Assembly (NCBI RefSeq): GCF_900105595.1
Contig: NZ_LT629784.1
Span: forward strand, 124,001-188,000
DNA length: 64,000 nucleotides
Reading direction: 5' to 3'
Source of the DNA: Stappia sp. ES.058
Lineage (GTDB): Bacteria; Pseudomonadota; Alphaproteobacteria; Rhizobiales; Stappiaceae
Shown here: positions 1 to 64,000 of the stretch, piece by piece
How positions within the stretch are numbered: position 1 is the first letter of the stretch
How the letters are laid out: the number at the start of each line of letters is the position of its first letter
Program-made: the position numbers and the translations under genes
Notes under the pieces: generated by a model
Database searches by the model: none
What the model was told of the DNA's origin: nothing
What the model saw: only the letters and a program-made list of their open reading frames with translations

Positions 1-387
1 CGACAGTGCGCAGGCCGGCTTTTTGAAAGTACCGTTGCGTACGCAGGCGCGACGTTGACGTTTGCTCACGCAACGTATTTGTCGCCATGTGATTTGAAAT
101 GAAACATTCGACTGAATTCTGAGGTCCCGATAGTCTTTCGTTACAAGGAGGATAGGGACTCTGCTATGCGTGAAACGCATTTGTTATCTGTTGTTTCAAG
201 GTTTATCTAAACGATGACTTCGGTGCGGCAAGGGGCGCGGCACCGGGGTGGACTTGCGCATTGCGCGCGCCGACCGTGGTTGGCCGCGATCCGCAACCTT
301 TCGAGACAGATATGCGACGCTCGCTTGTGTTCCAGGGAACGCGAGTGGGCGCTGGCGTTCGACCTTTGGACGGGACGACACCCACAA
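1..387. other. gene-poor left edge
   Basis: No convincing full-length gene is visible before position 388. The stretch includes a purine-rich ribosome-binding-like site (AAGGAGG at about 145-151) followed by a 14-codon open frame at 166-210, and an ATG at 214 that is in frame with the receiver-like gene starting at 388. The N-terminal extension that the 214 start would add (58 residues) is arginine-rich and shows no recognisable domain, so I prefer the internal start. The 5' end of the window may cut an upstream regulatory region. Confidence 0.4.
166..210 (+). CDS. possible 14-residue leader peptide
   Basis: A 14-codon frame (MRETHLLSVVSRFI, then TAA) begins 14 bases after a good AAGGAGG and ends three bases before an ATG at 214 that reads into the receiver-like gene. 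The start region is itself a small palindrome (ATGCGT-GAA-ACGCAT). The layout resembles a leader peptide coupled to the gene behind it, but so short a frame can arise by chance. The peptide shows no run of one amino acid that would suggest attenuation. It could equally be a meaningless frame inside the 5' untranslated region. Confidence 0.15.
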   Translation: MRETHLLSVVSRFI

Positions 388-813
388 ATGATGCATGCGA
401 TTCCCCACGCGGTCTTCCTTCACGTGGAAGCCGACACACATGATGCTTCCGTGATGAGCGAAGCGCTCAAGCGAGTGACCGGCAACGTCCGGGTCCGTCG
501 GGTGAGCGCCGCGGAGACGGCGCTCGACCTGGTTTCGGGCGGCGGCGAAGGCGGCCCTCCGTTCGATTGCGTGATTTCGTCGCTGTGCCTTCCCGGTCTC
601 GATGGAGCCGGGCTTGCCCGACGTTTGCGCCAGCGCTTCGATGTGGCGACCCTTCCGGTCTTCGGATTGACGCGCGATGCCCCGGCCTCGACCCCGGATT
701 GCGACTGGTTCGATGCCGTGTTCCAGAAGGCGAGCGACGCGCGCGGCCTTCTTCCCGTCGCGGCGGCGATCGTTGATCTCTGGTTTTCCCAGGCCCGTCG
801 CTTTCACTGCTGA
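388..813 (+). CDS. degenerate response-regulator receiver-like protein
   Basis: This protein of about 141 residues has the layout of a CheY-like receiver domain: an opening hydrophobic strand (HAVFLHVEAD), a middle strand and turn (CVISSLCLPGLDG) that aligns with the usual phosphoacceptor strand xLDLxLPxxDG, and a late lysine (VFQKASD) in the position of the conserved Lys. The phosphoacceptor Asp is replaced by Ser and the N-terminal acidic pair is mostly lost. It is therefore probably a pseudo-receiver that binds a partner without being phosphorylated. There is no output domain. I chose the ATG at 388 because the domain begins directly after it; an in-frame ATG at 214 is possible. It converges on the ghrA-like gene, leaving 18 bases between stops. 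Confidence 0.6.
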   Translation: MMHAIPHAVFLHVEADTHDASVMSEALKRVTGNVRVRRVSAAETALDLVSGGGEGGPPFDCVISSLCLPGLDGAGLARRLRQRFDVATLPVFGLTRDAPASTPDCDWFDAVFQKASDARGLLPVAAAIVDLWFSQARRFHC

Positions 814-831
814 GATGTGCGGTTCGCGCCT

Positions 832-1776
832 TCAGTAACCACGTGCCGGGTCGACGCGATTGTCGAGCGTACCATCCGTTTCGAAACGCCGGATTTGCTC
901 CGCCACATAGTCGGAAATTGCTTCCGGATCGCTGTCTGCGGCCACATGCGGGGTGATGATCGCGTTTTCGCACGCCCATAGCGGGCTTTTTTCCGCCAGC
1001 GGCTCGGTCTCGAACACATCGAGGCTCGCGGCCTTGAGCGTGCCGTCTTCCAGAGCGGCAATGAGATCCGCCTCCACATGACTGCCGCCCCGGCCGGCGT
1101 TGATGAAGACCGGTCCGCCGAGAACCCCGTCGCGGGCGAGTTTTTCCAAAACGCTCTTGTTCACAAGTCCGCGCGTCTCCGCCGTCAGCGGCAGCAGGTT
1201 CACCAGAACGTCGGTGCGCGCCAGGAAGGTGTCGAACTCCGCCGCGCCCGCGAAGCAGTCGATGCCCTCAAGCGTCTTTTTCGAGCGCGACCAGCCGGAG
1301 ACCTTGAAACCGAGACGCGTCAAAACGTCGGCGGCGTCGGCACCGAGCACGCCGAGCCCCAGGACCCCGACCCGCAGGTCGCGCGCGCTCGGTTGCTCAA
1401 GTTCACGCCAGACGCGGGTGCGCTGCTGGGCGGCGTAGGCGAGATGCTGGCGGTGATGCAGAAGAACCTGCAGCGCGATCCACTCGCTCATGCGCGCCGT
1501 CAGATCGGGATCGACGACCCGCACCATCGGCACGTCCGGAAGGCCGGCCTGGCCAAGCAGGTGGTCGACGCCCGCACCGAGCGAGAACACCACCTCCAGA
1601 TTGGGGCAGGCAGCGAGAACCTTCGCTGGCGCCTTCCACGTGAGCGCATAGCGGATATCGGCGGGGTTGCCGATGGCGTCCGGCCAGCTGCGGATGTCGC
1701 GATCCGGGAAACGCGCCTTCAACCGTGCGACCCACGTCTGCGTGTCCCATCCCTTCACCGCAACGAGCAGCGCCAT
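832..1776 (-). CDS. ghrA: glyoxylate/hydroxypyruvate reductase A-type dehydrogenase
   Basis: A 314-residue member of the D-isomer-specific 2-hydroxyacid dehydrogenase family, closest in feel to GhrA, which reduces glyoxylate and hydroxypyruvate with NADPH in the cytosol. The NAD(P)-binding fingerprint GLGVLG lies near residues 138-143. The catalytic triad is visible in order: Arg in INAGRGG, Glu in VFETEPL and His in ITPHVA. Length matches the family (about 312). The ATG at 1776 is preceded by a clear GGGAGGA. It is monocistronic as far as can be seen. Substrate assignment within the family is inferred, so a different 2-oxoacid substrate is possible. Confidence 0.85.
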   Translation of the reverse strand: MALLVAVKGWDTQTWVARLKARFPDRDIRSWPDAIGNPADIRYALTWKAPAKVLAACPNLEVVFSLGAGVDHLLGQAGLPDVPMVRVVDPDLTARMSEWIALQVLLHHRQHLAYAAQQRTRVWRELEQPSARDLRVGVLGLGVLGADAADVLTRLGFKVSGWSRSKKTLEGIDCFAGAAEFDTFLARTDVLVNLLPLTAETRGLVNKSVLEKLARDGVLGGPVFINAGRGGSHVEADLIAALEDGTLKAASLDVFETEPLAEKSPLWACENAIITPHVAADSDPEAISDYVAEQIRRFETDGTLDNRVDPARGY

Positions 1777-1827
1777 ATCCGTCCTCCCGAAAATGCGTCC
1801 AGAAACCTGTTTGCGATCAGACCGCTG

Positions 1828-3060
1828 TCATAGCCCGTCGGAGCGTCTGGCGAAAGGGGAGGGCGCTCCGGCGCCGTTTTCCGCAGGCCTCGGGCTCGGA
1901 TCGGAGGCAGGTGCTCGCTCGCTCGCCTGGTCCTGTCCGGGGGCGAGATCCAGATCTCCGATGCCGCGCCCGCGCTTGCCGATCTTGTCGGTGGAAATCA
2001 GGATCTGGTCGATGTCGCGGTTTGCCTGGCCGAAGTGGTCCTGAAGCTTGTGAACCCGCTTTTCCAGACGGTCGATATCCTCCACCAGATGGCCGACCTC
2101 GGCCTGGATCAGATGCGCCTCCTCGCGCATGCGGGCATCGCGCAGCAGCGATTGCACCACCTGGACGCACAGCATCAGCAGCGACGGCGAGACGATGACA
2201 ACACGCAGCCGGTGTGCACGCTGGATCAGATCGTCGAAGTCCTCGTGGATTTCCGCGAACACGCTTTCCGACGGCACGAACATGAAGGCGGTGTCCTGGG
2301 TTTCGCCGGGGATCAGGTAGCGGTCCTTGATGTCGTTGAGATGTTTGCCGATATCGCGGCGAAAGCGGGCGCGCGCCTGTTTCAACTGCTCCGCATCCGC
2401 CGCGCGGCGGATGTCGCTGTGCGCCTCCAGTGGAAACTTGGCATCGATGACAAGCGGCGGAGCATCGCCCGGCAGATGGATCAGGCAGTCGGGGCGCACG
2501 CCCGAGGACAGCGTCGCCTGAAAGCTGTAGCTCCCCTGCGGCAGCGCATCCTGGATCAATGCTTCCATCCGCCCCTGACCGAACGCGCCGCGCGTCTGCT
2601 TGTTGGACAGGACCGATTGCAGCGCGCCGACCTGGCCGCTCAATTCGCGGATGGTGGTCTGTGCCCGGTCGATGACGGCGAGGCGCTCGTGCAGATGGCG
2701 CAGGCCGTCGTGGGTGCGCCGCGTTCCCTCCGCCATCGACTGGCCGAGCTTGTGGCTCATGCCGTCGAGGCGCTCGTTCACCGCACGCATCAGGTCGCCC
2801 TGACGCGTGCCGAAGACCTCCGCCATGGTCTGCATCCGGCCGGTCATTTCCGACTGGACCTTGAGCAGGTCGGAGATCCGCCCTTCCAGTTCGCGGGCCT
2901 GGTCTTCCGCCCGCCATTCCGCGTGACGACGCGCACGGGCAAGCCGCGCAAGCAGGATCAGCGCCACCGCGAGCAAGACGGCAACGCCGAGTGCTGTCGC
3001 GATCAGTGTGTCGACGACGGAGACCGGGCGTCCGGCGACGGAAAACAGAATCGATTCCAT
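1828..3060 (-). CDS. rmuC: DNA recombination protein RmuC
   Basis: A 410-residue RmuC-family protein. An N-terminal membrane segment (about residues 15-37) is followed by a long coiled-coil region (about 40-150), then the conserved RmuC core with the nuclease-fold strand VIDAKFPLEA and the PSESVFAEI block. The C-terminus is a charged proline-rich tail. RmuC is linked to limiting rearrangements at inverted repeats and is predicted to be a restriction-endonuclease-fold nuclease. The frame stays open upstream of 3060, but the start at 3060 (MESILFSV) gives the normal membrane anchor. It is divergent from def, with about 107 bases between them. Confidence 0.88.
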   Translation of the reverse strand: MESILFSVAGRPVSVVDTLIATALGVAVLLAVALILLARLARARRHAEWRAEDQARELEGRISDLLKVQSEMTGRMQTMAEVFGTRQGDLMRAVNERLDGMSHKLGQSMAEGTRRTHDGLRHLHERLAVIDRAQTTIRELSGQVGALQSVLSNKQTRGAFGQGRMEALIQDALPQGSYSFQATLSSGVRPDCLIHLPGDAPPLVIDAKFPLEAHSDIRRAADAEQLKQARARFRRDIGKHLNDIKDRYLIPGETQDTAFMFVPSESVFAEIHEDFDDLIQRAHRLRVVIVSPSLLMLCVQVVQSLLRDARMREEAHLIQAEVGHLVEDIDRLEKRVHKLQDHFGQANRDIDQILISTDKIGKRGRGIGDLDLAPGQDQASERAPASDPSPRPAENGAGAPSPFARRSDGL

Positions 3061-3167
3061 GGAAACAAATATAGAACATCCGCGCGATACGCAAAACGTC
3101 TCCGTTGCCGGGCATTCGCGTGCATCCGCGCGTTGACGGCGGCGCGCGCATCTCATATTTGAGCGGC

Positions 3168-3686
3168 ATGACAAAGCGAGACATTCTCATCCTGCCGGAG
3201 GCGAAGCTGCGCCTTTTGAGCGAGCCGGTCGAACGGGTCGACGATGCGGTGCGCCAGCTGGCCGACGACATGCTGGAAACCATGTATTCCGCGCCGGGCA
3301 TCGGTCTCGCCGCGATCCAGATCGGCGAGCCGAAGCGCATGCTTGTGATGGACGTCGCGAGCGAGGACGAGGATCCCGCGCCGATGGTGGTGATCAATCC
3401 CGAAATCGTGTGGGAATCCCCGGAACTGTCGACCTATCAGGAAGGCTGCCTGTCGATCCCCGAGTACTATGAGGACGTGGAGCGGCCGGCGCGCATCGGG
3501 TTGCGCTTTCTCGACCGCGAGGGAGCGGAACGCGAGTTGGAGGCAGACGGCCTGCTCGCGACCTGCCTTCAGCACGAGATCGATCACCTGAACGGCGTGC
3601 TGTTCATCGATCACATCTCCAAGCTGAAACGGGACCGGGTGATGAAAAAGTTCCAGAAGCAGGCGCGCCTGGCGGAGAAACCTTGA
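3168..3686 (+). CDS. def: peptide deformylase
   Basis: Peptide deformylase removes the formyl group from the N-terminal Met of nascent proteins. The 172-residue product carries all three family motifs in order: [17 protein letters not shown] (metal-binding Cys) and HEIDHLNG (two metal-binding His and the catalytic Glu). The start at 3168 gives the standard [12 protein letters not shown]-terminus; an in-frame earlier start at 3105 would add 21 unrelated residues. It heads a run of co-directional genes with marC-like and fmt, and fmt makes the formyl-Met that this enzyme processes. Confidence 0.96.
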
Positions 3687-3729
3687 CCGCCGTGGCGGCG
3701 AACGCCGCAACCCGCCGGGAGGCGGCTTG

Positions 3730-4365
3730 ATGGATACCGCTTGTTTTCCCAAGGTTTTCGCGGCGCTCTTTGCGATCATGAAACCGATCGCCAATTTGCC
3801 GGTGTTCCTGTCGCCGACCGCCGAGCGCGAGCCGGGAGAGACGCGCAAGGTGGCGCTCACCGTGATCGCCGGCCTCGTCGTCGGGGCGACGGTGATCCTC
3901 CTGACCGGCGACCGGCTGCTGGAGATATTCGGCATCGGCCTGAACGACTTTCGTCTGGCGGGCGGGCTGTTGATCTTGCTGATCGCACTCTCCATGCTGC
4001 ACGGTGGGGAGAACGCCTCCCATGCAGGAACCGCGCGCGAGAAAGATCGTCACCAGACGCGCGACAACCCCGGCATCTATCCGCCGACCGTACCGATCCT
4101 GCTGGGACCAGGTACGATCTCGACGATCATCGTGTTCAAGCAGCAGGCCGCCGGCGAGGCCCAGGACACGGCGCTCGTCGCGGCCGTCGCCGGGATCGTG
4201 ACGCTTGTCGGCCTGACGTTTCTGGCGGAACCCTTGCTCGGGCGGTTGCTCGGACAAACGGCGATCAGCATCGTCAGCCGCCTCATGGGCATGATCCTGG
4301 CGGCCATCGCGATGGAAATGATGGTGACGAGCCTCAGGGCGCTGTGGCCGGGACTTGCCGGCTGA
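3730..4365 (+). CDS. MarC-family integral membrane protein
   Basis: A 211-residue protein with about six predicted membrane segments in the MarC/UPF0056 pattern. An N-terminal block containing [11 protein letters not shown] is followed by a central cytoplasmic loop (about residues 96-117) and a conserved second-half segment with [11 protein letters not shown]. The role of the family is unsettled: the historic link to multiple antibiotic resistance has not held up and transport is presumed. The ATG at 3730 has GGGAGGCGG just upstream. It sits 43 bases after def and 44 before fmt, so it interrupts what is often a def-fmt pair. Confidence 0.85.
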
Positions 4366-4409
4366 CGGCGCGGCCCGCGAACACGCAGGAGCGAATAAAG
4401 GAAACGCGC

Positions 4410-5357
4410 ATGACCTTGCGGATCGTCTTCATGGGCACGCCGGAGTTTTCCGTGCCCACGCTGATGGAGATCGTCGGGCAGGGGCACGATGTGGTCGCCT
4501 GTTACACCCAGCCGCCGCGCAAGGCCGGGCGGGGCATGGAGGAGCGCAAGTCCGCCGTCCATCAGGCGGCCGAAACGCTCGGGATCGCGGTGCGCACGCC
4601 GGTCTCGCTCAAGTCGGCCGAGGAGCAGGCCCGCTTCGCCGAACTCGATGCGGACGTCGCCGTCGTCGTCGCCTACGGTCTCCTGCTGCCGCAAGCCATT
4701 CTCGATGCGCCGCGTCACGGATGCCTGAACCTTCACGCCTCGCTCCTGCCGCGTTGGCGCGGTGCCGCGCCGATCAACCGCGCGATCATGGCCGGCGACC
4801 GGGAAACCGGCATCGAGGTCATGCGTATGGAGGCCGGCCTCGACACCGGGGCGGTGTGCATGGCGGAGCGGGTCGCCATCGACGACGCCATGACCGCCGG
4901 AGATCTGCATGACCGGCTGTCGGCGCTTGGTGGCGACCTCATGGTGCGGGCGCTTTCGGCGGTCAGGCTCGGTGCGCTGACCGATACGCCGCAGGCCGAA
5001 GACGGCGTGACCTATGCCAGAAAACTCGCCAAGTCGGAGACACGCATCGACTGGACGCAGGCAGCGCGCGCCGTGCACGATCACATTCGCGGCCTGTCGC
5101 CGTTTCCCGGCGCCTGGTGCGAGGTCGGGATCGCGGGCGAACCCGAACGCGTGAAGATCCTGCGCAGCGCGCTTGCCGGGGATGCGAATGCCGCACTCCC
5201 GGGAACGCTGCTGTCGGCCGACAGCGACGGGCTGGTCGTCGCCTGCGGCGAGGGGGCCGTTCGCCTGCTCCAGCTGCAGCGCGCCGGCCGCAAGCCGATG
5301 GCCGCCGACGCATTCCTGCGCGGCGCACAGCTTCGCGTCGGCGACAGGATCGCCTAG
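4410..5357 (+). CDS. fmt: methionyl-tRNA formyltransferase
   Basis: This 315-residue enzyme transfers the formyl group from 10-formyltetrahydrofolate to initiator Met-tRNA. The N-terminal Rossmann-like formyltransferase domain begins [11 protein letters not shown] and includes [14 protein letters not shown] with the catalytic Asn-His region and [14 protein letters not shown]. The C-terminal OB-fold tRNA-binding domain covers about residues 205-315. The ATG at 4410 is preceded by AAAGGA at good spacing. The frame is open upstream into the marC-like gene, but that extension is a shadow. Its pairing with def is functionally coherent. Confidence 0.96.
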
Positions 5358-5390
5358 GATGCCTTGCCACGCCTCAACCGGACACCGATC

Positions 5391-5921
5391 ATGACACGTC
5401 ACCCGCTTCCCGAACCCGTCATCCGCGCCGTCACCGAGGCGGACGAGGCCGAAATCGCCCTGTTGCTCGCCTCGGCGTTCGGTCAGGACGCGGAGGCGCA
5501 TCTGGTGAACGAGCTGCGCGCCTGCGGCTCGCTGATTCTGGAGCGGGTCTCCGTCGATCCTGACGGCACGCTGGAGGGCTATGTCGCCTTTTCCCGCGTC
5601 ACCGGCGCGGGAGCGGCGCACCGTCTCGCCATTTCCTGTCTGGCACCTGTCGCGGTGCGGCCCGACCGGCAGAGGAGCGGCGTCGGCACGCAGCTGATCG
5701 AGGCGGCGCTCGCCGATCTGCGCGCCGACGGCGAGGATCTCGTGCTGGTGCTCGGGCCTCCGTCCTATTATCCGCGCTTCGGCTTCGACGCGGCGCTTGC
5801 GGCCAAGGTGTCCGCGCCCTATGCCGGCACCGCCTTCCAGGCGCTGGCGCTGAGCGAGGCCGCGCCCGCCGCCATGCCCATCGAGGTCGATTTCGCCACG
5901 CCGTTCCAGGCCTTCGACTGA
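5391..5921 (+). CDS. GNAT-family N-acetyltransferase
   Basis: A 176-residue GNAT acetyltransferase resembling the YhbS group. The acetyl-CoA-binding motif A region reads APVAVRPDRQRSGVGTQLIE (Q/RxxGxG/A signature RSGVGT), and LGPPSYYPRFGFDAAL is the typical later strand and helix of this subgroup. The substrate is unknown. It lies between fmt and truA in the same direction, 33 bases after fmt and 18 before truA, so it is probably co-transcribed. The start at 5391 is the ATG nearest the domain; the ribosome-binding site is weak. Confidence 0.8.
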   Translation: MTRHPLPEPVIRAVTEADEAEIALLLASAFGQDAEAHLVNELRACGSLILERVSVDPDGTLEGYVAFSRVTGAGAAHRLAISCLAPVAVRPDRQRSGVGTQLIEAALADLRADGEDLVLVLGPPSYYPRFGFDAALAAKVSAPYAGTAFQALALSEAAPAAMPIEVDFATPFQAFD

Positions 5922-5939
5922 CCAGCGCATCGGGAAGCC

Positions 5940-6758
5940 ATGCCCCGTTACAAGATCACCGTGGACTATGACGGCCGCCCCTTCGTCGGCTGGCAGCGCC
6001 AGGACAACGGGCCCTCCGTTCAAGCCGTGATCGAACGGGCGATCAGGGCGTTTGCCGGCGAGACCGTTTCCATCGGCGGGGCGGGGCGCACCGATTCCGG
6101 CGTGCATGCGCTCGGTCAGGTGGCGCATCTCGACCTGGAAAAGGACTGGCCGGCGGCGACCGTTCTGGGCGCGCTGAACTTTCATTGCCAGCCCGACCCG
6201 GTGGCGCTGCTCGATTGCGAGAAGATGCATGACGGCTTCGATGCGCGGTTTTCGGCGATCCGCCGGCACTATCGCTACCGGATCGCCAATCGCGTCGCGC
6301 CGCTCACCCACGACCGCGGGCTCGCCTGGCATGTGAAGAAGCCGCTCGACGCCGACGCCATGCACGAGGCGGCGCAGGTCTTCGTCGGCCGCCATGATTT
6401 CACCACCTTCCGCCACACCCGCTGTCAGGCGAAAAGCCCGTGGAAGACGCTGGAGGCCTTCCGCGTGCGGCGCGAGGGCGAGGTTGTGATCGCCGAATGC
6501 AGCTCGCGCTCCTTCCTGCACAATCAGGTGCGTTCGATGGTCGGAACGCTTCGCCTGGTCGGGGATGGCCGCTGGACGGCCGAGGATGTGGCACAGGCCC
6601 TTGCCGCGCGCGACCGCGAGGCCTGCGGGCCGGTCGCGCCGCCCGACGGGCTCTATCTCACCCGCGTCGATTATCGTTCCGCAGAGGAAGACCGCGCGTC
6701 GCGCGCGGCCTGGCTGGCGGAGGCAGAGGCAGAGGCCGAGGAGACGCCCGGAGGCTAA
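5940..6758 (+). CDS. truA: tRNA pseudouridine(38-40) synthase TruA
   Basis: A 272-residue TruA, which isomerises uridines 38-40 in the anticodon arm of several tRNAs. The catalytic Asp lies in [15 protein letters not shown] (about residues 47-61). The HYRYRI and [12 protein letters not shown] blocks are also typical. The C-terminal about 20 residues are Glu/Ala-rich ([13 protein letters not shown]). Its TAA stop overlaps the stop of the convergent membrane-protein gene, so the two share four bases (CTAA, 6755-6758). Confidence 0.96.
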
Positions 6759-7591
6759 GCCTCCGGTGCAGCTGTCTCGCCGGTTTCCGGATCGGGCACC
6801 AGCCGGCGATAGAGATGCCATGTGGTGTGGCCAAGCACAGGCAGCGTCACCAGAAGCCCGGCGAAGACCGGCAGCATCGACAGCAGCATCGTCACCGTGA
6901 TGATGAGCGCCCAGCCGATCATCGGCCCCGGGCTGGTGACAACCGAACGCACGCTGGTGATCATGGCGGTGATGAAGTCGACCTCCCGGTCGAGCAGCAT
7001 CGGGAAGGACACCACGGTCAGGGAAAACAGCACGACGGAGAGCGCGGCTCCCACGATGTTTCCGATCAGCAGGAACATCAGTCCTTCCGGCGTCGTCACC
7101 AGCACCTCGACGAAGGCGGAGAAGCTCGAAAAGGACTGGAAGCCCAGGAACAGCGCCAGCAGCAGCCGCACCTGATACATCCACATGATCTGCACGAAGA
7201 GCACGACGAAGGCCATCCAGGCCAGCTCGCGCCGGCGCTGCGCCCAGATCACGCCGAGCACCCCGCGCCAGGTGAGCGGCTCGCCGCTTTCCAGCCGGCG
7301 GCTGACCTCATAGAGACCGACGGCGACGAAGGGGCCGACAAGCCCGAAGGCAATCGCCAGCGGATAGCTCAGGTAGCTCATCTGGAATGCCGACGCTGTC
7401 AGCAGCACGATGATCCCGCCGGCCGCATAGACGCCGCCGAAGAACAGGCCGAAGCGCGGTGCCTTTCGGAAATCGCGCATTCCCGCGCCAAGCGCGTCGA
7501 CGATGGCGTCGAAGCCGATGGGGTTGACCCGTGTGGGGTCGGGCCGGCGTTCGATTGTGTCGTCCTGCGCCGCACCGTCGCTGCTCGTCAT
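6755..7591 (-). CDS. DUF2189-type integral membrane protein
   Basis: The 278-residue product has a hydrophilic N-terminus of about 35 residues with [20 protein letters not shown] and then about six membrane segments, which is the DUF2189 pattern (some members are annotated as cytochrome c oxidase subunit I-like, without evidence). Its function is unknown. The start at 7591 is favoured by a strong CGGGAGGA upstream; the frame continues open beyond it. A second membrane-protein gene lies 92 bases upstream in the same direction and might share its transcript. Confidence 0.75.
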
Positions 7592-7683
7592 GGGGTGTCC
7601 TCCCGAACGTGTTCTTGTGTCTGGCGCTACAATGCCATCGCCGGGCGGCGTCGAACAGTCGGAGAGTTTCGGATGCGCTGACG

Positions 7684-8280
7684 TCAGACGCCGACCCCGA
7701 AGAGGCGTGCGAAGGCTTCGCCGATCACCATGCTGAGCGCGAACTCCAGGGCAACGAGGCTCACGGCAAGGCCGAAGGAGCACTCAAGCGCTGCCCGCGT
7801 GACGATGTAGCGATAGTGCAGGAAGACGAACATGATCGTGAGAAGCCCGAGGAGATGGAGTTTCGATCCGATCAGGTCGAAGTAGAACGCGGCGAAGAGC
7901 GGTGTCGCGATCAGCGCCATCAGGAACTGTGACCAGTTGCGCAGAATGACGAAGGCCACGTAGTTGTCTGCGATGCCGAGCACCCGGGCAAAGGGCATCA
8001 GCGCCAGGGGGAAGAAAAACCAGTCGATGACGAGCGAGACGTAACCGGCGATCGTGAAATCGGAAAAGTCCGGCAGCCCCTGGTGCGGCAGTTCGATCCT
8101 GGTGAGTTCATAGTCTGCAAACGTGACGAGCACATACATGAGCATGATCGGCACGATCAGCTGGAAGGACCGCCAGAAGCCGGAGATCGAAAAATCATAA
8201 AGGCTGAGATCCAGCGGACGGTTGAGAAACAGATCCCAGGCGCCTTTCGTAGAAAGGCGGATTTCGACAAGGCGTAGCAT
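7684..8280 (-). CDS. hypothetical membrane protein
   Basis: A 198-residue protein that I cannot place in a named family. It has an amphipathic start (MLRLVEIRLSTKGAW) and four or five strongly hydrophobic stretches (about residues 38-58, 78-100, 107-130, 140-158 and 165-190). No signal peptide or catalytic motif is visible. The overall look (a Yip1-like or inner-membrane domain) is suggestive only. It lies between dapE and the DUF2189 gene, all on the minus strand, 33 bases downstream of dapE, and may be read through from dapE. The start has an AGGACGA ribosome-binding-like site. Confidence 0.65.
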   Translation of the reverse strand: MLRLVEIRLSTKGAWDLFLNRPLDLSLYDFSISGFWRSFQLIVPIMLMYVLVTFADYELTRIELPHQGLPDFSDFTIAGYVSLVIDWFFFPLALMPFARVLGIADNYVAFVILRNWSQFLMALIATPLFAAFYFDLIGSKLHLLGLLTIMFVFLHYRYIVTRAALECSFGLAVSLVALEFALSMVIGEAFARLFGVGV

Positions 8281-8313
8281 GATGTCGTCCTGAAGGTGGC
8301 CTTGAGGAAAATC

Positions 8314-9486
8314 TCAGGCGACAGAAAAATAGCTGTCCAGAAACCGGCGGTAGATCGCCGCGAGACGGTCGAGGTCGGCGGTGGCGACGCGTTCGTCGAT
8401 CTTGTGCATGGTCTGGCCGACGAGACCGAATTCCACGACCGGGCAATAATTCTTGATGAAACGCGCATCCGAGGTGCCGCCGCCGGTCGAGAGCTCCGGC
8501 CGGCGTCCGGTTTCCGCTTCCACCGCTTCGCTCAGCGCAACGATCAGCGCCGCGTCATGGGTCAGGAAGCTGTCGCTGGAATCGGGCGAGAAGGCGAGGC
8601 TCCAGTCGCAGGTCAGACCTGACATCTGCGAGAGCGTTTCCCGCAGCTTTGCGGTGAGACTTTCCACCGACCATGTGTCGTTGAAACGCACATTGAAGCG
8701 CGCTTGCGCCTGACCCGGGATGACGTTGGTCGCCGTGTTGCCGATGTCGATGGTGGTGATTTCCAGGTTCGACGGCTGGAACCGTTCGTTGCCGGCGTCG
8801 AGGGTCAGGCTCTGAAGCGCATTCAGCAGCGAAAGCAGGTCCGGCACGGGGTTTTTCGCCAGATGCGGATAGGCGACATGGCCCTGCACGCCGGTCACGG
8901 TCACCGTGCCCGTCAGCGACCCGCGGCGGCCGACCTTGATCGCATCGCCGAGCGCATCCGGATTGGTCGGTTCGCCGACGATGCAGGCATCGAAGACATG
9001 GCCTTGCGCCTTCGCCCAGTCGAGCAGCTTGACCGTGCCGTTGACCGCCGGGCCTTCCTCGTCGCCCGTGATCAGGAAGGAGAGCGTGCCGGGGATCTTG
9101 CCGCCGTGCGCCTCGACAAAGGCGAGTGCCGCTGCCGCGAAGGCCGCGATCCCGCCCTTCATGTCGACCGCGCCGCGCCCGTAAAGCACGCCGTCGACGA
9201 TTTCGCCGGAAAACGGCGGATGCTGCCAGGCATCCGCATCGCCGGCGGGCACCACGTCTGTGTGGCCGGCAAAGACGAAATGCGGCGTGCCCGAGCCGAT
9301 GGTCGCGAAGAGGTTTTCCACGTCCGGCGTGTTTTCGTCGCGAAACACCATGCGGCTGACGGTGAAGCCGGCCGCCTCCAGCCGCGCCTCGAGAAGCGCG
9401 AGCGCACCGCCTTCGGCCGGCGTAACGGAGGGACAGCGCAGCAGGTCGCGGGCAAGGCCGACGGCGGGAGAAGGCGGCTGGGTCAT
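8314..9486 (-). CDS. dapE: succinyl-diaminopimelate desuccinylase
   Basis: This 390-residue M20-family metallohydrolase hydrolyses N-succinyl-LL-diaminopimelate to LL-diaminopimelate in lysine and peptidoglycan synthesis. Metal-site motifs are in order: FAGHTDVVPAGD, GRGAVDMKGGIAAF and the catalytic-Glu block TGDEEGPAVNGT. The C-terminal GGGTSDARF with the last metal-binding His (VGQTMHKIDE) is intact. The start at 9486 (MTQPPSPAVGLARDLL) gives family length; upstream in-frame codons encode unrelated sequence. The pathway partner dapD is about 1.9 kb away on the same strand. Confidence 0.95.
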   Translation of the reverse strand: MTQPPSPAVGLARDLLRCPSVTPAEGGALALLEARLEAAGFTVSRMVFRDENTPDVENLFATIGSGTPHFVFAGHTDVVPAGDADAWQHPPFSGEIVDGVLYGRGAVDMKGGIAAFAAAALAFVEAHGGKIPGTLSFLITGDEEGPAVNGTVKLLDWAKAQGHVFDACIVGEPTNPDALGDAIKVGRRGSLTGTVTVTGVQGHVAYPHLAKNPVPDLLSLLNALQSLTLDAGNERFQPSNLEITTIDIGNTATNVIPGQAQARFNVRFNDTWSVESLTAKLRETLSQMSGLTCDWSLAFSPDSSDSFLTHDAALIVALSEAVEAETGRRPELSTGGGTSDARFIKNYCPVVEFGLVGQTMHKIDERVATADLDRLAAIYRRFLDSYFSVA

Positions 9487-9523
9487 GGGCGGTCGGTCCG
9501 GATGCGGGGCGCGAGGGACGGGG

Positions 9524-9952
9524 TCAGGTCGGGCGTTTCCAGCGGCTGTTCGGTCCCGGTCCGTAGGCATTGGGACCATCCTGGCCCGGGATCAGGCCTA
9601 GCCCGACGATGAAAGCGAGGTTGACCATCGGCAGGAAGACGAGGATGGCGAGAAAGCCCGTCAGGCTGCGGTCCTGCAGTCGCTTGATGACCAGTGCCAG
9701 CTCCACCCACTGAAAGGCGATCAGCATGATCGGCATCAGGGGGTTCGACTGAATGAAGGCCGACATCGCGTCCTGCAGCGGTGTTTCCGGCGTGATCTGC
9801 GCGTCACGCAGCCAGACGGTGATCGCGATGGCGAAAAACGTCCAGATCAGCACGAAGGAGAGCCAGTAGGGCTCGCGCGAGATGCGACCGATGGGATTGA
9901 AGAACAGCCAGACCAGGCTGAGAGGTCCGGGGTGGGGAACGGGTGCGGACAT
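9524..9952 (-). CDS. DUF805 family membrane protein
   Basis: A 142-residue protein of the DUF805 family. The first hydrophobic segment is preceded by the typical FNPIGRISREPYW block (usually FxxxGRxxRxxFW), there are three membrane spans, a conserved VIKRLQDRSLTG loop between spans, and the C-terminal family signature NAYGPGP. The function of the family is unknown. It lies 37 bases upstream of dapE in the same direction, so it may be the first gene of a dapE transcript. Confidence 0.82.
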   Translation of the reverse strand: MSAPVPHPGPLSLVWLFFNPIGRISREPYWLSFVLIWTFFAIAITVWLRDAQITPETPLQDAMSAFIQSNPLMPIMLIAFQWVELALVIKRLQDRSLTGFLAILVFLPMVNLAFIVGLGLIPGQDGPNAYGPGPNSRWKRPT

Positions 9953-10632
9953 TGGGTCCCTTGCGCAAGCGGGCGTGTGCCGGGGCGGGCGGCGGCCTTC
10001 CGGTCACTCCATCAGTTAGGCTGTCCGCCGACGGCAATCAACCCGTTGGCGGTTGCAACGTTGTGCGGTTCAGGTCTTTAGGGTCAGGACCTGTTGCTAT
10101 GACTGCGATGGTCGGAGCGGATTTGTGCGGATACGAGGAGCAAGCCCGCAGGAAGGCTGGAGCCTTTCAAGGGATTGCGACATGGTATCCCGTGCGGATC
10201 CGCCCGATCCGAAGGACGCTCGAGCTGACGTCGACCTGCGGCGTCAAAGCCCTCGACCGGGGGGACGGTCCCGCCCTTCGGGCTTTTCCTTGCATCTCTC
10301 GTCATCTCGAACGCCATTTCAGTCATGGCAACAGGTCCTGACCCTAAGCCGTCCGTAGTGGATGACCTCGTCGGTTGAGCGATCCGCGGGGGTTTTGAGT
10401 GACCGATGAAAACGCCCATGCCTTGCACGCAGCCCTGGCGCGCAGACCGACTGGCGACGACAATCGGCCACCGGCGTGTCGCCTGACATGGCAAGTGCTT
10501 TATCGCGTGTTAAGGCGTGATTAGCGGAACGGTGGTAATCCCTTTAGTGGGAGGAATACGGTGTGCCAATAAGGTGCCCCCAAGCGCTCGAATCCGCCCG
10601 CCGGACCGACAAACGAACAGGAATCAGGCACC
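9953..10632. other. 680-base intergenic region with a repeat element
   Basis: No real gene is seen here. The middle (10078-10347) is an inverted-repeat-bounded element listed separately. The flanks, about 125 bases on the left and 285 on the right, show no open frame with coding character; frames that cross the element on both strands look like fortuitous translations of the repeat. The right flank presumably contains the promoter of the methyltransferase gene at 10633. Confidence 0.6.
10078..10347. repeat. MITE-like element with 34-base terminal inverted repeats
   Basis: The left end (10078-10111, beginning TTAGGGTCAGGACCTGTTGC) recurs in reverse complement at the right end (10314-10347, ending GCAACAGGTCCTGACCCTAA) with three mismatches in 34 positions. 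The 270-base unit has no transposase. The interior holds a GCCC-TTC-GGGC hairpin at about 10272-10281. Terminal inverted repeats on a short non-coding unit are what a miniature inverted-repeat transposable element or a REP/BIME-type unit looks like. I see no clear target-site duplication (left flank ends GTCT, right flank starts GCCG). Copy number in the genome cannot be judged from one window. Confidence 0.65.
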
Positions 10633-11331
10633 GTGCTGAGTTTTTCGCCCGTATCGCCCGATAACATGTACCGCAAGAAGCGGGTCGAACGGTTTCGTGC
10701 GATGATCGAGGACTATGTCGACCGTCGTGGGCATTGCCGAATCATCGACCTTGGCGGCACGCATGGCTTCTGGGAAGTCTGGCGCGACCTGATCGATTAC
10801 GACAACGTGTCGATCACCTGCGTCAACATTGACGTTTCGTCGCAGACGCCTGTCGATTTCGATCTGCCGATCGAACTGGTCGAGGGAAGCGCCTGCGATC
10901 TGCCGCAATATGCGGACAACGCCTTTGACCTCGTCTTTTCCAATTCGGTGATCGAGCATGTCGGGCTGTGGTCGAACAAGGTCGCATTCGCACATGAGGC
11001 CCGCCGGCTGGCGCCGAGTTACTTCATACAAACGCCGAATTACGGCTTTCCGATCGAGCCGCACGCGCGCTTTCCGATGCTGCACTGGCTGCCGCGGCCG
11101 ATCGCCTACCGTATCCACATGCGCATGCACACCGGCTTTTATCCGAAGGCTGCGACCCTCGACGACGCGATGTTCTCCGCCGAGGACGCGATCATGCTCG
11201 ACCGCAAGCAGATGCGCCATCTCTTCCCGGACGCGAATGTGGAGCTGGAGCGCTTCTTCGGTCTGGCGAAGTCGTTGCTGGCGATCCGTCACATGACTGC
11301 CGACCCGCAGGGGGCTGCCGAGGCGGCATGA
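10633..11331 (+). CDS. class I SAM-dependent methyltransferase
   Basis: A 232-residue protein with the Methyltransf_11 layout. The SAM-binding motif I is IIDLGGTHGFW (about residues 37-47; an unusual variant of DxGxGxG). The acidic end of strand 2 is VNIDV, and the motif IV region is NAFDLVFSNSVIEHVG (about residues 96-111). The substrate is unknown; small-molecule, lipid or sugar methyltransferases of this type are common next to glycan genes, but no such context exists here. The frame starts with GTG at 10633; an ATG at 10666 (MYRKKRVERF) is a plausible alternative. It converges on dapD. Confidence 0.8.
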   Translation: MLSFSPVSPDNMYRKKRVERFRAMIEDYVDRRGHCRIIDLGGTHGFWEVWRDLIDYDNVSITCVNIDVSSQTPVDFDLPIELVEGSACDLPQYADNAFDLVFSNSVIEHVGLWSNKVAFAHEARRLAPSYFIQTPNYGFPIEPHARFPMLHWLPRPIAYRIHMRMHTGFYPKAATLDDAMFSAEDAIMLDRKQMRHLFPDANVELERFFGLAKSLLAIRHMTADPQGAAEAA

Positions 11332-11388
11332 CCCTTGCGCAACCGCGCGGGCCAGCGATCCGTGCCGCTGCGCCCGCCCCGCGGTCCC

Positions 11389-12246
11389 TCAGGCCCGCAG
11401 CAACTCGTTGATCGAGGTCTTGGAGCGTGTCTTCTCGTCGACGCGCTTGACGATGACCGCGCAATAAAGGTTCGGCCCCGGCTCGCCGTTCGGCATCGGC
11501 TTGCCCGGCATGGTGCCGGCGACGACGACCGAATAGGGCGGCACTTCCCCATAGGAAACTTCGCCGGTGGCGCGGTCGACGATCTTGGTCGACTGGCCGA
11601 TGAAGACACCCATGCCGAGGACAGAGCCCTCGCGCACGATGCAGCCTTCCACCACCTCCGAGCGCGCGCCGATGAAGCAATTGTCCTCGATGATCACCGG
11701 CCCGGCCTGAAGCGGCTCCAGAACACCGCCGATGCCGACGCCGCCCGACAGATGCACGCCCTTGCCGATCTGCGCGCAGGAGCCGACGGTGGCCCAGGTG
11801 TCGACCATCGTGCCCTCGTCGACGAAGGCGCCGAGGTTGACGAAGGAGGGCATCAGCACGACGTCGCGACCGATATGGGCGGAGCGGCGCACGATGCAGC
11901 CGGGAACCGCGCGAAAGCCGGCGGTCTCGAAGTCGACGCCACGCCAGCCGTCGAACTTCGACGGGACCTTGTCCCACCAGGTCGCATCGCCCGGTCCGCC
12001 CTTGATCACTTCCATCGGATTGAGCCGGAAGGAGAGCAGCACCGCTTTTTTCAGCCACTGGTTCACGACCCAGTCGCCATCATGCTTTTCGGCGACGCGC
12101 GCATGGCCGCGGTCGAGCAGGTCCAGCGCCGTCGCGACCGCATCGCGGATCTCGCCGGTCGTATGCGCGTCGATTGTGGCGCGGTCCTCGAAGGCGGCAT
12201 CGATGATGGCGGCCAGTTTCGACTGGTCGGTGTGGGCTGTGTTCAT
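11389..12246 (-). CDS. dapD: tetrahydrodipicolinate N-succinyltransferase
   Basis: A 285-residue DapD, which succinylates tetrahydrodipicolinate in the succinylase branch of lysine and diaminopimelate synthesis. The helical N-terminal domain covers about residues 1-100. It is followed by a left-handed parallel beta-helix made of hexapeptide repeats (for example [20 protein letters not shown] and [10 protein letters not shown]). The C-terminal [18 protein letters not shown] tail is conserved. It is predicted to be a cytosolic trimer. It is monocistronic here, with dapE close by on the same strand. Confidence 0.96.
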
Positions 12247-12419
12247 GCGCGCGAAACTCCGGGCTGAATTCGTGGGATGAATGCTGGATTTGAGCCAAAT
12301 TCTGTCGGCGCGACCTAAGCCTTGCCGACCCGCGAAGTCAAGGCCGGCGCCGCTGGCGGGCCGCGGAGGCGTGCCGGCCGCATTTCCGGCTGGACAGCCG
12401 GTATCCGGCTGCCTAAGCG

Positions 12420-13331
12420 ATGCGCATGGAACTCTGGATCCCGATCACGATTTTTGCGGCGTTTTGTCAAAATGCCCGCTCAGCTCTGCAAAAACACCTG
12501 AAAGGCCGGCTCGGCACCACGGGCGCGACCTTCGTGCGCTTCGGCTACGGCTTTCCCTTCGCGCTTGCCTATCTGGCGCTGCTGCACCTCGGCCTCGGGC
12601 ATTCCCTGCCTTTGCCGGGCGCGGAGTTTTGGGTCATCGGGGCAGCGGGCGGGCTGGCGCAGATCGCGGCGACCTTCCTTCTGGTGCATCTCTTCAGCTA
12701 CCGCAACTTCGTGGTCGGCACGGCCTATTCCAAGACAGAGCCGGTCCAGGCGGCGGTCTTCGGCCTCGTCTTCCTGGGCGAGACGGTGACCGCGATGGCC
12801 GCCTTCGCCATCGCCATTGGCGTTGCGGGCGTTGTGATCATCTCGCTCGCGGGCCAGCGCGTCGGGGTGAAGAGTGTCGTTGCCGCCCTTACCGGCCGTC
12901 CCGCGCTGATCGGACTGGCGTCCGCCGCGCTCTTCGGCGTCTCGGCGGTCTGTGTGCGCGGCGCGTCGCTGTCGCTTGGCGGGCCGGATTTCCTGATGCA
13001 GGCCGGCTTCACGCTTGCCTATGTGACCGTCTTCCAGACGCTGGCGATGGGCGTGTGGATGATCTGGCGCGAGCCGGATCAACTGGCCGCGAGCCTTGCG
13101 AGTTGGCGGACCGCGGTCTGGGTCGGCCTGTCGGGAGTGGCAGGTTCCGCCGGCTGGTTCACGGCGATGACGCTGCAGCAGGTCGCCTATGTGCGCGCGC
13201 TCGCCCAGATCGAGCTGGTTTTCACCTTCCTCGTTTCCTGGATCGTCTTCCGCGAACTGGTTCGCCCGGCCGAGGCCGGGGGCGCGCTGTTGATCGTCGC
13301 CGGCATCGTCATCCTGCTTCTGGGCGTGTGA
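12420..13331 (+). CDS. EamA/DMT-superfamily transporter
   Basis: A 303-residue protein with about ten predicted membrane segments in two EamA repeats (about residues 8-145 and 155-302). The second repeat ends in the expected [18 protein letters not shown] motif, where the conserved Glu sits near the end of the ninth span. Members export or import amino acids, nucleotide-sugars or other metabolites, and nothing here tells the substrate. ATG codons at 12420 and 12426 are both usable. It converges on the phnA-like gene, with six bases between stops. Confidence 0.85.
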
Positions 13332-13337
13332 GGCGGA

Positions 13338-13865
13338 TCAGGCCTTTTTCACATATTGCGTGAGGATCACGATCCGCTGGCCCTCGACGCGGCCCTCGAT
13401 ATGGGCGGCGTTGTCGGGCACGAGCGAGATCTTGCGCACGGCCGTGCCGCGCTTGGCGGTGAAGCCGGCCCCCTTCACGGCAAGATCCTTGATCAGGGTG
13501 ACGGTGTCGCCGGAGGCAAGCACCGCGCCGTTGCTGTCGACATGAACGAGCGCGTCGGTATCGGAGTCAGCACCGCCCGTGCCCTCCTCGGCCCAGGCTT
13601 GGACCTCCGGTTCCAGATAGGCGATCTCCAGAACCTCGCGCGCCCAGGGCGCTTCCGGCAGCGCCTTCAGGAGCCGCCAGGCGACGACCTGGGTTGCCGG
13701 ATCCGGGCTCCAGATCGCCTCGTTGAGGCATTGCCAGTGCGGACCGTCGACGGGACCGTTCTCGACCCCGTCCCGGCAGGTGTCGCAAAGCGGTAGGCTT
13801 TCGTCTCGCGGCGCGATTGCGACGTCGGTGGTGGTGTCGGCAGAGCAAAGGGCGCAGGTCGCCAT
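13338..13865 (-). CDS. phnA: PhnA/YjdM family zinc-ribbon protein
   Basis: A 175-residue PhnA-type protein. Two CxxC pairs (CALC near the start, CDTC about 25 residues later) form an N-terminal zinc ribbon. The C-terminal about 70 residues (from about residue 105, including GDTVTLIKDLAVKGAG and RGTAVRKISLV) are the highly conserved PhnA beta-barrel domain. Despite the alkylphosphonate label, most homologues are not tied to phosphonate use and the role is uncertain; no phosphonate genes lie nearby. The start at 13865 places the zinc ribbon directly at the N-terminus, as in homologues. Confidence 0.85.
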   Translation of the reverse strand: MATCALCSADTTTDVAIAPRDESLPLCDTCRDGVENGPVDGPHWQCLNEAIWSPDPATQVVAWRLLKALPEAPWAREVLEIAYLEPEVQAWAEEGTGGADSDTDALVHVDSNGAVLASGDTVTLIKDLAVKGAGFTAKRGTAVRKISLVPDNAAHIEGRVEGQRIVILTQYVKKA

Positions 13866-14013
13866 GGGAATTCCAATCGGTTGAACGCGCGCCTGCGGCT
13901 GGCCGCTCGACGCGCAAGAAAGGCAAGGCCCGTGGCATAGGCCGCCACGCCGCGTCTGTCCATGTCGGGGCAACCCCGGATGAGAAAGCCTGGTGTCGGG
14001 TGCCTGGTGTCGC

Positions 14014-14895
14014 TCACTCTTTCCGGGGTCTGTTGACCAGTGTCACCAGCACGAAGGAGATGATCATCAACAGCACCCACGCGTTGAGTTTCGCGATCGA
14101 TACCAGCCGCCAGCCGTCGGCCTGATCGGGATAGCGCCAGGCCTGCGCGAATGTGCCGATGTTTTCCGCCAGCCAGATAAACACCGCAACCAGGAAAAAC
14201 CCGAGCACCAGCGGCATGCGGTGCCGGTAGCGGTAGACGGAATAATGCACGAAGGTGCGCCCGTAGAGCACGAACAGCAGGGCGAACAGGCCGAGCCTGA
14301 TGTCGATCGTGTAGTGGTGGGTGAAGAAATTCGCGTAGATCGCGAGGGCGAAAGCCCATGTCGTCCAAAGCGGTGGATAATGGCTGTAGCGGAAATCGAA
14401 GATTCGCGAGATCCGGGCCAGGTAGCTGCCGACGGCAGCATACATGAAGCCGGAGAACAGCGGCACGCCGCCGATTCGGAAAAGGCTCTCTTCCGGATAA
14501 ATCCAGGATCCGGCGGCGGTCTTGAACACTTCCATCGCGGTGCCCACCACATGGAAGATCAGGATCACCTTGGCTTCGTCCAGCGTTTCCAGCCGTGCGG
14601 CGAGGAGCCACAGCTGAATGGCCAGTGCGGCGAGGAACAGAAAGTCGTAGCGGGCAAGCCCGGCATCCGCGGGGTAGAAGAAGCGTGTGCCCAGGATCAG
14701 CGCCAGAAGCAGCGCGCCGTAGAGGCAGGCGTAGGCCTGCTTGATGCCGAAGGCGAGGAACTCGGTCGCCGCGCGCGCGGCAACGCCCTTGCCGAGACGC
14801 CGGTAGACATGCGGCAGGAGGATGTGCAGCCACCGTTCCGTGTGCGAGGCGGCGGTGGCCGGCCGGCCCAGTCGCTGCACCAGATTGAACCGCAT
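14014..14895 (-). CDS. DUF817 family membrane protein
   Basis: A 293-residue, strongly hydrophobic protein with about eight predicted spans, matching DUF817. Typical blocks are FFYPADAGLARYDFLFL, HVVGTAMEVFKTAAGSW and PLFSGFMYAAVGSYLAR, with several conserved aromatic and His residues near the membrane faces (HHYTID, FVHYSVYRYRHRMP). The biochemical role is unknown. The start at 14895 has GGAGAGA upstream. It lies 36 bases downstream of the HAD phosphatase gene, co-directional with it and argB, so it may be the last gene of that transcript. Confidence 0.8.
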   Translation of the reverse strand: MRFNLVQRLGRPATAASHTERWLHILLPHVYRRLGKGVAARAATEFLAFGIKQAYACLYGALLLALILGTRFFYPADAGLARYDFLFLAALAIQLWLLAARLETLDEAKVILIFHVVGTAMEVFKTAAGSWIYPEESLFRIGGVPLFSGFMYAAVGSYLARISRIFDFRYSHYPPLWTTWAFALAIYANFFTHHYTIDIRLGLFALLFVLYGRTFVHYSVYRYRHRMPLVLGFFLVAVFIWLAENIGTFAQAWRYPDQADGWRLVSIAKLNAWVLLMIISFVLVTLVNRPRKE

Positions 14896-14931
14896 GTGTC
14901 TGATCTCTCCGGTGTCCGAACGGCGTTGGTG

Positions 14932-15687
14932 CTACGCCGCGCCCTGCGTCAGCGCGCCGTTCACCGCCTTGAGGAAACCGGCGAGATTGTCGGTGACGAA
15001 GTCGACATGCGGCGCGTTGGCGCCTTCCAGTTCCCATTCCTCGCGAAACACGGCCCGCGTGCCATCCGGCACCAGAAGGACGGAGCGCATTCCAAGCTTG
15101 TGCGGCACCTCAAGATTGCGGGCGAGATCCTCAAACATTGCAGCGCGCGCAGGCGCCACGCCGGTTTGTTTCATGAACAGGTTGTAGGCCTCGAGGTTCG
15201 GCTTGGGCAGGAGTCCGGCGGCGACGATGTCGAAGATGTCGTCGAACTGATCGGAGATGCCGAGGCGTTCGGCGGTGCGCTCGGCATGCGGCTTGTCGCC
15301 ATTGGTGAAGATGAACTTCTTGCCCGGCAGGTTCGCGATCATCCGGCCGAGTTCCGGATTGGGGTCGATCGGCGAATAGTCGATGTCGTGGACATATTCC
15401 AGGAAGGCGTCCGGCTCGATGTCGTATTCGAGCATCAGCCCGCGCAGCGTCGTGCCGTAGTCGCGGTAAAACGCCTTCTGCTTGGTGCGCGCCTCGTCGT
15501 GCGGCATGTCGAGCGTACGCGCGATATAGTCGGAAATCCGGGCGTCGATCTGCGAGAAAAGATCGCTCGATGCCGGATAGAGCGTGTTGTCGAGATCGAA
15601 CACCCACGCTTCCACGCCCTTGAAGGCGCGCAGGTCGTGCTGGTGCGCATGCCGGCCTTCGCCGTTGAGAGTGGGGGTATCGTTCAC
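14932..15687 (-). CDS. HAD-superfamily pyrimidine 5'-nucleotidase-like phosphatase
   Basis: A 251-residue haloacid-dehalogenase hydrolase of the Phm8/SDT1 pyrimidine 5'-nucleotidase type. HAD motif I is [10 protein letters not shown] (nucleophile Asp), motif II is IFTNGD, motif III is a Lys in [10 protein letters not shown], and motif IV is [12 protein letters not shown] helical cap sits between motifs I and II. The only start that fits is GTG at 15687, which overlaps the argB stop in GTGA (15684-15687); this implies translational coupling to argB. This gene sits beside argB in many rhizobia. Confidence 0.86.
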
Positions 15688-16571
15688 GGGCGCAGCAGGG
15701 TCCCGGCGCCCTGGTCGGTGAACAGTTCCAGCAACACGGCGTGCGGCACCTTTCCGTTGAGAATGACGACGCCCTCGACGCCGCGTTCGATCGCCTCGAT
15801 GCAGGTCTCGACCTTGGGGATCATGCCGCCGGAAATCGTGCCGTCGTCGATCAGGGCGCGCGCCTGGGCGACCGACAGCTCCTTGATCAGCTTGCCGTCG
15901 GCGTCGAGCACGCCCGGCACGTCGGTGAGAAACAGGAGCCGCTTGGCATCGAGCGAACCGGCGATTGCGCCGGCGAAAGTGTCGGCGTTGATGTTGTATG
16001 TCTCGCCATCGCGGCCGGGCGCCACCGGTGCCACGACCGGGATCAGTTCCTCCTTCATGACGAGCTTCAAGACGGTCGGATTGACCTCCGTCGGCTCGCC
16101 GACGAAGCCGAGATCGATGACTTCTTCGATTGCGGAGTTGGGGTCGCGCACCCGGCGCTGCAGCTTCTGCGCGGTCACCAGGTTGCCGTCCTTGCCGCAC
16201 AGCCCGATGGCCTTGCCGCCCTCCGAATTTATCAGGTGGACGACTTCCTTGTTGATCGCGCCGGCGAGCACCATTTCCACCACCTCGACGGTGGCCTTGT
16301 CGGTGACGCGCAGGCCGTTTCTGAACTCGCTCTTGATGCCGAGCCGTTCCAGCATGGAACCGATCTGCGGTCCGCCGCCATGCACCACAACGGGCAGAAC
16401 CCCGGCAAGGCGAAGCAGGGTGATGTCGCGGGCAAAGGCATGGCCAAGCTCCGGGTCCCCCATCGCATGGCCGCCGTATTTCACCACGACGACCTGATCA
16501 TCGTAGCGCAGCATGTAGGGCAGGGCCTTGGAAATGACTTGCGCGGGATTGATCGGTGCGGGGTCTGGCAT
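15684..16571 (-). CDS. argB: acetylglutamate kinase
   Basis: A 295-residue kinase that phosphorylates N-acetyl-L-glutamate, the second step of arginine synthesis. The amino-acid-kinase fold is shown by the N-terminal [11 protein letters not shown] (phosphate-binding Lys and Gly), the acetylglutamate loop [24 protein letters not shown] and the ATP-side Lys/Asp block ([10 protein letters not shown]). The extended N-terminal helix suggests the arginine-inhibited hexameric form, though this is inference. It is followed by the overlapping HAD phosphatase gene. Confidence 0.96.
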
Positions 16572-16767
16572 GGTCGGGTCGGACTTTCGCGAAGGGGAGC
16601 AGGAAATGGAAGCTGACGAAACACGCAGCGTTGCACCGCTCTATACCGTCTTTCGGCGAGGGGCTCAATTGCGGGCGCAGGCGCGGCTGGCGGGCGGAAC
16701 GTCTTGTGGAAGGGGATGTTGCCCGCGACCGGGCGCACCGCAGGTTCGGCAACGGTGATCGTGCCTG

Positions 16768-19011
16768 TCAGGCGACCCCTTTGCGCAGGCTGGAGGCGGA
16801 TTGTCCGCTCTCCGACTGGCGCAGGGCCTCCTCGATCAGTGCCGGGATCTGGGCGCCGCCAACCGGACGCGAAAAATGGAAGCCCTGAACGTCGGTGCAG
16901 CCGATCAGCGACAGGAAGTGTTTCTGCTCTTCCGTTTCGATGCCTTCCGCGGTGACCTTGAGACCGAGATCGACGGCCAGTTTCACCACGGCATGGGTCA
17001 CGGTGTTGTAATCGATGTCGATGTTGAGACCGTTGACAAAATGGCGGTCGACCTTGATACGGTCGATGGAAAACTGCAGCAGGTGATTGAGCGATCCGAA
17101 GCCGGTGCCGAAATCGTCGAGCACGATTTGGGCCCCCATCTGCTTCAGGGCCCGCAGCGTGTCGGCCAGGTCGGTATTCGGGGTGATCAGGATGTTTTCC
17201 GTGATCTCGAGATCGAGGTTGCGTCCGTCGAACCCCGTGCGCTCCAGGATCGCACGTACCCGATTGACCAGGCGCGGATCGCGCAATTGCCCGGCGAACA
17301 GGTTGACCGACAGCCGGAACCCGTATGGGGCTTCGCGGACCCATGGGAGCGCCGCCCGGCAGGCATCCTCCAGAACCTTGTATCCGACATCGGCGGCATA
17401 GCGGCTGGAATCGAGCGCCGAGATGAAAGCGCCGGGCGACAGCCGGCCGCGTTCCGGGTGATCCCAGCGCAGAAGCGCCTCCGCCCCGACGATGCATTCA
17501 TCCTCCATGCGCACGATCGGCTGGAAGACGAGATCGAACTGGTCGTTGTCGAAGGCGTCGCACAGCTCGCGCGCCAGCGTGTTGCGGCAGTCCGCGTCGC
17601 GGCGCATGACGGTATCGAACAGGATGAAGCGCCCGCGCCCGACCGCCTTGGCTTCATAAAGTGCGAGATCCGCATTCCCCATCAACTGGCTGAAGCTGCC
17701 GCCGTGTTCGGGCAACGCCGCCACGCCGATGCTGCTGCCGCATTCGATGGTGAAATTCCCGATATCGGTCGGTGCGGCAATGGCATTGGCAAGGGCAGCG
17801 GCATATTCGGTCACCGCGCCGTCCCGGTTCAGACTTGGTTCGAGAATGGCGAATTCGTCGCCGCCGAGACGCGCGACGGTCGCCTCCACGCCGACGCAGG
17901 CCTTGAGCCGGTTTGCCACCGCGATCAGCAGCGTGTCGCCGGCGGAATGCCCGTATGTGTCGTTGACCTGCTTGAAATGATCGATGTCGAGCAGAAAAAC
18001 GGTAGCGGCGCTGCCGCTTTCTTCCCAGCGCTTGAAGGCCTCGCCGACGCGGTGTTCGAAAGCCGCGCGATTGGCCAGACCGGTCAGTGAATCATGGTGC
18101 GCCATGTATTCGACTTCGCGCCGGGCCGCTTCTTCTTCGGAGATGTCGCGGGCCGATCCGCGATAGCCCAGGAAGGTGCCGTCCTGCGAATTGACCGGAC
18201 GGCCGCTGATGGAAATGATCCGCTCCCGGTCTCCGTCGAACCAGCGGAAGCGCAGGTCGCGGAAGGACTCATGCGCTTCCAGCGCGCGCCGGTGATCAGC
18301 CCAAAACTGTTGGTTCTCGCCATTTCCGCAGGCGGCCTCCCAACGCGGCTTGCCCAGAAAGGCCTCGATGTGGATGCCGTTTTCCGCCGCGCCACGCGAC
18401 AGATAGGTGAAGCAGAACTGGTCATCCTGCTCCCAGATCCAGTCGGAGGCGATCCCGACGTAGTCGTTCAGCCGGGCATCGCGCTGGCGCCCTTCCATGA
18501 TGCGTACCGCAAGCGCCGTCAGAGACTGCATCGTGGCCAACTGTGTGTCGTTCAGCGTTTCCTCGCGCGTCTGACGATCGATGACGCACAAGGTGCCGAT
18601 CGACACACCGCATGCCAGACGCATTGGAAAGCCCGCATAAAAGCGATTCCCGCCGTCCATCGCGACATAGGGGTAATTCTCGAAGCGAGCGTCTTTTGAC
18701 AGGTCCGGAACGATCAGCGGAGCGTCTTCGCGATAGGTCACGCCGCAAACGGACGCAGCCGCCGGTGTCTGGCTGACGCTGCTGCCAAGAGAGGCGATGA
18801 CGTGAAGCTGGTCGTTCTGCGCAAAGGTGATGAATGCCTTCTCGCAATTGGTGATTCGCGCCGCGGTGCGCACGATTTCGTCCAGTGCCGGATCGGGCCC
18901 GTCCTCGACAAGGCCAAAGCCGGCAAGGTCCGTGCGCGAGATCGCGTCACCATGGTCGTTGCTCGTCAAATGCGCGCGCAACCCGTTGTTCGCGCCGTGG
19001 CCCTTGTGCAT
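16768..19011 (-). CDS. GAF-PAS-GGDEF-EAL cyclic-di-GMP signalling protein
   Basis: A protein of about 747 residues with no membrane segment, so cytosolic. A GAF domain (about residues 35-185) precedes a PAS domain with a PAC-like end (about 190-310). The GGDEF domain carries an intact LGGDEFAI, but the RxxD inhibitory site upstream is replaced by VGVE. The EAL domain keeps all key metal and catalytic positions: EALLRW, VNLFAGQL, LEITEN, DDFGTG, DRIKVD and AEGIET. Phosphodiesterase activity is therefore expected, and cyclase activity is possible. I chose ATG 19011, preceded by GAGGGGTGG; a GTG at 19047 would add 12 residues. It stands alone. Confidence 0.88.
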   Translation of the reverse strand: MHKGHGANNGLRAHLTSNDHGDAISRTDLAGFGLVEDGPDPALDEIVRTAARITNCEKAFITFAQNDQLHVIASLGSSVSQTPAAASVCGVTYREDAPLIVPDLSKDARFENYPYVAMDGGNRFYAGFPMRLACGVSIGTLCVIDRQTREETLNDTQLATMQSLTALAVRIMEGRQRDARLNDYVGIASDWIWEQDDQFCFTYLSRGAAENGIHIEAFLGKPRWEAACGNGENQQFWADHRRALEAHESFRDLRFRWFDGDRERIISISGRPVNSQDGTFLGYRGSARDISEEEAARREVEYMAHHDSLTGLANRAAFEHRVGEAFKRWEESGSAATVFLLDIDHFKQVNDTYGHSAGDTLLIAVANRLKACVGVEATVARLGGDEFAILEPSLNRDGAVTEYAAALANAIAAPTDIGNFTIECGSSIGVAALPEHGGSFSQLMGNADLALYEAKAVGRGRFILFDTVMRRDADCRNTLARELCDAFDNDQFDLVFQPIVRMEDECIVGAEALLRWDHPERGRLSPGAFISALDSSRYAADVGYKVLEDACRAALPWVREAPYGFRLSVNLFAGQLRDPRLVNRVRAILERTGFDGRNLDLEITENILITPNTDLADTLRALKQMGAQIVLDDFGTGFGSLNHLLQFSIDRIKVDRHFVNGLNIDIDYNTVTHAVVKLAVDLGLKVTAEGIETEEQKHFLSLIGCTDVQGFHFSRPVGGAQIPALIEEALRQSESGQSASSLRKGVA

Positions 19012-19167
19012 GCGATTTTCCACCCCTCGATCGCGCAAGAGTCGCACCAGTAAATTTACGCTACGTTAAATCTGTTGAGAGTCGCGGGATCTGTCGATAT
19101 TGCGACTCGAAAAATTCCCCGTCCAGATCAGGAAATACGACCTGTGCGGCTTGCTTTGACCGGCATG

Positions 19168-19848
19168 TTACATCAGCGTCAGTTTATGGATCTCCGCGCG
19201 CAGTTCCGCAAGTCCCGTGGCGGTATCCGATGATGTTTCGATCACGACGGGATGGGCCGCCGGCCGTTTCACGATGCCTTGCGCGGTTTCCTCTTTCACA
19301 CGCTTTGCCTGACCGGGCTTGATCTTGTCGATCTTGGTCAGCACGACCTGATAGTTGACCGCGGCCCGGTCGAGCAGGGTCATGACCTCCAGGTCGTTGG
19401 CCTTCAGCCCGTGACGGCTGTCGATCAGCACGAACACGCGCCTGAGCCGCGCCCGGCCTTGCAGATAGGTATAGACCAGCTCCGTCCACGCATCGACGAG
19501 CGTCTTGGGTGCCTTGGCATAGCCGTAGCCGGGCATGTCGACGAGCGCGACGTCGCTGCTGTCGGCGCCGAAGAAGTTGAGCATCTGCGTGCGGCCGGGT
19601 GTGTTGGAGGTTCGCGCCAGTCCGTTGACCCCGGTCAAGGCGTTGATCAGGCTCGACTTTCCGACGTTCGAACGTCCGGCGAAAGCAACCTCGATCATCT
19701 CGTCGCCTGGCAATTGGTCGAGACCCGCGACACTGGTGATGAAAGACCAGGGACGGCGAAACAAGAGACGGCCCGCCTCGATCTCGGCATCGCTGTAGCT
19801 TGCGGGGTCGTTTGGATCGTGCGGAGCGGAGGTGTCGGTTTCGGTCAT
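19168..19848 (-). CDS. engB: ribosome biogenesis GTP-binding protein EngB/YsxC
   Basis: A 226-residue YihA/EngB GTPase needed for large-subunit assembly. G-motifs run in order: G1 [16 protein letters not shown]2 region with [11 protein letters not shown]3 DMPGYG, G4 LTKIDK and a G5-like ETSS. Length is normal for the family. It lies downstream of yidC in the same direction, with a CatB-like acetyltransferase gene inserted between them, which is unusual for this otherwise conserved block. Confidence 0.95.
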
Positions 19849-19913
19849 CGCGTCTGGGTTCCGGTGTCGCCGCTTGGTGCGGCGTGTGTGGGTCGGCGTG
19901 TCGGGGGAGCGGC

Positions 19914-20552
19914 TCAGCGCGCGGCCTTTAGCCGGTCGAGGTCCGCGCCACGGATGGCATCAAGGGTTCGGGCGATCTTCTCGGGTGTCCAGTGCCACCA
20001 GGCGATGTCCAGGAGCGTTTCGATCGTGTCCTCGCAAAACCGGTATCGCACAATGCGCGCGGGGTTTCCAGCAACGACGGCGTAGGGCGGCACGGGCGAG
20101 GCGACCACCGCATGTGCGCCGACGATGGCGCCGTCGCCGATCGACACGCCGGGCATCACGGTCGCCTCGCGGCCGATCCAAACGTCATTGCCGACGACCG
20201 TGTCGCCGCGCAGGCCGTCGGTCACGCTGGCGAGGTCGAAGCCGTCCTCCCAGCCGCTGCCGAAGATGTTGAACGGATACGTCGAAAACCCGCCCATGGC
20301 ATGGTTCGCGCCGTTCATGATGAAGCGCACGCCGGTTGCCAGCGCGCAGAACCGTCCGATCGTCAGCCGGTCGCCGATGAAGTCGAAGTGGTAGAGGACG
20401 TTGCGGTCCTCGAACGCCTCGGCGTTCTCGGGGTCATGATAATAGGTGAAATCGCCGACCTCGATGGTCGCTCGGGTGATCACGGTCTTGAGAAACACGG
20501 TATGCGCCGCGCCGCCCAGCGGATGGCGGGTGCGGGGATCGGGTCCATGCAT
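19914..20552 (-). CDS. CatB-like (XAT) hexapeptide O-acetyltransferase
   Basis: A 212-residue acetyltransferase of the xenobiotic acetyltransferase (CatB/Vat) group. The catalytic-His block [12 protein letters not shown] (about residues 83-94), the aromatic [17 protein letters not shown] strand and hexapeptide repeats such as [24 protein letters not shown] are all present. The C-terminal helix closing the trimer site ends near the stop. Family members acetylate chloramphenicol or streptogramins, but chromosomal ones often have other substrates, so resistance cannot be claimed. It lies between yidC and engB. The ATG at 20552 has GGAG nine bases upstream. Confidence 0.85.
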
Positions 20553-20746
20553 GGAAGGGTCTCCGGGCGTGTCGTTGATCGCAGATGCGGCCTGCGCTTG
20601 CGGCTGTGCGCCAAGTGCGCGGCAGCGTCATGCGCGTCGGGCGCGCGTTGTCAGACGACCTTGAATATCGGCCTTCTCCCCTTCGATCCGCCCGCCTGAA
20701 TGCCCGTGCTTTCGGTTTCTTGCAAGGCCACAGGTCTGTGCGTTCG

Positions 20747-20775
20747 AAAAAAAACCCCGGGACGGACCCGGGGTT
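20747..20775 (-). terminator. rho-independent terminator after yidC
   Basis: Read on the minus strand, a strong GC stem (AACCCCGGG with CCCGGGGTT, loop TCCGT) is followed by eight T residues. It lies 26 bases after the yidC stop and closes the rpmH-rnpA-yidC transcript. The engB-side genes therefore probably have their own promoter. Confidence 0.92.
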
Positions 20776-20800
20776 TGTGATTGTCTCGATTTCGGCGGTC

Positions 20801-22636
20801 TCAGCTCTCGTCGGGCTTCTTGCGCCGGAACGTCGACTTGATGTTGTCGAAGAGCTCCACCTTCACGCCCTGGCGCCGCATGATCACATACTGCTGCGCG
20901 ATCGAGAGCGAATTGTTCCAGGCCCAGTAGATCACCAGTCCGGCCGGGAAGGAGGCCAGCATGAAGGTGAAGAGCACCGGCATCCAGGTGAAGATCATCT
21001 GCTGTGTCGGGTCGGGCGGCGCCGGGTTCATCTTCATCTGGACGAACATCGTGACACCCATGATCAGCGGCCAGATGCCGAGCATCAGGAGCTGCGGCGG
21101 ATCCCAGGGGATCAGGCCGAACAGGTTGAACAGCGACGTCGGGTCGGGAGCCGAAAGATCCTGGATCCAGCCGAAGAACGGCGCGTGCCGCATCTCGATG
21201 GTGACAAACAGCACCTTGTAGAGCGCGAAGAAGACCGGGATCTGGATCAGCACCGGCAAACAGCCCGCCAGCGGATTGATCTTTTCCTTCTTGTACAGCT
21301 CCATCAGCGCCTGTTGCTGTTTCTGCTTGTCGTCCTTGTAGCGGTCGCGGATCTCCGTCATCTGCGGCTGGACGAGCTTCATCTTGCTCATCGAGACGTA
21401 GGACTTGTTGGCGAGCGGGAAGAACAGCGCCTTGATGGCGACCGTCACCAGCAGGATCGCGACACCGAAGTTGCCGACCAGGCGGAACAGGTAGTCGATG
21501 ATGTAAAACAGCGGCTTGGTGAGGAAGTAGAACCAGCCCCAGTCGATCATCAGCTCGAAATTCTTGATGCCGAGGTCGTCCTGGTAACTGTCGATGTTGG
21601 CGGTTTCCTTGGCGCCGGCGAACAGGCGGGAGCTTGCCGATTGCGTTGCTCCCGGAGCCACCTGGATCGGGTCGCCCAGGAAATCAGCCTGGAAGTTGTC
21701 GGTCTGGGCCGAATAGGAAAACTGCGGCTGGAATGCGCTGCCCGGGGTCGGGACGAGCGCCGCGGCCCAGTACTTGTCTGTAATGCCGAGCCAGCCGTCG
21801 TTCACCTTGGCCGGCCGTACGGGGCCGTCCTCCTGCAGCGTGTCGTAATCGACCTCCTGCAGGCCTTCCTCGCCGAACACGCCGATCAGGCCTTCGTGCA
21901 GGATGTAGAAGCCGGTCGTGTTGGGCAGGCCGTTGCGTGCGATCAGTCCGTATGGGTAGAGCTGCACCGCCGCGTCGGTCTCGTTGCGCACGCCCTGCTC
22001 GACGGTGAACATGTAATTGTCGTCGATGGAGATCGTGCGTTCGAACACCAGGCCCGCGCCATTGTCCCAGGTGAGCGTCACAGGTGTGTCCGGCGTCAGC
22101 GTGGCGCCTTGCGGCGCGCTCCATTGCGATGCCTGGTCGGGCAGCGCGATGTCGGCGCCCGGATCTGCCGTCAGGCCGAAGTCGGCGTAATAGGGTTTGG
22201 GGCTTCCCTTTGGGGAAAACAGCACGATGGTCGGGCTCGTGGGGTCCACGGTCTCGTGGTAGTCCTTGAGCCTCAGATCGTCGATGCGTCCGCCCGTCAG
22301 GTTGATCGAGCCCTCCACGCGATCGGTATCGATCGTCACGCGGGGACTTCCGTCAACAGCGGCTTCGCGGCTGAGGCCCGGCGTGGCGCCTTCGGCCGCC
22401 GGGGCGCCGGTGCCTGGGACATTCGCGCCCGGCGCATCGGCCGACCCGGAGACGCCCGGCGTCTGCGGTGCGGGCGTGCCCGACGGGGCCGGCGTTTGGG
22501 ACTGGGTGTCGGTGGCCTGCTGTTCGGCGAGCTGGCGCTCGCGCTCGATCTTCGGCTGGGCCACGAAATACTGCCAACCCAGCAGGACCACGAGGGACAA
22601 GACGATAGCCAGGATCGTATTACGGTTGTCAGCCAT
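20801..22636 (-). CDS. yidC: membrane protein insertase YidC
   Basis: A 611-residue Oxa1/YidC insertase. The N-terminal span (about residues 7-25) is followed by a Pro/Ala/Gly-rich linker (about 35-95), the large periplasmic beta-sandwich domain (to about 360), and the conserved five-span insertase core with [20 protein letters not shown] and the [17 protein letters not shown] segment. It inserts inner-membrane proteins with or without Sec. The C-terminus is basic. It is co-transcribed with rnpA (nine bases upstream) and rpmH, the standard arrangement, and ends at a strong terminator. Confidence 0.97.
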
Positions 22637-22645
22637 AGTCGGCGT

Positions 22646-23062
22646 TCACCCTTGCTTTTTCGGGACAGGCGTTGATTTGGAGCGGGCACCGCGCTTGCCG
22701 TGACGCGATCCGTCGGACGGCGTGGTCGATGCACGCTGCAGACCGGCGTGAATATCGCCGGCGAGAGCCGCAAAATCCTGCGACAAGGCGCCGCGCCGGC
22801 CGATCAGCACGTAATTGACGTCTGGGCGTGCCGCTTCGCACGACGCGCGCACGGCGGCGCGCAGGCGACGACGGATGCGGTTGCGTTCGACCGCATTGCC
22901 GACCTTCTTGGTCACCGTATAGCCGATTCGCGGCGGGCCAGGACGTTCGGCCGCCTGAAGCACGAAAGCACGCCGAGGCATCCGGCCGCCTTTTGCGACG
23001 GCCAGAAACTCGGCGCGTTTCTTGAGGGTCGGCAACGTGGCGGGCGGCGCAGCTTGGATCAC
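22646..23062 (-). CDS. rnpA: ribonuclease P protein component
   Basis: A 138-residue RnpA, the protein subunit that supports tRNA 5'-end maturation by the RNase P RNA. The signature RNR motif region GNAVERNRIRRRLRAAVR is intact, with LKKRAEFLAVAKGGR near the start. The C-terminal about 20 residues are basic and extend beyond the core. The start is GTG at 23062, supported by GAGGGAG at good spacing; it lies 36 bases after rpmH. Confidence 0.95.
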   Translation of the reverse strand: MIQAAPPATLPTLKKRAEFLAVAKGGRMPRRAFVLQAAERPGPPRIGYTVTKKVGNAVERNRIRRRLRAAVRASCEAARPDVNYVLIGRRGALSQDFAALAGDIHAGLQRASTTPSDGSRHGKRGARSKSTPVPKKQG

Positions 23063-23098
23063 AAAGGTCTCCCTCGCCGCGGCCCGGCCAAATCCTGC

Positions 23099-23233
23099 TT
23101 AGGCGCTCAACCGCTTGCGGCCCTTGGCGCGGCGGCGGAGAATGACCTGACGACCGTTCTTGGTGGCCATGCGGCTGCGAAAGCCGTGGCGACGCTTGCG
23201 GACGAGACGGCTCGGCTGGAAAGTGCGCTTCAT
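23099..23233 (-). CDS. rpmH: 50S ribosomal protein L34
   Basis: The 44-residue product is an unmistakable L34: it starts [18 protein letters not shown] and continues with the [22 protein letters not shown] block. It is the first gene of the rpmH-rnpA-yidC transcript, with its promoter about 140 bases upstream. The frame is open further upstream but the extra residues are not part of L34. Confidence 0.98.
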
Positions 23234-23372
23234 TGTTTCTGCTTCCGCGCGCGAAGGGCGCGCGGCCCTGATTGTCGAATTGTCTGGTGATCCGAACCGC
23301 GTTCCCCCTGTCTTGAAGGAGATCACGGCCGTCGTGGGCGCCGCAATAGTCAGCACGACCCGATTGCGCAGG

Positions 23373-23401
23373 CTTATACGGGTGCAACACGGTGAAGTCA
23401 A
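23373..23401 (-). promoter_or_regulatory. promoter of rpmH-rnpA-yidC
   Basis: On the minus strand TTGACT, a 17-base spacer and TATAAG form a near-consensus housekeeping promoter. It would start RNA about 130 bases before the L34 start codon. Apart from this site, the 373-base gap between rpmH and the DUF547 gene shows nothing I can name. Confidence 0.75.
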
Positions 23402-23606
23402 CGACAAGCCGTCGCGCAACGCGGCGTTCCGGCGCAAGACCCGCGCCCGCGGCGCTCCGGATTTCGTTCACGCGCCGGTGACGCCGGGGAGAGGGGGGAT
23501 CACTTCGAGGTGAGACAGGGGCAAAGCGGGTTTTTCGATCCCAGATTGGAGATAGAACGCAAGGGACGGGCGCGGCAAGCGTTTGCCGGACACGGAGAGG
23601 AAAACC

Positions 23607-24437
23607 ATGCTTGCGAAGACCGCGATACACGGCGAATCCACTAGCAAGGCCGCCGGTGCGCCGGCCGTTCTCACCCGCCGGATGCTGATTGCCGGCGCCG
23701 GCGCGCTGGCGCTCGCCGGCCCCCGGTTCGCGCAGGCGGCCCCCTCGCATGATGCCTTCACCGAGCTTCTGCAACGCTATGTCGTCGTGTCCGACGGCGG
23801 GTTGAACCGGGTTCGTTATGCCGCCTTCAAGTCCGGCGGGCGCGCGGCGCTCGACCGCTATGTGGAAGGCCTCGCCGCCACGCGGGTGTCGGGACTTGGA
23901 GCCGACGACGCCTTCGCCTTTTGGGTCAATCTCTACAATGCGGTGACGCTGCAGGTGGTTCTGGAGCACTATCCTGTGGCGTCGATCCGCGACATCGATC
24001 TCGGCGGAGGCCTTTTCTCACGCGGCCCCTGGAAGAAGGACCTCGTCACCGTCGAGGGCCGCGCGCTCTCGCTCGACGACATCGAACATGGCATCCTGCG
24101 CAAGCGCTATGACGACGCCCGCGTCCATTACGCGGTGAATTGCGCCTCCGTCGGATGTCCGGATCTGGCGCCGCGTGCCTATACCGGCGCGTCGCTCGCG
24201 GCGATGCTTGATGAGGGCGCACGCGGCTTCGTCAACACGCCGCGCGGAGTGCGGGTCGAAGCGGGCGGGATCCGCGCCTCGAAGATCTACAGCTGGTTTT
24301 CCGAGGATTTCGGTTCGGAGGCGCAGCTGCGCGCCCATTGGCGTCGCTACGCCCGTCCCGGTTTGTCCGCCGCGATCGAGGGCGCGCGCGGGATCGCCGG
24401 CTACCGGTATGATTGGAGCCTGAACGATGCAAGTTGA
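23607..24437 (+). CDS. Tat-exported DUF547 domain protein
   Basis: A 276-residue DUF547 protein. A twin-arginine signal (LTRRMLIAGAGALALAG, about residues 22-38, cut near AQAAPS) directs it to the periplasm. The DUF547 core includes FWVNLYNAVTLQVVLEHYP and HYAVNCASVGCPDLAPRAY with two conserved Cys. The function of the family is unknown. The start at 23607 has a CGGAGAGG ribosome-binding site. It is followed within 50 bases by a TVP38 gene and then a FAD oxidoreductase gene, a recurrent grouping. Confidence 0.82.
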   Translation: MLAKTAIHGESTSKAAGAPAVLTRRMLIAGAGALALAGPRFAQAAPSHDAFTELLQRYVVVSDGGLNRVRYAAFKSGGRAALDRYVEGLAATRVSGLGADDAFAFWVNLYNAVTLQVVLEHYPVASIRDIDLGGGLFSRGPWKKDLVTVEGRALSLDDIEHGILRKRYDDARVHYAVNCASVGCPDLAPRAYTGASLAAMLDEGARGFVNTPRGVRVEAGGIRASKIYSWFSEDFGSEAQLRAHWRRYARPGLSAAIEGARGIAGYRYDWSLNDAS

Positions 24438-24485
24438 CGGGGAGGGTGCATCGATGCCCCTTTCAAGGGGGACGGGGGAACGGGC

Positions 24486-25280
24486 ATGAAATCTGGCGAG
24501 ACCAAAGCCGGCACACCCGCGCCGGCCGCACCGTACAAGCCGGCATGGCGGCGGTGGGCGCCGCTGATCGCCATCGCCGCGATCACTGCGCTCGGCTATG
24601 CCCTTGGCTGGCACGATTACCTCAGCCTGTCGATGCTGATCCGTGAGCGCGGCGCGCTGGCCGGGTTTGTCGATTCGAATATTGGTGTGGCGGCGCTTGC
24701 CTTTGTCGGGTTCTATATCGTCGCCGTTGCGCTTTCGTTCCCCGGCGCATCGCTGATCACCATTATCGGCGGGTTCCTGTTCGGCTGGGCGCTTGGCGGC
24801 ACGCTGACGGCCTTTGGCGCGACCGCCGGCGCCGGGCTGATCTTTCTGGCGGCGCGCACCTCGCTCGGTGTCACCCTCAAGGCGAAAGCCGGCCCGTTCC
24901 TCAACCGGCTCGCGGCCGGTTTTCGCGAGGACGCCTTCCACTACCTGCTGTTTCTGCGGCTTGCGCCGGTGTTTCCCTTCTGGCTGGTGAACATCGCGCC
25001 GGCGCTCTTCGACATGCGGCTGAGGCCCTATCTGGTCGCCACCTTCTTCGGAATTCTTCCCGGCACCTTTGCCTATGCCTTTATCGGCGCGGGGCTCGAC
25101 AGCGTGATCGCCGCGCAGGAGGCCGCCGACCCGGGCTGCGCGGCCGCGCGCACCTGCTCCATCGAGCTCTCCGCCCTGATCACGCGCGAGATCGTGCTCG
25201 CCTTCGCCGCCCTCGGTCTTGCAGCCCTGATACCGGTCATCGTCAAGAAGTGGCGCAGGCGCAACCTTCCGCCCGCATGA
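24486..25280 (+). CDS. TVP38/TMEM64 (DedA-like) membrane protein
   Basis: A 264-residue VTT-domain protein: one N-terminal span, then the SNARE-associated/DedA-type core with re-entrant loops. Landmarks are FPGASLITIIGGFLFGW, TSLGVTLKAKAGPFLNRL and LFLRLAPVFPFWLVNIAPAL. Related proteins move lipids or act as proton-coupled transporters; the substrate here is unknown. It is placed directly before a mercuric-reductase-like flavoprotein gene (52 bases apart), a pairing seen across bacteria that suggests a shared membrane or redox role. Confidence 0.87.
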   Translation: MKSGETKAGTPAPAAPYKPAWRRWAPLIAIAAITALGYALGWHDYLSLSMLIRERGALAGFVDSNIGVAALAFVGFYIVAVALSFPGASLITIIGGFLFGWALGGTLTAFGATAGAGLIFLAARTSLGVTLKAKAGPFLNRLAAGFREDAFHYLLFLRLAPVFPFWLVNIAPALFDMRLRPYLVATFFGILPGTFAYAFIGAGLDSVIAAQEAADPGCAAARTCSIELSALITREIVLAFAALGLAALIPVIVKKWRRRNLPPA

Positions 25281-25332
25281 CCGCCACGGCGCCGTGAAGG
25301 GCGTTCCACCCTTATCCCCTGGAGGTTTCGCC

Positions 25333-26763
25333 ATGACCCGTGTTTTAACCCCCGACATCTGCGTCATCGGCGCCGGCTCCGGCGGGCTGTCGGTCGCCGC
25401 CGCCGCAGCCGCCTTCGGCGTCGACGTCGTGCTGATCGAAAAGGCGAAGATGGGCGGCGACTGCCTCAACTACGGTTGCGTTCCCTCCAAGGCGCTGATC
25501 GCCTCGGCCAAGGCGGCGCATCATGCCGCCCACGCCACGGCGCTCGGCGTCTCCGTGCCATCGCTCGACGTCGACTTCCAGGCGGTGCACGACCATGTGC
25601 ACGGCGTGATCGGTGCGATCGCGCCGCATGATTCGGTCGAGCGGTTCGAGGGGCTCGGCGTCGAGGTTGTCCAGGAGACGGCCCGCTTTGTCGATCACCG
25701 CACGGTTCGCGCCGGCGACACGGATGTGCGTGCCCGCCGGTTCGTCGTCGCCACCGGGTCCTCACCGGCCGTGCCGCCGATCCCGGGCCTCGACGCCGTT
25801 CCCTATCTCACCAACGAGACGATTTTCGATCTTGCGCAGTGCCCGCAACATCTCATTGTTGTCGGCGGCGGCCCCATCGGCCTGGAACTGGCGCAGGCGC
25901 ATCGCCGGCTCGGCGGCCGCGTCACCGTCGTCGAGGCGCAGCGCGCGCTGGCCAAGGAAAGCCCGGATCTTGCGGCAATCGTTCTGGAGCGATTGCGCGA
26001 CGAGGGGCTGGAGATCCTGGAAGAGACGAAAGTCGCCGAGGTCTCGGGCACGGCCGGCGACATCAAGGTGAGCGTGGAGGATGAGGACGGGCGTCGCGAG
26101 ATCGCCGGCACGCATCTGCTGGTCGCCGCCGGGCGCAAACCGAACCTCGACGGCCTGGGACTGGACGAGGCCGGCATCGACCACACCCGCGGCGGGATCA
26201 CGGTCGGCGCGGACCTGCGCACGTCCAACAAGAAGGTCTATGCCATCGGCGACATCGCCGGCGGTCTTCAGTTCACCCATGTGGCCGGCTATCACGCCGG
26301 CATCGTCATCCGTGCGATCCTGTTCCGCCTGCCGGCAAAGGAAAACCGCGCCATCATTCCGTGGGTCACCTTCACCGATCCGCAGATCGGCCACGTCGGC
26401 ATGACACAAGCGGAGGCGCGCACCGAACACGGCCATCACACCGTGAAGATCCTCGATGCGCCGTTTTCGGCAAACGACCGCGCGCAAGCCGAACGGCGCA
26501 CGGACGGTCTGGTGCGACTGATGGTTGGAAAGCGCGGCCGGGTGGTCGGGGCCGATGTCGTCGGTCCCGCGGCGGGCGAAATCGTCAACCTGCTGTCACT
26601 CGTGGTCTCGAAGGGCCTGACGGTGCGCGATCTCGCCGGTTTCGTGTCTCCCTATCCCACGCTGTCGGAAGCGGTTCGCCGCGCGGCGATTTCCTATTAT
26701 GCTGACAGCGCGAACAACCCCTGGGTTCGCCGCGTCGTGCGTCTTTTGGCCTCTTTCGGCTGA
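25333..26763 (+). CDS. FAD-dependent disulfide oxidoreductase (mercuric reductase-like)
   Basis: A 476-residue class I pyridine-nucleotide disulfide oxidoreductase. The FAD-binding GAGSGGLSVA begins near residue 10, the redox-active pair is GGDCLNYGCVPSK, the NAD(P)-binding motif is GGGPIGLEL, and the second FAD motif AIGDIAG is present. The dimerisation domain ends with YPTLSEAVRRAA, where Tyr replaces the catalytic His of dihydrolipoamide dehydrogenases. The MerA metal-binding N-terminus and C-terminal Cys pair are absent. So it is neither a plain lipoamide dehydrogenase nor a real mercuric reductase. Start 25333 has a strong GGAGGT. Confidence 0.85.
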   Translation: MTRVLTPDICVIGAGSGGLSVAAAAAAFGVDVVLIEKAKMGGDCLNYGCVPSKALIASAKAAHHAAHATALGVSVPSLDVDFQAVHDHVHGVIGAIAPHDSVERFEGLGVEVVQETARFVDHRTVRAGDTDVRARRFVVATGSSPAVPPIPGLDAVPYLTNETIFDLAQCPQHLIVVGGGPIGLELAQAHRRLGGRVTVVEAQRALAKESPDLAAIVLERLRDEGLEILEETKVAEVSGTAGDIKVSVEDEDGRREIAGTHLLVAAGRKPNLDGLGLDEAGIDHTRGGITVGADLRTSNKKVYAIGDIAGGLQFTHVAGYHAGIVIRAILFRLPAKENRAIIPWVTFTDPQIGHVGMTQAEARTEHGHHTVKILDAPFSANDRAQAERRTDGLVRLMVGKRGRVVGADVVGPAAGEIVNLLSLVVSKGLTVRDLAGFVSPYPTLSEAVRRAAISYYADSANNPWVRRVVRLLASFG

Positions 26764-26845
26764 ACCGCAGGGGCGGGCGGACCGGTCGGGCCGCCCGGTA
26801 TTGACCGGCGTGCGCCCGGCGCTTGAGCGAGAGAGCGAGCGACGC

Positions 26846-28435
26846 GTGACCCCGCAAGATCCCCCCGCCCGGGACCGGCAGTCCTCCATGAGCGTGCCCG
26901 GTCCCGACGACGGGCGCGAGGCCGGAAACCAGACTGTCGCGCTCCCGGACGGGCGCGCGGGTGGCGTTGCGCGCCGGCGCTGGGGCGGATTGTCCGGCAA
27001 GCTGCTGCTGCTCACCGTGGTTTTCGTGATGCTGAGCGAAGTGCTGATCTTCGTGCCTTCGGTCGCCAACTTCCGCAACACCTGGCTGATCGACAAGCTG
27101 ACCATTTCCGGCGTTGCCGCGAGCATTCTGGTGGAAACCGACATGGTGGCCCCGGGCGTGCAGGCGGAACTCCTGCGCACCACCGGCGCGGTGGCGATCG
27201 CGCTGGACGACGGCAACCGCCGACGCCTGATCGCCATGTCGGGGCCGCCGGGTCCGATCGGCCGCACGGTGGACATGAGTGAGGCCGACCCGCTGACCTC
27301 CATCGTCGGAAGTTTCCAGATTCTGGTCGGTGGCGGCGAAGGCAACCTGCGCGTTGTCGGCCCGTCGCAGATGGGGCTTGGCGGGCGCGTCGACATCGTC
27401 ATGCCTGAGGCGCTTCTGCGTGATGCGATGCTCGCGTTTTCCGTGCGCATCCTGGCGCTGTCTGCCGTGATCTCGGCGATCACCGCGACGCTCGTCTATC
27501 TGTCGTTGCGCTGGCTGTTTGTCAGGCCGATGCAAAAGCTCACCCGCTCGATGGCGCGCTTTCAGGAAAGCCCGGACGACCGCAGTCTGGTGATCGCGCC
27601 CTCAAGCCGCAACGACGAGATCGGCGATGCGCAAGTGCGGCTGGCCGACATGCAGACGACGCTGGCTTTGACCCTTCAGCAGCAGCGGCGACTGGCGGAT
27701 CTCGGCCTGGCGGTCTCCAAGATCAACCACGACCTGCGCAATATCCTGGCCTCCGCGCAGCTTTTCTCCGAGCGGCTGGAGCATGTCGCCGATCCGACCG
27801 TGCAGCGGCTGGTGCCCAAGATCATCGCGACCCTCGACCGCGCCGTCAGCTACACGCAGTCGGTTCTTGCCTACGGCAGTGCCCGCGAGGCGCCGCTCAA
27901 GCGCCGGCTTGTACGGCTCGACATGATCGTCGCCGATGTCGTCGACGTCTTCGGCCTGTCGGGGCAGGGGGCGGTGGAATTCGAGACGCATGTTCCGCAA
28001 GGCGCGGAGATCGATGCCGACCCGGAGCAGCTCTTCCGCGTGTTGATGAACCTGTGTCGCAACGCCGTGCAGGTGCTGGAGGCGAACACCGATGCCGCGC
28101 TGGTGCGCCGCGTCACGATAGAAGCCGAATGCGGGAGCGATGGTGCCACGATCCGCGTCAGCGACACCGGGCCGGGGATTCCCCCGGCGGTCCGCGACCG
28201 GCTGTTCAAGCCGTTCCAGTCGGTCGCCAAAAGCGGCGGTACGGGGCTGGGACTGGCGATTGCCGCCGAACTGGTGCGCGCCCATGGCGGCAGCATCCGC
28301 CTGGTGGAGGCGGAGACGCCCGGTGCGGCGTTCGAAATCCGGCTGCCGGCCGGCGCCGGCGAACGGACGCGGGTGGTCAAGGCGAAGACCGGGGGGGCGT
28401 CCAGCGGGCGCACGAATGCGGGATCGCCGACCTGA
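26846..28435 (+). CDS. membrane sensor histidine kinase (HAMP)
   Basis: A histidine kinase of about 529 residues. Two membrane segments flank a periplasmic loop of roughly 140 residues, followed by HAMP, the dimerisation helix with the phospho-His in KINHDLRN, and the ATPase domain (N box NLCRNAVQVL, G1 DTGPGIP, G2 GGTGLGLAI). No response regulator gene lies beside it, so it is an orphan kinase; the input signal is unknown. The C-terminal about 35 residues are basic and disordered-looking. The start is uncertain: GTG 26846 is taken, ATG 26888 is possible, and an earlier frame would overlap the preceding gene. Confidence 0.82.
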   Translation: MTPQDPPARDRQSSMSVPGPDDGREAGNQTVALPDGRAGGVARRRWGGLSGKLLLLTVVFVMLSEVLIFVPSVANFRNTWLIDKLTISGVAASILVETDMVAPGVQAELLRTTGAVAIALDDGNRRRLIAMSGPPGPIGRTVDMSEADPLTSIVGSFQILVGGGEGNLRVVGPSQMGLGGRVDIVMPEALLRDAMLAFSVRILALSAVISAITATLVYLSLRWLFVRPMQKLTRSMARFQESPDDRSLVIAPSSRNDEIGDAQVRLADMQTTLALTLQQQRRLADLGLAVSKINHDLRNILASAQLFSERLEHVADPTVQRLVPKIIATLDRAVSYTQSVLAYGSAREAPLKRRLVRLDMIVADVVDVFGLSGQGAVEFETHVPQGAEIDADPEQLFRVLMNLCRNAVQVLEANTDAALVRRVTIEAECGSDGATIRVSDTGPGIPPAVRDRLFKPFQSVAKSGGTGLGLAIAAELVRAHGGSIRLVEAETPGAAFEIRLPAGAGERTRVVKAKTGGASSGRTNAGSPT

Positions 28436-28624
28436 TCAGCCCGTCGCCCGCCTGCTTATCAACAGCTTTCGACGGGTGAATGGAAGAGGGCCAAAAAAGT
28501 GCGGGCCCTCGCTTGCAATCGGCGAATGACCAGAGTAGAGGTAGCGCCCTGTTCGGAAGGCGCAGACGCCCGCCGAAACTTTGGTCCCGCGCCCGGGGTT
28601 TTCCGGGGATTGCGGAACAGGCAA

Positions 28625-28701
28625 GCACCGGTAGCTCAGCTGGATAGAGCACCAGACTACGAATCTGGGGGTCGGGGGTTCGAATCCTCCCCGGTGCGCC
28701 A
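28625..28701 (+). tRNA. tRNA-Arg (anticodon ACG)
   Basis: A complete 77-base cloverleaf: acceptor GCACCGG pairing with CCGGTGC, D arm GCTC-AGCTGGATA-GAGC, anticodon arm CCAGA-CTACGAA-TCTGG with anticodon ACG, and T arm GGGGG-TTCGAAT-CCTCC. The discriminator is G and CCA is encoded. Its last nine bases are part of the 15-base direct repeat that bounds the island downstream. Confidence 0.97.
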
Positions 28702-28707
28702 TTTCTC
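28693..28707 (+). repeat. attL-like direct repeat (tRNA side)
   Basis: GGTGCGCCATTTCTC: the last nine bases of tRNA-Arg and six downstream bases. An identical copy occurs at 32376-32390. Sequence diverges immediately on both sides (ATTTT here, CTGAA at the other copy). Confidence 0.85.
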
Positions 28708-29094
28708 ATTTTTAGGCATTTCTTCCCTTTAACGCATTGTTTTCGATAATCTATTTGAGTTTGAACGAGGCTGTTTTTCGGCGCCAAGCCTTTGGTCAAA
28801 AAAGTGATTCAAAGCGATAGGCGCAATCGATTCTGAACCTTGCAACTCCCTGTAAAACTGCGGCTTTTTAAATTTACTTTCGGAGTTCGAACTTTTTTGA
28901 AATTCCGTGCTGGGGGCGCTGCCCCCAACGCCACTTCAAGCGGAATCAGCATGACCGTGGCTCGTTGCACTGCGCCCGCACCACCCATGCAGATTTCGCT
29001 TTCCATTCTGCCCCCCGTGTTCGCCACAGGGCAGGGAGGCAAGGCCTTGCCTCCCGATTTGTATTCGGGAAGCGGAATTTCGTATTCTCAATCC
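28708..29094. other. island left end with palindromes
   Basis: No gene with coding character is seen in these 387 bases. Two perfect palindromes stand out: TGGGGGC-GCT-GCCCCCA (28911-28927) and a 22-base palindrome at 29034-29055 (GGGAGGCAAGG and its complement). They may be terminators, protein-binding sites or parts of a transfer or replication region. Confidence 0.5.
29034..29055. repeat. 22-base perfect palindrome
   Basis: The sequence GGGAGGCAAGG is followed at once by its exact reverse complement. It lies 39 bases upstream of the small gene at 29095 and has no T-run after it, so a role as operator or cruciform is at least as likely as termination. Confidence 0.6.
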
Positions 29095-29349
29095 ATGAAA
29101 AATTTCAAATACACAAACGACGATGTGGCCTGGTTAGAGCCAATGGACTACCAAGGATTTTGGGTGGCGATTGCGCCCTATAACCTTGTGCTGCAAGACC
29201 GTGGTCATTGTGACGACCAAATCGCCCGCGGCCTTGTCGACGAGGCCACTGTTTTGAATGTTCTCAAGGCTATGGCTCGGATGGAACTGGCTAAACGCCA
29301 TGAATTGCGCTGGAAATCTGCAATACCTTGGCTCAAAGTGGTGAAGTAA
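29095..29349 (+). CDS. small orphan protein in island
   Basis: An 84-residue cytosolic protein without signal or membrane segment. It is aromatic-rich at the front (TNDDVAWLEPMDYQGFWVAIAPY) and helical at the back (ATVLNVLKAMARMELAKRHEL). I do not recognise a characterised family, although proteins of this style recur in alphaproteobacterial mobile elements. The ATG at 29095 has only a weak ribosome-binding site. An earlier in-frame start at 28840 would read through the palindromes and is unlikely. It is followed by a cluster of hairpins. Confidence 0.55.
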   Translation: MKNFKYTNDDVAWLEPMDYQGFWVAIAPYNLVLQDRGHCDDQIARGLVDEATVLNVLKAMARMELAKRHELRWKSAIPWLKVVK

Positions 29350-29705
29350 TACAAGTCAGATTGAGTTGTTATCGCTGACCGCAAGATGTGCGTGGTAGTA
29401 CCACGCATCTTGGCAAGGGAGACGCTGGCGCTCTCCCGTTGCATCCCTCTCGACCTGGCCCGGATCAGGCCTTGAGCCCTCCCGCGCCACTCAACCGCAT
29501 CGCCGGTTGACCACTCGCAAGGGAGACCTCGCTCTCCCTGCACCCATCGATCAAAAGGCGTTCCTGCCCTTTGAAATCCTGACCAACCATTCGCCGTTTG
29601 GATGCCGTCAACGCATCGGCGCTGAACCAGGGCCGCCGTAACAACCCAAGGCACTCGAGAATGCTCAGCTTGCTATCGGCTCTAGCCGACTGCAGCTCGA
29701 ATCGC
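29350..29705. other. hairpin-dense non-coding stretch
   Basis: These 356 bases hold no convincing gene but at least four hairpins. They are AAGATG(T)GCGTGGT-AGT-ACCACGCATCTT (29383-29411), GGGAGACGC-TG-GCGCTCTCCC (29417-29437), TCAACCG-CATCG-CGGTTGA (29491-29510, one base of slack) and GGGAGA-CCTCGC-TCTCCC (29521-29538). The second and fourth share the wording GCAAGGGAGAC...CGCTCTCCC, so they are imperfect repeats about 104 bases apart. This resembles non-coding regions of plasmids and integrative elements. A transfer origin or a non-coding RNA is possible but not shown. Confidence 0.5.
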
Positions 29706-30455
29706 TCAGGTTCGGTTGGCGGTGAGCCAACTTGTAAGTTCCTGTTCGCCGCTGTTCGTAATGTGAAATAGACTGCTTGCTGATTTGTGCACGAGCCTGC
29801 CAACACACAGCTTATCAAGTGACTTTGTGACAGACGATGGGCTGCATTTTGCGCTAGCACCTAACTGTGATCGCGACAGTCCACCCGGCTTTGCGTGAGC
29901 CAATAACATCAATAACTCTTTTTCGGCCGGCACCTTTTTGCTCACAAACGTTTCATCACCAATGGACTCGACAAATGGCAGCATGGAACGAGTCAAGGCC
30001 AGCATCACCTGGGCGACCTTGCTCTCTTCGCCGTGGTGGAAAAGCCTGACAAACTCCGCCAGTATCCAACCAGCGCCGTTCGCCAATAAGGCAGCATCTA
30101 TTCCAGTGGGGTCAACTTGCTTGACGTGGACTGCATTCCGCTTGCTCCGGATATTATATATGAGGCCATATGCAGCCCTTGGTATCAAGAACCTCAATGC
30201 ATCATCGAGCGACGCATCCTGTTCGATATGCGCCATCGTGGTCTTCACCGACTTAATCTCCGCTGGTGCGGCTCCAGTTCTGATATGTTCAATTGCTCGA
30301 AAGGTGTGTTCTACGAAGCGGCCGCCCTGAGTTAACGCCTCCTCGTTCTCTCCCGCTTGAAACTTGGATACTAATTTCTCGTAGGTACGAACTAGATCCT
30401 CCGCAAGTGAACTGGGAATTACGGTGGAGAGATCCTTTATCAGCTCATCCCTCAT
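29706..30455 (-). CDS. HEPN-like plus winged-helix protein of unknown function
   Basis: The 249-residue third gene of the island operon; I know no named family. Residues 1-165 are predicted all-helical and contain YNIRSKRNAVHVKQVDP (about residues 101-117), where RSKRNAVH fits the HEPN RNase pattern Rx4-6H with the polar Asn after Arg. Residues 175-249 (from EKELLMLLAHAK through SLDKLCVGRLVHK to the end) look like a winged helix of MarR style. A nuclease effector with a DNA- or RNA-binding tail is a reasonable guess, not an established function. Its ATG overlaps the upstream gene's stop (ATGA, 30452-30455), so translation is coupled. Confidence 0.65.
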   Translation of the reverse strand: MRDELIKDLSTVIPSSLAEDLVRTYEKLVSKFQAGENEEALTQGGRFVEHTFRAIEHIRTGAAPAEIKSVKTTMAHIEQDASLDDALRFLIPRAAYGLIYNIRSKRNAVHVKQVDPTGIDAALLANGAGWILAEFVRLFHHGEESKVAQVMLALTRSMLPFVESIGDETFVSKKVPAEKELLMLLAHAKPGGLSRSQLGASAKCSPSSVTKSLDKLCVGRLVHKSASSLFHITNSGEQELTSWLTANRT

Positions 30456-31177
30456 TCGCTGACAGCCTTATAAAGCCAAACGTCTTTCTTGCCGACCTTT
30501 GCCTTTTTTCGGGTCAGCTTACCATCCCTTACTAGGTCTGCTATAGGTCCCGATAGAGAGGTTTTTTTGGCATTAATGGCCATTTCTTGAAGTCGATCAA
30601 ATACGTCAAGAAGAGAGCGTTCTTGCTCAAACCAACCGTCAGAGAGTATCTTGTTGAGTGAGCTCCTTATTGGAATTCCGGTACGTTTTCGCTCCTTAGG
30701 TGCCTTGACATCACTCCGAGCGGCGGCATCATCGCCTGTCCCTTTCGACATCACCTTAGGTTTGGTGCGTCGGGCGGTGTATGTGCTTGAAGGAGCTGAT
30801 TTGGCGCCACTTATGATTTTCGCAATCGCTTCCAAATTCGCGGTGCGAACGGCGTAGTGGCCGCCTACGACTGTCAACAGGTGTTGATCTTTCAATTTCT
30901 TTAGGATCGGCCGCAAGCTTCCGCCAGCGATCCCCAAAGCCACTTCAAGATCGGCAGGTTTAGTTTTTGGATCGAGGTTCTCATCCAAAATATACCGCCA
31001 ACCCAACATCCCGACGAGATATACAAGTACTTTATTCTCATTGCTCAGGGAGGTTCCATCTGGCGTGAACACGATCTCCTTTGTTTGAGGATCGTACCGG
31101 ATATAAAGTGAAACTATGTCCTCTATTCGTTCTTCTGTGATCTTGTCATGATCTGCAACTAAATCCTTTAGGGCCAT
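30452..31177 (-). CDS. unknown protein with two predicted winged-helix segments
   Basis: The 241-residue second gene of the island operon. Residues about 45-120 (ENKVLVYLVGML through SLRPILKKLKDQHLLTVVGGHYAV) have the helix-helix-wing order of a winged helix. A basic, low-complexity linker follows (about 125-170, rich in Lys, Ser, Thr and Ala). Residues 172-241 (SSLNKILSDGWFEQERSLLDVF through LSGPIADLVRDGKLTRKKA) form a second such segment. No enzyme motif is visible. GCGGAGGAG stands just before its ATG, inside the end of the preceding gene's region. It probably works as an adaptor or nucleic-acid-binding partner of its operon mates (inference). Confidence 0.65.
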   Translation of the reverse strand: MALKDLVADHDKITEERIEDIVSLYIRYDPQTKEIVFTPDGTSLSNENKVLVYLVGMLGWRYILDENLDPKTKPADLEVALGIAGGSLRPILKKLKDQHLLTVVGGHYAVRTANLEAIAKIISGAKSAPSSTYTARRTKPKVMSKGTGDDAAARSDVKAPKERKRTGIPIRSSLNKILSDGWFEQERSLLDVFDRLQEMAINAKKTSLSGPIADLVRDGKLTRKKAKVGKKDVWLYKAVSE

Positions 31178-31187
31178 TTCTCCTCCG

Positions 31188-31664
31188 CTACTTTTTCTTA
31201 AATGAATTTTGCACCAAACCGATGCCCGATTTCGTTACGTAGAAGTAACCCGCATTCTGGTGTGCGGGAGCTATCGCCCCAGACTTTAGGGCGAGATTGA
31301 AGTCGCGAGGAAAATTCGCTGGCATAGGTTCTTTTGCCAAAGAAAATCGTGACTTAATATCATCTTTTGAAAATGCGGTTAGACCTTCGTGTAAAGACAT
31401 AAAGTGGCCGATTGCTACGATCTGATCGGGCTTTTTACTAGCGTTCACCTCGTCCAGGTACTCCCTCAGCGAAACTGGGGCCTCGGAGGAGGCGGACGGG
31501 GCGCCAGTCGGAGCTGCATTGCCAAGGCCGGGCGCTGGAGTTCCGCCGAGCACCAAATGCATAATGTGGGCAGCCGTCGCCGAATTAACCTTCCTCTGTA
31601 TACTTATGCCTGAGCCGCTGAGGGTCAGTTCGAACGCCTCACTACTATCTTGTGCTTCTTCCAT
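31188..31664 (-). CDS. unknown two-domain small protein, first gene of island operon
   Basis: A 158-residue protein. An N-terminal beta-beta-alpha segment (FELTLSGSGISIQRKV then ATAAHIMHLVLGG, about residues 11-41) is joined by an Ala/Pro/Gly/Ser-rich linker (about 42-62) to a C-terminal domain of about 90 residues. That domain reads as a winged helix (YLDEVNASKKPDQIVAIGHFM, KDDIKSRFSL, LALKSGAIAPA, YFYVTKSGIGLVQ). I do not recognise a characterised family. It is promoter-proximal, with a -35/-10 pair at 31694-31722 and AGGA before the ATG. Ten bases separate it from the next gene. Confidence 0.65.
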   Translation of the reverse strand: MEEAQDSSEAFELTLSGSGISIQRKVNSATAAHIMHLVLGGTPAPGLGNAAPTGAPSASSEAPVSLREYLDEVNASKKPDQIVAIGHFMSLHEGLTAFSKDDIKSRFSLAKEPMPANFPRDFNLALKSGAIAPAHQNAGYFYVTKSGIGLVQNSFKKK

Positions 31665-31693
31665 TTGGTCCTCGATTCTTTAAAGCAGCTTGA

Positions 31694-31722
31694 ACGATAT
31701 GGACTTGGTGCCGGCTTGTCAA
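31694..31722 (-). promoter_or_regulatory. promoter of the island operon
   Basis: On the minus strand a perfect TTGACA, a 17-base spacer and TATCGT. Transcription would begin near 31687, about 23 bases before the first start codon. The same -10 (TATCGT) with the same spacing is used in front of the TPP riboswitch, so host sigma-70 should read it. Confidence 0.72.
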
Positions 31723-32375
31723 TTAAAAGTATGGAGCAACTGCGTTGCGGTATGCGTTTGACAGAATATAAGCCGCGTTTTATGCCCTAAATAAAAGGCA
31801 TATGGCCTCACTTTATGCACAATAAGGTCCTCAATATACATACACGTATAGCGCAACCGACATTTAAAATGAAGAATATATATAAAATAGCGATACAAAA
31901 CAACGTGTTAAAGAGCCGTAATTCGTCATGGATGGAGAAGGGATAGAGGCAATACGTTGGTGTATGCATCAAATTAGAATAAGGGCTTTGCCCCCGGCGC
32001 GGGCAAGGGCGCGGTCTCCCGAGGCTCCGCGCCCTTCGGGCTTCGTGCACCCGCCGCGCTGGTCCTTGCCCTTGCCACCCCCATTCTCGCCGAAGGGCAG
32101 GGGTTCAGAGGCCTGAACCCCAGATTGGATTTCTCCGTCAACGTCCGAGGGTATGGCCGCGCACTTCTTCGGACAGCCGGATGCAAAACGGCGAGGGCCG
32201 CTTCTTTTTGTCCGGCTTCGGATTCTTCGGTTGTTTGGATTTACGGCTTGCCGCCCTGGAGAATGTCTTTTTTAGGGACATGGCGGCACCGGAGGTTCAT
32301 TGAACCTCAGGTGCTCAAGTTGGGCGTTCCAGTCCGATAAGACCTCGAACAATTGGTTCGAATTTTCATCATCTA
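31723..32375. other. island right end, non-coding
   Basis: About 650 bases without a gene I can support. The first 200 (to about 31930) are very AT-rich with short direct and inverted repeats (for example GGCATATGGCC at 31798-31808). The remainder is GC-rich with runs of Pro- or Gly-like codons and looks like degraded flanking DNA. A 62-codon frame at 31928 has no coding character. Confidence 0.45.
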
Positions 32376-32390
32376 GGTGCGCCATTTCTC
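32376..32390 (+). repeat. attR-like direct repeat
   Basis: An exact copy of GGTGCGCCATTTCTC from the tRNA-Arg end, marking the distal boundary of the island, 60 bases before the stop end of the MFS gene. Confidence 0.85.
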
Positions 32391-32449
32391 CTGAAAATCA
32401 CTTGATTGAATTTTCCAGGCGCTTTGCGCTCAGGTTCCGGGCCGCGTCT

Positions 32450-33793
32450 TCACGGTTTCTTCTCCGCCGTGACCGCCTCGGCGGCGAGTTCCACTTCCGC
32501 CGCTTCCATTTCCGCTTTGGCCTCTTCTTCCGCTTCGGCTTCCGCCTCGCGTTCCGCTTCCGCGTTTTCGGCTGCCCAGACGCCGGCGGCTTCCACCGCG
32601 ACCGGCGAGGCGGTCGGCAGGACGCCGAGGTAGCTTTCCGTCTCCTGCGTCGGCACGACGGCGCGCTGTGTCATGCGGTAGAGCGCATAAAGCGCGATTG
32701 CCGCGAAGGTTATCCCGAGTACCGGCCAGAAGGCGAAGGGTCCGGCCCGTTCCATCGCCCAGCCGGTCGCGAGCGGGCCGACGATGGCGCCGAGCCCGAA
32801 GGTGAAGACCAGCCCGCCGGAGGCTGCAGGCATGTCTTCGGCCGAGAGCGTGTCGTTGGTATAGGCGAGAAACAGCGCATAGAGCGGCGTCGTCACCCCG
32901 CCGGCGAAAAAGGCGGAGGCCATCAGCGCCACCAGCCCGCCGCCGGTCAGCCAGCCGAGCAGGCAGGAGGCGGCGCCAAGGCAGGAGGCGCCGAAGATCA
33001 GCTTGCGCCGGTCCATGCGGTCCGACAGCCAGCCGATGGGGTATTGCAGCACCAGCGCGCCGGCAAAGAGCATGGCGACGAACAGCGCGATCTGCGAGGC
33101 GGTCATGCCGATCTGCGAGCCGAACACCGCGCCCATGCCCGATTGCGTCGCATAGACGCTGCCGAGCAGGAAGATGCCGACCGTGCCGAGCGGCGAGCCG
33201 GCGAACAGGCTGCGCAGCGACATCGGCCGCGCGACCTCCACCGCCGGCACATGGGCGACCGACAGAAGGATCGGCGCAAACGAGATCGACACCAGGATCG
33301 AGGCGCCGATGAAAAGCACCGAGGTGCCCGCGTCGCCGAGCGACAGCAGCCCCTGCGCGCCGATGATGCCGAGCGTCTGCGCGATCATATAGGCGGAGAG
33401 CACCTTGCCGCGCGTCTCGTTGGTGGCGGCATCATTGAGCCAGCTTTCCGCGGCGACATAGATCCCCGACATGCAGAAGCCGATAAGCACCCGCAGCAGC
33501 GTCCAGGCTATGGGATCGGTGAAAAGCGGGAAGGAAATCAGCCCCGCCGACATGAAGCTGCCGAGCGCCGCGAAGACACGCACATGCCCGACGCGGCGGA
33601 TCAGTGCGGGCGTGAAGCGCGCGCCCGACAGGAAGCCGGTGAAATAGCCCGAGGTGACGATCGCGAGTTCGGCGGCCGAGAACCCCTCGATGCCGCCGCG
33701 CAGGCCGATCAGCGTGAAATGCATGCCGTTGCCCAGCATGATCAACACAATGCCGAGCAGCAGCGCCCAGACCCCGGCCAGAACCTGAAACAT
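32450..33793 (-). CDS. MFS transporter (YcaD-like)
   Basis: A 447-residue major facilitator with 12 predicted spans. It has the YcaD-like N-terminus (LLLGIVLIMLGNGMHFTLIGLRGG) and the loop motif GWLSDRMDRRKLIF between spans 8 and 9. The substrate is unknown. After span 12 comes an odd tail of about 60 residues that ends in a Glu/Ala-rich run ([18 protein letters not shown]), probably a charged helix. The ATG at 33793 has AAGGACG upstream. Its downstream end abuts the island boundary, so the island may have displaced its natural terminator. Confidence 0.87.
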   Translation of the reverse strand: MFQVLAGVWALLLGIVLIMLGNGMHFTLIGLRGGIEGFSAAELAIVTSGYFTGFLSGARFTPALIRRVGHVRVFAALGSFMSAGLISFPLFTDPIAWTLLRVLIGFCMSGIYVAAESWLNDAATNETRGKVLSAYMIAQTLGIIGAQGLLSLGDAGTSVLFIGASILVSISFAPILLSVAHVPAVEVARPMSLRSLFAGSPLGTVGIFLLGSVYATQSGMGAVFGSQIGMTASQIALFVAMLFAGALVLQYPIGWLSDRMDRRKLIFGASCLGAASCLLGWLTGGGLVALMASAFFAGGVTTPLYALFLAYTNDTLSAEDMPAASGGLVFTFGLGAIVGPLATGWAMERAGPFAFWPVLGITFAAIALYALYRMTQRAVVPTQETESYLGVLPTASPVAVEAAGVWAAENAEAEREAEAEAEEEAKAEMEAAEVELAAEAVTAEKKP

Positions 33794-34006
33794 GACCCGT
33801 CCTTTCGCGCCCGTGATCGCGTCTTCCCGTCAAAGCCTTGGCACAGGCGGGCATGCGCAATCGTCGTTGCAGCGTCGCATCCCGGTCCGATTGCGACAAT
33901 TGTGACGCTGCGTAAATTTCAGGCAATTGCCGGCGATGTTTCCAACCGCCTGAAAACGCTTTAGCTTCGCCCGCAAGACAAGCGATCGATCAGGGAGATG
34001 CCGGAC

Positions 34007-35401
34007 ATGACGACACGGGACGACGCGGTGGCGCGGGCCGCGCGCTATTTCGACGAGGGCGCTTTTCGCACGGATCTGGCGCGGCTGGTCGCCTTCGAGA
34101 CGGAGAGCCAGAACCCGGCGCAGGCAGCGGAACTGCGCCGCTACATCGATGAATTGGCCCGTCCCTGGCTGGAGCGTCTCGGCTTTGCCTGCGAGGTGCT
34201 GGAAAATCCCGACCCGCGCGGCGGGCCGCTCTTGTACGGCGAGCGCATCGAGGATCCGGCGCTCGAGACCGTCTTCACCTACGGCCACGGCGATGTCATC
34301 CGCGCCCAGACCGAACAGTGGCGCGAGGGGCTGCACCCCTTCAAGCTGGTGGAGGAGGGCGACAGGCTCTACGGGCGCGGCACGGCCGACAACAAGGGCC
34401 AGCACCTGATCAATCTCTCCGCGCTGGAAGCGGTGCTTGAGCTACGCGGTTCGCTCGGCTTCAACGTCAAGATCGTGCTGGAAATGTCGGAGGAAACCGG
34501 CTCGCCGGGTCTGGCCAAGCTCTTTGCCGACAACCGCGAGCGCTTCGCAGCCGACGTCCTGATCGCCTCCGACGGGCCGCGTCTGGAACCCGACCGCGCG
34601 ACGATGTTCATGGGTTCGCGTGGCGGCGTGAACTTCGATCTCAAGGTGCATTTGAGGGACGGCGCGCATCACTCCGGCAACTGGGGCGGGGCGCTCGCCG
34701 ATCCGGCGACGATCCTGGCCCATGCGATTGCCGCCATCGTCGACCGGCGCGGCTCGATCCGTATTCCCGGATGGCGGCCGACCAGCCTGACGCCGGAGAT
34801 CCGCGAAACGCTCAAGGGCCTGCCGGTCGATGGCGGCGACGGGCCGAAGGTCGATCCCGACTGGGGCGAGCCGGACCTGACGCCGGCGGAGCGCGTCTTC
34901 GGCTGGAATTCCTTCGCGGTGCTGGCGATGACGAGCGGCGTGCCGGAGGCGCCGGTCAACGCGATCTCGGGCGAGGCCCGCGCCCATTGCCAGCTGCGCT
35001 ATGTGGTCGGCACCGACCCGGACGACATTCTCCCCGCCCTGCGCCGCCATCTCGACCGCGAGGGCTTCGACATGGTGGAGATCACGCCGGCGGACCGGGT
35101 GTTCTTCCGCGCGACCCGGCTCGATCCGTCGAACCCCTGGGTCGGCTTCGTCGCCGCCTCGCTGGAAAGGACCGCAGGCCAACCGCCGCATGTCCTGCCC
35201 AATCTCGCAGGATCGCTCCCCAACGACACCTTCTCCGAGGTGCTCGGCCTGCCGACCGTCTGGGTGCCGCATTCCTATCGCGGCTGCTCGCAGCATGCAC
35301 CCGACGAGCATGTCATCCAGTCCACCTGCCGCGAGGCGCTGCAACTGATGGCGGGGCTGTTCTGGGACATCGGCGAGCGCTCCGCGAAAGCGCCGTCGTA
35401 A
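34007..35401 (+). CDS. M20-family metallopeptidase (dipeptidase-like)
   Basis: A 464-residue M20 peptidase. Metal-binding and catalytic blocks follow in order: [26 protein letters not shown] and [12 protein letters not shown], with a lid or dimerisation domain (about residues 195-345) and the final metal-binding His in [16 protein letters not shown]. Substrates are likely dipeptides or N-acylated amino acids. I chose ATG 34007 because CAGGGAG sits nine bases upstream; the ATG at 33998 overlaps that site. A long perfect hairpin follows the gene. Confidence 0.87.
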
Positions 35402-35451
35402 CGGCGGGTTAAGGCAAAGCGGCACCCGCGCTCGACGCAAGGCGCATCAGG

Positions 35452-35491
35452 CCGTAAAACGCGAGAAGTTTCGGTTTCTCGCGTTTTACGG
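35452..35491. repeat. perfect hairpin, 16-base arms
   Basis: CCGTAAAACGCGAGAA is followed by an eight-base loop and its exact complement. There is no T-run after it. It lies 50 bases after the M20 peptidase stop and ends two bases before the first possible start (GTG) of the lipoprotein gene. It could be a transcript-end stabiliser for the peptidase mRNA, an extragenic palindrome, or a regulator of the next gene. Confidence 0.7.
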
Positions 35492-35493
35492 GT

Positions 35494-36771
35494 GTGCTGG
35501 TGGTGGGTCTTTCGGATCGGTTCTTGCGGTTGCCTCGTCGGGCTGTGGCCGCCGTTTTTCTGGCGCTCGGCCTTGGCGCATGCGTTTCGGAAAATCCCGC
35601 CTATCCCGCCTATTATCGCTATGCGGTGGATGTGAAGGTGGACGGCGAACCGGTCACCATCGAGCGGGTGATCAAATGCACCGGGGAGTTCGTGACCGGC
35701 TCGACCGTCGCGCCAAGTGCGACTTTCAGCAGAACATACATCAGTCCGCCGGTCATCGGCGCGAAAGTCCCGGACAGCACGGCGGCTGTTTATGTTCCAG
35801 TCGTATCCGCCTGTTTCTGGGCTGCGTTGGATGACGAGGGGCGCACCTGGGAGGGCAAGACGGTTGATGCCTGGCAAGAGGCGGCGCCCTTCACCGAGGG
35901 CCACCCTACGCTCAAGCCCGGCTCTAAACTGCCGATCCTGTGGGTGGAGGATGCCGAGCGTTTCGCCAATATCGAATACCATATCAGCGAGCGGTCGCTG
36001 TCGGGCGAGAACGGACGGATAGAGTTCGTCCGCGCCCATCCGCCGGAAAAGGTGGACGAAGCGGCCTTCGAGGCCTCGGAGCGCCGCGCCCGCCTGGAAA
36101 GCCCCGATCTCACGCCGTTTTTCTTTCCCGAAGACGGCAAGGTTATCGAGAGTACGAAGATCTACCGCGATCGCTTTGGCCCATGGGAGGGTCGCCATGA
36201 CGGGCCGGGTATCAGACCTGTTTGTTATGCGGCTTGGGTTATTTCCCGCGACGAATGGCAGAAGGTCCCCGGGGTCGAACAGTGGGTTGCGTCGCTAAGG
36301 CCGGAGGAAAATACGGCCTACCGGCTGTCGTTCGACCTTGCCGAGACCTTTGACGAGGTCTTGCCGGCCGTTCACGGGCGCAGCGGACAGAGGCTTTTTC
36401 CGATCGGTTATGTCTCTGACCGGGACCGGGAAGACGTCGGCCGGTTCGCGTTTTTCGATACGGTCCACCCGGTCGTCCACACGCGCGAGGGCCTCTATGT
36501 CGATCTGGATCGCTCCGGACTGGCCGGATGTAATTATGGTGCCCTCAATCCGGAGAGCCGTCATTGGGTCTGGGCAAAAGCCAACTACCTCCGTGACGCT
36601 GGGCCGAATGATGCCTCTGTCGTGCGTTTTGACAGTGCTCGTCTGTGGGCCGCGCTCCCGTGGCGTTACCCATATTACGTCGCCGAGCTCGACGCATTCG
36701 TTCTCTTTAGATCGATTTCCCCGGGTGGAAGCACAAGCGGCGAGCCTGTTGAACAGGGATGGACAGAATGA
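35494..36771 (+). CDS. predicted lipoprotein of unknown function
   Basis: A protein of up to 425 residues. A basic N-terminus and hydrophobic stretch (AVAAVFLALGLGAC) end in a lipobox-like LGAC, so Cys30 should be lipidated and the protein anchored in the envelope. The mature part is rich in aromatic and charged residues with no domain I recognise; blocks such as YYRYAVDVKVDGEPVTIERVI suggest beta-sandwich structure. The start is unsettled: GTG 35494 abuts a large hairpin and has no ribosome-binding site, so a GTG or TTG a few codons later may be used. It stands alone. Codon use is like its neighbours. Confidence 0.6.
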   Translation: MLVVGLSDRFLRLPRRAVAAVFLALGLGACVSENPAYPAYYRYAVDVKVDGEPVTIERVIKCTGEFVTGSTVAPSATFSRTYISPPVIGAKVPDSTAAVYVPVVSACFWAALDDEGRTWEGKTVDAWQEAAPFTEGHPTLKPGSKLPILWVEDAERFANIEYHISERSLSGENGRIEFVRAHPPEKVDEAAFEASERRARLESPDLTPFFFPEDGKVIESTKIYRDRFGPWEGRHDGPGIRPVCYAAWVISRDEWQKVPGVEQWVASLRPEENTAYRLSFDLAETFDEVLPAVHGRSGQRLFPIGYVSDRDREDVGRFAFFDTVHPVVHTREGLYVDLDRSGLAGCNYGALNPESRHWVWAKANYLRDAGPNDASVVRFDSARLWAALPWRYPYYVAELDAFVLFRSISPGGSTSGEPVEQGWTE

Positions 36772-36813
36772 CGCTTTCTCAAGATGTTGCGCCGATCTGA
36801 TACGAGATATCGG

Positions 36814-36948
36814 GTCGTCATCCCGGACTCCGCACAAGCGAAGATCCGGGATCGGAGAGGCACGACGTTTCAGCTCTTGTCTCGTGAAGACGACCGGGGC
36901 TTTGGCTCCCCGATACCGGGTCGCGGCTTCGCCTTGCCCGGCATGACG
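36814..36948. repeat. intergenic repeat with inverted ends
   Basis: The ends are inverted (CGTCATCCCGG on the left, CCCGGCATGACG on the right). The inside reads like the CGTCATCCCGGACT...GATCCGGGAT and ACCGGGTC...GCCCGGCATGAC elements scattered between genes in many alphaproteobacteria. The recognition rests on the wording; other copies are outside this window. It occupies most of the 366-base gap before the small gene at 37138, and nothing else is seen there. Confidence 0.6.
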
Positions 36949-37137
36949 CGGGAGTGGCGATACCCTCCGTATGCCCGCAAACAAGGCGGCTGAAGAGCTG
37001 TTCCGCCCGCCCGCGATAGCCGGCGCCTCGCCTTCGATTGTGATCTCCGGCCAGCGATGGTCTGTGCCAAAGTGTCGCGGGCGCGAACCGCGTCGGCACA
37101 CCGGGCGTAAAATTTGTCATCCAGACGGGAGGACAGG

Positions 37138-37338
37138 ATGATCGATTTTCGCACCCCATACGACCCGCGCGACCTGTCGCGCATGATGAGCCTTCAGGCG
37201 AGCTATCTTCGCCAGGACGGGCTTGTGATCGAAGCCCGCGCCCTGGCGAAGCGGGCCGACGCGTTCGGCGCCTATGCGATGCTCATGCAGGATCTCGGCA
37301 CGTTGCCGGTCCGGTCGGAGACCGGCGCCCGCACGTGA
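37138..37338 (+). CDS. small protein coupled to photolyase-like gene
   Basis: A 66-residue cytosolic protein, mostly helical (SRMMSLQASYLRQDGLVIEARALAKRADAFGAYAMLMQDLG). I do not know a family for it. The ATG at 37138 has a very good GGGAGGACAGG. Its TGA overlaps the GTG of the photolyase-like gene (GTGA, 37335-37338), so the two are translationally coupled and probably act together. It resembles helical partner or regulator peptides but carries no diagnostic motif. Confidence 0.65.
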   Translation: MIDFRTPYDPRDLSRMMSLQASYLRQDGLVIEARALAKRADAFGAYAMLMQDLGTLPVRSETGART

Positions 37339-38567
37339 ACGCACGGCTTTTTCCCCCGACGCGTGCGGAGGCAACGGCGCGGCTTGCGGCGTTTCTTCCG
37401 CACGCGGGCAAGACTTACGCGAAGCTGCGCAATCACGACCCCGGTCCCGATGCGCCCTCGCATGTCTCCAGGCTTTCGCCTTACGTTCGCCACCGCGTGC
37501 TCACCGAGGCTGAACTTGTCCGCGCCGCCGTCGACCGGCATGGTGAGGGGCCTGCGGAAAAATTCATTCAGGAAGTCTTCTGGCGCACCTACTGGAAGGG
37601 CTGGCTCGAGCTTCGCCCCGGGGTCTGGGACGCTTATTGCGAGGATCGCGACACCGCCCGGATCGAGGTCGCCGGCGACTCCTATCTCGCCGAGCATCTC
37701 GCCCGCGCCGAAGAGGCCCGCACGGGGATCGACTGTTTCGACCACTGGGTGCGCGAGCTGGTCGAGACCGGCTATTTGCACAATCACGCGCGCATGTGGT
37801 TCGCCTCGATCTGGATTTTCACGCTGAAACTGCCGTGGGAGCTGGGCGCGGATTTCTTCCTGCGGCATCTGCTCGACGGCGATCCGGCCTCCAACACCCT
37901 TTCCTGGCGCTGGGTCGGCGGGTTGCAGACGCGCGGCAAGACCTATCTGGCACGCGCCGACAATATCGCCGCCCACACCGGCGAGCGCTTCAACCCGCAA
38001 GGGAAGCTGGCGCAAGAGGCGCTGCCGCTCGACGGCCCTCTACCGCCCTTGCCACGGCCGATTGTGCCCGGTCCACGGCTCGGGAAGGACGGCGGTCGGA
38101 CCGGGCTTCTCGTTTTCGATGACGATGTGGACGTGCAGGACCTGTCGGATCGCGTCGCGCCGGTCGCCGTGGCAGGCGTTTCGAGCGCCGCCTTGCGCTC
38201 GGACGTGTCGGTCTCGGGGCAGGTGCAGGATTTCGTTGCGGCCGTGCTGGACGATAGCCTGTCGCGGTTCTCGGTACCTGGCGCGCGCTTGCGCGATCAG
38301 GTGATGACGCCGCATGGCGTTGACGAGGCCGTGCGCGACTGGGCGCGCGACCATGCCCTCGACCGGGTCGTCGCCCGTCACGTGCCGGTCGGGCCGGGGC
38401 GCGCCGTCGCGGATCGCATTGCGCGGGCGCTCCAGCCCGACGGCGTCGCCTTTCTTCAGGAGATGCGCGGCTACGATGCCCGCGCCTGGCCCCTTGCCAC
38501 CAAGGGCTTCTTTCCCTTCAGAAAACAAATTCGCGAACTGACCGCTGCACTTGGGGCTTCCGGCTGA
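37335..38567 (+). CDS. photolyase/cryptochrome-related flavoprotein with apparently permuted domains
   Basis: A 410-residue protein. Residues about 60-220 carry the FAD-binding part of the photolyase family: EVFWRTYWKGWLE, a LVETGYLHNHARMWFAS helix and DPASNTLSWRWVGGLQTRGK. The normal N-terminal antenna (alpha/beta) domain is missing in front. Instead residues about 255-400 look like that domain placed behind: an opening strand TGLLVFDDDVDVQDL, an Asp/Ala-rich middle (DEAVRDWARDHALDRVVARHVPVGPG) and ATKGFFPFRKQIREL, which recalls the end of the antenna domain (YKVFTPF). The start is GTG at 37335. It may be a light- or redox-active DNA-repair-like enzyme, but its activity is unknown. Confidence 0.72.
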   Translation: MNARLFPPTRAEATARLAAFLPHAGKTYAKLRNHDPGPDAPSHVSRLSPYVRHRVLTEAELVRAAVDRHGEGPAEKFIQEVFWRTYWKGWLELRPGVWDAYCEDRDTARIEVAGDSYLAEHLARAEEARTGIDCFDHWVRELVETGYLHNHARMWFASIWIFTLKLPWELGADFFLRHLLDGDPASNTLSWRWVGGLQTRGKTYLARADNIAAHTGERFNPQGKLAQEALPLDGPLPPLPRPIVPGPRLGKDGGRTGLLVFDDDVDVQDLSDRVAPVAVAGVSSAALRSDVSVSGQVQDFVAAVLDDSLSRFSVPGARLRDQVMTPHGVDEAVRDWARDHALDRVVARHVPVGPGRAVADRIARALQPDGVAFLQEMRGYDARAWPLATKGFFPFRKQIRELTAALGASG

Positions 38568-38595
38568 GTGCAGGGCAGCTCTTCCTTCACACCGC

Positions 38596-38624
38596 TTGAC
38601 CCGCCCGCGGCCGTCTCCTATCGT
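38596..38624 (+). promoter_or_regulatory. promoter of thiamine operon
   Basis: TTGACC, a 17-base spacer and TATCGT, placing the start of RNA near 38631, just ahead of the TPP riboswitch aptamer. Confidence 0.75.
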
Positions 38625-38634
38625 CGCGCTTGAT

Positions 38635-38722
38635 TTCGTTGGGGTGCCCGAACGGGCTGAGAGACGCGAAGATGCGTCAACCCACTGAACCTGATCCGGG
38701 TCGTGCCGGCGGAGGGAACGAA
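38635..38722 (+). promoter_or_regulatory. TPP riboswitch (THI element)
   Basis: The conserved core is plain: GGGGTGCCC, GGCTGAGAG, ACCC, TGAACCTGATCCGGGT, and GCCGGCGGAGGGAA. Helix P1 is formed by TTCGTT (38635-38640) with AACGAA (38717-38722). Binding of thiamine pyrophosphate closes P1 and buries GGAGGG. That purine run is also a perfectly placed ribosome-binding site for an ATG at 38722, so the aptamer itself can block translation start without a separate anti-Shine-Dalgarno hairpin. I see no terminator between it and thiD. Confidence 0.95.
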
Positions 38723-38859
38723 TGATGCGCCGCAAGGCGCAGGACCGCGATCTCAGACGGTCTTTCGGATCTCACCCTTCGCCAGATACCCGCCCGGATC
38801 GCAAGCAACGATTTGCGCCTTGCACGGTTTTCCGTGTTCGACGCCGGGACAGCGGGTGA
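38722..38859 (+). CDS. 45-residue ORF between TPP riboswitch and thiD
   Basis: A frame of 45 codons (begins MMRRKAQDRDLRRSF, Arg-rich, ends TGA) starts on the last base of riboswitch helix P1. The conserved riboswitch GGAGGG, six bases upstream, acts as a natural ribosome-binding site. Its stop is three bases before the thiD ATG. The geometry fits a regulated upstream ORF that hands ribosomes to thiD. A hairpin TGCGCC-GCAA-GGCGCA (38726-38741) lies at its start, and CAAGGCGCA (38733-38741) could alternatively pair with TGCGCCTTG (38814-38822). The peptide has no recognised domain and may matter only for coupling. thiD also has its own modest GGGTGAG. Confidence 0.45.
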   Translation: MMRRKAQDRDLRRSFGSHPSPDTRPDRKQRFAPCTVFRVRRRDSG

Positions 38860-38862
38860 GAC

Positions 38863-39729
38863 ATGGACGCGACGACACGCGACGGCACGGCGGAGACCTT
38901 GCACCACGGCGCCGGCAAACAGGCGCCGCCCGCAATCGCGCTGACCATCGCCGGCTCCGACAGCGGCGGCGGAGCGGGCATTCAGGCGGATCTCAAGGCG
39001 TTTTCGGCGCTTGGCGTCTATGGCGCCAGCGCGATCACGGCGATCACGGCGCAAAACACGCGGGCCGTCACCCATATTCACGACATTCCGCTCGATGTGG
39101 TTGCCGGCCAGATCGCCGCCGTGCTCGACGATCTCGACGTGGCGGCGGTGAAGATCGGCATGCTGTCCTCGCCGGAAATCGTCGAAACGGTTGCCGAGGC
39201 GCTGGCCACTTACAAAGGGCCGGTGGTGCTCGATCCGGTGATGGTCGCCAAGTCCGGCGCGCAACTGCTGCGGGACGAGGCGGTGGCGGCGGTGCGCGAC
39301 ATTCTGGTGCCTCGCGCGACGCTGGTGACGCCCAACCTGCCGGAGGCCGCGCTTCTGCTCGGCGAGGAGCCTGCGACGGACCTTGCCGCTGCCGAACGAC
39401 AGGGGCGCGCGCTTGCAGCCCTCGGCCCGGCCGTCCTGATGAAGGGCGGACATGCGCAAGGCGCCGTTTGCACGGATCTGCTGATCGCCGGCGACCTGCC
39501 GTCGGTCGCCTTGAAGGCGCTGCGGCTCGACACGAAGAACACCCATGGCACCGGTTGCACCCTGTCGGCCGCGATTGCGGCGGGGCTGGCGAAAGGCGCC
39601 GACCTCGCGCAGGCCGTGCGCGAGGCCCATGCCTATCTGCATGGCGCGATCGCCTGCGCCGACGAACTTCGGGTCGGCTCGGGACACGGGCCGGTGCATC
39701 ACTTCTATCGCCAATGGGGACGCCAATGA
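38863..39729 (+). CDS. thiD: hydroxymethylpyrimidine/phosphomethylpyrimidine kinase
   Basis: A 288-residue ThiD of the ribokinase fold, which phosphorylates HMP and then HMP-P. The N-terminal AGSDSGGGAGIQADLKAF is the substrate-binding signature; VVLDPVMVAKSG and the C-terminal anion hole NTHGTGCTLSAAIAAGLA with catalytic Asp/Cys are intact. It is the first biosynthetic enzyme gene behind the TPP riboswitch. Its stop overlaps the thiO start (ATGA, 39726-39729). There is no N-terminal fusion. Confidence 0.95.
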   Translation: MDATTRDGTAETLHHGAGKQAPPAIALTIAGSDSGGGAGIQADLKAFSALGVYGASAITAITAQNTRAVTHIHDIPLDVVAGQIAAVLDDLDVAAVKIGMLSSPEIVETVAEALATYKGPVVLDPVMVAKSGAQLLRDEAVAAVRDILVPRATLVTPNLPEAALLLGEEPATDLAAAERQGRALAALGPAVLMKGGHAQGAVCTDLLIAGDLPSVALKALRLDTKNTHGTGCTLSAAIAAGLAKGADLAQAVREAHAYLHGAIACADELRVGSGHGPVHHFYRQWGRQ

Positions 39730-40724
39730 CGAATGTCTCGGTCATCGGCGCCGGCGTGGTCGGCCTGGCCTGCGCCACGGCTTTGACGGAAGCAGGCCAC
39801 GACGTCACGGTCCACGACCGGGGTGAGGGTCCCGGTCCCGCCTCCTGTTCCTGGTGGGCCGGCGGCATGCTCGCGCCCTGGTGCGAGGGCGAGAGCGCGG
39901 AAGAGCCGGTGGAACGGCTCGGCGCGGAAGCGCTCGACTGGTGGGCCGCGCGCGTCGACGGTGTCGCGCGCAACGGCAGTCTCGTGGTTGCGCCGGCGCG
40001 CGATGCGGCGGATTTGCGCCGTTTCGAGCGCCGCACGCGAAATGCCGAGAAGATCGACGGCGAGCGGGTCGCCGAACTTGAGCCCGACCTTGCCGGGCGC
40101 TTCCGCCAGGCGCTGTTCTTTGCCGGCGAAGGCCATCTCGACCCGCGCGCAGCCCTTGCCGGACTGCGGCAGCGTTTGTCCGAGAGCGGGACGGAGATTT
40201 GCTATGGCAGCGAGATCGATCCGGAAGATGCGACCGGCGATCAGGTGATCGATGCGCGGGGCTTTGCGGCGCGCGGCGACCTCGCGGAGCTGCGCGGCGT
40301 CAAGGGCGAAATGCTGGTGCTGCGCTCCGCCGACGTCACGCTGTCGCGCCCGGTGCGGCTGTTGCATCCGCGCATTCCGCTCTACATCGTGCCGCGCGGC
40401 GAAGGCGTCTTCATGGTCGGCGCGACCATGATCGAAAGCGACGAGCGCGACCGCATTTCCGCCCGCGCCATGCTGGAGCTTCTGGGCGGCGCCTATGCGC
40501 TGCATCCCGCCTTCGCGGAAGCCGAAATCCTGGAGATCGGCGTCGATGCGCGACCGTCCTTTCCCGACAACCTGCCGCGGCTGATCCGCGAGGGCCGCGT
40601 CATCCGGGCCAATGGCACCTATCGCCACGGCTTCCTGCTCGCCCCGGCGCTCGCCGCACAGGCGGCGCGCCTTGTCGCCGATCCGTCCTCCAAACCGGAG
40701 TTTATCCATGAGCATCATCGTTAA
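39726..40724 (+). CDS. thiO: glycine oxidase ThiO
   Basis: A 332-residue FAD-dependent amine oxidase. The FAD-binding GAGVVGLACATALTEAG opens the protein, followed by the SCSWWAGGMLAPWCEGE block of thiamine-type glycine oxidases. The C-terminal part holds RANGTYRHGFLLAPA with the substrate-side Arg. It oxidises glycine to iminoacetate, the C2-N donor for the thiazole ring made by ThiG. The start is the ATG overlapping the thiD stop, and the end overlaps thiS by 17 bases. Confidence 0.93.
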   Translation: MTNVSVIGAGVVGLACATALTEAGHDVTVHDRGEGPGPASCSWWAGGMLAPWCEGESAEEPVERLGAEALDWWAARVDGVARNGSLVVAPARDAADLRRFERRTRNAEKIDGERVAELEPDLAGRFRQALFFAGEGHLDPRAALAGLRQRLSESGTEICYGSEIDPEDATGDQVIDARGFAARGDLAELRGVKGEMLVLRSADVTLSRPVRLLHPRIPLYIVPRGEGVFMVGATMIESDERDRISARAMLELLGGAYALHPAFAEAEILEIGVDARPSFPDNLPRLIREGRVIRANGTYRHGFLLAPALAAQAARLVADPSSKPEFIHEHHR

Positions 40725-40905
40725 CGGCGAACCGCATGAGCTTGCGCCGTCTTCGCTGGCGGCGCTCCTGAACGATCTTGGCTATGGCGACGCCATCGTC
40801 GCCACCGCACTCAACGGCGATTTCGTGCCGTCGGAGGCGCGGGATGAAACGGCCGTCGCCGATGGCGACCGGGTCGAGATCCTCGCGCCGATGCAGGGAG
40901 GCTGA
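40708..40905 (+). CDS. thiS: sulfur carrier protein ThiS
   Basis: A 65-residue ubiquitin-fold protein that starts MSIIVNGEPHEL and ends with the required Gly-Gly (APMQGG), which is adenylated and thiocarboxylated to carry sulfur to ThiG. It overlaps the end of thiO and lies three bases before thiG, so it is tightly co-translated. ThiF, its activating enzyme, is not in the window. Confidence 0.94.
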   Translation: MSIIVNGEPHELAPSSLAALLNDLGYGDAIVATALNGDFVPSEARDETAVADGDRVEILAPMQGG

Positions 40906-40908
40906 GCC

Positions 40909-41682
40909 ATGCTCAAACTCTACGATCACGCGGTCGAAAGCCGGCTGCTGCTCGGCACCGCGCTCTATCCTTCGCCCGCGATCATGGCCGAGGCCGTGCG
41001 CGCCGCACGTTGCGATATCGTGACCGTGTCGCTGCGGCGGGAATCGGGTTCGGCGCGCGCCGGTCAGGATTTCTGGGGCTTTATTCGAGATCTCGGCATT
41101 CGCGTCCTGCCCAACACCGCCGGCTGCCACACGGTCAAGGAGGCGGTGACCACCGCGCAGATGGCGCGCGAGGTCTTCGGCACGTCCTGGGTGAAGCTCG
41201 AGGTGATCCATGACGCCGACACGCTCCAGCCGGACGTCTTCGGACTGGTCGAGGCGGCGCGCATCCTCAGCGACGACGGCTTTCAGGTGTTTCCCTATTG
41301 CACCGAGGATCTTGGTGTCGCCGAACGGCTGATCGAGGCCGGCTGCGAGGTGCTGATGCCCTGGGGCGCGCCGATCGGCTCGGCGCGCGGTCTCAACAAT
41401 GTCTACGGGTTGCGGTCGCTACGCGCGCATTTTCCCGACATTCCGCTGATCGTCGATGCCGGTCTCGGGCTGCCGTCGCATGCGGCGGCCGCGATGGAGC
41501 TTGGCTACGACGCGGTGCTCCTCAACACGGCGGTCGCCAAGGCCGGCGATCCGGGAATGATGGCCGATGCCTTCGCCCGCGCGGTCGAGGCCGGGCGGCT
41601 GGCCTTTGCCGCCGATCCGCTGGAAGCGCGCGACATGGCGGCCCCTTCCACCCCCGTTCTCGGCAAGGCGTTCCTGGAATGA
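40909..41682 (+). CDS. thiG: thiazole synthase
   Basis: A 257-residue ThiG (TIM-barrel). [11 protein letters not shown] near the start, the Schiff-base Lys in WVKLEVI (about residue 103), the phosphate-site AAPWG-type loop ([18 protein letters not shown]) and [33 protein letters not shown] are all present. It condenses deoxyxylulose 5-phosphate, iminoacetate from ThiO and ThiS thiocarboxylate into the thiazole. The stop overlaps the thiE start (ATGA at 41679-41682). Confidence 0.96.
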
Positions 41683-42278
41683 AACTCGATCCCTTCTACC
41701 CAATCGTCGACAACGCGGCCTGGATCGCGCGCATCGTGCCGCTCGGCGTCCGGCTGGTGCAGCTGCGCATCAAGGACCGGCCGGACGACGAGGTCCGCGC
41801 CGGGATCCGAGAGGCGGAGGCGCTTTGCCGCCGCCACGACTGCATGCTGGTCGTCAACGACTTCTGGCAGATCGCCATCGAGGAAGGCTGCCGTTTCGTT
41901 CATCTCGGTCAGGAGGATCTGGCCGAGGCGGATCTCGACGCGATCCGAAAGGCCGGGCTGGGTCTCGGCCTCTCCAGCCACGACCACGCGGAACTGGAAA
42001 CGGCGCTGGCCGCGACGCCCGACTACATCGCGCTCGGGCCGGTCTATCCGACCATCCTGAAGAAGATGAAATGGGCCGAGCAGGGGCTCGACAAGCTGAC
42101 CGAATGGAAAAAGGCGATCGGGGATATCCCGCTCGTCGCCATCGGCGGCATGAGCGTGGAGCGCGCGCCGGGCGCCTTTGCCGCCGGCGCCGACATCGTT
42201 TCCGCCGTCACCGATATCACCCTCAACGACGACCCCGAAGGACGCGTCCGCGCCTGGCTCGCCGCGACGCGGCGCTGA
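41679..42278 (+). CDS. thiE: thiamine-phosphate synthase
   Basis: A 199-residue ThiE that couples HMP-PP to thiazole phosphate. Diphosphate and substrate loops are visible: [32 protein letters not shown] and [13 protein letters not shown], then the phosphate-binding [20 protein letters not shown]. The rhizobial variant has FW where most ThiE have the RVD of NDRVDLA, otherwise ordinary. It is the last of the five biosynthetic genes; the salvage module begins 38 bases later. Confidence 0.92.
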
Positions 42279-42316
42279 GGCAATTCGTGCAACTTTGACA
42301 ATATGAGGCACAAAAA

Positions 42317-43252
42317 ATGCGAATTCTGGTATTGTTTTTGACGATTTTGATGAGCGCGCCGGCCATGGCGGCCGACAAGATGACGCTGCTGCTCGACTGG
42401 TACGTCAACCCCGACCACGGTCCGGTGATCGTCGCGCAGGAGCTCGGCTACTTCGCGGACGCGGGTCTCGAGGTCGAGGTGATCGCCCCGGCCGACCCGT
42501 CCGCGCCGCCCAAGATGGTGGCGGCCGGCAAGGCGGATCTGGCGATCGCCTACCAGCCGCAGATCCATCTGCAGGTCGCCGAAGGCCTGCCGCTGAAGCG
42601 CGTCGGCACGCTGATCGCTTCGCCGCTGAACTGCCTGATGGTCAGGGACGACGGGCCGATCAAGACCATCGCCGACCTGAAGGGCCGCAAGGTCGGCTAT
42701 TCGGTCGCCGGCGTCGAGGAGGCGCTGATGGTGGCGATGCTCGCCAGGCACGGGCTGACGCTGGACGATGTCGAGATGATCAACGTCAACTGGTCGCTGT
42801 CGCCGTCGGTCATGTCCGGCCAGGTTGACGCCGTGATCGGCGCCTACCGCAATGTCGAGCTGAACCAGATGGAGATCGAAGGCGTGAAGGGCCGCTGCTT
42901 CTTCATCGAGGAAGAGGGCACGCCGACCTATGACGAACTGATCTATGTCGCCAATCCGGAGCTGATGGACACCGACATGATCGCGCGCTTTCTCGAGGCG
43001 ACCGAGCGGGCGACGCAATACATCATCAACCACCCGGAAGAGAGCTTCCGCATCTACTCCGGCACGGCCAAGGAGCTGCAGGACGAGTTGAACGAGCGCG
43101 CCTGGTTCGACACGATCCCGCGGTTTGCCTTGCGCCCGGCAGCCCTCGACCATCGCCGCTACCAGCGTTTCGAGGCCTTCCTGAAGGACGCGGGCCTGAT
43201 CGAGACGATCAAGCCGGTCTCCGACATAGCCATCGACGTGACCGCGCCATGA
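42317..43252 (+). CDS. thiY: thiamine-precursor-binding periplasmic protein
   Basis: A 311-residue NMT1/THI5-like solute-binding protein with a signal peptide (MRILVLFLTILMSAPAMAAD). The mature start KMTLLLDWYVNPDHGPVIVAQELGYFADAGLEV is characteristic of the ThiY group that binds formylaminopyrimidine and related pyrimidine precursors. It is followed, with overlap, by tenA and then by the ATPase and permease genes. The assignment rests on family plus context. Confidence 0.87.
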   Translation: MRILVLFLTILMSAPAMAADKMTLLLDWYVNPDHGPVIVAQELGYFADAGLEVEVIAPADPSAPPKMVAAGKADLAIAYQPQIHLQVAEGLPLKRVGTLIASPLNCLMVRDDGPIKTIADLKGRKVGYSVAGVEEALMVAMLARHGLTLDDVEMINVNWSLSPSVMSGQVDAVIGAYRNVELNQMEIEGVKGRCFFIEEEGTPTYDELIYVANPELMDTDMIARFLEATERATQYIINHPEESFRIYSGTAKELQDELNERAWFDTIPRFALRPAALDHRRYQRFEAFLKDAGLIETIKPVSDIAIDVTAP

Positions 43253-43944
43253 GCGGTACGCCCGATTTCGGGTCGCCGGTGTTTGCGGCCTGGCGCGAGG
43301 CCGCCGGGCCGGCCTGGCCGGCCTACACCGGCCACGCCTTCGTGACGGGCCTTGGCGACGGCACGCTGCCGCGCGAGGCCTTCCTGCATTATCTCAAGCA
43401 GGACTACATCTTCCTGTTCCACTTCGCCCGCGCCTGGGCGCTGGCGGTAGTGAAGGCGCAGACGATCGAGGAGGCGCGGCTCGCCGCCTCCATCGTCGAC
43501 GGGCTGGTCAACGCGGAGATGTCGCTGCACGTCGAGATTTGCGGCAAGGCCGGCCTCGAGGAGGCCGATCTGCTGTCCGCGGAGGAGGCGCTGGAGAACC
43601 TCGCCTACACCCGATACGTCACCGACGCGGGGCTTTCGGGCGATTTTCTCGACCTGATCGCAGCCCTTGCCCCTTGCGTGATGGGCTACGGCGAGATCGG
43701 GCTGGCGCTGAAGGAAGCCTCCGCGTCCGACACGCCCTATCGCGACTGGATCGAGACCTATGCCGGCGACGAGTATCAGGAGCTTTGCGGCAAGGTCGGC
43801 GCGCTGATCGAGACGGCAAGTGTCGCGCGTCTCGGCGCGCGGCCGCAGGACGCACCGCGCTTTGCGGCCATAGCCGCCCGCTTCCGGAACGCCACGCGGC
43901 TGGAAGTCGGCTTCTGGGACATGGGCCTCAGGGGCCACGTTTGA
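43249..43944 (+). CDS. tenA: thiaminase II / aminopyrimidine aminohydrolase TenA
   Basis: A 231-residue TenA. The helical fold starts with FVTGLGDGTLPREAFLHYLKQDYIFL and contains the catalytic Cys in ALAPCVMGYGEIG (about residue 142), so it is the Cys-type enzyme that hydrolyses aminomethyl-HMP from degraded thiamine to HMP. The Tyr and Glu of the second site (YAGDEYQELCGKV) are present. Its start overlaps the thiY stop (ATGA). It links precursor import to the kinase ThiD encoded upstream. Confidence 0.94.
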   Translation: MSGTPDFGSPVFAAWREAAGPAWPAYTGHAFVTGLGDGTLPREAFLHYLKQDYIFLFHFARAWALAVVKAQTIEEARLAASIVDGLVNAEMSLHVEICGKAGLEEADLLSAEEALENLAYTRYVTDAGLSGDFLDLIAALAPCVMGYGEIGLALKEASASDTPYRDWIETYAGDEYQELCGKVGALIETASVARLGARPQDAPRFAAIAARFRNATRLEVGFWDMGLRGHV

Positions 43945-43953
43945 GGATCACCT

Positions 43954-44712
43954 GTGACAATGGTTGAAACGACCGCCTCCGCTTATTGGTCCGCACCGGC
44001 ACTTCGGCTGGCGGGCAGCTTCCGCCACGCCGGACGGCCGCTGTTCGACGGACTCGACCTGCCGGTGGAGGCGGGGCGCTGGACCTGTCTGCTCGGGCCG
44101 TCCGGCGTCGGCAAATCGACGGTCCTGCGGCTTTTTGCCGGCCTCGGCACGGGCGGCACCTTCGACGGCGAGATCGCGGCGGACGACGGGGTCGCCATTG
44201 TCGACAGGGTCGCCTTCATGGCCCAGACGGATCTCCTTGCACCCTGGCTCGACGTGATGGGCAACGTCACGCTCGGCAGCCGGCTGCGCGGCGAACGGAT
44301 CGACCGGGTGCGCGCCCGCGACCTCATCGCCCGCGTGGGTCTTGCCGATCATGTGGAAAAGGCGCCGGCGCGGCTGTCGGGGGGCATGCGCCAGCGGGTG
44401 GCGCTGGCCCGCGTCCTGATGGAGGACCGTCCGATCGTGCTGCTCGACGAGCCCTTCGCCGCGCTGGACGCGCGAACCCGCGCGGAAATGCAGGATCTTG
44501 CCTTCGACACGCTGAAGGGCCGCACGGTGCTGCTGGTGACCCATGATCCGGCGGAAGCCGTGCGCCTCGGTCACCGGATTTTCATTCTGGCGGAAACCGG
44601 CCTGTCGGAGGTCGAGGCGCCCGCGCTCGATCCCGTGCGTCCCGTCGAGGCGAAAGAAACCATGGACATGCAGGTGCGGCTCTTCCGCGCGCTCAAGGGA
44701 GAACCGGCATGA
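43954..44712 (+). CDS. thiZ: ABC transporter ATP-binding protein (ThiZ-like)
   Basis: A 252-residue ABC ATPase. Walker A LLGPSGVGKSTVLRL, Q-loop near FMAQTDLLAPWLDV, signature LSGGMRQRVALARVL, Walker B IVLLDEPFAAL and the His switch VTHDPAEA are all in place. It energises the pyrimidine-precursor importer with the ThiY-like and ThiX-like proteins. GTG 43954 fits the GAGGAT spacing better than ATG 43960. Its stop overlaps the permease start (ATGA). Confidence 0.9.
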   Translation: MTMVETTASAYWSAPALRLAGSFRHAGRPLFDGLDLPVEAGRWTCLLGPSGVGKSTVLRLFAGLGTGGTFDGEIAADDGVAIVDRVAFMAQTDLLAPWLDVMGNVTLGSRLRGERIDRVRARDLIARVGLADHVEKAPARLSGGMRQRVALARVLMEDRPIVLLDEPFAALDARTRAEMQDLAFDTLKGRTVLLVTHDPAEAVRLGHRIFILAETGLSEVEAPALDPVRPVEAKETMDMQVRLFRALKGEPA

Positions 44713-45503
44713 GCGCGGGACGGGAATTCTCCGACGACGTCTCCAAAACCGGGCGCGTGCGCGATGCGGTGCTCGCCGCAGGCGTGGCGGTGTTGCTGTG
44801 GCAGGCGTTGGTCTGGGTGACCGGCGTTCCGCCGTTCATCCTGCCCGGCCCCTGGCGCGTCGCCGAAAGCCTCGTCGCCAATGCCGCATTGATCGGCGAA
44901 CATGCTCTGACCACCATTGCCGAGGTGTTGATCGGCCTGCTGCTTGGCGCGGCGCTCGGGGCGGCGACCGCGCTGCATCTGATGATCTCGCCGCTGGCGC
45001 GAAGGCTGGTGCTGCCGATCATGGTGTTCAGCCAGGCGGTGCCGGTTTTCGCGCTCGCCCCGATCCTGACGCTGTGGTTCGGCTACGGCATGGCCTCCAA
45101 GATTGCGATGGCGTTGCTGATCATCTATTTTCCGGTGGTCTCGACCTTCTACGACGGGTTGCGGCGCACGGATCCGGGCTTGCTGGATCTCGCCCGCACC
45201 ATGGGGGCGCCCCCATCGCGCACGCTTGTTTTCCTGCGGCTGCCGGCGGCGCTTCCCGCCTTCGGCTCCGGCCTCAGGCTCGCCGCCGTCTATGCCCCCA
45301 TCGGGGCGGTGATCGGCGAATGGGTGGGCGCCTCCAAGGGGCTTGGATACCTGATGCTGCTTGCCAACGGCCGTGCCAAGACAGACCTGATGTTTGCCGC
45401 CCTCTTCGTGCTCGCGCTTTTCGCGGTGGTGCTTTATGCGGCGGTGTCCGCCTTCACGCGGCGCATGACGCGCTGGTCGAGCGAGACGACCGACGCGGGC
45501 TGA
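44709..45503 (+). CDS. thiX: ABC transporter permease (ThiX-like)
   Basis: A 264-residue permease of the SsuC/TauC type with about six spans. The EAA loop reads DLARTMGAPPSRTLVFLRLPAALPAFGSGLRLA (EAA-type positions within this stretch) and contacts the ATPase. It is the last gene of the riboswitch-headed transcript and converges on the thiamine pyrophosphokinase gene, 27 bases between stops. The pyrimidine-precursor role is inferred from the operon. Confidence 0.88.
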   Translation: MSAGREFSDDVSKTGRVRDAVLAAGVAVLLWQALVWVTGVPPFILPGPWRVAESLVANAALIGEHALTTIAEVLIGLLLGAALGAATALHLMISPLARRLVLPIMVFSQAVPVFALAPILTLWFGYGMASKIAMALLIIYFPVVSTFYDGLRRTDPGLLDLARTMGAPPSRTLVFLRLPAALPAFGSGLRLAAVYAPIGAVIGEWVGASKGLGYLMLLANGRAKTDLMFAALFVLALFAVVLYAAVSAFTRRMTRWSSETTDAG

Positions 45504-45530
45504 GCGCCCTCGATCCTCAGACCTTGTTCT

Positions 45531-46205
45531 TCAGGCGCCCGCGACATCGCCATCCGCGCCGGGTCGGGCCAGCAGCACCGCCGTGCCGGAGCGAAGCGAC
45601 ACGCGGACACCACCGTCGTTGCCGGATGCCACCCGGTTGGAGAGGGTCAGCGACTGACCCATGGTCACGTCGCGGTCGGTGAGCGGCCAGTCCACCCCGC
45701 CAAGGCTCAAGGCGCAGAGATCGGAAAAGGCGAGCACGGAAAACAGCGTTCCCGCCGGCAGGTCGACGGTCTGATCGCCGGGCATCAGCGGCCAGGCTTC
45801 TTCGGTGCCGCTGGTCATCATCACGGGCAGTCCCCCGGCATGCAGGCTGATGCCGTGCAGCAGATTGTGCACCGCGTGATCGGAGCGGGCCCCGCCGAGT
45901 GCGCCGGCGATGACGAGTGCGTCCGCGCCACGCGCCAAAGCTTCCGCGACCGCAAGTTCGCCGTCGGTCATGTCCTTGTCTTCAGGATAGGACTGGCGGC
46001 GAACATCCGCCCAGTCGCGGGCGAGAGCGTCGTCGCTGGAATCGAAATCCCCCACCCACAGTTCCGGCGTGACGCCGAGTGGAGCGGCATGGCGCATGCC
46101 GCCGTCGGCGGCAATTGCGCGGTGGTCGGCGATTTGCGCGATGAGGCGCGGGGTCGCGACGACCTCGCCGCCGAGAAGAATGAGAAAGGAGGTGCCGTCT
46201 TTCAT
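45531..46205 (-). CDS. thiN: thiamine pyrophosphokinase
   Basis: A 224-residue thiamine diphosphokinase. The N-terminal alpha/beta domain contains AADGGMRHA, ELWVGDFDSSDDAL, YPEDKDMTDGELAVAEAL and GALGGARSDHAVHNL, the substrate and Mg-ATP motifs, followed by the small C-terminal beta-sandwich. It converts thiamine directly to TPP, and so could use thiamine that reaches the cell intact. It is on the opposite strand from the operon and not behind the riboswitch. Confidence 0.9.
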   Translation of the reverse strand: MKDGTSFLILLGGEVVATPRLIAQIADHRAIAADGGMRHAAPLGVTPELWVGDFDSSDDALARDWADVRRQSYPEDKDMTDGELAVAEALARGADALVIAGALGGARSDHAVHNLLHGISLHAGGLPVMMTSGTEEAWPLMPGDQTVDLPAGTLFSVLAFSDLCALSLGGVDWPLTDRDVTMGQSLTLSNRVASGNDGGVRVSLRSGTAVLLARPGADGDVAGA

Positions 46206-46298
46206 GTCGCGCCGTCGGGTCCGGTTTCGCTGTCAAATCAATCATCGCCTTGTACCACGGCGATTTTTTTGCGCATTGTGCGATCAGGGGGGGACACA

Positions 46299-47642
46299 AT
46301 GAATCTATCTTACATGCTCGCAGACCGCGCCGAGGCAGGAAACCCGGTGCGCGTGGCTTTGATCGGCGCCGGAAAGTTCGGCTCCATGTATCTGACCCAG
46401 GCGCGTTTGACCGCGGGCGTCCATGTCGCCGCAATCGTCGATCTCGATCCGGCCCGCGCACGCAAGACGCTTGCGACCTGCGGCTGGCCGCAGGAACAGG
46501 GCAACGCGCCCTCGCTGGATGCGGCGATGGCATCGGGTGCGACCCATGTCACCGATGCGCTCGCACCGGTGCTGGCGGATGGCCGTATCGACGTGGTGAT
46601 TGAGGCGACCGGCGACCCGGCGGTCGGCATCCGCCATTGCCTGGCGATCATCGACAGCGGCAAGCATGTGGTGATGGTCAACGTCGAGGCGGACGTTCTG
46701 GCCGGGCCGCTTCTCGCCCGCAAGGCGCGGGCTGCCGGCGTGGTCTATTCGCTCGCCTGGGGCGATCAGCCGGCGTTGATCTGCGAACATGTCGACTGGG
46801 CGCGAACCTGCGGATTCAAGGTGGTCTGTGCCGGCAAGGGCACGCGCTACCTTCCGCAATACCATCAGCTCACACCGGATACGGTCTGGGACGTGTTGAC
46901 GCAATATCTCGACATCACCGACCGCAGCATGATCAACCCGAAGATGTTCAATTCCTTCCTGGACGGCACCAAGTCAGGAATCGAGATGACGGCGGTGTGC
47001 AACGCGACCGGCCTGGTGCCGCAGCCCGACGGGCTGGCGTTTCCCCCGGCAAGCCGCTTCGAATTGTCCAGCGTCTGCAAGCCGCGTGAGGCCGGCGGCA
47101 CGCTTGCCATGTCGGGCACGACGGAGGTCGTCTCCTCGCTCACCCGCGATGGCGAAAACATTCCCCATCACCTGGCGATGGGCACTTTCGTGGTGATCGA
47201 GGGCGAAACGGATTACGCGCGCCAGTGCTTTCGCGAGTATCACATGCTGGAGGACGACAGCGGACGCTATGCCACGCTGTACCGGCCGACCCACATGATC
47301 GGCATGGAGCTAGGACAGTCGGTCGCCTCCGCCGTTCTCAGGCGCGAGCCGACCGGCGCGCCGACCGCCTTCGTCTCCGATGTGGTGGCGACCGCCAAGC
47401 GGCCGATCAAGGCGGGCGATACGCTTGACGGCGAGGGTGGGGCAACGGTGTGGGGCAAGCAGCAGCCGGCGGCGGTTTCCCTGGAAAAGGCGTTCCTGCC
47501 GCTCGGTCTGGCAAGCGGCGTGCGGCTCACCCGCGATATCGCGGAAGGCGAGATACTGACCTGGGACAGCGTGACGATCGACGCCGACGATCCGGCGGTC
47601 AGGGTCCGTCGCGAGATGGAGGCGGCCTTTTCGCCGGGCTGA
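46299..47642 (+). CDS. SAF-domain NAD(P)-dependent oxidoreductase (homoserine dehydrogenase-like)
   Basis: A 447-residue protein. The N-terminal Rossmann domain starts VALIGAGKFGSMYL and has the strand end AAIVDLDPARA. A central catalytic-like domain includes YHQLTPDTVWDVLTQYLD and CNATGLVPQPDG. The C-terminal part (about residues 355-435) is an SAF domain (TAKRPIKAGDTLDGEGGATVWGK, GVRLTRDIAEGEILTW). Homologues are variously named homoserine dehydrogenase-like or wrongly FlgA; some belong to sugar-acid pathways. The substrate is unknown and no pathway neighbours help. ATG 46299 has CAGGGGGGGA upstream. Confidence 0.8.
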   Translation: MNLSYMLADRAEAGNPVRVALIGAGKFGSMYLTQARLTAGVHVAAIVDLDPARARKTLATCGWPQEQGNAPSLDAAMASGATHVTDALAPVLADGRIDVVIEATGDPAVGIRHCLAIIDSGKHVVMVNVEADVLAGPLLARKARAAGVVYSLAWGDQPALICEHVDWARTCGFKVVCAGKGTRYLPQYHQLTPDTVWDVLTQYLDITDRSMINPKMFNSFLDGTKSGIEMTAVCNATGLVPQPDGLAFPPASRFELSSVCKPREAGGTLAMSGTTEVVSSLTRDGENIPHHLAMGTFVVIEGETDYARQCFREYHMLEDDSGRYATLYRPTHMIGMELGQSVASAVLRREPTGAPTAFVSDVVATAKRPIKAGDTLDGEGGATVWGKQQPAAVSLEKAFLPLGLASGVRLTRDIAEGEILTWDSVTIDADDPAVRVRREMEAAFSPG

Positions 47643-48011
47643 GCCCGGCAAGCGGACCCGCACCGAGACGACGCGGGAGGCGCGGGCCAGGCGCCCGCGC
47701 GCGCCTGTCCGCGACCCGGTGCCGTCAGGTTCGCGCAAACCGGGTGTGTCCCGGATTTCGAATGCGCAGAAGGTGTAGCCTCTTTGCCGGTTTGTTGCGC
47801 TTTCTGTTTTCTTCAAGTTCAATCCAATAAAAATAATTGATAAAAATTACAATTACGTAGTTGCGAGAATAATCACTATTTATTTTTTCCATTTATAGAT
47901 TTTTCTATTCACGAGTTTTTTAGCGAATTGGGTGAATTCTGGTAAGCGCGTTAAATATCCCCGATCGTGCACATGAGATTTTTTAATTTTCTCCAGGAGG
48001 CGGAGACTGAA
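47643..48011. other. intergenic region before chemoreceptor gene
   Basis: The first about 110 bases are very GC-rich and the rest (about 47800-47960) strikingly AT-rich compared with the window (runs such as AATAAAAATAATTGATAAAAATTACAATT). No gene and no clear terminator or promoter consensus could be named. The AT-rich part most likely holds the chemoreceptor promoter. Confidence 0.4.
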
Positions 48012-50183
48012 ATGAAGTGGTCGTCCATCAAAATGAAGCCCAAGATTGTATTGGGGATGTCCTTTCCGATTCTTCTCTTGATCGTGATCGGTATCCTGTC
48101 GATCTCGAGCCTTGGAAAGCTCAAGACGGCCTCCTCCTGGGTCGATCATACCTATGAGGTTATTGGGCAGGCCCAGAACGTCATCGCTTCGGCCGTGAAT
48201 ATGGAAACCGGCATGCGCGGTTATCTGCTTGCCGGCGAGGATGCGTTTCTGGAACCCTACAGGGCCGGCGAAACGACCGCCTATGCACAGATCGATAGCC
48301 TTCAGGAAACGGTCTCGGACAATCCGGGGCAGGTCGCCAGGCTCGCGGAGGTCGAAAACCTGCTGCGTGAGTGGCAGGCCGATGTCACCGAGCCGGTAAT
48401 CGCCTTGCGCCGCGAGATCGGTGATTCAAAGACCATGAACGACATGGCGAAACAGGTCGGGCAGGAGCGCGGCAAGACGTATTTCGACAAGTTCCGGGCG
48501 CAGATCGCGACCTTTATCGAGCGTGAACGCACGCTCCTTGCCGAACGCGAGGCGGAATTCGAGCGCCTGCTCGGCGAGCCGGTGGTCGCCACCGGCAAGG
48601 CGAAAGCAACCATCGACTGGGTAACCCATACCTTCAAGGTGATCGGGGCGGCCAATGAGATCATCGCGGCCGCCGTCGACATGGAAACCGGCATGCGCGG
48701 CTATCTTCTCGCTGGCAAGGAGGCATTTCTGGAGCCTTATGTGGGTGGCTCGGCGCGGTTCGCCGAACTGACGTCGGCGCTGCGCGAGACGGTGAGCGAC
48801 AATCCGCCCCAGGTCGCGCTTCTGCGCGAGGTCGAGACAACGATCGCAAACTGGCGGAACGAGGTGGTGGAGCCGATGATCGCGTTGCGTCGCGAGATCG
48901 GTGACGCGCCGACGATGGATGATATGGCACGGCGCGTCGGCGAGGCGCGGGGCAAGGTGTATTTCGACCGGTTCCGCAAGTTGATGGCCGATTTCTCAGC
49001 GGAAGAAGAAGCGCTCAAGGTCGCCCGCCAGCAACAGAGCTCCGAGACCGAGGCCGACACGCGCATGCTGATCATCGGCGGCATCGCCATCGCGGTCGTG
49101 CTCGGCGGCGGTCTCGGCTTGCTGATCGGCAGCGGGATTTCCAGACCGGTCACCCGCATGACCGCGGCAATGGGCCGGTTGGCCGGCGGCGACAAGACGG
49201 TGGAGATCCCCGGCGCCGACCGCGGGGACGAAATGGGCGCCATGGCAGCGGCCGTTCTGGTGTTCAAGAACAACATGATCAAGGCGGAGGAACTGGCGGC
49301 GCGCGACGCGGAAGATGTCCGGGCAAGGGACGTGCGCGCGAAGCGGATCGACGAGATCACCCGGGAGTTCGACATGGGCGTGTCCGAACTGCTCGGCGCG
49401 GTCGCCGGCGCTTCGACGGATATGGAAAGCACCGCCACGTCGATGTCCGGCATCGCCGACGACACCAACAACCGGGCGACCACTGTCGCCAGCGCCGCCG
49501 AACTGGCATCCGCGAATGTCCAGACCGTGGCAAGCGCGACGGAGGAGTTGTCGAGCTCGATCCAGGAGATCGCGCGCCAGGTTTCTCAGTCGGCCGAGAT
49601 CGCCGGCCGCGCCGTCGATCAGGCGTCCCGGACCGACGAACAGGTGAAGGGCCTCGCGTCGGCGGCGCAGCGGATCGGCGAGGTGGTCAGCCTGATTTCC
49701 GCCATCGCGGAACAGACCAACCTGCTGGCGCTGAACGCGACCATCGAGGCGGCGCGTGCCGGGGAGGCCGGAAAGGGCTTTGCCGTCGTCGCGGCGGAAG
49801 TCAAGGAGCTGGCGAGCCAGACCGCCAAGGCGACGGACGATATCGGCCGGCAGATCGGCGGCATCCAGAGCGAGACCGACGGAGCCGTCGCTGCGATCCA
49901 GTCGATCGGGACCACGATCGCCGAGATCAACGAGATCGCCGCCGGCATTGCCTCGGCGGTGGAGGAGCAGACCTCCGCCACCCGCGAGATCGCGCGCAAT
50001 GTCGAGGAAGCGGCGGCGGGAACCGGCCATGTTACGTCGAACATCCTGCAGGTCACGCGGGCGGCGGGCGAAACCGGTGCGGCGGCGGTCAAGGTGACGG
50101 CGACAGCCGGCGAGTTGAGCGACAAGTCCGCACAGCTCAAGACGCGGGTCGAGACCTTTCTCGACGACGTGCGCAGCGCCTGA
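48012..50183 (+). CDS. methyl-accepting chemotaxis protein with duplicated CHASE3-like sensor
   Basis: A 723-residue chemoreceptor. Span 1 is about residues 10-32. The periplasmic part contains two successive CHASE3-like domains, each with a block METGMRGYLLAG(E/K)(D/E)AFLEPY at about residues 64 and 224 and a later (I/M)ALRREIGD; the copies are exactly 160 residues apart. Span 2 is MLIIGGIAIAVVLGGGLGLLI, then HAMP and a cytoplasmic signalling domain with the conserved hairpin tip AIAEQTNLLALNATIEAARAG. ATG 48012 is chosen because CAGGAGG precedes it; an earlier ATG at 47967 lacks one. The ligand is unknown. Confidence 0.92.
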   Translation: MKWSSIKMKPKIVLGMSFPILLLIVIGILSISSLGKLKTASSWVDHTYEVIGQAQNVIASAVNMETGMRGYLLAGEDAFLEPYRAGETTAYAQIDSLQETVSDNPGQVARLAEVENLLREWQADVTEPVIALRREIGDSKTMNDMAKQVGQERGKTYFDKFRAQIATFIERERTLLAEREAEFERLLGEPVVATGKAKATIDWVTHTFKVIGAANEIIAAAVDMETGMRGYLLAGKEAFLEPYVGGSARFAELTSALRETVSDNPPQVALLREVETTIANWRNEVVEPMIALRREIGDAPTMDDMARRVGEARGKVYFDRFRKLMADFSAEEEALKVARQQQSSETEADTRMLIIGGIAIAVVLGGGLGLLIGSGISRPVTRMTAAMGRLAGGDKTVEIPGADRGDEMGAMAAAVLVFKNNMIKAEELAARDAEDVRARDVRAKRIDEITREFDMGVSELLGAVAGASTDMESTATSMSGIADDTNNRATTVASAAELASANVQTVASATEELSSSIQEIARQVSQSAEIAGRAVDQASRTDEQVKGLASAAQRIGEVVSLISAIAEQTNLLALNATIEAARAGEAGKGFAVVAAEVKELASQTAKATDDIGRQIGGIQSETDGAVAAIQSIGTTIAEINEIAAGIASAVEEQTSATREIARNVEEAAAGTGHVTSNILQVTRAAGETGAAAVKVTATAGELSDKSAQLKTRVETFLDDVRSA

Positions 50184-50262
50184 GATCAGGCCTGCCGGCA
50201 GGACGGCGGGGCCGATCGCCCCGTCGCATCCCGGACGTGCCGGTCGAGACCGGGTGTCTGCG

Positions 50263-51654
50263 TCAACATTCCACGACGTTGACCGCAAGGCCCCCCTTGG
50301 AGGTTTCCTTGTATTTGTCGGTCATGTCGAGGCCCGTCTGGCGCATGGTCTCGATGCAGCTGTCGAGCGGCACGAAATGGCTGCCGTCGCCGCGCAGCGC
50401 CAGCGAGGCGGCGGTGACCGCCTTGACCGCGCCGAGCGCATTGCGCTCGATACAGGGCACCTGAACCAGCCCGCCGATCGGGTCGCATGTCATGCCGAGG
50501 TGATGTTCGAGCGCGATCTCGGCGGCGTTTTCCACCTGCTCGTTTGTTCCGCCAAGCGCTGCGCAAAGCCCCGCTGCCGCCATTGCCGAGGCCGAGCCGA
50601 CCTCGCCCTGGCAGCCGACCTCTGCGCCCGAGATCGAGGCATTGGCCTTGATGATGCCGCCAATCGCGGCGGCGACCAGCAGGAAGGTGCGAATGCCGTC
50701 CCGACAACCGTCCGGGCAATGGTCGAGATAGTAGCGGACAACGGCCGGCACCACGCCGGCGGCGCCATTGGTGGGGGCGGTGACGAGCGTGCCGCCGGCC
50801 GCGTTTTCCTCGTTCACAGCCATCGCGTAGACGCCGAGCCAGTCCATCACCGTGTGCTGGAAGGGGCGGTTCTTGCCGGCTTCCGCCAGAAGTTTTTCGT
50901 GGATCTGGCGGGCGCGGCGCTTCACCTTCAGCCCGCCCGGAAGTTGGCCGTCGCGCGACAGGCCGCGCTGCAGGCAGGCGTTCATTGCCTCCCAGATCCG
51001 GTCGAGCTCCGCATCCAGATCGAGGTCGGCGGCGTGGGGTGCGCGGGCGGCCTCGTTGGCGCGTTTCATCCCTGCGATCGAAAGCCCGCTCTCCGCGCCC
51101 ATCTTCAGCATTTCCTTCGCCGAGCCGAAGGGGTAGGGCGCGCCGGCCTCTTCCGTCTGGGCCATCAGGTCGTCCTGGGCGGCCAGTTCCTCCGCGCTGA
51201 CGACGAAGCCGCCTCCGATGGAATAGAGCGTGTCCTCGGCGAGTGCCGTGCCGTTGGCATCAAGCGCGCGAAAGATCATGCCGTTGGCGTGGCCTGCAAG
51301 CGGCGGGCCGTAGTCGAAGACGAGATCCTTCGCCGGATCGAAAGCAATCGGTCCGATGCCATCCACCTCAAGCGTGCAGTCGCGCGCGAGCCGCTCCATC
51401 TCGGCGTCGACGCCGTCGGGGTCGATGGTCGCCGGATCGTGGCCGGCAAGGCCGAGGCAGATCGCCCGGTCGCTGGCGTGGCCTTTGCCGGTGAAGGCGA
51501 GCGACCCGTGCAACGACACCTCGATGCGCGCAGGAACGACGGCGTTGTCGCGCAGGTCCTGAAGAAACCGGCCGGCCGCGACCATCGGCCCCATGGTGTG
51601 GGACGACGACGGCCCGATGCCGATCTTGAAGATGTCGAATACGCTGATGAACAC
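50263..51654 (-). CDS. sdaA: L-serine ammonia-lyase (iron-sulfur type)
   Basis: A 463-residue L-serine dehydratase, deaminating serine to pyruvate. The N-terminal beta domain starts [24 protein letters not shown]. The catalytic alpha domain has [42 protein letters not shown] with cluster-binding Cys residues, and [13 protein letters not shown] whose final Cys forms the autoinhibitory tail known in this family. It is a single-chain type. It is co-directional with and about 135 bases downstream of the GntR gene. Confidence 0.95.
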
Positions 51655-51789
51655 GAACCCCTCCCGCGTCTGCCATCAAGGCCGCTCCCGACGGCGGGCG
51701 CGATCATGGCGTGCGAATCGCGGCCCGTCATCCGTGCAGTGCGGCAATGACGCAAACGAAAGGCTGGGTGACGTTTTCAGGTGATGCCG

Positions 51790-52497
51790 TCAGGTGTCCT
51801 CAGGCCACAGGAAGGCATAGACGGCGAGCGAGAAACCGATGTGCTCACGCAGCAGCGCGACGGCACTCGGCGTGTCGCGGTCGAGCGTCGCCTCCATCAT
51901 CTGCGTGTGATGGGCAAGGCCAAGCGTCCGGGTGACGAGTTCGGTAAAGGCGGTGCGTGCGGCTGTGTCCAGCTCGCGATGGGCTGCGGGATCGAACAGC
52001 ATGTGCCGGTGATGGCGGCGGAGTTGCTGGGTGATCTGGCGCTGAAAGCGTGTCAGGCAGTCCGACTGTCCGGCCGACAGCAGCGCGTCGTGAAAGCCGT
52101 CATGGCGAAGCTCCCATTCGGCCATGTCGGGCGCAGCGACGCCGGGGCCGGGAACCGGCGTGCGGGCGAAGCGATGATGGGCGGCGACGATGCGCCCCTC
52201 CCACTCCGCGTCGCCGGAAGCGATGGAGCGGGCGAGCAGCGCTTCTTCCGCCGCCCGCCGCCCGACCTGGAGGTCGCGGGTCGACGATGCGGAAACGGGC
52301 GCGACCCGGTAGCCGCGGTTGCGCTCCGAGACCACCAGACCCTCTGCTTCGAGCCGGGACAGCGCCTCGCGCAGGGGCGTCCAGCCAAGGCCGTAGCGAT
52401 CGGTCAGCGTGGCGACGACCAGCGGTGTGCCGGCGACGAGCGCCGCGTTGACGATGTCGGCCCTGAGCCGTTCGAAGGCCTCGTCAGTCTTTGCCAT
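51790..52497 (-). CDS. GntR-family (FCD) transcriptional regulator
   Basis: A 235-residue GntR regulator. The N-terminal winged helix includes LTDRYGLGWTPLREALSRLEAEGLV. The C-terminal FCD domain holds metal-binding-type His positions (HDGFHDALL, HREL, LLREHIGFSL). The start at 52497 (MAKTDEAFERLRADIV) fits; the frame stays open into the AT-rich intergenic DNA. It is divergent from kynU-kynA-kynB, and the spacer has a palindrome, so it probably controls the kynurenine operon. Known kyn regulators in proteobacteria are usually Lrp/AsnC types, so this would be a different solution. Control of sdaA instead is possible. Confidence 0.8.
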   Translation of the reverse strand: MAKTDEAFERLRADIVNAALVAGTPLVVATLTDRYGLGWTPLREALSRLEAEGLVVSERNRGYRVAPVSASSTRDLQVGRRAAEEALLARSIASGDAEWEGRIVAAHHRFARTPVPGPGVAAPDMAEWELRHDGFHDALLSAGQSDCLTRFQRQITQQLRRHHRHMLFDPAAHRELDTAARTAFTELVTRTLGLAHHTQMMEATLDRDTPSAVALLREHIGFSLAVYAFLWPEDT

Positions 52498-52571
52498 TTC
52501 GGGCCTGTCCCTTGCCGGTTGCGGACCTGCGGTCTGTTCTGTGCGGCGCGTGACCGGCACCTTAGCAAAAA

Positions 52572-52592
52572 ATATAATACCGGAAATTATAT
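52572..52592. promoter_or_regulatory. candidate operator between gntR and kynU
   Basis: ATATAAT-ACCGGAA-ATTATAT, a perfect inverted repeat with 7-base arms, in an AT-rich patch inside the divergent intergenic region. A possible kynU promoter (TTGAGC, 17 bases, TAGGGT) begins nine bases downstream. The position suits binding by the divergently encoded GntR protein. Confidence 0.4.
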
Positions 52593-52724
52593 ATAATATA
52601 TTGAGCTCCGTCACCCCGCTTGCTAGGGTGATGCCACTTCATCCACCGCCAAAGTTCGCCGGAGCGCGACAGTCGGCGGGAAGCGCCGCGCAGACGGTGC
52701 CGCCGAGTGACCAGGACGACCGAC

Positions 52725-53960
52725 ATGCTCACGAACCAGGGTGCCGATGCGCGCCGCCTCGACGAAAACGATCCCCTCGCCGCGAAGCGTGATCTTTTCA
52801 CCATTCCCGAGGGCGTGCTTTATCTCGACGGAAATTCGCTCGGCGTCTTGCCGGCCGCCGTGCCCGCCCATGTCCAGAAGGTCGTCACGCAGGAGTGGGG
52901 CACCAGCCTGATCCGCGCCTGGAACGAACACGACTGGATCGACCTGCCGCAGCGGGTCGGCGACAAGATCGCCCCGATCGTCGGCGCCGCGCCCGACACC
53001 GTCACCGCTTGCGACAACACCTCGATCAATGTGTTCAAGGTGCTGGCCGCCGCGCTCGCCCTGCGTCCCGAGCGCAAGGTTATCCTGTCCGACAACGGCA
53101 ATTTTCCGACCGACCTCTACATGGCGCAGGGCCTGCGTGACCTGCTGGATCGCGGGCATGAGCTGAAGATCGTCGACCCCGAGGCCGTCGAGGCTGCAAT
53201 CGACGACAGTGTCGCCGTCGTGATGCTGACCCAGGTGGACTACAAGACGGGGCGCCTGCACGACATGGCGGCGCTGACGAAGCGCGCGCACGAGGTCGGT
53301 GCGCTCACGGTCTGGGATCTGGCGCATTCCGCCGGTGCGGTCCCGGTCAAGCTGGACGCCTGCGGCGCGGATTTCGCCGTCGGCTGCGGTTACAAGTATC
53401 TGAACGGCGGACCCGGTGCGCCGGCCTTTCTTTATATCGCCGCCGGCCTGCAGAACGAGGTGACCGCGCCGCTCACCGGCTGGATGGGCCATGAGGCGCC
53501 GTTTGCCTTCGATCTCGATTTCCGCGCCGATACCGGGATCGGGCGCATGCGGGTCGGCACGCCGCCGGTTATTTCGCTCTCCGCGCTCGACAAGGCGCTC
53601 GACGCCTTCGCCGATGTCGACATGGAGGTGCTGCGCGAAAAGTCGATCAGCCTGAGCGAGTTGTTCCGCGCCGAAGTCGAGCGCCGCTGCCCGGAGCTGG
53701 AGCTTGCCAGCCCGCGCGACCCGCGCGCACGCGGCAGCCAGGTCTCCTTCCGCTTCGAGCATGGCTATGCGCTTATGCAGGCGCTGATCGCACGCGGTGT
53801 GATCGGGGACTTCCGGGCGCCCGACGTGGTGCGCTTCGGGTTTACCCCGCTCTATCTGTCGCACGCCGACGTTCTTGCCGCCTGCGACATTCTCGAGGAC
53901 ATCGTGAAGACCCGCGGCTGGGACAAGCCCGAGTTCCACAAGAAGGCCAAGGTGACATGA
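52725..53960 (+). CDS. kynU: kynureninase
   Basis: A 411-residue PLP enzyme that splits kynurenine into anthranilate and alanine. Landmarks are [11 protein letters not shown], the substrate and PLP loops [17 protein letters not shown] and [26 protein letters not shown], and the PLP-binding Lys in [12 protein letters not shown]. Length is typical. ATG 52725 has AGGAC eight bases upstream; GTG 52707 is an alternative. Its stop overlaps the kynA start (ATGA, 53957-53960), giving a tight kynU-kynA-kynB unit. Confidence 0.96.
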
Positions 53961-54823
53961 GCGATACGCCCGAGCCACGCGACAAGTTGCTGACACCGTT
54001 CGATCCGGAGACGGACGGCGCGGAGATGGAATTCGACGGCCGCATGTCCTATGGCGACTACCTCGGCCTCAACCGGATCCTGACGTCGCAAAATCCGCTG
54101 TCCGAGGCCCATGACGAGATGCTGTTCATCATTCAGCATCAAACCTCGGAACTGTGGATGAAGCTCGCGATCCACGAGCTTGTGGCGGCGAAACGGCAAA
54201 TCGCCTCCGACGACCTGCCGCCGGCGTTCAAGATGCTGACCCGCGTGTCGCGCATCTTCGAACAATTGACCGGCGCCTGGCAGGTGCTGCGCACGATGAC
54301 ACCGTCGGAATACACCGAGTTTCGCGAGGATCTGGGCCAGTCGTCCGGCTTCCAGTCGCATCAGTACCGGGCCATCGAGTTCCTGGCCGGTAACAAGAAT
54401 GCCGCGATGCTGCGCCCGCATGTGCATGTGGAGCGCATTCATCACTGGCTCAACCAGCTGCTCCTGGAAACCAGCATTTACGACGAGGCGATCCGCTTGC
54501 TGGCGCGGTCGGGCTTCGAGATCGATGCCGATCACCTCGCCCGCGATCCGAGCGAACCCTATGTCAAGAACGCCAGCGTTCATGCGGCATGGATGGAGGT
54601 CTACCGGGATCCGGGCACGCACTGGCCGCTTTACGAACTGGCCGAGAAGCTGGTCGACTTTGAGGATTATTTCCGTCGCTGGCGTTTCAATCATGTGACC
54701 ACGGTGGAACGCGTGATCGGCTTCAAGCGCGGCACCGGCGGGACCTCCGGTGTCAACTACCTCCGCCGCATGCTCGATGTTGTCCTGTTCCCGGAATTAT
54801 GGGACATCCGCGCCGATCTTTGA
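53957..54823 (+). CDS. kynA: tryptophan 2,3-dioxygenase
   Basis: A 288-residue heme dioxygenase that opens the indole ring of tryptophan to N-formylkynurenine. The distal His is in [12 protein letters not shown], the active-site helix is [11 protein letters not shown], and the proximal heme His is in the C-terminal [24 protein letters not shown]. Size is like bacterial TDO. It works first in the pathway though encoded second. Confidence 0.97.
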
Positions 54824-54864
54824 TCCGATGGCGCCGCCGCGCCGCCCGCACCGGAGGAGACGCA

Positions 54865-55491
54865 ATGTCCCGCCTCATCGACATCACGCCACCGCTGGCG
54901 CCGGGTGCGGCCCACTTTCCGGGCGACGCGCCCTATCGGGTCGAGCAGACCTTTGCGATCTCGCCGCACTGTCCGGTTAATGTGACGAGCGTCTCGCTTT
55001 CCACGCATTGCGGCGCCCATGCCGACGCGCCGCTGCACTACGATGCGCAAGGCGCCGACATCGCCTCGCTGTCTCTTGAGGACTTTATCGGACCGGCGCG
55101 GCTGATCGATGCGCGCGGGGAGGGGGCGCTGTGCCTGGCGGGGGAAATCGCCGACCGGCTCGACGACGTTCCGCCGCGCGTGTTGTTGAGGCTCGCGGAT
55201 ACGGTCGATCCGATGCGCTGGCCTGCCGGCTTTCGTGCGCTCGCTCCGGAAACGGTGGATCTGCTGGCATCGCGCGGGGTCAGGCTGATCGGCGTCGACG
55301 TGCCGTCCGTCGATCCGGAAACGTCAAAGGCGTTGCCTGCGCATATGGCGGTGCGCAAGCACGACATGCGGATTTTGGAGAATCTGGCGCTCCATATGGC
55401 GGATTTTGGGGATTATGAGTTGATCGCGCCGCCATTGAAGTTAGAAGGACTTGATGCGGCGCCGGTGCGCGCCGTCTTGCGACCTCTCTGA
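54865..55491 (+). CDS. kynB: arylformamidase (kynurenine formamidase)
   Basis: A 208-residue cyclase-fold hydrolase that removes formate from N-formylkynurenine. The metal-binding motif is STHCGAHADAPLHY (HxGxHxDxPxH form), and VLLRLADTVDP plus GVRLIGVDVPSVDP are typical KynB blocks. The start at 54865 (MSRLIDITPPLAPG) is fixed by a strong GGAGGAG. It follows kynA by 41 bases and precedes the ABC transporter genes by 85. Confidence 0.95.
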   Translation: MSRLIDITPPLAPGAAHFPGDAPYRVEQTFAISPHCPVNVTSVSLSTHCGAHADAPLHYDAQGADIASLSLEDFIGPARLIDARGEGALCLAGEIADRLDDVPPRVLLRLADTVDPMRWPAGFRALAPETVDLLASRGVRLIGVDVPSVDPETSKALPAHMAVRKHDMRILENLALHMADFGDYELIAPPLKLEGLDAAPVRAVLRPL

Positions 55492-55576
55492 AGACGAGGC
55501 GCGAGGGGGCATGACAAGGTGGCGCACGAACAGACCGCCAGAACACACGAGGGAGGCGACGGGCTTGGGAGAGCTT

Positions 55577-56347
55577 ATGCTGGAGGTGGACCGCCTGGTC
55601 ATGGACTATGGCGGGTTTCGCGCGGTCGATCATTGCTCCTTTGAGGTGCGTGAGGGATCGATCACCGGCCTGATCGGCCCGAACGGGGCCGGCAAGACCA
55701 CATTGTTCAATCTTATTGCCGGTGCGTTTCCCCCGACCGAGGGGTCGATCCGCTACCTTGGCAAGACCATCACGAAGCTTTCCACCGACAAGCGGTTCCA
55801 CCGCGGTCTGGTGCGAACCTTCCAGATCCCCCATGAGTTTCACCGCCTGACGGCGTTGGAGAACCTGATGATGGTGCCGCCGGGGCAGGCGGGCGAGAGC
55901 CTCGTCGCCAACTGGCTGAGCTATGGCCGGGTGCGCGAAACCGAGGCAAAGGTGCGCGCCCGCGCCGAGGAAGCGCTGGAATTCCTCGAGCTGACCCATC
56001 TGGCCAACGAGCGCGCAGGCAATCTGTCCGGCGGTCAGAAGAAGCTGCTCGAGCTCGGCCGCACGATGATGACGGACGCGCGCCTGGTGCTCCTCGACGA
56101 GCCGGCCGCCGGCGTCAACCGCACGCTCCTGCGCAAGCTTGAGGAAAAGATCGCGATCCTCAACAAGGAGCGCGGCTACACCTTCATCCTGATCGAGCAC
56201 GACATGGAAATGATCGAGAAGCTTTGCGATCCGGTGATCTGCATGGCCGAGGGCAAGGTGCTGATCCAGGGCGATTTCGCCACCGTGCGCTCCGACCCAA
56301 GGGTGCTGGAAGCCTATCTGGGCGAGACCGTCGGAGACGCTGCATGA
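55577..56347 (+). CDS. livG: branched-chain-type ABC transporter ATPase LivG
   Basis: A 256-residue ABC ATPase of the LivG group. Walker A is [19 protein letters not shown], the Q-loop region reads [22 protein letters not shown] (the RTFQ hallmark of LivG), the signature is [16 protein letters not shown] and Walker B is [13 protein letters not shown] chose ATG 55577 because GGGAGAG precedes it; an earlier start at 55511 is possible. Its stop overlaps the livF start (ATGA, 56344-56347). Confidence 0.9.
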
Positions 56348-57051
56348 GCGATGTTCTCGTGATGCGGGACCTCGTTGGCGGCTATGGCGACGCCAATGTC
56401 CTGCAAGGCGTGTCGATGCGCGCGGCCAGGGCGGAGATCGTCGTGATCGTCGGCCCCAACGGCGCCGGCAAGTCGACCGCGATGAAGGCGATCTTCGGTC
56501 TCCTCAAGGTGCGCGGCGGATCGATCACGGTCGATGGAACGGATATCACCGGCTGGGAGCCTAACCGGATCGTGGAGGCCGGCGTGTGTTACGTGCCGCA
56601 GGTCAGCAACGTCTTTCGCGAGATGACGGTGCATGAAAACCTGGAAATGGGCGCCTTCCTGCGCTCCGGCGATCTCAGTGCCGCCTATGACCGGGTCTAC
56701 ACGCTGTTTCCCGACCTGAAGGAGCGCCACAAGGCCCTTGCCGGCAATCTGTCGGGCGGCCAGCGCCAGATGGTCGCCATGGGCCGCGCGCTCATGCTGG
56801 AGCCGAAGCTCCTGCTTCTCGACGAACCGACGGCGGGCCTGTCGCCGCGCTACATGGAGCAGATCTTCCAGATCTCCCGCGACGTGCGCGATACGGGCGT
56901 CACCATCGTTCTGGTCGAGCAGCACGCCAAGCAGGCGCTGGCCTTCGCCGACCGCGGCTATGTGCTGGCGTCCGGCGCCAACCGCCACGAAGGCACCGGC
57001 GCGGACCTCCTCGCCGACCGCGACGTCGCAGACATGTTCCTCGGAGGGTGA
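56344..57051 (+). CDS. livF: branched-chain-type ABC transporter ATPase LivF
   Basis: A 235-residue second ATPase. Walker A is VGPNGAGKSTAMKAI, the LivF-type loop is CYVPQVSNVFREMTVHENLEMGA, the signature is LSGGQRQMVAMGRALM and Walker B is LLLLDEPTAGLS with the His switch VEQHAKQAL. It pairs with LivG on the two permeases encoded downstream. It ends at 57051, just before livH. Confidence 0.92.
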   Translation: MSDVLVMRDLVGGYGDANVLQGVSMRAARAEIVVIVGPNGAGKSTAMKAIFGLLKVRGGSITVDGTDITGWEPNRIVEAGVCYVPQVSNVFREMTVHENLEMGAFLRSGDLSAAYDRVYTLFPDLKERHKALAGNLSGGQRQMVAMGRALMLEPKLLLLDEPTAGLSPRYMEQIFQISRDVRDTGVTIVLVEQHAKQALAFADRGYVLASGANRHEGTGADLLADRDVADMFLGG

Positions 57052-57056
57052 GTGCG

Positions 57057-57929
57057 ATGGGCGCGCTGGATATCATCAACTTCTATCTCGTTCCGGGCAT
57101 CGTCATCGGCTCGATCTATGCGCTGGGCGCGGTCGGCATCACGCTGGTCTTCGCCATCTTGCGGTATGCGCATCTGGCGCATGGCGATCTCGCCACGCTC
57201 GGCGCCTTCCTCGCGCTGGGCGCCGTGACGCTTGGCGGGGTTTCGCCCTATGTCGCGCTTCCCGTCGCTATGGTGCTGACCGCCGCCGCCGCGGTGATGA
57301 TCGACAAGGCCTTCTATGCGTATCTGCGCGAACGGCCGAGGATCGTCACCGTCATGGCCTCGCTCGGTGTGGCCCTGATGGTGCGGGCCATCGTTCAGGT
57401 GGTCTGGGGGGTCGATTCCGAAACCTATACCCGCGGCATCGTGCGGCCGGACGTGTGGTTCGGCATCCGCGTCCGAGATCGCGAGCTGATCACCATATTC
57501 GCGATGATCGCCCTGGTGCTGGCGCTGCATGTCTTTCTTCAGCGCAGCAAGTGGGGCAAGGCGATGCGGGCGATGTCCGACAATCCGGATCTCGCGCTCT
57601 TGTCCGGCGTCGACAACAAGAAGGTCGTGATGCTGACCTGGACGATCGTCGGCGGGCTGTGCGCGGCCGCCGGGGTCTTCCTCGGGCTGAACTACGAACT
57701 CAAGGCGATGATGGGCTGGACCATGCTGCTGCCGATGTTCGCCGCCGCCATTCTGGGCGGTGTCGGCCGGGTCGAGGGCGCGGTCCTGGGCGGGCTGATC
57801 GTCGGCATCGCGGAGGAGATGTCGACGCTGTTCCTGCCCACCGAATACAAGGCCGCGACCGCCTTCGTGATCCTGCTGCTCATGCTGCTTGTGCGCCCGA
57901 CCGGGCTGCTCAAGGGCAAGGTTCTTTAG
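57057..57929 (+). CDS. livH: branched-chain-type ABC permease LivH
   Basis: A 290-residue permease with about eight spans. IGSIYALGAVGITLVFAILRYAHLAHGDLATLGAFLAL is the hallmark LivH opening (pieces only are conserved), and the EAA-like loop is MRAMSDNPDLALLSGVD. GTG 57048 overlaps the livF stop, but ATG 57057 is better placed behind GGAGGG. The substrate is not determined by the permease itself. Confidence 0.92.
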   Translation: MGALDIINFYLVPGIVIGSIYALGAVGITLVFAILRYAHLAHGDLATLGAFLALGAVTLGGVSPYVALPVAMVLTAAAAVMIDKAFYAYLRERPRIVTVMASLGVALMVRAIVQVVWGVDSETYTRGIVRPDVWFGIRVRDRELITIFAMIALVLALHVFLQRSKWGKAMRAMSDNPDLALLSGVDNKKVVMLTWTIVGGLCAAAGVFLGLNYELKAMMGWTMLLPMFAAAILGGVGRVEGAVLGGLIVGIAEEMSTLFLPTEYKAATAFVILLLMLLVRPTGLLKGKVL

Positions 57930-57943
57930 GGGGGACGGCTGAC

Positions 57944-58900
57944 ATGGAATGGATCGGCCTTGCCAATTATGCCGTCTTCATGGCGATCTTCATCTGCATC
58001 TATGCGCTGCTGTCGCTGGGGCTGAACATCCAGTGGGGTTTTACCGGCCTCTTCAACGCCGGCATCGCGGGCTTTTTCGCGGTCGGCGCCTATACGTCCG
58101 CGATCCTGACGTCTCCGGATGCCGCGGGCCGCATCGGCGGCTTCGACCTGCCGGTGCCCGTCGGCTGGATCGGCGCGATGGCGGCGGCGGCACTGATCGC
58201 CTGGCCGATCGGAAAGATCTGCCTGCGGTTTCGCTCCGACTATCTGGCCATCGCGACGATCGGCGTGGCCGAGATCATCCGCCTGGTGATCAAGTCGGAA
58301 GACTGGCTGACCAACTCCGCGCGCGGCATCACCGATATTCCGCGCCCCTTCGGCGACCTGCCGTATGTCTATTCGCAGCTAGCCTATCTGGCGATTGTCG
58401 CCGGGGTTCTGCTGATTGCCTATCTGATGGTGGAACGCCAGATCACCGCGCCCTGGGGGCGGATGATGCGTGCCATTCGCGACAATGAGGACGCCGCCCG
58501 CGCAATGGGCAAGGACGTGCCGTTCCGACGGCTGGAGGCCTTCATCTTCGGCTCGGCGCTGATGGGGCTTGGCGGGGCATTGTTCGCGCATTTCAACCGC
58601 ACGATCACGCCGGAGGCGATCGATCCGATGATCGCGACCTTCCTCGTGTGGATCATGCTGATCCTGGGCGGTTCGGGAAACAATCGCGGCGCCATTCTCG
58701 GTGTGGCCGTCGTCTGGATCATCTGGTCGATGTCGGAGATGGTTACGGACCAGTTGCCGCATGAATATGCGGTGAAGGCGAAATACATGCGCGTCTTCCT
58801 GATCGGGCTGATGCTTCAACTGGTGTTGCGCTTCCGTCCGGAGGGGCTTTTGCCGGAGCCGCAGGGGGCGCGCGAAGAGGTGTCTGAAAAGTCGAAATGA
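57944..58900 (+). CDS. livM: branched-chain-type ABC permease LivM
   Basis: A 318-residue permease. The N-terminal LLSLGLNIQWGFTGLFNAGIAGFFAVGAY block, FRSDYLAIATIGVAEIIRL and the EAA-like MRAIRDNEDAARAMGKDVPFRRLEAF are LivM hallmarks. The hydrophilic C-terminus is short. The ATG at 57944 lies 14 bases after livH and has a run GGGGGGACGG upstream. The next gene, 117 bases on, encodes the binding protein. Confidence 0.92.
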   Translation: MEWIGLANYAVFMAIFICIYALLSLGLNIQWGFTGLFNAGIAGFFAVGAYTSAILTSPDAAGRIGGFDLPVPVGWIGAMAAAALIAWPIGKICLRFRSDYLAIATIGVAEIIRLVIKSEDWLTNSARGITDIPRPFGDLPYVYSQLAYLAIVAGVLLIAYLMVERQITAPWGRMMRAIRDNEDAARAMGKDVPFRRLEAFIFGSALMGLGGALFAHFNRTITPEAIDPMIATFLVWIMLILGGSGNNRGAILGVAVVWIIWSMSEMVTDQLPHEYAVKAKYMRVFLIGLMLQLVLRFRPEGLLPEPQGAREEVSEKSK

Positions 58901-59017
58901 AGCTTGTGGGGACGGCACGTTTCGGTTGAGACTGTCGCCCCAGAGGGGACCGGAAACCGGATCCCGAAAAGACGCGCGGTGTTCGATTGCCGCGTGAATG
59001 ATAAGTGGAGGTGAGTG

Positions 59018-60217
59018 ATGAACAAGTTCCGTACCGCCCTGGCCGCGACGCTGCTCGGCGCGACGGCGATGGCCGCGCCGGCCCATGCCGACATGAAGAT
59101 CGGTCTTCTGGGCGGCGTGTCAGGCCCGATCGCGGCGATGGCGCCGGCGATGATCGACAGCGCCCGACTGGCCGTCCAGCAGGTGAACGACAATGGCGGC
59201 CTTCTCGATGGCGAAAAGCTCGTCGCGGTGATCGGCGACAGCGCCTGCAACCCGCAAAACGGCACGGACGCGGCGACCAAGGCGGTCAACATCGAAGGTG
59301 TGATCGGTATCGTCGGCCCGCATTGCTCGGGCGCGGTGCTGGCGGCGGCCAACTCGGTCACCATTCCCGCCGGCGTTACCATCATCACGCCGTCCGGCAC
59401 CTCGCCGGAAATCTCCGGCCTCAACGACAACGATACGGTCTTCCGCACGGTGCCGTCCGATGATTTCCAGGGTCGTGCCCTGGCCCGCACATTGCGTGAT
59501 CGCGGCACGGAAAAGGTTGCGGTCGCCTATCTGAACAACGACTACGGCAAGGGCCTGGCCGAATCGTTCAAGGCCGAGTTCGAGGGCAATGGCGGCGAGA
59601 TCGCCGGCTTTGCGGCGCATGAAGGCGAGAAAGCCTCCTACCGGTCGAACCTGGCCGAGCTTGCTTCGGGCGGAGCCGACACGCTGGTGATCTTCGACTA
59701 TGGCGACGGCTCCGGCCTCACCATGCTGCGTCAGTCGCTGGAAAACGGCTTCTTCGAGAACTTCGTCGGCGGCGATGGCATGAAGTCCGATGCCCCGATC
59801 AAGGAACTCGGCGCGGAAAACCTGACCACCTTCCTTTCGTCGGCCCCGGTGGGCGAGAAGTCGGATTCGCTCGAGATGTTCAACGCGGCGTTTGCCGACG
59901 TCGGCGGCGATCCGTCGGCGATCTTTGCGACGACGTCCTATGACGCGGCCTTCCTGCTGGCACTTGCCATCGAAAAGGCCGGCGGCGACAAGGCCAAAAT
60001 CTCTGCATCGCTGCGCGAGATTTCCAATGGCGAAGGCGAGCCGATCCGCGCCGGCGAATGGGCGAAGGCCAAGGAGCTGATCGCCGCCGGTACCGCGATT
60101 GACTACAAGGGCGCCGCTGGCGATCACAACTTCGACGACAAGGGCGACGTTCCGGGGACCTATGCCCTGTTCAAGGTTGCCGGCGACGGCTTCGAGGTGA
60201 TCTCGGAAATCAAATAG
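59018..60217 (+). CDS. livK: branched-chain-type ABC substrate-binding protein LivK
   Basis: A 399-residue periplasmic binding protein. A signal peptide (MNKFRTALAATLLGATAMAAPAHA) is followed by the Peripla_BP_6 fold (KIGLLGGVSGPIAAM, VNDNGGLLDGEKL, VAYLNNDYGKGLAESF, VFRTVPSDDFQG). The ligand is unknown; because the set follows kyn genes, tryptophan, kynurenine or another amino acid is a sensible guess. ATG 59018 has GTGGAGGTGAG upstream. A terminator follows 42 bases after the stop. Confidence 0.9.
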   Translation: MNKFRTALAATLLGATAMAAPAHADMKIGLLGGVSGPIAAMAPAMIDSARLAVQQVNDNGGLLDGEKLVAVIGDSACNPQNGTDAATKAVNIEGVIGIVGPHCSGAVLAAANSVTIPAGVTIITPSGTSPEISGLNDNDTVFRTVPSDDFQGRALARTLRDRGTEKVAVAYLNNDYGKGLAESFKAEFEGNGGEIAGFAAHEGEKASYRSNLAELASGGADTLVIFDYGDGSGLTMLRQSLENGFFENFVGGDGMKSDAPIKELGAENLTTFLSSAPVGEKSDSLEMFNAAFADVGGDPSAIFATTSYDAAFLLALAIEKAGGDKAKISASLREISNGEGEPIRAGEWAKAKELIAAGTAIDYKGAAGDHNFDDKGDVPGTYALFKVAGDGFEVISEIK

Positions 60218-60258
60218 GCCGCTGTCGCGCGCCTTCATGAGCACGAAAGCAAAAGATT

Positions 60259-60289
60259 GGCCGTCGGGGCGTTCCCGGCGGCCTTTTTT
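60259..60289 (+). terminator. rho-independent terminator after livK
   Basis: GGCCGTCGGG, loop, CCCGGCGGCC (one G-T/C mismatch in the stem), then TTTTTTATT. It closes the transporter transcript. The opposite strand also has a T-rich run after the stem, so it may serve the convergent rirA gene too. Confidence 0.88.
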
Positions 60290-60352
60290 ATTCATCGGTC
60301 GGTGTCATGAGGTCGGCGGTGGGCTCCGCGGAGCGGATCCGTGCCTGTGCCG

Positions 60353-60820
60353 TCAGGAAACCCGCGCGGCTGCGCCCTCGGCGGCGGGATCGATGTTCAG
60401 CAGGAAGCGGATTTCGCCGCGGTCCTCGGCCAGTTCCGCGATCGTGTGCGCGTCGAGCACATTCATGAAGGCTTCCAGCGCTTCATGCAGCAGACCGTTG
60501 AAGCCACAGGAGGTGATCAGCGGACAGTCCTTGCGTCCCGATTCGAAGCATTCCGCCAGAAGGAAGCTCTCCTCGGCGGCGCGCACCACGGCGCCGACGG
60601 TGATCTCCTCCGCCGGCCGCGCCAGCATCAGCCCGCCGTTGCGTCCGCGAAGCGTGCGCACGAACCCGTTGCTGACCAGAACCTTGAGAATCTTGAAGAG
60701 ATGCGTTTCCGACATCTCGAAGCTGGCCGCGATATCCGCGACCCGGCTGGGCTTGTCGGGGTTTGCCGCACAGTAGATCAGGGTGCGGACCGCGTAATTG
60801 GTCTGTTGAGTAAGGCGCAT
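60353..60820 (-). CDS. rirA: Rrf2-family iron regulator RirA
   Basis: A 155-residue Rrf2 repressor. It starts MRLTQQTNYAVRTLIYCAAN, has the DNA-binding winged helix (SETHLFKILKVLVSNGFVRTLRGRNGG) and Cys residues at 91, 99 and 105 (AECFESGRKDCPLITSCGF), the three [4Fe-4S] ligands of RirA. The RGRNGG and EESFLLAECFE wording matches rhizobial RirA rather than IscR; NsrR is the nearest alternative. It would repress iron-uptake genes when iron is plentiful. The start at 60820 is the only one giving the family N-terminus. Confidence 0.85.
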   Translation of the reverse strand: MRLTQQTNYAVRTLIYCAANPDKPSRVADIAASFEMSETHLFKILKVLVSNGFVRTLRGRNGGLMLARPAEEITVGAVVRAAEESFLLAECFESGRKDCPLITSCGFNGLLHEALEAFMNVLDAHTIAELAEDRGEIRFLLNIDPAAEGAAARVS

Positions 60821-61142
60821 GCCACCAGATATGCGTCTCTGCCGGGGCCGCGTCAACGGTGGGACGCGAAAATCCTGCGTCAAAGGCTCAGGTTTACCGG
60901 TTTTTGCGCATTTTGGCAGTCGGCGCGCGCGCCCGGCGGCGAGGCAGGTGCCGGGTCGCGTCTCTGCCTCAGGTGCCGCAACGGCCAGTATGGCGGTGAT
61001 CGTTTCGCCGGCGTCTGCCATGCGGCCCGGACCGCTCCCGCGCGTGCCGCGCGATCAGTCGGCGGCTTGCATCCCGGCATCTCACCCGCGTCCGTGTCGG
61101 GAAACCGGTCCGCACATACCGGCAACCCCCTTGCACGGCGCG
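60821..61142. other. intergenic region rirA-tetR
   Basis: No gene is supported here. On the minus strand upstream of rirA there are two TTGACG hexamers, the nearer being followed at 17 bases by CATATC, so a rirA promoter close to 60830-60870 is plausible but weak. The remainder is GC-rich and shows nothing else I can name. Confidence 0.35.
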
Positions 61143-61181
61143 CCCAAAACATGAATACTGAATCATAATTCATGTTTTGGG
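61143..61181. promoter_or_regulatory. palindromic operator upstream of tetR
   Basis: CCCAAAACATGAA, 13 bases, then TTCATGTTTTGGG: perfect 13-base arms. It ends 16 bases before the tetR start codon, so a bound repressor would block transcription of the tetR operon. Autoregulation by the TetR protein encoded directly behind it is the obvious reading. Confidence 0.7.
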
Positions 61182-61197
61182 AGGCGACTGAGAGACG

Positions 61198-61932
61198 GTG
61201 AGCGATCCGAAGGGAAACAGCCTGCGACCGGAGAAGGGAGCCTCCGTCTCCCGCCGGAGCCGGGCGAAATCCGCCGCCGCCCCAAAAGCGGCCCACGACA
61301 TGCGCGGACGGCAGGATCCGGCTGCGCCCAAGCCGAAGACCGCGCGCGGCGAGGCGACGAGGCGCGCCATCCTTTCGGCGGCGGAAAAGGTCATCGGCGA
61401 GCAGGGCTTCAACGAGGCCTCCATCGGGTCGATCACCCGCGCGGCGGGCGTCGCCCAGGGCACATTCTACATCTATTTCGCCAGCAAGGACGATGTCTTC
61501 TCCGAGCTTGTCGCCGACATGGGGCGCATGCTGCGCCATGCGATCAGTGAGGCGACCGCGGGCATCGCCAACCGGCTGGATGCGGAGCGCGCCGGCCTGC
61601 GCGCGTTCCTGACCTTCGTCGCCGCTCATCCCGAGCTTTATCGCATCGTCCAGGAAGCGCAATTCGTCGATCCCAAGGCCTATCTCGCTTACTTTCGCAC
61701 CTTTGCCGAAGGCTACCGCGAGGGGCTGGCGCAGGCGGCGCAAAACGGCGACATCCGCGCGGGTGACGCGGACATCCGCGCCTGGGCGCTGATGGGCATC
61801 GCCCGCTCGCTTGGCGAATATTCCGTCGTCTTTGGCAGCGATGCCTCGATCGACGAGATGGTCGACACCGCTCACGAGATGATCGTCCACGGGCTGTCCG
61901 CTCCCGCCGCTGACGGGGATGGCGATGCCTGA
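61198..61932 (+). CDS. TetR-family transcriptional regulator
   Basis: A 244-residue regulator with an unusually long basic N-terminal tail (about 45 residues) before the TetR DNA-binding domain: RRAILSAAEKVIGEQGFNEASIGSITRAAGVAQGTFYIYFASKDDVFSELV. The ligand-binding C-terminal domain is helical and not diagnostic. The start is GTG 61198; later in-frame starts would trim the tail. It overlaps the enoyl-CoA hydratase gene and precedes an acyl-CoA ligase gene, so its ligand is probably an acyl-CoA or the free acid. Confidence 0.87.
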   Translation: MSDPKGNSLRPEKGASVSRRSRAKSAAAPKAAHDMRGRQDPAAPKPKTARGEATRRAILSAAEKVIGEQGFNEASIGSITRAAGVAQGTFYIYFASKDDVFSELVADMGRMLRHAISEATAGIANRLDAERAGLRAFLTFVAAHPELYRIVQEAQFVDPKAYLAYFRTFAEGYREGLAQAAQNGDIRAGDADIRAWALMGIARSLGEYSVVFGSDASIDEMVDTAHEMIVHGLSAPAADGDGDA

Positions 61933-62719
61933 CCTCGCAAGGCTGTCCATCGATGCGGATATCGCGACGTTGACGCTCGACCGCCCCGGACGCGGCAATG
62001 CGCTGGTGCCGGAGCTTCTCGATAGCATGCGAGACTGTCTTGCGCGGGCCGCGCGTGCGGATGTGCATGCGCTTGTCCTGAACGCGAAGGGGCGGGCCTT
62101 TTCCGCCGGCGGCGATGTCGCGGGTTTTGCCGAAAGGGGAGCGGACACCGACGCGCTTCTGGCCTATTCGGCAGACATCGTCGGCGGGCTCAACCGCACG
62201 ATCCTGAATCTTCTGGTGTTTCCCGCGCCGGTCGTGGCCGCCGTCAACGGCGCGGTGACCGGCGGGTCGGCCGGCTTCCTGCTTGCTTCCGACATCGTGG
62301 TGATGAGCGAGCGGGCGTTCCTGCAGCCCTACTACAGCGACATGGGCTTTGCCCCGGACGGCGGCTGGACGGCGCTCCTGCCCGAGCGCATCGGCGCGGC
62401 GAAGGCGCTGGAAGTGCAATATCTCAACACGCGGCTCGACGCGCGCACTTGCCGCGAGCTGGGACTGGCAAGCCGGATTTGCGCGTCGGAGGATCTCGAA
62501 ACGGAGGTCGCGGCCCTCGTGCAGGTGATTGCCGCCAAGGATCGGGAAAGCCTGAAGGCAAGCCGCGCCAACACCTGGTCGCCGCTGCGGCGGGGGCGGG
62601 TCGCCGCGGCGCTCGAGCGCGAGCGCGCCGCCTTTCTGCGCCTGATCGCACGGCCCGAAACGGCAGCCCGCATGAGCGCCTTTCTGGCGCCGGCGGCCTC
62701 GGTCGGGAAAGGGGGCTGA
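61919..62719 (+). CDS. enoyl-CoA hydratase/isomerase family protein
   Basis: A 266-residue crotonase-fold protein (ATG 61919; ATG 61925 equally possible). Oxyanion-hole blocks are AKGRAFSAGGDVAGF and NGAVTGGSAGFLLASDIVVMSE; the third region YSDMGFAPDGGWTALLPERIG has Asp/Gly where hydratases often have catalytic Glu, closer to PaaG-like isomerases. It overlaps the tetR end by 14 bases and lies one base before the ligase gene, a tight operon for activating and processing a carboxylic acid. Confidence 0.87.
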   Translation: MAMPDLARLSIDADIATLTLDRPGRGNALVPELLDSMRDCLARAARADVHALVLNAKGRAFSAGGDVAGFAERGADTDALLAYSADIVGGLNRTILNLLVFPAPVVAAVNGAVTGGSAGFLLASDIVVMSERAFLQPYYSDMGFAPDGGWTALLPERIGAAKALEVQYLNTRLDARTCRELGLASRICASEDLETEVAALVQVIAAKDRESLKASRANTWSPLRRGRVAAALERERAAFLRLIARPETAARMSAFLAPAASVGKGG

Positions 62720-62720
62720 C

Positions 62721-64000
62721 ATGGACTGGCTCACCGACATGGCGGCCAAGCGCGCGGAACTGACGCCGGACCGTCCGGCCTTTACCGATCATGCGAGCGG
62801 CAAGACGCTCACCTTCGCCGAGGTGAATGCGCGCGCGGACAAGACAGCGCGGGCCCTGGCAGCGCTCCTGATCGGCGAGGGCGACCGCGTCGCGGTGCTG
62901 TGCCACAATCATCCGGAGTTCTTCGTGCTGCTCTTCGCCGCGCAGAAATCGGGCGTGATCCTGCTTCCGCTCAACTGGCGGCAGCCGCCGGCGGAGCTTG
63001 CGCCGATCCTGGCGGAGGCCGGCGCCCGCATTCTGCTGCATGACGCGGCCACCCGCGATACCGCAGTGACCCTTTGCGAAACCGCAAACATGCGTCGTCT
63101 CGGCTTTGCGGATGCGTCCGGGGGCGCGGGAGAGGAAAGCCTGTGTGACGTGGCTGTCAGCGCGCGGGAGATCGCCGATCCGGCAGATGTTCGGCGCGTT
63201 CCCGCCGACGCGCCCTGGTATCTGCTTGCGACCTCCGGCACCACAGGCGTGCCCAAGCTGGTGATCCAGACGCCGACGATGGCCTGGGCCAATGCGGTGA
63301 ACTACACCCAGGCCACCGGGTTGTCCGGCGACGACACGGCGGCGAACTTCCTGCCGCTGTTCCACACCGCCGGCATCAACCTGATGACCCTGCCGCTTTA
63401 TCTCGCCGGCGGCCATTCCATTGTGTTGCGCAAATTCGACGCCGGGACCGTGCTGGACATGGTCAGGCGTGGCCGGATCACCGCCTTTTTCGGCGTTCCG
63501 GCGATCTATCAGGCGCTTGCGCTCGACCCGCGTTTCGAATGCGTCGATTTCTCGCCGCTGCGCTCGCTCGGTTGCGGCGGCGCGCCAATGCCCGCCCCCT
63601 TGCTGCGCACCTATCTGGCGCGCGGCGTGACCGTGTGCAACGGCATGGGCATGACCGAGACGGGGCCGACGGTGTTCCTGACCGATCCGGGCCGCGCGGC
63701 GGAAAAGATCGGCTCCGTCGGCAAGGCGCAGATCCTCGCCGAGGTGCGTCTGGTCGCGCCCGACGGCGCGGTGGTTTCGGGCGCCGGTGAAGGCGAACTG
63801 CAGATCCGCGGACCGGGTGTCACCCCCGGCTATTTCGGCAATCAACAGGCGACTTTGGAAGCGTTCACTGAGGGCGGGTGGCTGCGCTCCGGCGATGTCG
63901 CCCGACGGGACGAGGACGGCTATTACGCCATCGTCGACCGGATCAAGGACATGTACATCTCGGGCGGCGAGAACGTCTATCCGGCGGAAGTGGAAAAGGT
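62721..64000 (+). CDS. acyl-CoA ligase (AMP-forming), cut by window end
   Basis: The first about 426 residues of an ANL-family acyl-CoA synthetase. The AMP-binding P-loop is LATSGTTGVPK, the A5 motif is NGMGMTETGPT and the A7/A8 hinge is GWLRSGDVARRDEDGYYAIVDRIKDMYISGGENVYP. It starts MDWLTDMAAKRAELTPDRPAF. The frame is open to position 64000; only the C-terminal lid with the catalytic Lys is missing, because the window ends. It is translationally close to the hydratase gene. The substrate may be a fatty or aromatic acid. Confidence 0.9.
   Translation, partial: MDWLTDMAAKRAELTPDRPAFTDHASGKTLTFAEVNARADKTARALAALLIGEGDRVAVLCHNHPEFFVLLFAAQKSGVILLPLNWRQPPAELAPILAEAGARILLHDAATRDTAVTLCETANMRRLGFADASGGAGEESLCDVAVSAREIADPADVRRVPADAPWYLLATSGTTGVPKLVIQTPTMAWANAVNYTQATGLSGDDTAANFLPLFHTAGINLMTLPLYLAGGHSIVLRKFDAGTVLDMVRRGRITAFFGVPAIYQALALDPRFECVDFSPLRSLGCGGAPMPAPLLRTYLARGVTVCNGMGMTETGPTVFLTDPGRAAEKIGSVGKAQILAEVRLVAPDGAVVSGAGEGELQIRGPGVTPGYFGNQQATLEAFTEGGWLRSGDVARRDEDGYYAIVDRIKDMYISGGENVYPAEVEK

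What the first reader, a model, noticed from the sequence alone, without database searches (positions are those of the whole stretch)
29706..31722. Three-gene island operon of unknown proteins, possible undescribed defence-like system
Seen: a promoter (TTGACA-17-TATCGT) drives three minus-strand genes with 10-base and ATGA-overlap spacing, inside a tRNA-bounded island. None matches a family I can name. All three products have predicted winged-helix segments joined by flexible linkers, and the last has a helical domain with a HEPN-type motif. Known: small tRNA islands with compact operons often carry anti-phage or toxin-antitoxin modules, and HEPN domains are common effectors there. Inference: proteins 1 and 2 sense or bind nucleic acid and protein 3 is the effector.
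Basis: partly seen in the sequence, partly recalled or inferred. Interest (0 to 1): 0.82.

Follow-up and report, generated by a model that had tools for sequence, protein, structure and literature searches.

The report
Mobile three-gene HEPN defence-like operon
Three neighbouring bacterial genes of unknown function, sitting alone in a tiny mobile island next to a transfer-RNA gene, encode a probable RNA-cutting protein and two probable binding partners; relatives occur in many bacteria and look like an undescribed kind of virus-defence or cell-arrest system, though no function has been tested.

Summary
Three minus-strand genes (P1, P2, P3; 31664-29706) form an operon with a conserved TTGACA promoter in a 3.7-kb low-GC island. 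A 15-bp repeat of the tRNA-Arg 3' end bounds it; no integrase was found inside. P3 has a predicted HEPN fold with a near-invariant R-x6-H motif, plus a C-terminal winged helix. P2 is two winged helices on a linker; P1 was not modelled. None reaches a Pfam or NCBIfam cut-off, or PADLOC E<=0.001. P2 lies beside P3 in 13 of 13 close loci, P1 in 11 of 13. Distant relatives (5,474 proteins at E<=1e-3 among 7,998 scored) pair the HEPN protein with other small genes. Five of 26 loci have a co-directional gene directly downstream, three of them defence-type. Three loci with different attachment genes are islands of 2.7-3.7 kb without a recognisable integrase. Best reading: a HEPN ribonuclease effector held by two partners, probably abortive-infection defence. 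Defence is not shown: the operon does not regularly sit among defence genes, and the plasmid and phage collections gave no P3 match. Main rival: a toxin-antitoxin-like module. Novelty: new variant of a known kind, with a large unnamed family behind it.

The parts
28625..28701 (+). tRNA-Arg (acg), integration target
   Evidence: ARAGORN; Rfam tRNA 66.5 bits
28693..28707 (.). att-like repeat copy 1 (tRNA 3' end)
   Evidence: in relative G007 the conserved left flank stops at 28705
32376..32390 (.). att-like repeat copy 2, distal island border
   Evidence: 15 of 15 bases identical; relatives G011, G005, G007 align again from 32442, 32500 and 32521
28708..32390 (.). low-GC island without recognisable integrase
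   Evidence: GC; repeats; no ORF similar to two related-locus integrases
31694..31722 (-). sigma-70-type promoter TTGACA-17-TATCGT
31188..31664 (-). P1, 158 aa, putative beta-strand N-terminus and putative winged helix (both inferred by eye)
   Evidence: homologues in 11 of 13 close loci
30452..31177 (-). P2, 241 aa, two winged-helix domains joined by a linker of low confidence
29706..30455 (-). P3, 249 aa, HEPN domain plus C-terminal winged helix
30033..30437 (-). HEPN domain of P3 (residues 7-141)
30126..30149 (-). HEPN motif R103-x6-H110
30297..30311 (-). second HEPN-type motif E49-x3-R53
   Evidence: E in 112 and R in 112 of 117; motif described in PMC3710099
29709..29942 (-). winged helix of P3 (residues 172-249), MarR/PadR-like

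Best explanation
The island carries one HEPN-based conflict system, most likely abortive-infection defence. P3 is the effector: a HEPN domain that cuts RNA when it dimerises, carrying its own winged helix. P2 (two winged helices on a flexible tether) and P1 are nucleic-acid- or protein-binding partners that hold P3 inactive and release or activate it when an intruder's DNA, RNA or protein engages them. The operon is expressed from a housekeeping-type promoter, so the complex stands ready. It moves between bacteria as cargo at integration sites. Shown by calls: gene order, co-occurrence, motif conservation, predicted HEPN and winged-helix folds (P3, P2), repeats at the island borders. Inferred: RNase activity, leash and trigger, defence, movement.
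For: Predicted HEPN fold with R103 114/117, H110 116/117, E49 112/117, R53 112/117. P2 beside P3 in 13 of 13 close loci and P1 in 11 of 13. In protein-database clusters, 40 of 115 P3 contig lengths recur among 120 listed P2 lengths, about 1.6 expected. P1, P2 and P3 distances correlate (Mantel r 0.61-0.79, 10 of 14 A-type loci). Partner genes differ and domains are re-fused around the HEPN gene. Directly downstream co-directional ORFs in 5 of 26 loci; three match Ymh HEPN, DUF6998 or AbiGi, with PADLOC matches PD-Lambda-3_B/Aga_HEPN, mREase_II and AbiGi. A P2 homologue in a viral-collection contig is followed by a protein matching PADLOC PD-T7-3 at 1.4e-8. Patchy distribution and att-type borders.
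Confidence: 0.48

Rival explanations
1. A toxin-antitoxin-like stabilisation module: P3 is a HEPN toxin, P1 and/or P2 the neutralising, autoregulating antitoxins, and the main role is to keep the island in the chromosome.
For: The putative antitoxin gene precedes the toxin gene with overlapping or near-abutting frames; all 13 distant loci L015-L027 have a small ORF ending within about 11 bp of, or overlapping, the HEPN frame, a layout typical of such pairs (general knowledge). Small islands without an integrase would profit from addiction.
Against: No plasmid among 72,556 gave a match for P3 or P2; P1 was not searched there. Three genes rather than two; P3 carries its own winged helix; no palindromic operator stood out at the conserved promoter (by eye, no statistics).
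Confidence: 0.27
2. A transcription-regulatory or stress-controller cassette in which the winged-helix proteins control genes and the HEPN domain is only a dimerisation module.
For: Winged helices in P2 and P3, with MarR/PadR/Fur-like folds; wHTH controllers upstream of immune operons exist (CapK/CapS, PMC13373217 passages).
Against: The catalytic-type Rx6H motif is almost invariant, unexpected for a mere scaffold. In 21 of 26 loci no co-directional ORF follows within 60 bp (two of these, L004 and L016, end at or near the contig edge).
Confidence: 0.17
3. A decayed remnant of a larger mobile element whose genes no longer act together.
For: No recognisable integrase in the island; noncoding patches resemble sequences on alphaproteobacterial plasmids.
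Against: All three frames are open here, and their homologues stay adjacent and co-vary.
Confidence: 0.08

Closest known systems
HEPN superfamily (PMC3710099, passages read)
   Same: Predicted all-helical HEPN fold; R-x6-H and E-x3-R motifs; partner genes in short operons
   Different: The passages shown name HEPN-wHTH fusions only in restriction-linked or giant proteins (EC042_2821, MTES_1575); no call matched P3 to a family named there
Hypoth_Ymh / PD-Lambda-3_B / Aga_HEPN effectors
   Same: HEPN effector gene; a Ymh gene overlaps the end of P3 in L012
   Different: P3 itself matches none of these models
Abi_C (PF14355)
   Same: Two of 116 P3 homologues carry it as a precomputed domain
   Different: The window protein has no PF14355 match even at E<=1
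CapK/CapS controllers (PMC13373217, passages read)
   Same: wHTH protein in a small operon linked to immunity
   Different: No STAS or GHKL domain was matched, and no fixed downstream immune operon
tmRNA/tRNA-integrated phage-defence islands (PMC12595487, passages read)
   Same: 14-15 bp direct repeat at an RNA gene 3' end, defence-type cargo, no genes for autonomous transfer
   Different: Those islands encode a tyrosine integrase; none was found in this 3.7-kb island

Membership tests
HEPN superfamily | all-helical HEPN fold | tested here: met
HEPN superfamily | Rx4-6H motif | tested here: met
   R103 114 of 117, H110 116 of 117
HEPN superfamily | second acidic Ex3[KR] motif | tested here: met
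   E49 and R53, each 112 of 117; rule from PMC3710099
HEPN superfamily | Pfam HEPN-clan model match | tested here: inconclusive
   Window protein none; 3 of 43 members hit PF05168 and 1 hits DUF4145 at E<=0.1, best 0.0097; 0 of 14 distant members
HEPN superfamily | RNase activity | not testable with these tools
   needs biochemistry
Abi_C (PF14355) | Pfam profile match | tested here: not met
   no match of the window protein at E<=1; precomputed on 2 of 116 homologues
Known anti-phage system (PADLOC 2.0.0) | profile match of any of the three proteins | tested here: not met
   only PDC-M16B at E 0.03 for P2
Type II toxin-antitoxin | small partner gene directly upstream of toxin gene | tested here: met
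   ATGA overlap of P2 and P3 here; 13 of 13 distant loci, by mechanical ORFs
Type II toxin-antitoxin | toxicity neutralised by partner | not testable with these tools
   needs expression
Controller upstream of immune operon (CapKS-like) | regularly followed by an immune operon | tested here: not met
   5 of 26 loci have a directly following co-directional ORF
tRNA genomic island | repeat of tRNA 3' end at far border | tested here: met
   15 bp
tRNA genomic island | deviating base composition | tested here: met
tRNA genomic island | integrase gene | tested here: not met
   the four ORFs scanned match no integrase family; no ORF of 50 aa or more resembles the L008 or L009 integrase

The most novel reading that the evidence does not exclude
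A large unnamed class of immune systems, spread over many phyla, in which a HEPN RNase with its own winged helix is leashed by small winged-helix partner proteins that are freely reshuffled. The class travels in part as minimal, integrase-free islets at tRNA and guaA sites rather than in defence islands, and has so been missed by guilt-by-association searches.
Probability: 0.35. Interest if true: 0.77.

Novelty: new variant of a known kind. Interest (0 to 1): 0.6.

Why it matters
If true, a family of thousands of unnamed proteins becomes a testable class of HEPN effectors, with a reshuffled set of small partners that could be mapped as sensors or leashes. It would also show that defence-type operons can spread as islets of about 3 kb without their own integrase, outside defence islands, where co-location searches do not look.

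Tried and rejected
Housekeeping gene: rejected, since P3 occurs in 1 of 61 near relatives (the own genome) and in 4 of 385 class genomes, own included. Plasmid or phage gene: no match for P3, for one distant relative, or for P2 on plasmids; P1 was not searched on plasmids or phages, nor P2 on phages. A2 found one viral contig, L060. Shared element family: DNA similarity between islands is confined to the coding part, apart from two short window-L044 matches. A regulatory RNA: Rfam shows the tRNA plus a sub-threshold antisense match. Homology of P1 with the distant partner set A6: not significant (0.5%); with A5 only weak (57.9%, E 1e-4). PDB sequence searches gave no useful relative; A1's best PDB hit was a designed PPR repeat (E 0.0009), taken as spurious, followed by weak winged-helix hits. 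The viral fold library gave two hits below 1e-3 for P2, unnamed, over poor superpositions, not followed. Empty site: not found. Relatives carry other DNA at the tRNA site and at guaA, so only the inner border of each is confirmed by comparison. Repeat searches at L010, L011, L012, L015, L020, L021, L022 and L056 gave nothing; L009 gave 11 bp and L013 13 bp across the operon, L006, L027 and L065 only repeats not spanning it; the remaining loci were not tested for repeats. Papers: eight searches listed none whose title or abstract start described this trio. I read passages only, not whole texts, of PMC3710099, PMC13373217, PMC12595487, PMC9519451 and PMC13092281. The library is partial, so absence from print is not proven.

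Full report
OBSERVATION. The promoter TTGACA-17-TATCGT ends about 30 bases before the P1 start codon. Alone it is not clearly above chance (4 sites found, 2.8 expected). In related loci, however, TTGACA sits at a similar place: in the last 100 nt upstream in 9 of 9 loci chosen for clear start codons (shuffle mean 0.24), and within 60 nt of the mechanical start in 12 of all 14 close (A-type) loci, the exceptions being L002 (none) and L014 (TTGACG). Among the 15 other loci listed in that call only L065 has it at such a place.

ISLAND. GC is 0.509 in 28702-32390 against 0.674 to the left and 0.652 to the right (profile). The 15 bases GGTGCGCCATTTCTC, overlapping the tRNA-Arg 3' end, recur at 32376-32390, giving a 3,683-bp unit. 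The four island ORFs scanned match no integrase family, and no ORF of 50 aa or more in it resembles the integrases of L008 or L009. Besides the trio, four mechanical ORFs of 130-169 aa lie inside; one of them (28840-29349) was scanned. In a same-genus genome (G007) the conserved left flank stops at 28705, inside the repeat; about 11.6 kb of other genes follow, then the MFS gene that also follows the island here. In two further relatives (G011, G005) the fetched stretch of some 15 kb before the same MFS gene does not match the window, apart from a 35-bp piece in G011, and does not reach the tRNA. The tRNA is thus a variable integration site. An exactly empty site was not found.

CONSERVATION OF THE TRIO. 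A profile scan of the GTDB contigs found 26 loci. In the 13 close ones (43-56% identity) P2 is found next to P3 in 13 of 13; one of these (L006) keeps only its C-terminal domain, fused to P1, and two (L005, L014) have a short or split frame. P1 is found in 11 of 13; L012 shows none and L014 has another small protein in that place. In the protein database, 40 of 115 P3 contig lengths recur among 120 listed P2 lengths, with 1.6 expected (one of the 116 P3 rows has no length, and the P2 list was cut at 120 of 197, so this is a lower bound). Distances of P1, P2 and P3 correlate over 10 of the 14 A-type loci (r 0.79, 0.61, 0.75; L005, L006, L012 and L014 left out as incomplete). P3 is the most conserved (mean identity 53%), then P2 (46%), then P1 (38%).

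WIDER FAMILY AND RESHUFFLING. In the 13 distant loci (L015-L027, titled as Bradyrhizobium, Lysobacter, Acidobacteria, Verrucomicrobia, a cyanobacterium, Myxococcales and others) the HEPN protein is clearly homologous (profile comparison 99.9%, E 8e-33). Its R-x6-H motif has the same spacing (R 120 of 120, H 119 of 120 best-listed relatives). P2 was not found (0 of 13 at E<=0.01), and a small ORF abuts or overlaps the HEPN gene in 13 of 13. That partner is mostly not related to P1 by sequence (one of 13, L020, hit at 5e-9; profiles: 57.9% for one subset, 0.5% for the other). Two further genomes show other combinations. L065 has a small protein carrying the C-terminal domain of P2 (97.2%), a distant-type partner and P3. 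L066 has P2, another partner, then a P3 relative. An IMG/VR contig (L060, with tail-type genes by my reading) has a P2 homologue (43%) followed by a protein not related to P3 by profile that matches PADLOC PD-T7-3 at 1.4e-8. The distant HEPN family has 5,474 members at E<=1e-3 among 7,998 scored; in the 120 listed rows the readable names are all hypothetical or uncharacterized protein, and only one row has a Pfam domain. None of 14 members matches NCBIfam.

LOCATION. RNA genes (tRNA or tmRNA) lie within 1 kb of the operon 6 times in 49 kb, against 7 times in 359 kb further away (p 0.0024; 0.0039 and 0.013 for 2 and 3 kb; 26 loci). Repeats of an RNA-gene or guaA 3' end that span the operon: window (15 bp, 3,683 bp apart), L003 (20 bp, 2,680 bp, tRNA-Arg cct), L066 (19 bp, 3,013 bp, guaA), L008 (18 bp, 7,200 bp, tRNA-Asn, with a Pfam-confirmed integrase) and L018 (133-bp duplication of two tRNAs, 7,205 bp). 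The units in the window, L003 and L066 hold no ORF resembling the L008 or L009 integrase; in L003 the trio are the only ORFs of 110 aa or more, in L066 the other three (118-151 aa) overlap the operon on the other strand. Nothing convincing was found at the other sites tested. The L003 and L066 units are also lower in GC than their flanks (0.475 against 0.61/0.59; 0.56 against 0.66/0.63). In two relatives of L066 the conserved guaA flank stops exactly at the end of the repeat, in a third 8 bases before, but other DNA follows in each. Noncoding ends are not shared between the islands compared, so the operon looks like cargo on different elements.

NEIGHBOURS. Directly downstream co-directional ORFs within 60 bp occur in 5 of 26 loci: L012 Ymh HEPN (1e-33), L014 DUF6998 (6e-31), L018 AbiGi (1e-5), L026 a protein without Pfam or PADLOC match, L010 another small partner-like protein without Pfam match. 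L018 also has an HSDR_N-like gene just upstream (6e-7) without PADLOC match. PADLOC models match the first three. A scan of 145 neighbouring mechanical ORFs (five per locus, 29 loci) gave 38 PADLOC families at E<=1e-5, the 25 shown each by one or two members and many of them methyltransferase models, and 131 Pfam families whose 25 shown are mainly metabolic. It is not known from these outputs which ORFs matched, and no control set was run. So regular membership in defence islands is not shown. The operon is patchy: 1 of 61 near relatives (own), 4 of 385 class genomes, 3 of 398 phylum genomes (one by its winged helix alone) and 4 of 347 order genomes, the own genome counted each time.

MECHANISM. 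The conserved catalytic-type motif makes P3 the likely effector. P3 is present in every close locus by construction, since these were found through it. P2 and P1 are likely binding partners: they evolve faster, can be fused to each other, and P2 can stand before a different protein. The conserved housekeeping-type promoter and the lack of an obvious palindrome (by eye) suggest standing expression with activity controlled after synthesis. Which trigger is sensed is unknown. A toxin-antitoxin-like role cannot be excluded, and the two readings overlap, since such modules often serve defence (general knowledge).

NOVELTY. No family label was found at cut-off in the libraries searched, and eight literature searches listed nothing describing this trio; the library is partial and I read only passages. 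As a HEPN-based conflict system it would belong to a known kind; the architecture, partner reshuffling and integrase-free islets make it a new variant.

Noticed in passing
window 28913-29049, 29373-29575 and 31975-32119: Noncoding patches of the island resemble short stretches of plasmids, mostly alphaproteobacterial (33 records; the 20 listed at 71-81% identity, one unlisted at 95-99%; four regions viewed). They may be repeats or transfer-related sites.
   Followed up: partly
window 28840-29349: Plus-strand ORF in the island without a family match beyond weak phrog_15242 (E 0.005); unclear whether it is a gene.
   Followed up: no
L044 10778-12610 (relative G011): Relaxase- and MobC-like ORFs (my reading, no family call) beside another copy of the tRNA 3' end GGTGCGCCATTTCT at 12610: perhaps a mobilisable element in the same region.
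   Followed up: no
G852:C2:177055-177258: Second copy of the guaA 3' part about 11 kb downstream of the full guaA: perhaps another island at this site.
   Followed up: no
L013 and L056: In two different genomes the operon lies directly beside a lepA-like gene (named by eye); possibly another recurrent site.
   Followed up: partly
L005 9306-9752 and L014 9289-9995: The P2 frames look short or split, suggesting decay or sequencing error in these relatives.
   Followed up: no
L025 10926-12987: Two tandem similar proteins follow the distant-type pair in a cyanobacterium; two neighbours in the set match HepT-like_2 and one of the L025 pair hits PADLOC PDC-S09; assigning both HepT-like matches to L025 is my reading.
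   Followed up: partly
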